A stretch of 24,909 nt of DNA from a virus. The notes under the pieces were generated by a model. The model was given only the letters and a program-made list of their open reading frames with translations. It was not told where the DNA came from and made no database searches. Made by a program: the position numbers and the translations under genes. The number at the start of each line of letters is the position of its first letter. Positions within the stretch are counted from its first letter, which is position 1. The stretch spans positions 1-24,909 of IMG/VR virus record IMGVR_UViG_3300046777_001131. One strand, 5' to 3'. This document shows positions 1 through 24,909 of the stretch, piece by piece.

Positions 1-73
1 TGACATGGGTATAGCCATATCCGTATGTTTGTGACGTATTCAATTCGTATTCATTCCCACAACGGAGCCGGTC
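1..73 (+). promoter_or_regulatory. 5' leader before the first complete gene
   Basis: No gene can be assigned here; the window opens inside or just after an unseen upstream gene. The segment is more AT-rich than its surroundings and ends in a purine-rich CGGAG about 7 nt before the ATG at 74, a likely ribosome binding site. It carries CATTCCC at 52-58, close to the CATTCAC found in three other early intergenic gaps. I see no convincing -35/-10 pair. Confidence 0.3.
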
Positions 74-256
74 ATGACAAATCAACAAGTAGAACAAGCA
101 GCAAAGTTAGTCGCAAAGCTCGAGAAGGAACTTGAACAAGCAGCCGCTGCACAAAGCTGGGGCATGTGGAGTAAGATTCAAGAAATGCTATACAATGCGA
201 ATGAATTGTACAAGTATCGCACAGAATATGTACTTCGATTTGGCGAGCAAAACTAA
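74..256 (+). CDS. Small helical hypothetical protein (60 aa)
   Basis: I do not recognise the family. The protein is short, lacks membrane segments or a signal peptide, and is predominantly helical. Residues 5-26 have a regular heptad-like pattern of Ala, Leu, Lys and Glu, suggesting a short coiled coil, and residues 28-55 are rich in Trp, Tyr and Asn. The ATG is preceded by CGGAG at good spacing, which supports this start over the in-frame alternatives of the longer overlapping frame that runs into the next genes. It is the first complete gene of an early operon, and a 59-nt gap separates it from the next gene. Confidence 0.6.
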   Translation: MTNQQVEQAAKLVAKLEKELEQAAAAQSWGMWSKIQEMLYNANELYKYRTEYVLRFGEQN

Positions 257-315
257 TCAACACGGGGCGCAGCATCCTACACTGCACATCATTCACTTCC
301 ACAACGGGACACCCC

Positions 316-462
316 ATGCAACCCAAACTGAAAACAGTTTACGCCCACCATTGGATCGACGGCGTCAAGGTCACCGCCAAAGGCCGCACCGAATCCGAGG
401 CGCTGAAGAACCTACTCGAGAAGCTGAAGTCGATGAAGAACAACGGAAAGCCGCAGCCATGA
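316..462 (+). CDS. Small basic hypothetical protein (48 aa)
   Basis: The ATG at 316 is preceded by GGGA in the leader and opens a 48-residue frame that ends with an ATGA overlap into the glycosyltransferase gene. The protein is Lys-rich. It starts with a probable beta hairpin (YAHHWIDGVKVTAKG), followed by a helix (TESEALKNLLEKLKSMK). This layout, a strand pair with a helix carrying 'SEALKNLL', is common in small phage proteins, but I cannot name a family. The stop/start coupling to the downstream gene is the main support for it being real. Confidence 0.6.
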   Translation: MQPKLKTVYAHHWIDGVKVTAKGRTESEALKNLLEKLKSMKNNGKPQP

Positions 463-1124
463 ATCCGAACAACGAGAACACGTACCTCATCGTCGCGACT
501 ACCGACTACAACTCGCCACGAGAGATGGTACTGCGTGAGAGCCTCAAACAATACAGCCAGCTAAGGCAGTGTATTATCCAGACCGCGCACCCGTTCGGCA
601 AGATCTACTCAGACATGCACGACGACGCGCTCGCGCTCGGCTTCGAGTACGTCATCCACTGTAACGACGACGTCGTACTTCGTCCGGACACGATCGAGAA
701 ACTGTTCCACGATGTTGCGCATCTGAACTACCTAGGCATTAAGTGGGGATGGCTCGCAGCGCGAACGGACTGGGTGCGGCACTCAGCGCAGAATATCCGC
801 TTCCCATACCACAACTCTTCACTTGGCGCCATAGGCTATCCTGAAGAGTCGCTCATCGTCGAGGTCTCTTCAGTGTCTCCGATCTTCGCTATTACCAAAG
901 CCGCGGACTTCCTACCCTACGCGCCGATCAACTGGTTCTCCGACGATGAACAGTGCTATCGCATGACGCAGGCTGGATTCCGTCACTTCGTCTCCCGTGC
1001 TTACGTCCACCACGTCGGATCGCAGACCATGACGCCGGAGACATGGCAAGCGGAACAGGCCACGTCGATTGAATACCTACGTCAACACAACCCCCAATTT
1101 TTGGAAGCGCACGGCATCGCATGA
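459..1124 (+). CDS. GT-A-like glycosyltransferase family protein
   Basis: This 221-aa protein resembles phage family-2 (GT-A fold) glycosyltransferases. An N-terminal beta strand (TYLIVATTDY, residues 8-17) leads into the nucleotide-sugar fold. The motif HCNDDVV (68-74) sits where the metal-binding DxD normally lies. A second acidic cluster FSDDEQCYR (160-168) followed by FRHFVSRAYVHHVGSQT (174-190) matches the C-terminal part of the catalytic domain, including the HHxG segment often seen in these enzymes. A much earlier in-frame start at 132 would overlap two other genes, so the ATG at 459, coupled through ATGA to the preceding gene, is preferred. The likely role is transfer of a sugar to phage DNA, virion protein or host surface; the acceptor cannot be inferred. 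Confidence 0.7.
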   Translation: MNPNNENTYLIVATTDYNSPREMVLRESLKQYSQLRQCIIQTAHPFGKIYSDMHDDALALGFEYVIHCNDDVVLRPDTIEKLFHDVAHLNYLGIKWGWLAARTDWVRHSAQNIRFPYHNSSLGAIGYPEESLIVEVSSVSPIFAITKAADFLPYAPINWFSDDEQCYRMTQAGFRHFVSRAYVHHVGSQTMTPETWQAEQATSIEYLRQHNPQFLEAHGIA

Positions 1125-1297
1125 AACGACTACACAAACCTAACCCTAAGCCCATCTCCGACAAGCCGATCGCGATCCGCATCGACCGCGGACAATACGA
1201 GCGACTGAAGTCTGAAGGCAAGCGCCATAATCGCTCGGCTGTTGCACAACTCAAAACGATTCTCTACTTTTACTTCACAGGCATCAACGCCGACTAA
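1121..1297 (+). CDS. Putative ribbon-helix-helix DNA-binding protein (58 aa)
   Basis: The gene starts inside the stop of the glycosyltransferase gene (ATGA overlap). Residues 16-50 follow the ribbon-helix-helix layout of Arc/MetJ-like regulators: a short strand (PIAIRID), a first helix (GQYERLKSEGK), a turn (RHN) and a second helix (RSAVAQLKTILYFYF). The N-terminus is basic and Pro-rich. At 58 aa it is the usual size for a phage Arc-like repressor, which would bind operator DNA as a dimer. I see no obvious operator beside it. The assignment rests on pattern only, because these proteins diverge strongly. Confidence 0.5.
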   Translation: MKRLHKPNPKPISDKPIAIRIDRGQYERLKSEGKRHNRSAVAQLKTILYFYFTGINAD

Positions 1298-1321
1298 GTT
1301 CCACAACATCCGGAGTTCCAC

Positions 1322-1513
1322 ATGCTATTCGGAATTGAGTTCAAGCGCCGCACTATCGACGGCGAACCGTGGTTTCAGATCAAACCGCACGGGTTCAACG
1401 CAACACACGTCGCCATTGCGATCACACTCTTCGCGTTCATTTGGGTAGCCTGCGCTATCACTGACGTTCCCGATGTCAAACCGACCGTAGACGTAGGGAG
1501 GCTGATCCGATGA
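1322..1513 (+). CDS. Single-pass membrane protein, hypothetical (63 aa)
   Basis: The ATG follows CCGGAG at good spacing. Residues 1-28 are polar and mixed. Residues 29-47 (HVAIAITLFAFIWVACAIT) form one clear transmembrane helix, followed by a 16-residue acidic/basic tail. Positive charge before the helix suggests a cytoplasmic N-terminus. I cannot assign a family. Small membrane proteins in phage early operons often act on host envelope or superinfection functions, but nothing here proves that. The gene is coupled by ATGA to the next one. Confidence 0.65.
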   Translation: MLFGIEFKRRTIDGEPWFQIKPHGFNATHVAIAITLFAFIWVACAITDVPDVKPTVDVGRLIR

Positions 1514-1719
1514 ACGAACAACTCTACCGGCAGATCATGGACGAAGTGTCCGACCTGCAGCTCTTGTCCCTCATCACTCGCAATGTTCGCGAGCTCATTC
1601 ATCGCAACCTCGTCACACCCGACGAAGCCGATACTCTCGTTAACGTTTTGACGAACGCCTCACACCGCGCCGAGGGCGCAGCTATTGCACTAAACAAACT
1701 GAAGGAGAACCTATCATGA
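1510..1719 (+). CDS. Helical hypothetical protein (69 aa)
   Basis: The start overlaps the previous stop (ATGA), and the stop overlaps the next start in the same way. The sequence is almost wholly helical, with repeated Leu/Ile spacing (MDEVSDLQLLSLITRNVRELIHRNL and DEADTLVNVLTNASHRAEGAAIALNKLKENL), suggesting a small helical bundle. It has no membrane segment, cysteines or catalytic motif, and the family is not recognised. Confidence 0.6.
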   Translation: MNEQLYRQIMDEVSDLQLLSLITRNVRELIHRNLVTPDEADTLVNVLTNASHRAEGAAIALNKLKENLS

Positions 1720-1919
1720 ACTTGTACATTACCTACGAATGGAAGCCACTCGAACAATGGTTCGAGATCGCTGGCATTTTCGACACAATAGAGGCTGCGC
1801 GCGAGTGTTGCATCACTGAAAACCACAGTTACAGCACAGTGCCGATGGAGCTAAACAAAAGCTATAACGGCATCACATTTGATGTCAAGTGGATATATCC
1901 GTCGGAGGAACAGTCATGA
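1716..1919 (+). CDS. Hypothetical protein (67 aa)
   Basis: ATGA overlaps join this gene to both neighbours, and an AAGGAGAA ribosome binding site lies in the end of the previous gene. The protein is a small mixed alpha/beta chain. It opens with a strand (NLYITYEWKPLEQWFEIAGIFDT), then a helix with two adjacent cysteines (EAARECCIT), and ends with strands (GITFDVKWIYP). The pattern 'YITYEW...FEIAGIFDTIEAA' resembles small phage proteins that list a measured value followed by an indexing helix, but I cannot name a function. Confidence 0.6.
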   Translation: MNLYITYEWKPLEQWFEIAGIFDTIEAARECCITENHSYSTVPMELNKSYNGITFDVKWIYPSEEQS

Positions 1920-2233
1920 GAACAGAGTGGATAACAGACCGACTGCCGACAAAGCAAGACGCGGACGAATTCGGGGACGTATGGGTAACACTAGGGAACG
2001 GCTTTGTATGTGAGTGGAACTGGAGATCGGTAAAGCCTGAAATGCCTTGGCAGCCTACGAATAAGCCTGCGCCCTACGTTTCGCCGAAGAGGTGGAAGGT
2101 CGAATGGAACTCAATTGGCGCTTACTGGGTAGTGGTTAAGGATGATTATCGGGTGCCGCAGTACTACTTGAACTATAAAGACCAAGACGCCGCCCAACGC
2201 ATTGCAGAAATCTATAACGAGGTGATGCCATGA
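1916..2233 (+). CDS. Trp-rich hypothetical protein (105 aa)
   Basis: The frame can be opened at 1889, but the ATG at 1916 overlaps the previous stop and follows CGGAGGAAC, so it is the likelier start. The N-terminal 55 residues (TEWITDRLPTKQDADEFGDVWVTLGNGFVCEWNWRSV...PW) match the style of short phage proteins with the pattern 'DRLPTxxDAD..G.V', which are widespread and of unknown role. The C-terminal half repeats a strand-rich unit (WKVEWNSIGAYWVVVKDDYRV) and ends in a helix. There is no catalytic motif. Confidence 0.65.
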   Translation: MRTEWITDRLPTKQDADEFGDVWVTLGNGFVCEWNWRSVKPEMPWQPTNKPAPYVSPKRWKVEWNSIGAYWVVVKDDYRVPQYYLNYKDQDAAQRIAEIYNEVMP

Positions 2234-3069
2234 CGACCCCACGCTGGCTCTTCAAGCACGACGAACTCCCGTCACCGCCGCCGCTATTCCGCTACGACAA
2301 GGGCGACACGCGATACTACGCACGTGTCACCGCTGAGGGTAACGTGATCTGGTATCCGTCCGTAACAACTGTGATACGCGCAACATCACCAACGCCGCCG
2401 GGGCTACTCGCATGGTATGCGAAACACGGCATGGACGGCGCGACCGAACTCAGAGACGAAGCCGCGCGCCGTGGTACTGAGATGCACGTGCTATTCGCGG
2501 ACTACCTCATGGGTAAGGCCGTAGATCTAACAGGTCTCGACGAGTTCCAAGCGAAAGCCCTTGCCGCGTTCGATCAGTTCTGCAAAGATCACGAAGTCGA
2601 GCCGCTCGCGATCGAGATCCTACTCGCTAACGATACCGACGTCTATGCTGGGACGGTGGATCTAATCTGTAACATGACCTACAAAGGACGTAGGCTTACG
2701 GCTATCGTCGACTTCAAATCCGGCTCCGGCGACTACCGCGACCACGCCGTTCAACTGGAGTTCTACCGATGTGCATTCGCACAGACCTACGGCAAGGGGA
2801 TCGACGAGTTGTTTATCTGGTCGCCGAAGGACTGGAGAACTAAACCGACGTATAACCTGAAGCAGCGAACTGGCGAAGTCGAGTATAACGAAGTATTCCA
2901 CCGCTGCGCATTGTATCGGATGACGAACGACGTCGCGCCGAAAGCTAAGGTCAAACTCAGCGGGCGACTGCCGGGCGCGTTCGAGATCACACAACACGAC
3001 CCGAACGAGGTCATCCGTACCATCTGGTCGTCCGTCGTGGGCGACGACACTACGCCGACTCTATTTTGA
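2230..3069 (+). CDS. PD-(D/E)XK nuclease, RecB/Cas4-like exonuclease
   Basis: This 279-aa protein has the ordered motifs of the RecB/Cas4-type PD-(D/E)XK superfamily. RGTEMH (81-86) supplies the histidine seen in the RecB-like subgroup, and YAGTVDLI (139-146) supplies the first metal-binding Asp (D144). AIVDFKSG (158-165) supplies the D..K pair (D161, K163), and VQLEFYR (174-180) is the QxxxY signature. The N-terminal part (VTTVIRATSP) resembles the lead-in of phage exonucleases of this group. The likely role is recombination or end processing of phage DNA. The next gene encodes an SSB-like protein, the usual partner of such nucleases. The start is ATGA-coupled to the upstream gene. Confidence 0.85.
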   Translation: MTTPRWLFKHDELPSPPPLFRYDKGDTRYYARVTAEGNVIWYPSVTTVIRATSPTPPGLLAWYAKHGMDGATELRDEAARRGTEMHVLFADYLMGKAVDLTGLDEFQAKALAAFDQFCKDHEVEPLAIEILLANDTDVYAGTVDLICNMTYKGRRLTAIVDFKSGSGDYRDHAVQLEFYRCAFAQTYGKGIDELFIWSPKDWRTKPTYNLKQRTGEVEYNEVFHRCALYRMTNDVAPKAKVKLSGRLPGAFEITQHDPNEVIRTIWSSVVGDDTTPTLF

Positions 3070-3080
3070 TTTCATCAACT

Positions 3081-3104
3081 GCGGTAACCTGTCAACGCTA
3101 CCGC
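3081..3104 (+). promoter_or_regulatory. Hairpin in the gap before the SSB-like gene
   Basis: GCGGTA (3081-3086) can pair with TACCGC (3099-3104) around a 12-nt loop. It lies between the nuclease stop and the AGGAG ribosome binding site at about 3121-3125. There is no T-run, so it is not a canonical intrinsic terminator. It could slow transcription, stabilise an mRNA end or be incidental. Confidence 0.3.
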
Positions 3105-3133
3105 TCATTCACACTATCATAGGAGTAACGCTC

Positions 3134-3772
3134 ATGGCGTTCAACAATACCGCGCGGTCATCGCGCACGACGTACTTCACAGTATCAAACGGGAAAGTCC
3201 GCGTCCGTCTCAAGGAAGCAGCCGACGGCTCCGTAGCTCGGCAGAACAAGAACGGCGACGTCGTTCATGAGTTCGTCTACGACGAGTTCACGGGACGACT
3301 GGCAAGCGTGGCCATCGACGAGGCCCCGTTCGGTCGGCAGTGGAAGATGGTCTTCTTAGATGATTACGAGCACTACACGCTCTCTATGCCGTACGACAGT
3401 TCGACTGCTCAGAAGCTTCTCAACTTGTTACTCGCACCTGAGCTCGACCTCACGCAGCCTATCACGCTGCGTCCGTACGACTTCACAAACGACAAGGGGA
3501 ACCGCGTCGTAGGGGTCACCGTAGTTCAGAACGGAGCTAAGCTTCGGCCGGCCTTCGGAACTGCAGCCTATCCGATCGACGGCCGTCCTGAGATGCCAGA
3601 ACTCGAGAAGATCAAGTTTAAGGGACAAGAGGTCTATGACTCTACCAAGCGTCTGGAGTTCATCGTCGCAGCCGTTGAGTCGACACTGACGCCTAAGCTG
3701 AGCACGACCACGACCGTAACCTTTGACACTGTTCAACCTGACGACGGAGGCGATGATGGACTCCCGTTCTAA
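3134..3772 (+). CDS. Probable single-stranded DNA-binding protein (SSB-like acidic tip)
   Basis: The 212-aa chain begins with a Ser/Thr/Arg-rich segment and is then strand-rich (YFTVSNGKVRVRLKEA, FVYDEFTGRLASVAI, WKMVFLDD), as in OB-fold-like proteins. A Thr-rich linker (185-199) leads to the C-terminal tip QPDDGGDDGLPF. An acidic tail ending in a hydrophobic Pro-Phe is the hallmark by which bacterial and phage SSBs recruit replication proteins. The position between a RecB-like nuclease and replication genes fits. The body does not obviously match E. coli SSB, so this may be a divergent phage SSB family. An AGGAG lies before the ATG. Confidence 0.65.
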   Translation: MAFNNTARSSRTTYFTVSNGKVRVRLKEAADGSVARQNKNGDVVHEFVYDEFTGRLASVAIDEAPFGRQWKMVFLDDYEHYTLSMPYDSSTAQKLLNLLLAPELDLTQPITLRPYDFTNDKGNRVVGVTVVQNGAKLRPAFGTAAYPIDGRPEMPELEKIKFKGQEVYDSTKRLEFIVAAVESTLTPKLSTTTTVTFDTVQPDDGGDDGLPF

Positions 3773-4076
3773 TGAAGAGCCAAAGCACACGCCGGGGCCG
3801 TGGGTAGCTTGGTTTGATGGCACATTTGGTATCTGGAATCTCACATACCCAGAACGTTTGGGCTACATTCTACTTCAAGCTGCGGGCTATTCTAACAAAA
3901 TCAATCTGAGTCCTGAGGACTGGAAACTCATCGCCGCCGCGCCTGAGATGCTGGAGGCGTTGAAATACCTTACGAAAGAGGTCGACGCTTGCGTTAACAA
4001 CGCGTGGCTTTGTAAACAGGCTAAGTACAAGGAAGCACTCGACGCCATCGCCAAAGCCGAAGGGAGGCACGTATGA
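3756..4076 (+). CDS. Conserved phage protein of the 'HTPGPW...LIAAAPEMLEAL' type
   Basis: The 106-aa product carries two landmarks of a very common phage protein family of unknown function: HTPGPW near the N-terminus (about residues 11-16) and DWKLIAAAPEMLEALKYL in the middle. The C-terminus is helical and Lys-rich. Two adjacent ATGs exist (3753 and 3756). The GGAGG at 3746-3750 gives better spacing to 3756, so that start is chosen. It overlaps the end of the SSB-like gene by 17 nt, so the SSB acidic tail and this ribosome binding site share the same DNA. Confidence 0.75.
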   Translation: MDSRSNEEPKHTPGPWVAWFDGTFGIWNLTYPERLGYILLQAAGYSNKINLSPEDWKLIAAAPEMLEALKYLTKEVDACVNNAWLCKQAKYKEALDAIAKAEGRHV

Positions 4077-4201
4077 TAAACTTCCGTCCGCACTTGCTAT
4101 ATCGTACCTTTAAAGTCATCGGCGTACTGATCGGAGCGACGCTCCTATGCGTCGGCGTCGTCGGTGCTATCGCTAACCTCTTCCTATGGTTTGCTAAATG
4201 A
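4073..4201 (+). CDS. Tiny single-pass membrane protein (42 aa)
   Basis: ATGA overlaps link this frame to both neighbours, and AGGGAGG lies just upstream, which together support translation. The basic N-terminus (MINFRPHLLYRTFK) is followed by one long hydrophobic helix (VIGVLIGATLLCVGVVGAIANLFLWF, 15-40) with small residues (Gly, Ala) spaced along it, and the protein ends with AK. The family is not recognised. Confidence 0.6.
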   Translation: MINFRPHLLYRTFKVIGVLIGATLLCVGVVGAIANLFLWFAK

Positions 4202-4641
4202 AATACACACCCCAACTCCACGACAAGACCGAACGCCTCGCCCGTGGTATCACCCTCGTACGCAGTGGTTCGATCATGTACATCGAAGCGAGCTTCCGTT
4301 CGCCGTCGATGGGATTCGCAGAGACTGCACAGTTCGACGTCTTACCCGGTGGTATGCTCGAAGCGATGGAACAGGCGCGCGCATGGTATAAACGGAAGGA
4401 TCTCGACATGCACGCTGCACGCAAGCGTCGCAACACGGAAACACGCCGCGAGCTTCGCATCCGTGGCGAGATGCGCGCCGTCGAAGAACATCGCGCACAG
4501 ACGATCGAATCGCAGATCGAACGCGAGATCCACAACGGATCGGTCGTCGAAGCAGCCCGGCAGGACGTCGCCCGCGTGTGGGCGTTATATGGTCCGGCAC
4601 TCGACGAGCATCGCTATCGAACATCAGATTTCCAATGGTGA
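4198..4641 (+). CDS. Hypothetical protein with a charged helical middle (147 aa)
   Basis: The start is ATGA-coupled to the tiny membrane protein gene. Residues 1-55 look strand-rich (ITLVRSGSIMYIEASFRSPSMGFAETAQFDVLPGG). Residues 57-125 form a long, strongly charged helix with many Arg and Glu, likely a coiled coil or nucleic-acid contact. I do not recognise a family or a catalytic motif. Long open frames overlap it on both strands because of its GC-rich codons; they lack start coupling and ribosome binding sites. Confidence 0.65.
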   Translation: MKYTPQLHDKTERLARGITLVRSGSIMYIEASFRSPSMGFAETAQFDVLPGGMLEAMEQARAWYKRKDLDMHAARKRRNTETRRELRIRGEMRAVEEHRAQTIESQIEREIHNGSVVEAARQDVARVWALYGPALDEHRYRTSDFQW

Positions 4642-4645
4642 GCGC

Positions 4646-4873
4646 ATGATCTACGAAGTAACAACGACCGTGACCATAACGCGTAAGCACATGGTCGAAG
4701 CAGACGGCGAAGAGACGGCGAAGGAGCAGGCGGAGACGCTCACCATGAGATGGATTATGTGTAACGCTCACGGGGGTAAAGCCAACGACTACGGGACTAA
4801 CAAAACACTCCACATCGAACAAGATGCCGTCGAGATCACATCGCCTAACGACGAAGCGAAGAAGTACATCTAA
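4646..4873 (+). CDS. Hypothetical protein (75 aa)
   Basis: A longer frame opens upstream at 4244, but that would overlap the previous gene for its whole length. The ATG at 4646, 4 nt after the previous stop, is the natural start. The protein begins with a strand of alternating Thr/Val (YEVTTTVTITRKHMVEA), continues with a helix (GEETAKEQAETLTMRWIM) and a Gly/Asn loop, and ends with strands. This alpha/beta pattern is common in small phage proteins that process an array-like input, but no family is recognised. It is the last gene before a 185-nt structured gap. Confidence 0.55.
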   Translation: MIYEVTTTVTITRKHMVEADGEETAKEQAETLTMRWIMCNAHGGKANDYGTNKTLHIEQDAVEITSPNDEAKKYI

Positions 4874-4874
4874 C

Positions 4875-4891
4875 GCGTTCACAACGAACGC
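4875..4891 (+). promoter_or_regulatory. Short hairpin right after the early operon
   Basis: GCGTTC (4875-4880) pairs with GAACGC (4886-4891) over a 5-nt loop, beginning 2 nt after the TAA at 4873. No T-run follows, so it could mark an mRNA 3' end or a weak terminator rather than an intrinsic terminator. Confidence 0.3.
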
Positions 4892-4978
4892 ACAACATCA
4901 TTCACTAACTACGGACGATATGGCGTAAGCACCCCGAACAAGCGCCAAAGCTCACGCGGGATCGTAAGCAGCGCAGGA

Positions 4979-5036
4979 CTACCGCACGCGACGAGCTGCA
5001 TCGTCGGGCGTGTCCGGGTTCGACTCCCGGCGGTAG
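4979..5036 (+). ncRNA. tRNA-like three-way junction with canonical T-arm
   Basis: CCGGG-TTCGACT-CCCGG (5014-5030) is a textbook tRNA T-arm with the GTTCGANTC consensus. It is directly followed by CGGTAG (5031-5036), which pairs with CTACCG (4979-4984) as an acceptor-like stem stacked on the T-arm exactly as in tRNA. Between them, CACGC/GCGTG (4985-4989/5008-5012) and GACGA/TCGTC (4990-4994/5001-5005) form one 10-bp arm with a GG bulge and a 6-nt loop. Only one base (5013) is unpaired at the junction. No D-arm, 7-nt anticodon loop or CCA is present, so it is not a normal tRNA. It ends 22 nt before the methyltransferase ATG. A free RNA, a 5'-UTR element or a tRNA relic are all possible. Confidence 0.45.
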
Positions 5037-5058
5037 GCAAAGGATAACAGGAGACACT

Positions 5059-6156
5059 ATGAACTACACACTACATAACGGCGACTGCCTCGAAGTACTC
5101 CGCACCATGTCCGACAACAGCGTCGACGCGGTCGTGACCGATCCGCCGTATGGGCTGGCATTCATGGGGAAGAAATGGGACTACGACGTGCCAAGTATTC
5201 AGATTTGGCAAGAGTGCCTTCGGGTACTCAAACCCGGCGGTCATCTACTCGCATTCGCGGGAACACGAACGCAACATCGTATGGCAGTGCGTATTGAAGA
5301 TGCGGGTTTTGAGATACGCGACATGATCGCTTGGGTGTACGGCAGCGGGTTCCCTAAGTCACACGACATAAGCAAGGCGATTGATAAGGCGGCGGGGGCG
5401 GAGCGTGAGGTGGTGGGTAAGTATATACGCCCTGACGGGACAGATCGCGACTATACAGAATGGCAGATACACACCGGACAATGGAGATACAACTCAGGAT
5501 TTGACCCATCGCAACGCGCCCAGACCGCCCCCGCAACACCCGCCGCAAAGCAGTGGGAAGGCTGGGGAACAGCGCTGAAGCCCGCACTCGAACCGATCAC
5601 CGTTGCACGTAAGCCGTTCACGGGAACAGTAGCGGAAAACGTGTTAGAGTGGGGGACGGGGGGTATTAATGTGGACGGGTGTAGGGTGGGGACGGATGCC
5701 GAAGAGCCGAACGCACGGAAACAAAAAAGCAAGCTTGGAGTAACTATTAATAATCAAGTATACAACGACGGATGGGTTGGCACTGGTTGCTCATGGGATG
5801 GCACCCTTGGCCGCTTCCCCGCCAACCTGATACACGACGGTAGTGATGAGGTGGTTGGGTTTATGGGTGAGTCATTCCGTTTCTTCTACTGCGCGAAGGC
5901 GAGCAAGGCAGACCGTGGAGACGGTAACAATCACCCAACCGTCAAACCGACTGACCTCATGCGCTACCTGTGCCGCCTCGTAACGCCGCCCAATGGTATC
6001 GTCCTTGACCCCTTCACAGGGTCAGGCTCCACAGGCAAAGCCGCCATCCTCGAGGGGTTCCAGTTTATCGGCATCGAACGCGAAGCGGAATACATTGAGA
6101 TAGCACGGGCACGGATCGAGCATGCACTAAACAGCAAACCGAACACGCTATTCTAA
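5059..6156 (+). CDS. DNA adenine-N6/cytosine-N4 methyltransferase (beta type)
   Basis: The 365-aa enzyme is a member of the N6_N4_Mtase family. DPPY (28-31), the catalytic motif IV, comes first, followed by VLKPGGHLLAFAG. Near the C-terminus are the motif X-like NNHPTVKPTDLMRYL and the SAM-binding motif I, DPFTGSGSTG (317-326). Motif IV before motif I is the beta-type order. The roughly 150-residue region between them, with a Trp/Gly-rich stretch, would hold target recognition. It would transfer a methyl group from SAM to the phage's own DNA, most likely against host restriction. No cognate endonuclease gene is adjacent, so it is an orphan enzyme. AGGAGA precedes the ATG, and the tRNA-like fold lies just upstream. 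Confidence 0.93.
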   Translation: MNYTLHNGDCLEVLRTMSDNSVDAVVTDPPYGLAFMGKKWDYDVPSIQIWQECLRVLKPGGHLLAFAGTRTQHRMAVRIEDAGFEIRDMIAWVYGSGFPKSHDISKAIDKAAGAEREVVGKYIRPDGTDRDYTEWQIHTGQWRYNSGFDPSQRAQTAPATPAAKQWEGWGTALKPALEPITVARKPFTGTVAENVLEWGTGGINVDGCRVGTDAEEPNARKQKSKLGVTINNQVYNDGWVGTGCSWDGTLGRFPANLIHDGSDEVVGFMGESFRFFYCAKASKADRGDGNNHPTVKPTDLMRYLCRLVTPPNGIVLDPFTGSGSTGKAAILEGFQFIGIEREAEYIEIARARIEHALNSKPNTLF

Positions 6157-6171
6157 CAACAACACCGGAGA

Positions 6172-6248
6172 CCGTCGGCGGCGCGTGGAACCGTCGTCAG
6201 AATACCTCCGAGACCCGGCGACCGACGGCGAACCGGGCGATATTTTTT
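6172..6248 (+). promoter_or_regulatory. Structured gap with interlocking stems and a T-run
   Basis: CCGTCGG (6172-6178) can pair with CCGACGG (6222-6228). CCCGG (6214-6218), inside that loop, can pair with CCGGG (6233-6237) beyond it. The two stems cross, so they form either a pseudoknot or two alternative folds. A run of six T at 6243-6248 follows, 5 nt after the second stem, giving an imperfect terminator-like end. CCGTCG at 6191-6196 is a further possible partner of 6223-6228. The ribosome binding site CTGGAGA for the next gene comes right after. Confidence 0.4.
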
Positions 6249-6261
6249 CACTGGAGAACAC

Positions 6262-6432
6262 ATGAAAACAACACCATCACTCGACGAGCTACTATCACAG
6301 CTCGCACAGCCTAAGAAGGTCACCGCCTACTCATTCGCGGTTCGACTGCTTACGATGTCGACGATACTCTTGCTACTGCTTACGATGTTCGTCTTTGTAG
6401 CTAAATGCCTATACTGGACGCTGTCATGGTAA
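6262..6432 (+). CDS. Small membrane protein (56 aa)
   Basis: CTGGAGA precedes the ATG. The first 24 residues are polar (SLDELLSQLAQPKKV). Residues 26-50 are strongly hydrophobic (AVRLLTMSTILLLLLTMFVFVAKCL), forming one transmembrane helix, and the end YWTLSW is aromatic. The family is not recognised. Its location directly before the primase-helicase gene, beside another tiny membrane protein, is not a usual holin position, so I do not call it a holin. Confidence 0.55.
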   Translation: MKTTPSLDELLSQLAQPKKVTAYSFAVRLLTMSTILLLLLTMFVFVAKCLYWTLSW

Positions 6433-6521
6433 GCGAAGAAGCCGTTCGACTCATTAGCCTTCTCGCCGCACTCGCGATACTAACTATCTACCTACGATTA
6501 TCCGGGGACCGGGACTCATGA
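6426..6521 (+). CDS. Tiny hydrophobic peptide gene (31 aa)
   Basis: The ATG lies inside the end of the previous gene (7-nt overlap), and the TGA overlaps the ATG of the primase-helicase gene (ATGA). The 31-residue product consists of a short acidic start, a hydrophobic helix (RLISLLAALAILTIYLRL, 8-25) and a charged tail. Its reality rests on the double coupling. It could serve mainly to couple translation into the replication gene. Confidence 0.4.
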   Translation: MVSEEAVRLISLLAALAILTIYLRLSGDRDS

Positions 6522-8650
6522 TATACAACCTATGCGTATCGACTGCAGTCGTAGGCAAAGCCGAGCGCCATCAGTACAACGACCTCGCCGCCAAACTGCG
6601 GCGCGTCGAGTGGTCCGTCGATCAAATCGAGTACCATCTGACAAAGCGCGGTCACCCGATTTGTAGCGCCGACCTGAAAGAAGGCGCCGACGGTTACGCA
6701 CGCCGTAACTCAGACGCGTTCATCTCATCGTCGATCGTCGGACTTGATATCGACAACGGCCGTGAGTCGTTCGGTGCTGCGTCGCGGAATGAGTACTTTG
6801 CAAAGCACGCCTCTTTCGCCTACACGACGCCGTCGCATACGGATGTGCATCCGCGGTACCGGGTGATCTTTGTACTCGAGACGCCGATCACCAATATCAC
6901 AGAATACAAAGCCCTCACGACCGCACTCGTTCAACGGTTCGCCGGTGACACCAACGCACGCGACGCCGTCCGGCTCTGGTTCGGTAATCCCGATGCTCAG
7001 GTCGTGTCGTGGTATAACACACTAAGCGATGACGAAGTCCAGAGGCTACTATCGTTCGAGGACGAAGTACGCCACGAAGAGACGAAGTTCTCCGCGTTCG
7101 GGGCTCGTAAGCTGACAGTCGACGACGTGTCGCTTATGCTGAAGTTCATACCACCACAACAAGACCATATCGACTGGAAACGCACCGTCGCCGCCGTAGT
7201 CGACGCGCTCGGAGACACACCAGAAACAATAGCGCTCCTATCGCAGTGGTCGCCGTCGGACGTGCCGTATGCTCAGGTGGTCAAAAATCGCTTGACACGT
7301 GTCACGACCGGGACGCTCATATACCTTGCACGGAAGAACGGGTGTCCGATTCCGAAGGACATCTACAAAGAAGCTCCGAAGGACGCAGCGGAAACGTTCG
7401 ACCGAATCGAGTCGTACCTCACCGCGCGGTACGAGTTTAGGAAGAACACCGCGACGCAAACGATCGAGTATCGTGATAGCGTCAACGCGGCATGGGAGCG
7501 ACTTGACGACTACACAGTCAACAGCCTCCTTCGTTCGATGCGCTCGTCAGGTCTTAAGATCGGCCGCGACCGGATATGGGAGATCCTCGACTCCGACTTT
7601 AGCGCCGAGTACGATCCGATCTCGGAGTACTTCGCTAACCTCCCAGAGTGGCGCGACGGTGACACCGACCATATCGGTAGGATCTTAGACCTCATCCCTC
7701 CCGATCCGGCCTATCCCGTCGAAGCGCAGCGGGCCTATAACGACCTCATCTTTCGTAAGTGGATCGTCGCCGCGGTCGCGTGTGCAGTCGATAACAAGCC
7801 AAACCATACGATGCTCATCCTGCAGGGTGGACAGGGAGTCGGTAAGACGACGCTCCTACGTTACCTATGCCCAGAGCATCTCAGACATGACCATTACTAC
7901 GAGGGTAGCATAAACGACGACCGCGATACGCTCGTATCGATTGCGAGAAGTCTCATCATCGTCGATGACGAACTCGAGTCCCTAACGAAGCGCGAAGCCG
8001 AGAAGATCAAGTCCCTCATCACGTCGTCCGATAAGCGCGTACGGCTCGCTTATGGGCGTGCTGAGACCACCCTACGACGTAGGGGATCATTCGCAGGATC
8101 AGTCAATCGTCGATCGTTTCTAAATGACGAGACAGGATCCCGGCGCTTTGCCGTGATCTCGATAGGTGGGTTCGTAGATCTGGGGGCGCTCTTCAGTATC
8201 GATGTCGACGCCGTCTGGGCGCAGGCGCTCGCACTCAAGAGGGCCGGGTTCCAGTATTGGACGTCACCGAAAGACATAGAACGCATCTCAGCCATGAACG
8301 CCAACTATGCCGTATCAACGGAAGCCGACGACCTCGTATGGAGATACGTCGAAGCGCTGCCTACCGAATCGGTCGCAGGCATGTCGAACACGGAAATTAT
8401 GACGATGCTGATCGACAAGGTCTTTCAAGAGCGAAACGCTCGCGTTCCGTGGCTCAACGCGTGGCAGCTCGGTAGGTCGCTTACTAAGGCCGGGTTTGAG
8501 CAGAAGGTTATCCGAGATGGTGGACGAACCGTGCGCATATGGAAAGTCAAGATCCGAGCCGTCGGAAGGTCAGTTGATACCGAGACACCAACGGCAATCG
8601 TACACAATATACGCGCTAATGCGGTAGGGGGTGGGGGCGATGTCTTCTAA
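6518..8650 (+). CDS. Primase-helicase: PrimPol-like domain plus VirE/SF3-type helicase
   Basis: The 710-aa protein joins two replication enzymes. The N-terminal part has PrimPol (archaeo-eukaryotic primase) motifs: IVGLDIDN (73-80) gives the catalytic DxD, TPSHT (104-108) the S.H motif, and HPRYRVIF the following conserved strand. The C-terminal half is a virulence-associated-E-like helicase. Its Walker A is GGQGVGKT (437-444), the Walker B region is LIIVDDELE with D483-D484-E485, and an arginine-rich sensor region (GSFAGSVNRRSFLNDETGSRRFAVI) lies around 525-549. It should synthesise primers and unwind the phage origin as a hexamer. The origin-like inverted repeat lies just downstream. The frame ends with Gly-rich GGGGDVF and overlaps the next gene by 11 nt. 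Confidence 0.9.
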   Translation: MIYNLCVSTAVVGKAERHQYNDLAAKLRRVEWSVDQIEYHLTKRGHPICSADLKEGADGYARRNSDAFISSSIVGLDIDNGRESFGAASRNEYFAKHASFAYTTPSHTDVHPRYRVIFVLETPITNITEYKALTTALVQRFAGDTNARDAVRLWFGNPDAQVVSWYNTLSDDEVQRLLSFEDEVRHEETKFSAFGARKLTVDDVSLMLKFIPPQQDHIDWKRTVAAVVDALGDTPETIALLSQWSPSDVPYAQVVKNRLTRVTTGTLIYLARKNGCPIPKDIYKEAPKDAAETFDRIESYLTARYEFRKNTATQTIEYRDSVNAAWERLDDYTVNSLLRSMRSSGLKIGRDRIWEILDSDFSAEYDPISEYFANLPEWRDGDTDHIGRILDLIPPDPAYPVEAQRAYNDLIFRKWIVAAVACAVDNKPNHTMLILQGGQGVGKTTLLRYLCPEHLRHDHYYEGSINDDRDTLVSIARSLIIVDDELESLTKREAEKIKSLITSSDKRVRLAYGRAETTLRRRGSFAGSVNRRSFLNDETGSRRFAVISIGGFVDLGALFSIDVDAVWAQALALKRAGFQYWTSPKDIERISAMNANYAVSTEADDLVWRYVEALPTESVAGMSNTEIMTMLIDKVFQERNARVPWLNAWQLGRSLTKAGFEQKVIRDGGRTVRIWKVKIRAVGRSVDTETPTAIVHNIRANAVGGGGDVF

Positions 8651-9074
8651 TTACGGCGTTTCTGCCCTAGATAGCTGGCTGGGGCTAGAAGATCAGCAAA
8701 GTTCTGTAACTACTTCAACTGATCGGTCTAACACGTTGAAAGACATACCAGTTAAGCACACTGAAGGCTTCAATTTGGGTTACAGAGTTACAGGGTCAAA
8801 AGTCGTTTTCCTTAAGAGGGAAAAATATATAGTAAATAAGTATAAGGAAAACGACTTTTCACTATGTAACCCTGTAACGGGGGGGAGTGCAGGTCGAATC
8901 GTACCGCCCAACGAGGTGCTCGCAAGTGCCGAACTTGCCCGCCAACGGAACAGGCGCGACCGGGATCTTATTGCACTAATGCACCCGTCCAATGTAATAG
9001 AGTGGACGTGGATAGAACATGCCGACGGTACATGGACGGCTCATCACTCAATCATATTCGAGGAGGCAGTATGA
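8640..9074 (+). CDS. Hypothetical protein whose gene contains the origin-like repeat (144 aa)
   Basis: ATG at 8640 is chosen over GTG at 8631; both follow the G-rich tract at the end of the primase-helicase gene. The protein is not recognised. Its N-terminal third is Ser/Thr-rich, and the middle (GYRVTGSKVVFLKREKYIVNKYKENDFSLCNPVTGG) is encoded by the long inverted repeat. The C-terminal part (EVLASAELARQRNRRDRDLIALMHPSNVIEWTWIEHADGTW) looks like a real folded domain. The codons of the middle part are AT-rich, unlike neighbours. The frame may be selected as much for the DNA element as for the protein, as in lambda, where the origin lies inside gene O. It is coupled by ATGA to the nuclease gene. 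Confidence 0.6.
   Translation: MSSNYGVSALDSWLGLEDQQSSVTTSTDRSNTLKDIPVKHTEGFNLGYRVTGSKVVFLKREKYIVNKYKENDFSLCNPVTGGSAGRIVPPNEVLASAELARQRNRRDRDLIALMHPSNVIEWTWIEHADGTWTAHHSIIFEEAV
8779..8878. repeat. Long inverted repeat with iteron-like motifs, probable replication origin
   Basis: The 36-nt arms 8779-8814 and 8843-8878 are inverted copies matching at 32 of 36 positions, separated by a 28-nt AT-rich spacer. The motif GTTACAG or its complement occurs at 8779-8785, 8787-8793 and 8872-8878, with a near copy at 8864-8870 and an exact outlier at 8704-8710. An AT-rich core, repeated short motifs and a position just after the primase-helicase gene fit a phage replication origin. Alternatives are a small MITE-like insertion or a structured RNA. 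No clear target duplication flanks it, although both sides have G runs. Confidence 0.55.
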
Positions 9075-9517
9075 AGGACATCGACGAAGAGTTCGCAGAG
9101 CTGGAGGCTCGCAAGTGGCAACAGCATCTCGACAAAGAGGCCGCATCCCGTGAGCGTGCAAAGAAGAAGCGCGCAGGCGAGGGGCCACCGCCAAAGGAGC
9201 ACGAAATCCAAACGGCGATCTCTAAGGCTTTAGAGGCCGCCGGGTATATGGTGGTGAGGGTTAACTCGTCAACATCGCTCACAGCGCACGGAAGCCGCCT
9301 TAGCGCCTATCGTGTGGTCAACATAAACGCCACGTCAGGGCATGCCGACCTCGCCGTCTACAAACGCGGGCGCGTGTGGATGCTCGAAGTCAAGCGCCCC
9401 GGAGGTAAGCCGTCGGAAACGCAGGTACGATTTGCGGAATGCTGCAATCGCTACGGCGTGCCCTACCACGTCGTGACAAGTCCAGAGGATGCACTCGCCG
9501 TGCTGAGGTTACCATGA
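9071..9517 (+). CDS. VRR-NUC domain nuclease
   Basis: The 148-aa protein has the motifs of the VRR-NUC subgroup of PD-(D/E)XK nucleases. E45 lies in a helix (PPKEHEIQTAISKALEAAGYMVVRV), followed by GHADLAVY with D93, then MLEVKRPGGKPSETQVRF with E106 and K108 and the conserved Gln 118. The first 40 residues are a charged helix absent from minimal VRR-NUC proteins. Such nucleases cut branched or flap DNA and are usual in phage replication modules. The start is ATGA-coupled to the previous gene, and AGGAGG lies upstream. An earlier in-frame start at 9002 is less likely. Confidence 0.85.
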   Translation: MKDIDEEFAELEARKWQQHLDKEAASRERAKKKRAGEGPPPKEHEIQTAISKALEAAGYMVVRVNSSTSLTAHGSRLSAYRVVNINATSGHADLAVYKRGRVWMLEVKRPGGKPSETQVRFAECCNRYGVPYHVVTSPEDALAVLRLP

Positions 9518-9879
9518 TAGCGCAGGTCATCGCCCACCATGCCGCGGCGCTGATAGGCGTACACGTCGCGGAGATATACGGACGGTCACACCGCAGACGC
9601 CCGGCGCTCGCAAGACATCTTGTATGGTTCGTTCTCCATGAGCGGTTCGCGTGGGACTACTCGTCGATAGCGAGGGAGTTCAACAGGGAACGACAGCCGG
9701 TGATGCGTGCGGTCGAAGCCGTCGAAGATCAGATCGTTTTGTTCCCTGACGTGAGGGATATCGTCCGGGTCATGAGGCAAGAGCCGTATCTGCAGTTGGT
9801 GCAAAACTATTGTTGTTCATGTGGTAAGGTTGCAGCATGGCAGGTGGACGACCAACGAAATACGACTTCGACGCACTGA
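9514..9879 (+). CDS. Stand-alone DnaA domain IV-like DNA-binding protein
   Basis: Residues 1-80 resemble the C-terminal DNA-binding domain of DnaA. The shared points are AALIGVHVAEIYGRSHRRRPALARHLVWFVLHE, then WDYSSIAREFNRERQPVMRAVEAVEDQI, which follows the DnaA order of a basic helix pair and a helix-turn-helix. The signature GRDHTT of cellular DnaA is replaced by NRERQP, so binding specificity probably differs. No AAA+ ATPase precedes it, and the whole protein is 121 aa. It sits beside the primase-helicase and the origin-like repeat, so it may recognise that origin or compete with host DnaA. The frame runs 43 nt into the TerS gene, and the last 25 residues look non-conserved. The start is ATGA-coupled. 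Confidence 0.7.
   Translation: MIAQVIAHHAAALIGVHVAEIYGRSHRRRPALARHLVWFVLHERFAWDYSSIAREFNRERQPVMRAVEAVEDQIVLFPDVRDIVRVMRQEPYLQLVQNYCCSCGKVAAWQVDDQRNTTSTH
9797..9810 (+). repeat. 14-nt repeat TGGTGCAAAACTAT (copy 1)
   Basis: This 14-mer recurs exactly at 13783-13796. Each copy lies just upstream of a late gene: 26 nt before TerS here, and 46 nt before the prohead protease there. By my rough estimate about one such chance pair is expected in 25 kb, so only the shared placement makes it notable. It could be a regulatory site. Confidence 0.25.
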
Positions 9880-10235
9880 AACCCAAGCTCGACGAAGCAG
9901 AGCGGGCTGGTATGTACATCGAACAACTCGCGACGCATCTCGGAATACACGACGATACCATCCGCGATTGGGAGTCTCAACATCCCGAGTTTTCCGACGC
10001 GGTCAAAAGGATTCGCCTCGCTTGCAAGTCTCGGATCTCTCAACTCCTCGACGCTCATGCCTACGGTGGTATCGAGAAGGGCAACGGCTCGGTTGCTATC
10101 TTCATTGCGAAGAACGTTCTCGGATGGCGAGACCGTAGCGAGGTAGAGTCGAAGGTAACTCAGACTCAGGAGCTCACAGTTAAGATCGGCGGTGCTCGTC
10201 GCAGTGGAGAAGACGATGAGCCGGATCACTCTTGA
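9837..10235 (+). CDS. Terminase small subunit (TerS)
   Basis: The 132-aa protein begins MAGGRPTKYD, the typical opening of phage terminase small subunits. A helix-turn-helix follows at about 28-52 (IEQLATHLGIHDDTIRDWESQHPEF), then a helical region (FSDAVKRIRLACKSRISQLL) for oligomerisation. The WRDR segment (ENVLGW/KNVLGWRDRSEVE) is also a TerS hallmark. TerS recognises the packaging site and regulates TerL. The gene overlaps the DnaA-like frame upstream by 43 nt and the TerL gene downstream by 20 nt. A TGTGGTAAGG ribosome-binding region lies before the ATG. Confidence 0.85.
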   Translation: MAGGRPTKYDFDALKPKLDEAERAGMYIEQLATHLGIHDDTIRDWESQHPEFSDAVKRIRLACKSRISQLLDAHAYGGIEKGNGSVAIFIAKNVLGWRDRSEVESKVTQTQELTVKIGGARRSGEDDEPDHS

Positions 10236-11394
10236 CATAGAACTGCACGACGCACAGCTGCGGGTCTGGAACAACAGACGCCGTTTCAACGTCGTGAACT
10301 GCGGGCGCCGGTGGGGAAAGACAGTACTCGCCGAGGCTGCGCTCGCGGAGTGCATCACGACAGGCGATCCGGCGGCGTACTTCGCGCCGACTTACAAAAT
10401 GTTGATGGACGTTTGGAGGACGGTTAAGAAAGACTTCGCCGCTGTGATCGCAGACACGAACGAGAGTGAGAAGCGTATCACGTACATCAACGGCGGTCAG
10501 CTCGACTTCTGGTCTCTCGATAACTACGACGCGGTCCGCGGTCGTAAGTACCGACGCGTCGTAATTGACGAGGCCGCGATGGTGACGAACTTAGAGGAGG
10601 CGTGGACGATGGCCATACGTCCAACGCTTGCAGACTACAAGGGCGACGCGTGGTTTTTCTCGACGCCTAAGGGGCGGAACTATTTCCATACCTTGTCAGA
10701 ACGCGCGGTGACCGATGAAACGTGGTCATACTGGCAGATGCCGACGGCTGCGAATCCTTACATCGACGCGATGGAAGTCGAAGCGGCACGTAATGAACTT
10801 CCGAGTCTCGTATTCCAACAGGAGTTTCTCGCCGAGTTCATCGACGTTCAGGGCGCGCTCGTTAAGCGTGAACATCTAACTCACGTACCGAGCGACCGCG
10901 TGCCGTCTGGCCTGCGCTATGGTATGGGCGTCGACCTTGCTATTTCCAAGTCGGAGACGGCCGACTATACCGCGATCGTCGTTGTGGGTTACGATCCCGA
11001 ATCGGGACGCCGTTACGTCGTTGACGTGTGGCGCGGTAAGGTTAGCTTTCACGAAGTCGTCGACACTGTGAAACAGTACGCCGCTAAGTGGAAGCCGCAG
11101 CGGATCAACATCGAGGCCGTGCAGTATCAAGTCGCGGTCGTGCAAGAGCTACTCCGAAAGACCTCGTTACCTGTTAAGGCTATCAAGCCAGACCGCGACA
11201 AGGTCACGCGCTTTCACGCGGTACTCGCACGCTATGAGCAACTCCTCGTCACTCACGTTACAAACTTAGACCCTCACTTCGAGCGTGAGCTCCTATCGTT
11301 TCCGATCTCGGACCATGACGATATGGTGGACGCGCTTGTCTATGCCGAGCTCGCAGCCGTTAAGAATCAAGGCGCGGGCGTTCTCTTCACTTAA
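10216..11394 (+). CDS. Terminase large subunit (TerL), packaging ATPase-nuclease
   Basis: The 392-aa protein has both TerL domains. The ATPase has a Walker A of the TerL form GRRWGKT (30-36), preceded by NVVNC, and a Walker B VVIDEA with D118-E119. The nuclease has GVDLAIS (D240) followed by DYTAIVVVGYD, NIEAVQYQ (about 296-303), and HDDMVDAL with D368, D369 and D372. TerL drives DNA into the procapsid through the portal and cuts it. An upstream GTG at 10192 is possible, but ATG at 10216 has GGAG at good spacing. At 392 aa it is on the short side for TerL, but complete in motifs. Confidence 0.96.
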   Translation: MSRITLDIELHDAQLRVWNNRRRFNVVNCGRRWGKTVLAEAALAECITTGDPAAYFAPTYKMLMDVWRTVKKDFAAVIADTNESEKRITYINGGQLDFWSLDNYDAVRGRKYRRVVIDEAAMVTNLEEAWTMAIRPTLADYKGDAWFFSTPKGRNYFHTLSERAVTDETWSYWQMPTAANPYIDAMEVEAARNELPSLVFQQEFLAEFIDVQGALVKREHLTHVPSDRVPSGLRYGMGVDLAISKSETADYTAIVVVGYDPESGRRYVVDVWRGKVSFHEVVDTVKQYAAKWKPQRINIEAVQYQVAVVQELLRKTSLPVKAIKPDRDKVTRFHAVLARYEQLLVTHVTNLDPHFERELLSFPISDHDDMVDALVYAELAAVKNQGAGVLFT

Positions 11395-11405
11395 CAGACT
11401 ACACA

Positions 11406-13781
11406 ATGGGTATCTTCGACCGTATCTTCAGAACAAACGAGAAGCAGCTGCAGCTATCCGAGCGCGGCGAACTGCCGGGGCTCGCGACCTTAGCGTACAC
11501 GAAACACTCGTTCACTCCGGTGACGAACTTCGCGCAGGCGTACCGACTGTGGAAAGAGAACCCGGTCGCGCAGGGATGCACGATGGCCTATTCGCTCACG
11601 ATGCCAGAGGCCTATCTCGCCGTTCGCGATGGTGAGTCGTTCGTCTACGATCACCCGGTTTCCGTTCTCTTCGCTGGCTCGTCGTGGCGTCTCAGCATGG
11701 CCACAGCTATGACGTACCTCTGTATCGGCGGTAACGTCTACTACCACAAACGCCGTAACGCTGCGGGAGCGGTGGTAGATCTCAAGCCCTACTCAGATGC
11801 TAACTTTGCCCCGGTGATCGACGAGTACGGGAATATCCGCGCCTATCACTACAACAACGGCTCGACTACGTGGGAGGTTCCAAAGGATGATGTCGTTCAT
11901 ATACGCGGTTTTTGGGTGGATCCTGCTATTAGCTACGCCGGCGGCTCTCCGATTGTACTCGCATCGACGACGATTGAATCTTACAACGAGGCGAGCGGCA
12001 CGATCTTCAGCATCCACAAAAATGACGCGATGCCTAAGACGCTGGTAATCTACGACGAAGAAATGTCGCCCGACCAGGTGTCACTTGCCGAGCGTTCGTT
12101 CAAGCGTAAGTACGGCGGCGAGCGCCGCGGGTCGGTCGGTCACATGTGGGGCGTTAAGAGTGTCGAACGTTTGGCACTTGATTACAACGAACTCGGTATG
12201 GAGTCGACGTTCAGTCAATACGAGGCGCGGATCTGCGGTGTATTCCGCGTGCATCCGATTATCGCGTACACGTACGCGGGTATCATGTCGTCGACGTACT
12301 CGAATGCCGAGCAGGCGTCGAAGGACTTTACCGATATGGTCCGCGTGCCACTGTGGAACATGATCGCCGATCAGATCAACGAACAGCTTGCGATCCCGGA
12401 CTTTGGCGTCGAAGTAGGTTTTGACCTGAGCACGGTCGAAGCTCTGAAGCCGTCGGTCGAGTCACAACAGAACATCGCTATTAGCGCATTCGAGCGCGGC
12501 GTCATTACTCAGAACGAAGCTCGCGAGGCGTTCGGTCTCGATCCGGTCGCACCGATCGCTACTGTCCAGACTGCGGGACGTTCGCTGCGATTGTCGACGA
12601 AGGCGATCAGAACGAAAGACTACGAGGATATCGACTTCACTCCTCCGGCTGAAGTACGCGAAGAAGCTCTGCAGGGTCTGGAGTGGCGCGCTGAGTACGG
12701 ACGCGGTGGAACTGAGGTCGGCGTGGCACGTGCTCGCGATCTTAGTAACGGGCGCGACATATCACCGGACACGGCTCGCCGCATGAAGGCGTACTTCCTA
12801 CGTCATGAGATCGACAAAGAAGCCGAAGGCTGGAATGCAGACGAGGACGGATATCCGAGCGCCGGTCGTATCGCGTGGGCTTTGTGGGGCGGTGATCCGG
12901 GCTTTGCATGGGTTGACGATATCGTGACGCGCATGGACGCGGAAGATGCTGAGGTCGAAGACGATCCAACGGAAGGAGGCGCGGATGATTCGTCCGCGAG
13001 CTTTCGTTCTGACTCGTTAGACGACGCGACGTACTTTAAGGCCGTAGATGATATCTCGGAGAAGTGGGCGAAGCGGATCGCGATCTCGTATGGTAAGGAA
13101 GTGCGTAAGCTCGAACGCGAGATCCTCGGGGGTATCAAGGCGCACGGCGCAGTCATGACGAAACAAGAGGGCGACCCGTTCGACGTCGAAGACTGGACGG
13201 CGCGGTTCTTAGCTGCGACTGAAGAGGACCGCAAAGGCCTCGTCGAAGAGATGATCGCAGCGGCTGCGTCTGATGTCAACGCTGAAGACGGCGAGTACGG
13301 CAAGGCACGACGCGAAGGTATCGACGAGTCGAGCGCAAAGATCGCAGAGTCTATCGGTACGATCCGCGACGATGTACGAGCTATCCTAAGTCAGTCGGGC
13401 GGCCTATCCGCTGACGAGATTGCTGCGCTACTTCGTAAGAAGTTTGAGGAGATCAGCACGGCACGGGCTAACGCGATCGGCCGAACAACGGCGACGGCGA
13501 CGACAGGCAAGACGCAGACGAGCGTATGGAAACAAGTCTCCGATCGTGAGCGCGACCCGAATCGTAAGATCGTTAGACAGTGGATCTCGTTTCCGGGTGC
13601 GCGCGATACACACTCTGGCGCGTTAGGTCAGTGGGAGAACGTCAATACTGGGATGTTCACGGTCGGCGGCGAAGAGACACCATATCCCGCAGGGCCGGGA
13701 CTCTCAGCAAAGAACGCAGTCAACTGCAGGTGTATCACGCGCGCGCGTCGCTATTCTGATTACATAGCGTCGCAAGGGTAG
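11406..13781 (+). CDS. Portal protein fused to a MuF-type head morphogenesis domain
   Basis: The 791-aa protein combines three parts. Residues 1 to about 390 are a HK97-type portal (the dodecameric ring through which DNA enters), with the typical NPVAQGCT, HPVSVLF and DDVVHIRGF features. Residues about 418-507 hold a compact module ending in EGWNADEDGYPSAGRIAWALWGGDPG, which also occurs in other phage structural proteins and whose role is unknown. Residues about 680-785 form a SPP1 gp7/Mu gpF-like domain: ARANAIGRTTATATTGKTQ, then FPGARDTHSGALGQ, and the terminal AVNCRC signature. Portal and MuF are usually separate adjacent genes. The start follows the TerL stop by 11 nt. Confidence 0.9.
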   Translation: MGIFDRIFRTNEKQLQLSERGELPGLATLAYTKHSFTPVTNFAQAYRLWKENPVAQGCTMAYSLTMPEAYLAVRDGESFVYDHPVSVLFAGSSWRLSMATAMTYLCIGGNVYYHKRRNAAGAVVDLKPYSDANFAPVIDEYGNIRAYHYNNGSTTWEVPKDDVVHIRGFWVDPAISYAGGSPIVLASTTIESYNEASGTIFSIHKNDAMPKTLVIYDEEMSPDQVSLAERSFKRKYGGERRGSVGHMWGVKSVERLALDYNELGMESTFSQYEARICGVFRVHPIIAYTYAGIMSSTYSNAEQASKDFTDMVRVPLWNMIADQINEQLAIPDFGVEVGFDLSTVEALKPSVESQQNIAISAFERGVITQNEAREAFGLDPVAPIATVQTAGRSLRLSTKAIRTKDYEDIDFTPPAEVREEALQGLEWRAEYGRGGTEVGVARARDLSNGRDISPDTARRMKAYFLRHEIDKEAEGWNADEDGYPSAGRIAWALWGGDPGFAWVDDIVTRMDAEDAEVEDDPTEGGADDSSASFRSDSLDDATYFKAVDDISEKWAKRIAISYGKEVRKLEREILGGIKAHGAVMTKQEGDPFDVEDWTARFLAATEEDRKGLVEEMIAAAASDVNAEDGEYGKARREGIDESSAKIAESIGTIRDDVRAILSQSGGLSADEIAALLRKKFEEISTARANAIGRTTATATTGKTQTSVWKQVSDRERDPNRKIVRQWISFPGARDTHSGALGQWENVNTGMFTVGGEETPYPAGPGLSAKNAVNCRCITRARRYSDYIASQG

Positions 13782-13796
13782 ATGGTGCAAAACTAT

Positions 13797-13833
13797 ACGC
13801 AAGCTCTTACGAACTTGCGTCAACTCTTACGAA
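13797..13833 (+). promoter_or_regulatory. Leader hairpin and direct repeat before the protease gene
   Basis: ACGCAAG (13797-13803) pairs perfectly with CTTGCGT (13814-13820), and its 10-nt loop, CTCTTACGAA (13804-13813), recurs as a direct repeat at 13824-13833. The second copy runs into the GAAGG ribosome binding site (13831-13835), 7 nt before the ATG at 13843. A repeated site over a ribosome binding site suggests translational regulation of head maturation. Confidence 0.4.
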
Positions 13834-13842
13834 GGTAATCGA

Positions 13843-14601
13843 ATGGAACTGACTAAGTCACTTCATTCCTGTCATATCAAGGCCGTGAACTCTGACGAGG
13901 GAATCCTCGAAGCGGTCGTTTCCGTATTCAATAACGTCGACAGCGTGGGCGACCGCGTGCTTCCGGGTTTCTTCGAGCAGTCGCTCAAGGGCAAGATGCC
14001 GAAGGGCGTGTGGATGCACGACTGGAACGCACCCGTCGCGAAGACGTTGGAAGCACGTGAACTCTATCCTAACGATCCGCTACTCCCTGATAGCTTGAAG
14101 GGTCTCGGCGGATTGTACGTCAAGGCTAAGTTCAACCAGAACACGCAGCGCGGACGTGAGGCGTTTTCTGATATCAAAGAAGGTATCATCGACGAGTTTA
14201 GCATTGGGTATTCCGTGCAGGAAGACCGCATCGCACCTGATGGCGCGCGCGAACTCGTCAAGGGCACGCTCTTCGAGTGGTCGCCCGTTTTGTTTGGAGC
14301 TAATCCGCAAACTGCAATCGTTAGCGCTAAGGGACTCACGCAGGACATCGACGACGTCGGAGCTGAGGTCGTTCGTCTTGTTGCGAGGTTGAACGAACGC
14401 GCACAGATTCGCGAGAAGGAAGGACGCACGCTTTCGTCGGCAAACGTGGCTCGTCTCTCATCTCTCGTCGATGCTCTGCAGAATGCGACCTCATCTATTA
14501 AGGAGCTCATCGACAGCGCAAAGCCTAAGAGCGCACGCGCGCAAATGGAGATGCAACGTCTGCGAGCTCTACACAACTCACGTCAAAAGGACAACCAATG
14601 A
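13843..14601 (+). CDS. HK97-type prohead maturation protease (peptidase U35)
   Basis: This 252-aa serine protease opens with a strand-rich region (HIKAVNSDEGILEAVVSVFNNVDSVGDRVLPGFFEQSL), typical of the U35 family. The catalytic His is H59 in VWMHDWN, and the catalytic Ser is S120 in DEFSIGYSV. The C-terminal 90 residues are helical and charged, usable as a scaffold-like extension. The enzyme assembles inside the procapsid, cleaves the capsid precursor and then degrades itself. It lies between portal and capsid as in HK97, and is ATGA-coupled to the capsid gene. The direct-repeat leader upstream may set its level. Confidence 0.94.
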   Translation: MELTKSLHSCHIKAVNSDEGILEAVVSVFNNVDSVGDRVLPGFFEQSLKGKMPKGVWMHDWNAPVAKTLEARELYPNDPLLPDSLKGLGGLYVKAKFNQNTQRGREAFSDIKEGIIDEFSIGYSVQEDRIAPDGARELVKGTLFEWSPVLFGANPQTAIVSAKGLTQDIDDVGAEVVRLVARLNERAQIREKEGRTLSSANVARLSSLVDALQNATSSIKELIDSAKPKSARAQMEMQRLRALHNSRQKDNQ

Positions 14602-15947
14602 CAATCCAACAGTTGACAGACGCTATCCGCGTCAAGTCTACAGAGCTGGAAGTCCTCACCAACATCGCAGAGCCTACAGCCGAGGATGTTGCGAAGGCTA
14701 CAGAGCTGAACAACGAGATCGACACTCTCACTAATCAAGTCAACGAGGCGAAGTCGTTCGAGGCTATCAAGGCAAAGAACGCAAAGCGCATCGCGGAAGT
14801 AAAGACGGCAGTCAACGAGCTCCCGTCAACATCGACAGTAAAGGTCGGCGAGTCATCAGCTAAGGCGAAGATGAACGAAGCCGACTACAAGTCGTATGTA
14901 ACTGGTCTCTTCGTAGCGGGTCTCTCGAACGAGAACGCACGTCAGAAGTATTCAGACGTCACAGGCGTAGAGTACAAGACGCACACGCAGAACCAAGATG
15001 CGACAGGCGGACTCTTCGTACCTGAAGAGACATCTTCGTATATCATCGACCTCAAGGAGACATACGGCGTATTCCGTCGCAATGCTCGCGTCGAGCCGAT
15101 GGGTTCTGAGACGATCCGCATCTTCCGCACGAACGACGACGTTACGGCGTACTGGGGTTCGGAAGCTACAAACTACACAGCATCGGACATGACGTTCGGT
15201 TCGGTAGTGCTCACAGCGAAGAAGCTCACAGCGCTCGCAGTGATTAGCGAAGAGTTGAACATGAACGCGACAGTAAACCTCGGTCAGCGTTTTGCAGACT
15301 CGGTCGCTCGTCAGTTCGCGAAGAAGGAAGACGAAGCCGGTTTCAACGGTGACGGCACATCTTCCTACGGTGGTATCCTTGGCCTTGCTAAGAAGTTCCA
15401 GAGCGTACTCGAAGCGGGCGGCGGTACATGGACAACAGACGCGGACAAGGCAAAGCTCGGCGGCGCTCAGGTCATCAGCGGTAACCTCTTCTCTGAGGCT
15501 ACTCTGAGCGACTTTATCACAGGCGCTTCTAAGCTCCCAACGTACGCACGTCCAAACGCGAAGTGGTACTTCAACAAGACGGCATTTTCGGCGAGCGGTG
15601 AGCGTTTGGCTCTCAGCGCCGGTGGTGTTACTGCAGCTGAGATCGCAGGTACATACGGCATGCGCTTCCTTGGCTTCCCAGTGGAGATCGTCGACGTTAT
15701 GCCGAGCACAGATGCGAACTCGCAGGTATTCGGCTATTTCGGTAACCTCGGACAAGCCGCGTCGATGGGCGACCGCATGTCGACGTCTATCAAGACGGAC
15801 ACATCGCTCGGATTCCAGAACGACACGATCTATGTCAAGGCAGCCGAGTACGTCGATATCGCAGTGCATGACGTAGGAAACTACAACGCTACAGCATCGT
15901 CACGCGTCGCCGGTCCTATCATCGCTTTTGTTTCACAGAACTCATAA
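14598..15947 (+). CDS. Major capsid protein, HK97 fold
   Basis: The 449-aa product has the HK97 capsid layout. Residues 1 to about 110 are a helical, charged delta-domain-like segment (LTNIAEPTAEDVAKATELNNEIDTL, QVNEAKSFEAIKAKNAKRIAEVK) that acts as a scaffold and is removed by the protease. The shell domain then follows with GLFVPEETSSYIIDLKETYGVFRRNARVEPMGSETIRIF, the usual N-arm to E-loop start, and QRFADSVARQFAKKEDEAGFNGDGTSSYGGILG, the capsid signature. It forms the icosahedral shell. The codon use is the most regular in the window, as expected for a highly expressed gene. Confidence 0.96.
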   Translation: MTIQQLTDAIRVKSTELEVLTNIAEPTAEDVAKATELNNEIDTLTNQVNEAKSFEAIKAKNAKRIAEVKTAVNELPSTSTVKVGESSAKAKMNEADYKSYVTGLFVAGLSNENARQKYSDVTGVEYKTHTQNQDATGGLFVPEETSSYIIDLKETYGVFRRNARVEPMGSETIRIFRTNDDVTAYWGSEATNYTASDMTFGSVVLTAKKLTALAVISEELNMNATVNLGQRFADSVARQFAKKEDEAGFNGDGTSSYGGILGLAKKFQSVLEAGGGTWTTDADKAKLGGAQVISGNLFSEATLSDFITGASKLPTYARPNAKWYFNKTAFSASGERLALSAGGVTAAEIAGTYGMRFLGFPVEIVDVMPSTDANSQVFGYFGNLGQAASMGDRMSTSIKTDTSLGFQNDTIYVKAAEYVDIAVHDVGNYNATASSRVAGPIIAFVSQNS

Positions 15948-15959
15948 GGACCCCAGACT

Positions 15960-16403
15960 ATGAACTCACTCCAGAACGTTAAGTTCGTAAACGTGACGCC
16001 GCCAGCGGCTATCGTTGACAACGCAGACTTTGCTACGACTGCGATCGATACTGCGGGCTTTGGTAAGCTCGCCGTCATCTTCTCACTCGGCGCGACTGAT
16101 ATCGCGATGGGCGCTCTCAAGCTTCAGCAAAGCGACGACTCAGGTATGAGCGGCGCAGCTGACATCAGCGCGACTGTATTCGGTGCGACTGGTAACCCGG
16201 CGCTCCCGTCTGCAACTGATGACAACAAGATGTACGCTTTCCACGTTAGCCTCCAGGGTAAGAAGCGCTACATCGATCTCGTCGCGACTGCGGGCAATGG
16301 CTCGACAGGTACGTACGGATCAGCTATCGCAGTTCTTTACAACGGCACAGACTTCGATCCGAACGCAACGGATCAGAACGTCGGCGCGGTTGTGTATTGC
16401 TAA
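15960..16403 (+). CDS. Probable capsid-associated structural protein (147 aa)
   Basis: The gene follows the capsid gene after 12 nt. The product is strand-rich with many Ala, Thr and Asp and few Lys/Arg (AAIVDNADFATTAIDTAGFGKLAVIFSLGATDIAMGALKLQQSDDSG). This style, with the 'TAIDT.GF..L.V...LGATDIA...LK.QESD' pattern, is common in phage proteins encoded just after the capsid and believed to be virion components. A decoration role is inferred from position and composition only. Confidence 0.7.
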   Translation: MNSLQNVKFVNVTPPAAIVDNADFATTAIDTAGFGKLAVIFSLGATDIAMGALKLQQSDDSGMSGAADISATVFGATGNPALPSATDDNKMYAFHVSLQGKKRYIDLVATAGNGSTGTYGSAIAVLYNGTDFDPNATDQNVGAVVYC

Positions 16404-16414
16404 TCAGATTAGAT

Positions 16415-16448
16415 TCTGAGTTCGGGGGCTTCGGCCTCCGAGCTGAGA
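16415..16448 (+). terminator. Strong UUCG-tetraloop hairpin after the capsid cassette
   Basis: 16415-16429 pairs with 16434-16448 around the super-stable C(TTCG)G loop at 16430-16433: 14 pairs with one G-G mismatch and two G-U wobbles. No T-run follows, so it is not a classical intrinsic terminator. Placement after the highly expressed capsid genes suggests mRNA 3'-end protection or partial attenuation. Confidence 0.5.
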
Positions 16449-16469
16449 ACCTCACACGAAGGAAACAAG

Positions 16470-16778
16470 ATGGCCATAACAGGATTCACGGGACAACGCC
16501 TCGGCACGCTGCAAACGCAGGCGCTCACTAACTCAGCGGCGGTAACGATCACGCCTCCGGACACTGCGGACTTTCTCGTCTTGCAAGTGCAGCAACACGA
16601 CGCAATGATTACGTTCGACGGCACAGCGCCGACGACGACCGTAGGTTTCAAGCTGACGAAGGACACGCCGTTCAAGATCGACATCGGACAAGATACGACG
16701 ATCAAGATCATTGCTATCGAGAACTCGCCGACGTGTCACTGGCAAGCGTTCAAGACTAAGAAGGACAACGACGCATGA
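16470..16778 (+). CDS. Small structural-type hypothetical protein (102 aa)
   Basis: GAAGGAAAC precedes the ATG. The protein is strand-rich with many Thr and Asp (AVTITPPDTADFLVLQVQQHDAMITFDGTAPTTTVGFKLTKDTPFKIDI...TTIKIIAI), like a small beta-barrel virion protein. The 'MITFDGTAPTTTVGFKL' stretch resembles small phage head-associated proteins, but I cannot name a family. It is downstream of the hairpin and ATGA-coupled to the fibre-like gene. Confidence 0.65.
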   Translation: MAITGFTGQRLGTLQTQALTNSAAVTITPPDTADFLVLQVQQHDAMITFDGTAPTTTVGFKLTKDTPFKIDIGQDTTIKIIAIENSPTCHWQAFKTKKDNDA

Positions 16779-17707
16779 TAGAGAACCTACTCGGCGGCGG
16801 TGGCGGTGGCGGCGGAACAGTCGACACTATCACAGCGGGAACGGGAATCAGCGTAGACGCGACGAATCCTGCGAGCCCGATCATCACGAACACGTCACTC
16901 AATACAGACGAAGTTGCGAAGGTGTCGTCTAACGATACGACCGCGGGCTATCTTAACGGTAAGCTCGTAGCGGGGACGTCGATCACGCTGACAGAGAATA
17001 ACAACGGCGGTAACGAGACGCTCGGTATCGCAGTCGGCAATATCGACGCGGGACTCATCACAAGCGGTACGATAGCGACTGCGCGACTGGGCAGCGGCAC
17101 GGCGAACAGCACGACGTATCTCGCAGGCGATCAGACGTACAAAGCCGCGGTGACTTCCGTGAACGGTTCGACGGGCGCGGTAACGGTGGCGGGTGGTGAC
17201 ACCACGTACTCCATGACCATCACAGACGCAGAGAATACAACTGCCCTAACTAATCTCGTAAGCTTCACAGTCCCTGCGAATACGTGGGCGGATGGTGAGT
17301 ATATCTATCTTGAAGTAACGTGTATATTGAATAACACAACCGGGTCGGCAAACTATACGCAGTCTCTAACCATCGGCGGAACTACACATTCGACTTCAGG
17401 AACTGCAACGGTAGGTGCGGGTGAAACATACGGTCAGAAGTTTATGCATTGGTTCTATCGTCAGGGTAGTAACGTACGCGCGTTGTCTTTTTCTGGACAA
17501 CCTCATACCGCATTCGTATTACCGACTTTAGGAGGCGGTCTGGCGACTGCTACCTATTCCAACCTTACCGGAGGAACTACAGTCGCTGCTACTTTTACGT
17601 CAAACATTACGATAAACTTTAGAGGACAGTGGAGCGCCGCAGATGCTGCAAGGTATCAGCGGATCATGAACGCAAGAGCATGGAAACCATCAGGGCAGCA
17701 GACATGA
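16775..17707 (+). CDS. Fibre-like protein (310 aa)
   Basis: The N-terminus has a run of eight glycines (7-14). Next come fibre-type segments such as VDTITAGTGISVDATNPASPIITN and ITSGTIATARLGSGTANSTTYLAGDQTYKAAVTSVNGSTGAVTV, which are characteristic of the shaft and neck of phage fibres. The C-terminal 160 residues are a Thr/Gly-rich beta domain, probably the receptor- or sugar-binding head. Its DNA (about 17215-17620) is more AT-rich than its neighbours, hinting that this module was exchanged between phages. The gene lies between head genes and lysis genes, not in the tail module, so it could be a head fibre or a tail fibre. It is ATGA-coupled to its neighbours. Confidence 0.7.
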   Translation: MIENLLGGGGGGGGTVDTITAGTGISVDATNPASPIITNTSLNTDEVAKVSSNDTTAGYLNGKLVAGTSITLTENNNGGNETLGIAVGNIDAGLITSGTIATARLGSGTANSTTYLAGDQTYKAAVTSVNGSTGAVTVAGGDTTYSMTITDAENTTALTNLVSFTVPANTWADGEYIYLEVTCILNNTTGSANYTQSLTIGGTTHSTSGTATVGAGETYGQKFMHWFYRQGSNVRALSFSGQPHTAFVLPTLGGGLATATYSNLTGGTTVAATFTSNITINFRGQWSAADAARYQRIMNARAWKPSGQQT

Positions 17708-18072
17708 TAGACATGGAACTCGCAATCGTCATCTCTAAACTCGGCCTCCGCGGCGCAACTTCACACCGCACATACGAGCGCATGGTCGAAACGTGGATCG
17801 ATCCAAACGAGCCAATCCCATCGTACGACGAGTGTGTCGCGAAGTGGAACGAGCTCGTCGCGTCTGGTTACTTCGAGCCGCCGTATCACGTCAAGCGCGC
17901 GGAAGCGTATGCGAACGAAGGAATCTATCTTCAGGATATTGCAGAGCTGACAGGTGAACTCGCGATGGCGAAGGCTGCGAACAACGACGCGGACATCGCC
18001 AAGTATGAGGCACGCCTCGCCGAGATCTACGCAAAGCGCTGGGCAATCAAGGCGCAATTTCCGAAGGTATAA
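17704..18072 (+). CDS. Helical hypothetical protein downstream of the fibre (122 aa)
   Basis: The start is ATGA-coupled to the fibre gene; a second Met at 17713 is also possible. The 122-aa chain ends in a long helix (NEGIYLQDIAELTGELAMAKAANNDADIAKYEARLAEIYAKRWAIKAQFPKV). The closing 'IKAQFPK' and the repeated acidic/Ala helix recall proteins encoded directly after phage fibres, some of which help fibre folding. Inference only; no catalytic motif is visible. Confidence 0.6.
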   Translation: MIDMELAIVISKLGLRGATSHRTYERMVETWIDPNEPIPSYDECVAKWNELVASGYFEPPYHVKRAEAYANEGIYLQDIAELTGELAMAKAANNDADIAKYEARLAEIYAKRWAIKAQFPKV

Positions 18073-18075
18073 CGC

Positions 18076-18357
18076 ATGAGTGACAACTTCACCAAGTGGA
18101 TGCTCGGGATCAGTGCGAGCGCTATTCTCGCAATGGGCGCGGCGCTCTTCTCGACAGTCGTGGCACTGCGCGAAGACATGGCAGTAATCAAGAGCGAGTT
18201 CACGAGCCTCCGCGTAGATGTTGCCAAACTCGAGATGATACAAACGCAACTTGCAGACCATGAGTATCGAATCCAGTGGATCGAACGAAGTGGAGATCAC
18301 ACGGCCGCCGCGAATACGTCGCGACGTCTGGACTCCCTTCGACGGTCGATACGCTGA
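18076..18357 (+). CDS. Membrane-anchored coiled-coil protein, XhlA-like (93 aa)
   Basis: A transmembrane helix at residues 8-31 (WMLGISASAILAMGAALFSTVVAL) is followed by a charged coiled coil (REDMAVIKSEFTSLRVDVAKLEMIQTQLADHEYRIQWIER) and a basic tail. This layout matches haemolysin XhlA-like lysis accessory proteins and other small phage membrane proteins. The endolysin gene is further downstream. The frame overlaps the next gene by 98 nt. Confidence 0.6.
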   Translation: MSDNFTKWMLGISASAILAMGAALFSTVVALREDMAVIKSEFTSLRVDVAKLEMIQTQLADHEYRIQWIERSGDHTAAANTSRRLDSLRRSIR

Positions 18358-18655
18358 GACGATACCTCAGACGAGCGAAGAGATCGACAAGCTCTGGGAG
18401 CTAACACTCGCCGAGCGCGCGATCCTCACGTACGAAGAAGTCAAGCTGAAGACGCGGATCGCTATTCTCATAGCCCCGCACGTTTTTACCATCATCCGAG
18501 GTAAGGTTATGAAGAACTGGAAAACGACCGTAACTGGTATCGTTGGCGCTATTGCAGTCGGAGCGCAGGCCATTTTTGGCATCGTGATTCCGCAAGAAGC
18601 GATCATCGCAGTAACTGTCTTTCTTGTTTCGCTCTTCGCTGAAGATAGCAAGTAA
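18260..18655 (+). CDS. Probable small holin-like protein with internal start
   Basis: The long form (131 aa, ATG 18260) would overlap the preceding gene by 98 nt and has a polar N-terminal half of unknown type. An internal ATG at 18509, after GAGGTAAGG, would give a 48-aa protein (MKNWKTTVTGIVGAIAVGAQAIFGIVIPQEAIIAVTVFLVSLFAEDSK). It has two hydrophobic segments and an acidic tail, a form common among small phage holin-like proteins. Both products may exist. A role in lysis is inferred from size, membrane segments and the nearby endolysin. Confidence 0.55.
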   Translation: MSIESSGSNEVEITRPPRIRRDVWTPFDGRYAETIPQTSEEIDKLWELTLAERAILTYEEVKLKTRIAILIAPHVFTIIRGKVMKNWKTTVTGIVGAIAVGAQAIFGIVIPQEAIIAVTVFLVSLFAEDSK

Positions 18656-18676
18656 CATACTCGGGATGTCCTGTCC

Positions 18677-19594
18677 ATGCCGAACCCACCCGTACGCCTT
18701 AACGCTGAAGAGCTGCGACTCATTCGGGAGCACAGACTCCAGAGTGTAAGCGATAAGCTCAAAGCAAAGGCACAAACAACGAAGCCAAAGCCGGACGCGC
18801 CCGTGGTCACAACTGCGGGCCCGTTCGGCGGTTCTGTCTCCGGTCCGTTTCAAGCGGGCTACGACGAACGTGCCGAGCCGGTGGTTATTCGCTCGCAGTC
18901 TCTCGGTATCATCAACGATCTGCACGTCCCCGTCCATGACGTCAACGCGTGCAACGCTGCGGTGAGCTATCTGAAGAAAGCAGGCATCGACACGTTGATA
19001 CTTAACGGCGACATCTTAGATATGTACTCGCTTACAAGGCACGGACGCGACGCGCGAAAGTACGGCCTCCAATACGAACTCAGCACGGCACGCCGTGAGC
19101 TCGAAGCGCTGCGGAAGTTTTTTGGCGACCGCGTCAAGATGTACTATGTCGAAGGCAATCATGAGAACTGGTGGAAGCGTTATATGAGAAACGTCGCGCG
19201 TGAGCTCGACGAATATCAATCGCTTGCCGATACGCTGAAGCTGCGCGACCTTGACATCACATATGTCGATGACGGCATGGGAATCCAGGTCGGCAAGCTG
19301 CGCGTAATCCACGGCCATGAGATCAGCGGATCGGGCGTCTACGTGGCAAAGCGTAAACTCGACAAGGCGAAGACGAACATCACGTTCGGTCACCATCACA
19401 CTTCGCAAGAGTGGACGCAAACCGACATCCACGGACAGCAGCTCGGATCGTGGGCGATCGGCTGCCTCTGTCAGCGGACGCCGGAGTGGAACCGCTTCTC
19501 AGGATATACGCTCGGCTTCGCTCACGTCATGTTCAACAATGACGGCGCGTTCGAGTTTCACAACAAGCGAATAATCGACGGAGTCGTACGATGA
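18677..19594 (+). CDS. Calcineurin-like metallophosphoesterase
   Basis: The 305-aa enzyme shows the full metal-binding set of this superfamily: NDLHVP (D81, H83), NGDILD (D112), EGNHE (N161, H162), IHGHE (H212, H214) and GHHH (239-241). The first 70 residues are a basic, Pro-rich extension not needed for catalysis. Such enzymes hydrolyse phosphomono- or diesters; phage members may act on DNA ends, nucleotides or host signalling molecules, and the substrate cannot be read here. It overlaps the zincin-like gene by ATGA. Confidence 0.9.
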   Translation: MPNPPVRLNAEELRLIREHRLQSVSDKLKAKAQTTKPKPDAPVVTTAGPFGGSVSGPFQAGYDERAEPVVIRSQSLGIINDLHVPVHDVNACNAAVSYLKKAGIDTLILNGDILDMYSLTRHGRDARKYGLQYELSTARRELEALRKFFGDRVKMYYVEGNHENWWKRYMRNVARELDEYQSLADTLKLRDLDITYVDDGMGIQVGKLRVIHGHEISGSGVYVAKRKLDKAKTNITFGHHHTSQEWTQTDIHGQQLGSWAIGCLCQRTPEWNRFSGYTLGFAHVMFNNDGAFEFHNKRIIDGVVR

Positions 19595-19872
19595 CGATTC
19601 CAAAGTCGTTCGATCTCGGCGGTTACACATGGCGCGTGAGGGTGTGCAAGATGAGCGCCGTCTATGGAGAGTGCGACTATGACTCGCACACGCTACGGAT
19701 CGCATCACACATCGACGGGAAACGCGTAAGCGCGGAGCAGCGGTTCGCGTCGTTCCTACATGAGTTCTTTCACGCGGCTCTCCACACGTTAGGACGTAAC
19801 GACGACGAAGAGCTCGTCGCCGGATTAGAACAGATGATGTTTCAGATGACAAAGTCTGCGAGGTACGAATGA
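19591..19872 (+). CDS. Zincin-like metalloprotein with HEFFH motif (93 aa)
   Basis: Residues 57-61 are HEFFH, the HExxH zinc-binding and catalytic motif of zincin metallopeptidases. The candidate third ligand is in the following helix (DDEELVAGLEQ, E74 or E80). The protein is short; the first half is strand-rich (YTWRVRVCKMSAVYGECDYDSHTLRIA). This layout recurs in small phage proteins annotated as putative metallopeptidases. The target is unknown. It is ATGA-coupled to both neighbours. Confidence 0.75.
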   Translation: MTIPKSFDLGGYTWRVRVCKMSAVYGECDYDSHTLRIASHIDGKRVSAEQRFASFLHEFFHAALHTLGRNDDEELVAGLEQMMFQMTKSARYE

Positions 19873-20324
19873 AGTTCTCATGGCTCTACATTGCTGAAGA
19901 TGAGATCGGCGAAAAGGAAGTTCCCGGTCTGAATCACAACCCGCGGATCATCGAGTACCATCGCGAGACGACGCTCAGCGCTACGACTGATGAGGTCCCG
20001 TGGTGCTCTTCTTTTGTTAACTGGGTTATGAAGCGTGCAGGCTACACGCCTACGCGATCAGCTGCGGCGCGGTCGTGGGCGACGTATGGCAAGGAAACGC
20101 CGCCGGTGCAAGGATGTATCGTCGTGCTCACTCGTAACGGCGGCGGTCACGTAGGTTTCTACGTCAAGTCGTCAGCAAATTACGTCTGGGTTCTCGGCGG
20201 TAATCAGTCGAACGCCGTCAATATAAGCGCCTATCCTAAGTCGCGAGTAATCGCCTACCGCGTACCGAAGCAGATGAACAACGAAGACGCAACTACATAC
20301 GAATTGAAGATCAGAGGAGTTTGA
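19869..20324 (+). CDS. Endolysin candidate, TIGR02594/CHAP-like peptidoglycan hydrolase
   Basis: The 151-aa protein matches the TIGR02594 family pattern: WLYIAEDEIGEKEVPGLNHNPRIIEYH, then DEVPWCSSFVNWVMKRAG with catalytic C46, SAAARSW, GGGHVGFYV with H94, and VLGGNQSNAVNI supplying the third residue (N112). Family members are cysteine amidases/endopeptidases that cut peptidoglycan. There is no signal peptide, so release would need a holin, for which 18260-18655 is a candidate. The gene lies unusually between head and connector genes. Confidence 0.87.
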   Translation: MKFSWLYIAEDEIGEKEVPGLNHNPRIIEYHRETTLSATTDEVPWCSSFVNWVMKRAGYTPTRSAAARSWATYGKETPPVQGCIVVLTRNGGGHVGFYVKSSANYVWVLGGNQSNAVNISAYPKSRVIAYRVPKQMNNEDATTYELKIRGV

Positions 20325-20325
20325 C

Positions 20326-20910
20326 GTGGCACTAACAACAGCTGCAAAGATTCGCGCTTCGTGGATCAACATCGGAGACAGCTCGCAGGACGCGCGGCTC
20401 GGCGTGCTTATAACGCAAGCCGAATCGATTATCGAAGGGATCTGTAAGCAGCCGATCGCCTCGGCATCGGTTACCTACGACTTTACATCGAACGGTGACC
20501 GCGTGTTCGTTCTCCCGTACACAGTGCCGGTCGTGCTTACGTCTCTGCAGTACAAAACAAACCCTACCGACGCAGCATGGACGACGGCGACGGGGGCGAT
20601 CGTGACGAAGGTCGACGGCGTGTCGCAGGTCTACTACGAAAGCGGTCTTACATCGGGCTACCTATGGCGCGTGAATGCGACGGTCGGTTTCGACGGCGTG
20701 ACGCACGTCGTGCCGAAAGATGTCGAGAACGTCTGCGAAGAGATGGTCGTCGAATTGTTCAAGTTCACGGACTTCTCCGGTCGTGAGAACCGTCTTGGCC
20801 TGCGTAGCGTCGCATCTACTGAGGGCGGCGTCATGACGACGACGATATACAAGGAACTCACAGACCGTTTCCGGTCTAAGCTATCACGGTATATCGCGAG
20901 GGTGTGGTGA
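20326..20910 (+). CDS. Head-tail connector protein, gp6-like
   Basis: The start is GTG at 20326, preceded by AGAGGAG. The 194-aa protein begins with a helical segment (TTAAKIRASWINIGDSSQDARLGVLITQAESIIEGICKQP), characteristic of HK97 gp6-like connectors. A strand-rich middle follows, then helices (VENVCEEMVVELFKF). Such proteins form the ring below the portal. Position before the gp10-like gene supports the call. Confidence 0.78.
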   Translation: MALTTAAKIRASWINIGDSSQDARLGVLITQAESIIEGICKQPIASASVTYDFTSNGDRVFVLPYTVPVVLTSLQYKTNPTDAAWTTATGAIVTKVDGVSQVYYESGLTSGYLWRVNATVGFDGVTHVVPKDVENVCEEMVVELFKFTDFSGRENRLGLRSVASTEGGVMTTTIYKELTDRFRSKLSRYIARVW

Positions 20911-21398
20911 CGCCTGAAGACTACGTTCGCGAGTTGATCCGTCGCGTTCCGGGTATCGTTAAGGATGCGTTCGACGCGCAGATCCTGCAGGCCGAACTCG
21001 CCGTCGACATCTCGGATAACATGGACAACGAGAACAGAAATCCCGTCTATCCTCGCGGAGGTGGCGATAAGTTGCAAGTCGTAACGGGCGATCTCTTTAG
21101 AGCGGCCACCGTGTACAAAGCCAAAGGCAATGCCACGACAATAAAGGGCGGCGGCACAATGTTCTCGTTCGTCTGGGGAATCGATCTCGACGTCATCCCC
21201 TACGCACGGATTCATGAGTTCGGAGGACAGGCCGGACGCGGACTGAAGACGACAATACCTAAGCGCCCGTACATTACGCCCGCATTCGAGGCGTTCGCCG
21301 GTGGTAACAAGACGATCGACGCGGGCGGATTCACGGGATCGACAAACGGCTTCGCGCGCATCGTGAACGAAATCTATCTACGACTATCACTGGTATAA
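20904..21398 (+). CDS. Head-tail joining protein (HK97 gp10/virion morphogenesis type)
   Basis: GTG at 20904 (or 20907) overlaps the end of the gp6-like gene. The 164-aa product has the pattern PYARIHEFGGQAG...TTIPKRPYITPAFEAF, with the RPYITPA segment seen in HK97 gp10-like neck proteins. A helical start and Gly-rich loops also fit. It would join connector and tail. Confidence 0.78.
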   Translation: MVTPEDYVRELIRRVPGIVKDAFDAQILQAELAVDISDNMDNENRNPVYPRGGGDKLQVVTGDLFRAATVYKAKGNATTIKGGGTMFSFVWGIDLDVIPYARIHEFGGQAGRGLKTTIPKRPYITPAFEAFAGGNKTIDAGGFTGSTNGFARIVNEIYLRLSLV

Positions 21399-21399
21399 C

Positions 21400-21879
21400 A
21401 TGGCCACGACCTCACGCTACGCCTACATTCTCGACACGCTGCGCGCAGGTCTCGCAACGGAGACGACGTTTGATGTGCATAAGGTGTTCACCAAAGAAAC
21501 TTTCAACTCCACAACGAAGACAGTAATTTACTGTAACATCATTAGCGATGACCTCGCACAGATCAATGCTGAGTCGAAGTACATCTACGACGTTCGGACG
21601 ATCCGCTGCGGTATCTACGCGGTAGCGCTGCAAGGTCTCGACACTAACAACGCCGGGACGGGAGCGATAACGCACGGGAGCGTCGTCGAGAAGATCGACA
21701 AGGTTATCGACACGCTCGCCGCGTCGCTACCGATCGGAGACACGACGAGCGCAGGTTACACGGTGACACTACACACGATCAGAACCGCAGGCGTTACGGG
21801 ACACGTCGACGACAAGTCTGCTAAGATCCCTCTTTTGTACGAAGTCGATATCAACTACACTATGAGCCCTGTCGCATGA
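21400..21879 (+). CDS. Probable tail terminator/tail completion protein
   Basis: The 159-aa protein starts with an amphipathic helix (YAYILDTLRAGLA), continues with strands and helices (TVIYCNIISDDLAQINAESKYIYDVRTIRCGIYAVALQG), then another helix (VVEKIDKVIDTLAASL) and C-terminal strands. That alpha/beta layout, the length and its location between the neck gene and the tail tube gene match gpU/gp17-like tail terminators. No direct sequence signature was seen. Confidence 0.6.
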   Translation: MATTSRYAYILDTLRAGLATETTFDVHKVFTKETFNSTTKTVIYCNIISDDLAQINAESKYIYDVRTIRCGIYAVALQGLDTNNAGTGAITHGSVVEKIDKVIDTLAASLPIGDTTSAGYTVTLHTIRTAGVTGHVDDKSAKIPLLYEVDINYTMSPVA

Positions 21880-22121
21880 AGTGTTCCGAACTGATCTCAC
21901 ACCTCGAACAGATACGCCGCGGTTACGGTGATATCGACGTACGCGTCGACTCCGATCTCTTCAGCGATCACGCGACGCGCGACGTCACGTCGATAGGTAT
22001 GCTTGAGTTTTACGTTCGCGACATTCAGGCACTCGTCATCGGAATGTATCCGAGCGAAGGGCCGAACGTTCGACGTGTTGTACTCTATGTTGGAAACGAA
22101 CCCAAATATCTGGCGAACTGA
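21876..22121 (+). CDS. Conserved small phage protein of unknown function (81 aa)
   Basis: MKCSELISHLEQIRRGYGDIDVRVDSDLF follows the 'ELI..L......D.(D/E)V.V' pattern of a very widespread family of small phage proteins of unknown role. Here the second half (MLEFYVRDIQALVIGMYPSEGPNVRRVVLYV) is strand-rich. ATGA coupling to the previous gene and TGATG coupling to the next support translation. Confidence 0.65.
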   Translation: MKCSELISHLEQIRRGYGDIDVRVDSDLFSDHATRDVTSIGMLEFYVRDIQALVIGMYPSEGPNVRRVVLYVGNEPKYLAN

Positions 22122-22894
22122 TGCTCATGATTGATCCGATGAAATCGCCACAGGGGGAACGTCCGCGTCCGTGGATCCCCGTTTCGTTTGTGTGCATCGC
22201 GCATAAAAACGACGCGCACTGGATTCAGGGAATGATATCTACACTTCCGGCGGGCTGCGAGCTCGTCGTACTATGGAACAGCCAGGGCGAGGACACGACG
22301 GTACGTGAGCGAAAAGAGAAGCTACTCGACAACGGCATCATTCTACGATTCTACGAAACAAACTGGACGGAGTTCTCATTTGCTCAGCTCCGCAACAAAG
22401 CAATCGCCAAAGCTGAACGCGACTGGATCATGTGGCTCGACGCCGACGATAGGCTGCTGGTCCATCAACACGACTTCTTTCTAAAGCTCGACGAATACCC
22501 AGCGGGAGTCGCTGGTATTTACTGCGGGTGCGTAGGGGTGCAACCTACACACGCGCCGGACAAGCCGAACGAGGTCTTACGTTTCAACGCGGAACAGCTG
22601 CGGCTTTTCCGTAACGGTCTGGGCTTTGCATTCGAGGGACGTGCACACGAGCAAATCGTGTGGAGCATTCAGAGTGCAGGGTTCAACGTTACACACTCTT
22701 CGTTGTTAGTCCATCATCAAGGCTACGAAGTGGATGCCGACTCCATGCGTAGTAAGATGGAACGCAACGTCCGTCTCTTATCTGCCGACGCGGCGGAAGC
22801 TACAGACGCAGCTCGATTCGAGTTCTACGTCAAGATGCTCGCACGCGATACGCAGAGTCTATCGTTTTACACTCAACTCAACAAAGGAAACTAA
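22121..22894 (+). CDS. Family-2 glycosyltransferase (GT-A)
   Basis: The 257-aa enzyme shows the GT2 hallmarks: VSFVCIAHKNDAHWIQGMISTL (first strand and helix), then SFAQLRNKAIAKAERDWIMWLDADDRL, where DADD (107-110) is the metal- and nucleotide-binding motif. HEQIVW and SLLVHHQGYE follow, the latter resembling a late-domain signature. It is the second glycosyltransferase gene in the window and lies inside the tail module, between tail terminator and tail tube. It may glycosylate a virion protein. TGATG overlap at the start; an alternative ATG is at 22127. Confidence 0.88.
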   Translation: MLMIDPMKSPQGERPRPWIPVSFVCIAHKNDAHWIQGMISTLPAGCELVVLWNSQGEDTTVRERKEKLLDNGIILRFYETNWTEFSFAQLRNKAIAKAERDWIMWLDADDRLLVHQHDFFLKLDEYPAGVAGIYCGCVGVQPTHAPDKPNEVLRFNAEQLRLFRNGLGFAFEGRAHEQIVWSIQSAGFNVTHSSLLVHHQGYEVDADSMRSKMERNVRLLSADAAEATDAARFEFYVKMLARDTQSLSFYTQLNKGN

Positions 22895-22896
22895 TC

Positions 22897-23466
22897 ATGG
22901 CAGGTTCTACAGCCCGGATTCTCGCCGGTGGTAATAAGGTAGCCTTCGTCACAGTAGACGACGGCACAACTCCGAGCATCGGCGCCACATGGGCGTACGT
23001 TCTCGAAGGTAACATTCTCTCAACATCTGTAAGCAAGCAGGACTCAGGCCAGTTCGACGTATCGATCGAGCACGTCGAAGACAACGCAGCTCTGCAGTCA
23101 TTCCTGAACGCGTCGATCGTGACAACGACCGGCGGTATCGAGGAGCTTCTCTTCGAGGATGGTACGCGCGAACTCGCGTCGACATCATCGAACACGAAGT
23201 ATATCACGATCATTCGCGGCGGTCTCGCAGGCGGTGTAACGGGCGGCGCTCGTAAGGCAGGCGTAATTCCTCAGCGTATCTCGTCGACATCGGGCGGCTG
23301 GGATCAGGCAGGCGAAACATACAACCGCGTCACGCTCGAAGGTCAGGGCTTCAAGCTCGCCGCAGCTATCACGGTTACGAGCGGTCTGATGACTGGTTAC
23401 ATGACAACGCCTACGGCGGTGACACTTACAACGTCGCTCCCATACGGTACGGTCGTCTACGGCTAA
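22897..23466 (+). CDS. Major tail (tube) protein
   Basis: AAAGGAAA precedes the ATG. The 189-aa product is strand-rich with Thr, Gly and Ser and moderately acidic (KVAFVTVDDGTTPSIGATWAYVLEGNILSTSVSKQDSGQFDVSIEHVEDNAA). This composition, together with the following chaperone and tape measure genes, fits a phage tail tube protein (lambda gpV-like). Called from composition and context; a family signature is not clear to me. Confidence 0.8.
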   Translation: MAGSTARILAGGNKVAFVTVDDGTTPSIGATWAYVLEGNILSTSVSKQDSGQFDVSIEHVEDNAALQSFLNASIVTTTGGIEELLFEDGTRELASTSSNTKYITIIRGGLAGGVTGGARKAGVIPQRISSTSGGWDQAGETYNRVTLEGQGFKLAAAITVTSGLMTGYMTTPTAVTLTTSLPYGTVVYG

Positions 23467-23490
23467 GATCTACAACATCCCGACGAGGGG

Positions 23491-23558
23491 GCCGCGTTCG
23501 TTTGACAGGGGCGACGCGGCTCCCGAATCGGGAGTCTTTACTCTGTCAAATCCTGTCA
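23491..23558 (+). promoter_or_regulatory. Interlocking stems ending at the chaperone start codon
   Basis: GCCGCGT (23491-23497) pairs with ACGCGGC (23514-23520), and CTCCCG (23520-23525) pairs with CGGGAG (23529-23534). TTTGACAG (23501-23508), inside the first loop, can pair with CTGTCAAA (23543-23550), or TGACAGG (23503-23509) with CCTGTCA (23552-23558), whose last base is the A of the ATG. The fold could be a pseudoknot or a switch. No strong Shine-Dalgarno sequence precedes the ATG. The stem at 23520-23534 may also act in termination after the tail tube gene. Confidence 0.45.
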
Positions 23559-24106
23559 TGGAATCATGTATGAACACGATCAAATTGTACTTTGCCGGCG
23601 AAGCTAAGGACGTACCTACAAAGCCGGTCATCTCACGCGCGGTAATCAAGAGCGTCGAAGCTCCTATCGCAACACTGCGGACACTGGGACAGAATGCCGC
23701 TTTTATGAAGGCGCTGCAGGACGCGCCAAACGCCGCGAACGTTATCACGGTAGCGGGCGGTATCAACAGCTCGTTCGCTGAGGAACAGCGTAAGCTCATC
23801 AAGAGCGCCTATCCTAAGTGGACGAAGGAACAGATCGACGCCGAGATTCAACAGCGCACGCAAGCGAAGCTCCTCGAAGAGTTCCCCGGCATCTGGTCAG
23901 CACTTAACAACCCAGTGACGACGTTCCCGCTCGACAACGAAGAAGCGATCAGCGCGTCGATACAGATCGTCCAAGCGATCATCGATGATAAGCAGCTGAG
24001 CGGGGCAGAGAAGGAAGCACTCGCATCGTCGGAGTTCTGGGACAACCAAGATCTTCGGGAGGTCGCGCGCGCGGTCGCCACGTTTCGAGACGAGACTCAA
24101 CTCTGA
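23558..24106 (+). CDS. Tail assembly chaperone, short form (G-like)
   Basis: The 182-aa product lies directly upstream of the tape measure gene, the standard position for phage tail assembly chaperones (lambda gpG-like). After a short start it is mainly helical (AVIKSVEAPIATLRTLGQNAAFMKALQDAPNAANVITV, WTKEQIDAEIQQRTQAKLLEEF, EAISASIQIVQAIIDDKQLSGAEKEALASS) and ends ATFRDETQL. The second start at 23570 (MNTIKLYF) is also plausible, and neither has a strong ribosome binding site. Its stop TGA (24104-24106) is preceded by CTC and followed by an open frame in the +1 register, so part of the ribosomes probably read on. Confidence 0.8.
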   Translation: MESCMNTIKLYFAGEAKDVPTKPVISRAVIKSVEAPIATLRTLGQNAAFMKALQDAPNAANVITVAGGINSSFAEEQRKLIKSAYPKWTKEQIDAEIQQRTQAKLLEEFPGIWSALNNPVTTFPLDNEEAISASIQIVQAIIDDKQLSGAEKEALASSEFWDNQDLREVARAVATFRDETQL

Positions 24107-24156
24107 GTATAACGAGCTGCGGCGTGTTCAGGATCGATATCCGATCCTGACCGCCG
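24101..24156 (+). promoter_or_regulatory. Candidate +1 frameshift signal: CTC TGA slip site and stem-loop
   Basis: The last sense codon CTC and stop TGA (24101-24106) parallel the CTT TGA site of bacterial release factor 2, where ribosomes slip +1. Slipping gives CTC, skip T, GAG. A stem-loop follows 13 nt later: 24120-24124 with 24152-24156, G24126-C24151, T24128-A24150, and 24129-24136 with 24142-24149, a 5-nt loop (24137-24141) and two one-base bulges: 15 pairs. No Shine-Dalgarno-like stimulator like that of RF2 is seen. Confidence 0.6.
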
Positions 24157-24413
24157 AGGCTAAGGACGAAGACGGCAAGCCGTACCCTCGCAGGGTCACG
24201 GGCTACGACCTCGTTCCCGATGACGAGCACGACACACTCACGGCGGTAGCTATTTCTAAACTGTGGAATATGACACCCGACGACGTTGTATGTTCGCTCA
24301 GTGCGTCGGAGTTCATGCGCCGCGCCGCGATCGCTAAGGCCGCGGAATGGTCACAACCGACGCCCGAATCCATAGCAAAGAACCGGGAAGAGTCCCGTAT
24401 GCGGAGGCGTTAA
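24105..24413 (+). CDS. Tail assembly chaperone frameshift extension (T part)
   Basis: In the +1 register the frame is open from about 24003 to TAA 24411-24413. Its reading after the slip is EYNELRRVQDRYPILTAEAKDEDGKPYPRRVTGYDLVPDDEHDTLTAVAISKLWNMTPDDVV, followed by a helical end with SASEFMRRAAIAKAAEW and REESRMRRR. The part 'SKLWNMTPDDVVCSLSASEF' resembles the T-region of other phages ('W..TP.EV...P.SEF'). It lacks an initiation codon of its own before 24270. A 284-aa fusion with the short form would be the gpGT analogue. The reading frame is +1 (equivalently -2), not -1. Confidence 0.7.
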   Translation, partial: EYNELRRVQDRYPILTAEAKDEDGKPYPRRVTGYDLVPDDEHDTLTAVAISKLWNMTPDDVVCSLSASEFMRRAAIAKAAEWSQPTPESIAKNREESRMRRR

Positions 24414-24414
24414 C

Positions 24415-24909
24415 ATGGCAGTGTTTACAAATGAGTTACGACTGGACGCTTCGCCGTTCGTGAGCTCTCTTAAGAAGGTGCTCACGGAGGCGCAGGCTGC
24501 AGCGTCAAACGTCGAGAATACGTTTAAGAACATCGAACCACAGATCGACACGTCGAATGCGAAGAAGGCTTTCGGCGTACTCGAAACGGAAGCGAAGAAA
24601 ACGTCGTCGAATATCAAGGCCGAACTCAGCGAAGGTTTCAAGGGTCTGGGCTCGTCGATCACCGGAGGCATCATCGGCGGCGGTGTCGCCTCTGGAGTGC
24701 AGGCCGGAGCGCAGGCAATCGTAGGAGCGTTCAAGGCGGTAATTGACACGGGCTCGGAGTTCGAGCAAAAGGTCGCGGGTCTCTCAGCTATCACGGGTGC
24801 AAGTGGTCCGCAGCTCGACGACCTCGCAAACCGTGCTCGCAATCTCGCTAAGGAGTTTGGCGGTTCGGCATCTACTCAGGTGGAATCATTCCAAACGATC
24901 CTGTCGAAG
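24415..24909 (+). CDS. Tail tape measure protein, N-terminal part (runs off the window)
   Basis: ATG at 24415 follows GGAGG (24402-24406); a small hairpin (24384-24388 with 24393-24397) lies before the ribosome binding site. The 165 visible residues show the tape measure start: FTNELRLDASPFVSSLKKVLTEAQ, then helices of mixed Ala/Lys/Glu, and a hydrophobic glycine-rich stretch (GLGSSITGGIIGGGVASGVQAGAQAIVGAF). FEQKVAGLSAITGASGPQLDDLANRARNLAKEFGGSASTQVESFQTIL follows, the characteristic region of tape measure proteins. It sets tail length. The 3' end is missing. Confidence 0.92.
   Translation, partial: MAVFTNELRLDASPFVSSLKKVLTEAQAAASNVENTFKNIEPQIDTSNAKKAFGVLETEAKKTSSNIKAELSEGFKGLGSSITGGIIGGGVASGVQAGAQAIVGAFKAVIDTGSEFEQKVAGLSAITGASGPQLDDLANRARNLAKEFGGSASTQVESFQTILSK

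Follow-up and report, generated by a model that had tools for sequence, protein, structure and literature searches.

An intercistronic tRNA-like RNA element of uncultured phages: structure, conservation and possible processing by host tRNA-maturation enzymes

The DNA analysed here (hereafter the window) is a stretch of 24,909 nucleotides from the IMG/VR virus record IMGVR_UViG_3300046777_001131, in which a gap of 185 nt (4874-5058) separates a small gene from a DNA methyltransferase gene on the same strand (Table 1). The gap contains a tRNA-like RNA element that ends 22 nt before the methyltransferase ATG at 5059. A sequence-only reading of the window had given the same gap and distance and had described a 6-bp acceptor, a T-arm, a 10-bp bulged hairpin and one junction base, all of which are present. 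The element is the core of a longer conserved unit that begins at ~4908. A hairpin further upstream (4875-4890) probably lies outside this unit, because it is not present in all lineages. Beyond the methyltransferase gene, a 106-nt leader (6157-6262) precedes the next small gene and is 96-98% conserved, compared with 87-90% for the primase gene; it ends in CCGGGCGATATTTTTTC, stands before a different gene (Dcm) in two related loci (L087 and L083), folds no better than shuffled sequences and has no Rfam match.

Table 1. Features of the locus in window coordinates, with the basis of each assignment.
Feature	Position	Strand	Basis
Small upstream gene, 75 aa, no family match	4646-4873	+	homologue search
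Hairpin GCGTTC...GAACGC, right after the stop codon of the upstream gene	4875-4890	+	missing in some lineages
Conserved 5' part: SD-like purines (AGG/GGA), start-stop mini-ORF, stem S1, GGGATCGTA box	4908-4978	+	alignments A4, A7
Putative mini-ORF, ATG GCG TAA	4920-4928	+	homologue comparison
Stem S1: TGGCG (4921-4925) with CGCCA (4943-4947)	4921-4947	+	alignment
GGGATCGTA box	4958-4966	+	invariant in all lineages having the unit
Core tRNA-like element, three-way junction RNA	4979-5036	+	MFE fold, covariance model, homologues
P1, acceptor-like stem, 6 bp: 5' strand CTACCG, pairing with CGGTAG (5031-5036)	4979-4984	+	fold
P2, side arm in place of D and anticodon arms, 10 bp: CACGC-GACGA-loop-TCGTC-GG-GCGTG	4985-5012	+	fold, alignment
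P3, T-arm: CCGGG-TTCGACT-CCCGG, 5-bp stem, 7-nt loop, T-loop consensus UUCRANY	5014-5030	+	fold
P1 3' strand CGGTAG, then unpaired G-CA	5031-5039	+	sequence; 3' flanks compared
N6/N4 DNA methyltransferase (PF01555), optional cassette 3' of the element	5059-6156	+	domain match, relatives

The three-way junction is both the minimum free energy fold and the centroid structure of the core element (-27.8 kcal/mol), with a folding energy that is only moderately unusual (z -2.2; equalled by 5 of 200 shuffles). In the window, the GG bulge of the side arm lies at 5006-5007, its loop has 6 nt (4995-5000, GCTGCA) and the junction is left with a single unpaired base, U5013. Every copy of the element has a T-loop of the form UUC(G/A)ANU, an acceptor directly continuous with the T-stem and, on the 3' side of P2, a GG-containing bulge 4-5 bp from the junction. 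Other lineages have an acceptor of 7 bp, so that acceptor and T-stem together form a tRNA-like 7+5 stack (with one T-stem mismatch in L237), whereas the acceptor has 6 bp in the clade of the window, where the outermost pair is an A.G mismatch. The side arm is short in the window and long in five copies, which carry the apical motifs UUGGCG and GGAUUCAUG, and its sequence is not kept between the two forms. An encoded CCA is absent from the 3' side of all copies. We also searched with a descriptor composed of a T-arm with a TTCRANY loop, a 6-bp acceptor and a side arm closing the gap between them. This pattern occurs once in the real window and twice in 400 Markov-1 windows (0.005 expected per window); on 1.4 Mb of related loci it matched true homologues only, and in five shuffled sets nothing at all. 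The element is not a chance fold.

Homologues were found in L084, L085, L087 (two copies), L080, L095, L097 and L237, and the available set comprises eight distinct sequences from four lineages of uncultured phages, the records being metagenomic and mostly fragments. The loci with the closest primases included three close relatives in which the element is present (L084, L085/L093 and L087), and L080, reached via its methyltransferase, has a divergent element at the same place. In L087 a second, divergent copy follows shortly after the first and has the inner motif GTTGGCGCGGATTCATG in common with L080, and L095 and L097 were found by scanning for this motif. A scan for GGGATCGTA together with a T-arm returned 100 stretches, nearly all of them ordinary phage tRNAs, plus L237, which lies outside our covariance model (R1, built on seven sequences, the window among them), scores 57 bits against it (E 3e-10) and folds by energy alone into the same three-way junction; the window, its own sequence being part of the model, scores 60.9 bits (E 5.6e-11). 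The other new loci of that scan score like ordinary phage tRNAs and were set aside, as were two weak model matches: L043, which looks like the 3' part of a tRNA on the other strand, and L074, a tRNA with an odd anticodon loop. Matches to the apical motif in bacterial genomes look like chance, and the element was not found there. There are no further copies in the whole records of the element-carrying phages, none in the distant terminase relatives (L091, L113-L115, L120, L122 and L131) and no match among 50,697 phage isolates; a plasmid search gave only short, weak matches. As a separate observation, tRNA-like genes lie down- or upstream of phage methyltransferases in L016 (4315-4610) and L074 (2192-2262), where ARAGORN gives abnormal anticodons (gaaa, tg, aa) rather than three-base ones; in L016 a further T-arm element, the third, contains a long insert.

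Identity of the element among close relatives is 97-100%, compared with mostly 76-90% for the flanking DNA (the exceptions being the leader at 6157-6262 and, in L085, a nearly identical part of the small gene). Where these copies differ, they do so in loops, by one additional base in that of P2 and at one variable position of the T-loop. In the seven-sequence alignment 95.7% of cells pair and 12 pairs have changed on both sides, values reached by none of 500 shuffles, with slid controls only 28-42% paired. A hand alignment that includes L237 retains pairing in 159 of 168 cells and shows double changes at 16 of 21 pairs, spread over P1, P2a, P2b and P3; in P1 alone six pairs have such changes, or seven if the outermost is counted. 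The sequence-only reading had proposed a search for compensatory changes in the three stems among related phages and had named homologues with unpreserved stems as the opposing outcome; the former are there, with pairing kept. The structure is thus under selection, maintained by compensatory change in all three stems, and together with the acceptor/T-arm stack this bears out the original idea of a tRNA mimic. That the element mimics the acceptor/T-arm half of tRNA is supported.

What is constant across the relatives is the element and ~70 nt upstream of it. We set the 5' end of the unit at ~4908 on the basis of L085, where additional sequence (3951-4510; minus strand in L093) that apparently contains a small gene separates the unit from the small upstream gene. 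The fourth pair of stem S1 covaries (C-G, U-G or U-A). The GGGATCGTA box might be taken for part of a second T-arm, given that GGGATCGTAACCC is the T-arm in many phage tRNAs (pattern search), but this reading was dropped because the 3' strand is not complementary in this unit. Partly inside S1 lies a start-stop arrangement that resembles phage minigenes: in the window (4913-4928) a start codon has SD-like purines 5-6 nt upstream and a stop 1-2 codons on, and the arrangement is kept in all eight units (MA*, MV*, MVL* or MVM*), the homologous putative mini-ORFs reading ATG GTC TAA, ATG GTT (CTG/ATG) TAA and ATG GTT TGA.

How does this element relate to known RNAs? It has the 7-bp acceptor, 5-bp T-stem and TTCRANY loop of a tRNA (6+5 in the clade of the window); it does not form a cloverleaf, having neither a D-arm nor a 7-nt anticodon loop with U33 (the P2 loop has 6 nt in the window), and ARAGORN finds no tRNA gene either in the window or in its element-carrying relatives. 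No Rfam family reaches its gathering score on the window element, and no cis-regulatory or riboswitch family comes near threshold in the Rfam scans. The best sub-threshold Rfam match of three copies is mascRNA-menRNA (RF01684), at 18.3, 19.8 and 21.9 bits against a gathering score of 42.5. Like the phage element, mascRNA and menRNA (of MALAT1 and MEN-beta) stack an acceptor on a T-arm, have a reduced remainder and lie inside a longer transcript, from which mascRNA is released by RNase P and RNase Z; they differ in belonging to mammalian nuclear lncRNAs, whereas the phage element is intercistronic and has one GG-bulged side arm, and no homology is implied. Metazoan mitochondrial tRNAs of the tRNA-Ser(AGN) type likewise keep acceptor and T-arm while missing the D-arm, but the element also has no tRNA-type anticodon arm, its place being taken by a bulged hairpin of 10 bp whose loops are different in the long form. 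Bacterial Y RNAs (YrlA), which contain a tRNA-like module and imitate tRNA, are comparable as bacterial or phage RNAs that do so; compared by Rfam scans only, the element has no match to them and no Ro-binding stem was identified.

The tRNA-like domain of tmRNA and the viral tRNA-like structures, to which the element had initially been likened, share its acceptor/T-arm mimicry and are both RNase P substrates (PMC11143913). They differ in that tmRNA has a long insert, a tag ORF and an encoded 3' end and the plant-virus structures are located at the 3' ends of genomes; the element, for its part, lacks an encoded CCA, a D-loop and a pseudoknotted acceptor. The likeness therefore stands as tRNA mimicry in a loose sense but not as a match to a tmRNA or viral model in Rfam, of which there was none, nor did ARAGORN call a tmRNA. 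The C4 RNA of phages P1 and P7 is a structured, phage-encoded RNA of ~77 nt whose excision from a longer transcript by host RNase P has been reported (Hartmann et al. 1995, as summarised in PMC5320573 and PMC11143913). C4 works through a pair of antisense loops, whereas the hallmark of the phage element is its T-arm; a C4-type antisense RNA was rejected, since the C4 model is absent among the Rfam matches up to E 10 and the best duplexes between the unit and the window, where complementarity was searched, lie within the shuffled range. The element is thus outside tRNA, tmRNA, mascRNA, C4 and other Rfam families as tested, we found no description of it in the open-access literature, and this structured RNA family appears to be new.

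RNase P measures an acceptor and T-stem of 11-12 bp with a UUCRANY T-loop (PMC4919913), and the acceptor/T stack of the element has what the enzyme structurally requires. The non-tRNA substrates of bacterial RNase P include mRNAs, tmRNA, 4.5S RNA and phage C4 RNA (PMC4919922, PMC11143913; for C4 also PMC5320573). The stack, this range of substrates and mascRNA as the nearest Rfam family of three copies together make a processed intercistronic tRNA mimic the best explanation, with a probability that we put at about one half: host RNase P, and probably 3' tRNA nucleases, would process the phage mRNA and free a tRNA-like RNA. The compensatory changes, the conservation above that of the flanks and the changing genes behind a constant unit speak for it as well. 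The element would be transcribed within a polycistronic phage mRNA, between the small gene and a variable cargo position, and would be handled by host tRNA-maturation enzymes like a pre-tRNA. RNase P, gauging the acceptor/T stack, would cleave at the 5' side near 4978/4979; the 3' end would be trimmed near 5037-5039 by RNase Z or 3' exonucleases. Cleavage would split the upstream from the downstream mRNA and free a stable tRNA-like RNA of ~60-75 nt, and the released fragment may be of some benefit. Bacterial RNase P prefers a 3' RCCA, and the missing encoded CCA counts against processing by this enzyme.

The conserved upstream box, the apical UUGGCG/GGAUUCAUG motifs and the GG bulge exceed what a bare processing site would need, which suggests another binding partner and leaves room both for a function in trans and for a rebuilt tRNA elbow. 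The GG bulge lies on P2 4-5 bp from the junction and the T-loop on its own arm 5 bp from it, and we tentatively propose that the bulge docks into the T-loop as G18-G19 do in a tRNA. The elbow of such a minimal mimic would be rebuilt without a D-loop, and host enzymes would take an RNA with a single side arm for the top of a tRNA, whether as a processing signal or as a decoy. Engagement of a tRNA-binding enzyme, as first suggested from the sequence, is plausible. If the RNA acted in trans, processing would be only its production route, and it would serve as a decoy or inhibitor of a tRNA-binding protein such as EF-Tu, the CCA-adding enzyme, an aminoacyl-tRNA synthetase or a tRNA-cutting defence nuclease. 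The GG bulge in every copy, the apical motifs of the five long forms and the two tandem copies in L087 speak for such a role, which we nonetheless consider rather unlikely: the side-arm sequence differs between short and long forms, and no tRNA genes adjoin the element.

The sequence-only reading also allowed for control of the methyltransferase gene, and the gene content of the relatives does not favour this. The upstream neighbour recurs in L080, where a homologue of the small gene (41.7% identical) lies upstream of the element, but the downstream side is variable: a methyltransferase in the window and in L080, a ParB-like gene directly in L095 and L097, a small HTH protein in L237, and in L087 the second element followed by a helicase, a methyltransferase and Dcm. 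The element occurs independently of the methyltransferase, an optional cassette that is cleanly missing after it in L084, L085, L095 and L097 and gives way to another adjoining gene in L087 and L237. With content this variable, the methyltransferase is a passenger, and the RNA is presumably not its private regulator. A riboswitch-like leader or other translational control acting in cis on the downstream gene consequently seems improbable to us, although the element lies 22 nt from the ATG in the window and shortly upstream of a homologous methyltransferase in L080; nor do the folds show an alternative pairing with the ribosome-binding site.

Two side observations concern the cassette position. 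The 1055-bp methyltransferase insert of L080 (2620-3685) has GCAACAT, the 3' flank of the element, at both ends, and L095 represents the corresponding empty site. The cassette after the two elements of L087 (1422-4748) encodes a SNF2-like helicase, an N6/N4 methyltransferase and a cytosine-5 methyltransferase, which suggests that this site may be a hot spot for DNA-modification genes.

A structured RNA that lies within a long block of co-directional genes, occurs twice in L087 and has no terminator called around it on the plus strand between 4600 and 6600 could act in cis by modifying the transcribing RNA polymerase, in principle comparable to the put RNAs of phage HK022. We give such antitermination little credence, as a put-type model, in a comparison made in principle only, leaves the T-loop, the 5-bp stem and the stacked 7-bp acceptor unexplained. 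Equally doubtful is a site for DNA attachment or recombination that arose from the 3' end of a tRNA and serves the insertion of cassettes, the relic that had been raised as the alternative to a mimic. Cassettes start within a few bases of the 3' end of the element in two lineages and a repeat flanks the L080 insert, but the repeat has only 7 nt, no integrase was identified near the element, and a relic would not keep its acceptor and side-arm pairing by double substitutions of the kind found here; the 21-mer GGGTTCGACTCCCGGCGGTAG does not occur in 798 sampled genomes of two phyla, which is a weak test. Phages often carry tRNA genes, and the consensus T-arm might suggest one in decay, but this is the least probable reading, since ARAGORN calls none in the window or the relatives, the element has no D-arm and no usable anticodon arm, and stems that covary in an element more conserved than its flanks are the opposite of decay.

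tRNA-like RNAs cut from longer transcripts are known from mammals, from plant viruses and, in another form, from phages P1 and P7. If the processed tRNA mimic set out above is correct, these phages would use the host tRNA-maturation machinery as an mRNA-processing tool, and the element would offer a compact natural case for testing the features by which RNase P, RNase Z and the CCA enzyme recognise a tRNA. The mini-ORF, the invariant GGGATCGTA box and the GG bulge yield predictions that are specific and can be tested.

Follow-up and report, generated by a model that had tools for sequence, protein, structure and literature searches.

In phage λ, a fusion of the G-T type connects the tape measure with the tail-tube subunits, and the G/GT type of tail assembly chaperone frameshift was reportedly described there by Xu, Hendrix and Duda in 2004. 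Tail-chaperone genes for the most part shift by −1; Mu shifts by −2, and HSTV-2 likely by +1 (PMC5009743, PMC3498833). Forward slips are also found in the Listeria phages PSA, A118 and A500, which shift +1 at CCC_UGA (PMC5009743), and the PRFect SEA-PHAGES training data include forward cases, with 350 forward sites (preprint PMC10274946). Two further kinds of +1 site bear on the locus described here. In RF2 and antizyme the ribosome shifts +1 at the codon directly before a stop (PMC10885494). Influenza A PA-X is made by a shift at UUU_CGN (PMC3498833), and the same site has been proposed for plant amalgaviruses, with an efficiency of 1–2% cited for the PA-X site (PMC5052127). Here we present a virus locus whose sequence provides good support for +1 frameshifting of a gene that probably encodes a tail chaperone. 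Our main reading, to which we give a probability of roughly 80%, is that the gene upstream of the tape measure would yield two products through a +1 shift, most likely at UUU_CGA.

The window, meaning the whole 24,909-base stretch of an IMG/VR virus record that we analyzed, carries genes for terminase, portal and capsid, with the tail genes after them. Its portal ORF (11406–13781, 791 aa) has a head-morphogenesis domain near the C-terminus (PHROGs 2662, 12, 2468) and is a possible portal fusion, and an ORF that by eye is glycosyltransferase-like lies within the tail module at 22121–22894, ahead of the presumed tail tube gene. The features discussed below are all on the + strand. The frame-0 ORF of the frameshift gene spans 23558–24106 and could start at ATG 23558; the probable start is ATG 23570, which aligns with the MPSIKLYF starts of relatives, and the putative G-like short product is accordingly placed at 23570–24106. 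The ORF ends in ACT CAA CTC TGA, with the stop TGA at 24104–24106. An overlapping open +1 frame spans 24000–24413, up to and including its TAA (24411–24413), and its portion from 24087 to 24413 would encode a T-like extension of the long product. Directly downstream, the tape-measure ORF begins at ATG 24415 and runs off the window (24415–24909), matching PHROGs tape-measure families with a best E of 1.3e-12. The gene order is the same in relatives.

A preliminary description of this DNA had proposed a fusion at the tail-chaperone position with the downstream frame at +1. The ORFs and all related loci with both parts confirm the frame, and the short form does end in CTC TGA as described. The overlap given there as 24003–24106 exists, with its start corrected to 24000. 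We also agree that the second frame has no sensible start codon: ATG, GTG, TTG and CTG are all absent from the +1 frame of the overlap, and the sole weak candidate is an ATC that precedes the stop by 53 nt. Tape-measure adjacency and the conserved, start-less +1 frame together support a G-T-like fusion.

The role of tail chaperone is probable and was drawn from gene order, not homology. Neither the N part (the short product) nor the C part (the extension) matched a PHROGs or Pfam family, and the family libraries returned nothing convincing. An AlphaFold model of the N part reached a pLDDT of 89. Foldseek found no significant match for this model in the PDB; in BFVD it matched two uncharacterized proteins of uncultured phages (84% and 17% identity) along with weak hits, one of them a mycobacteriophage tail assembly chaperone (E 0.3). 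The C-part model was of low confidence (pLDDT 66). Compared with λ G/GT (reviewed in PMC5009743), the locus shares a short and a long product, overlapping frames, a place directly before the tape measure and the lack of a second start, but the shift is +1 rather than the λ-type −1 or the −2 of Mu, and homology to known chaperone families is not detectable. Like HSTV-2, where the tail-chaperone shift is predicted, and the Listeria phages, it places a +1 shift in a structural or tail-assembly gene of a tailed virus; the sites differ, however, and the shift in the Listeria phages affects the major tail (tsh) gene, and in PSA the capsid gene as well.

Protein searches recovered relatives of both parts on 25 other IMG/VR contigs, and the +1 layout recurs in them. 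Identity to the window ranges from 98% down to 33% for the N part and from 99% down to 45% for the C part, and wherever a related locus includes both parts, the start of the C part falls exactly 2 nt past the end of the N part. Persistence of this layout across divergent relatives argues against a chance overlap or a sequencing error. Scanning IMG/VR for the DNA pattern TTTCGAN7CTMAACTCTGAR gave 25 stretches, each on a contig that protein search had recovered before. No relative was found among isolated phages (tblastn with both parts against 50,697 phage records) or, as a host or prophage, among 84,980 genomes scanned, and Rfam gave no match. In one relative (L003, 4311–4952, compared with window positions 24415–24909), both chaperone parts are 98–99% identical to those of the window and the tape measure is only about 25% identical, which indicates a mosaic boundary right after the chaperone gene. 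The comparisons that follow use 21 distinct junctions for the junction itself, 22 sequences for the open frames and 12 representatives for codon choice.

Conservation at the nucleotide level pointed to a site upstream of the stop. The hexamer TTT CGA (24083–24088), 18 nt upstream of CTC TGA, does not vary among the 21 distinct junctions and has accumulated no substitution, where the mean is 2.3 per nt. It is one of five invariant runs of at least 4 nt in the 480-nt alignment, the others being TGGGA, GGAGGT, AACTCTGA and, far downstream, GAGCA. Codon choice is just as constrained: the junction Arg (CGA) and Leu (CTC) each use a single codon in 12/12 representatives, whereas no other invariant N-protein residue with four- or six-fold degeneracy keeps one codon, and other invariant Arg and Leu columns use three to five. 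The +1 frame itself sets an upstream limit. In 9 of the 22 sequences it is open for only 5 nt ahead of TTT, in 12 others for 17–26 nt, and further only in the window (83 nt). Since the +1 frame can close as near as 5 nt before TTT, the slip must lie between that point and TGA.

We then asked which frame shapes the segment running from TTT CGA to the stop. This dual-coded stretch (24087–24106) reads (CGA) GAC GAG ACT CAA CTC TGA in frame 0 and GAG ACG AGA CTC AAC TCT (GAG) in +1. The +1 peptide, E-x-x-L-N-S-E, is kept in every sequence, and the frame-0 peptide varies as R-[DEGST]-x-[AT]-[KQ]-L. Twelve bases between TTTCGA and CTCTGA are informative, and changes at them were reconstructed by parsimony on a tree. 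All four sites that are first positions in frame 0 and third positions in +1 (−15, −12, −9 and −6 relative to the T of TGA) vary. Upstream of TTT, synonymous changes make up 65/364 in +1 (18%) and 193/364 in frame 0 (53%); downstream of TGA the pattern is 185/357 in +1 (52%) and 50/357 in frame 0 (14%). Within the dual-coded stretch, which is short and comprises 22 inferred substitutions, 10/22 are synonymous in +1 and 4/22 in frame 0. By Fisher's test the stretch differs from the upstream region in frame 0 (p = 0.0017) and in +1 (p = 0.0039), and in +1 it is comparable with the downstream region (p = 0.66). The stretch thus evolves as +1 codons, which places slippage upstream of it, and +1 translation most likely begins just after TTT C. 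Taken together, the conserved +1 geometry, the missing start, the invariance of TTTCGA and the +1 constraint from TTTC to TGA constitute sequence-based support for a fusion made via TTTCGA.

In the mechanism we propose, the majority of ribosomes would stay in frame 0 through the TGA at 24106 and release the short G-like chaperone. A minority would hold tRNA-Phe on UUU (24083–24085) in the P site with CGA, a less-used Arg codon, in the A site; in the window phage, TTT accounts for 29% of Phe codons and CGA for 11% of Arg codons. Slowed by CGA, the ribosome would allow tRNA-Phe to slip one base forward from UUU to UUC, on which its GAA anticodon would pair fully. The +1 Glu codon (GAR) accounts for part of the conservation of CGA, so CGA is a candidate slow A-site codon. 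Decoding would resume in +1 as GAG ACG AGA CUC AAC UCU GAG, and the fusion would gain a T-like domain of 108 residues beginning ETRLNSEYNELRR. The shift would probably operate at a few per cent efficiency. Across the frame change the fusion is predicted to read ...VATF-ETRLNSEYNE...; the peptide TQL-EYNE expected in the preliminary description is disfavored by the +1 constraint upstream of CTC.

That expectation came from an RF2-like reading in which the slip occurs at CUC_UGA (24101–24106) during a pause at the stop codon, with a 3′ hairpin aiding in the window phage. CTC TGA is indeed invariant in 21/21 distinct junctions, where AA CTC TGA forms the second invariant junction block, so the conservation in related phages to which the preliminary description had looked was found for this motif as well as for the layout. 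RF2 and antizyme also provide precedent for a slip at the codon immediately 5′ of a stop. Most of the letters of CTC TGA are, however, fixed by the +1 codons AAC TCT GAR (Asn-Ser-Glu) together with the frame-0 stop, so a role in slipping is not needed to account for them. A slip at CUC would leave both the invariant TTTCGA and the +1 constraint upstream of CTC unexplained, as +1 coding has already begun by that point. In addition, tRNA-Leu re-pairs poorly from CUC to UCU, and neither CTC nor TTT is preceded by a Shine-Dalgarno sequence at 3 nt. The locus thus resembles bacterial RF2 (prfB) in the +1 direction and in the TGA that closes the short form, but its slip codon most likely does not sit beside the stop and has no Shine-Dalgarno at 3 nt. 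We consider a slip at CUC_UGA unlikely.

The hairpin on which that reading draws is real. Its 15 pairs (24120–24156) fold at −30.6 kcal/mol (z = −5.2), and none of 200 shuffles was as stable; four outer pairs extend it to 24115–24161, so that it starts 8 nt after TGA, a spacing suited to CTC TGA. As a general stimulator we rejected it, since beyond the window and its two closest relatives folding loses significance: z is about 0 in the other 18 of the 21 distinct junctions, which lack the hairpin. Given its position 8 nt after TGA, the hairpin may have a lineage-specific effect at the stop in the window's subgroup.

A third invariant element lies upstream. The Shine-Dalgarno-like GGAGGT (24058–24063) sits inside the coding region, 19 nt ahead of TTT. 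Of the 52 frame-0 third positions upstream of TTT only three are invariant, and two of them fall in this element. GGAGGT could also pair weakly with AACTCT, and both elements are invariant. The invariance of GGAGGT would suit a ribosome-binding site for a separate gene that starts within the overlap in the +1 frame, with no fusion at all; yet in all 22 sequences the open +1 region lacks ATG, GTG and TTG ahead of the stop, and it often starts only 5 nt before TTT, making a separate gene very improbable. The least probable reading is a −2 shift into the same frame, which frame arithmetic permits and Mu uses (PMC3498833), but neither candidate codon re-pairs two bases back: from UUU, tRNA-Phe would land on a variable N-N-U triplet, the codon before TTT not being conserved, and from CUC, tRNA-Leu would land on AAC.

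A shift at UUU_CGA is the reading we carry forward, and it invites comparison with the eukaryotic viruses that use UUU_CGN. As in PA-X and the amalgaviruses, the proposed site is a zero-frame UUU_CGA with its product in +1 and no conserved structure just 3′ of it; it lies in frame within the overlap, and +1 coding most likely begins directly after UUU_C. The setting differs, being a DNA phage tail gene, presumably on bacterial ribosomes, with an invariant GGAGGT upstream. A remote relative (L111, 2755–3135; 50% identity over 38 residues) has a short form that ends in CAC TAA. At the aligned place this single case reads TCC TTT CGT, matching all nine bases of the influenza PA-X site, and a long open +1 frame comes after it. 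We tentatively raise the possibility that UUU_CGN is a +1 site convergent between phages and eukaryotic RNA viruses, here aided by the invariant GGAGGU 19 nt upstream. To our knowledge, a GGAGGT at this distance from UUU fits no frameshift stimulator and the spacing has no known role in +1 slipping; we likewise know of no Shine-Dalgarno-stimulated frameshifting at such spacing.

A partial literature search found no published description of UUU_CGA in a phage chaperone gene. Tail-chaperone frameshifts in the +1 direction are few and poorly mapped, and comparing the divergent members of one family locates the likely slip here at UUU_CGA. If confirmed, the locus would guide annotation tools on +1 chaperone genes and offer a compact system for asking what makes UUU_CGN slippery, and a forward-slip site of the influenza PA-X and amalgavirus type would be operating in a tailed phage.
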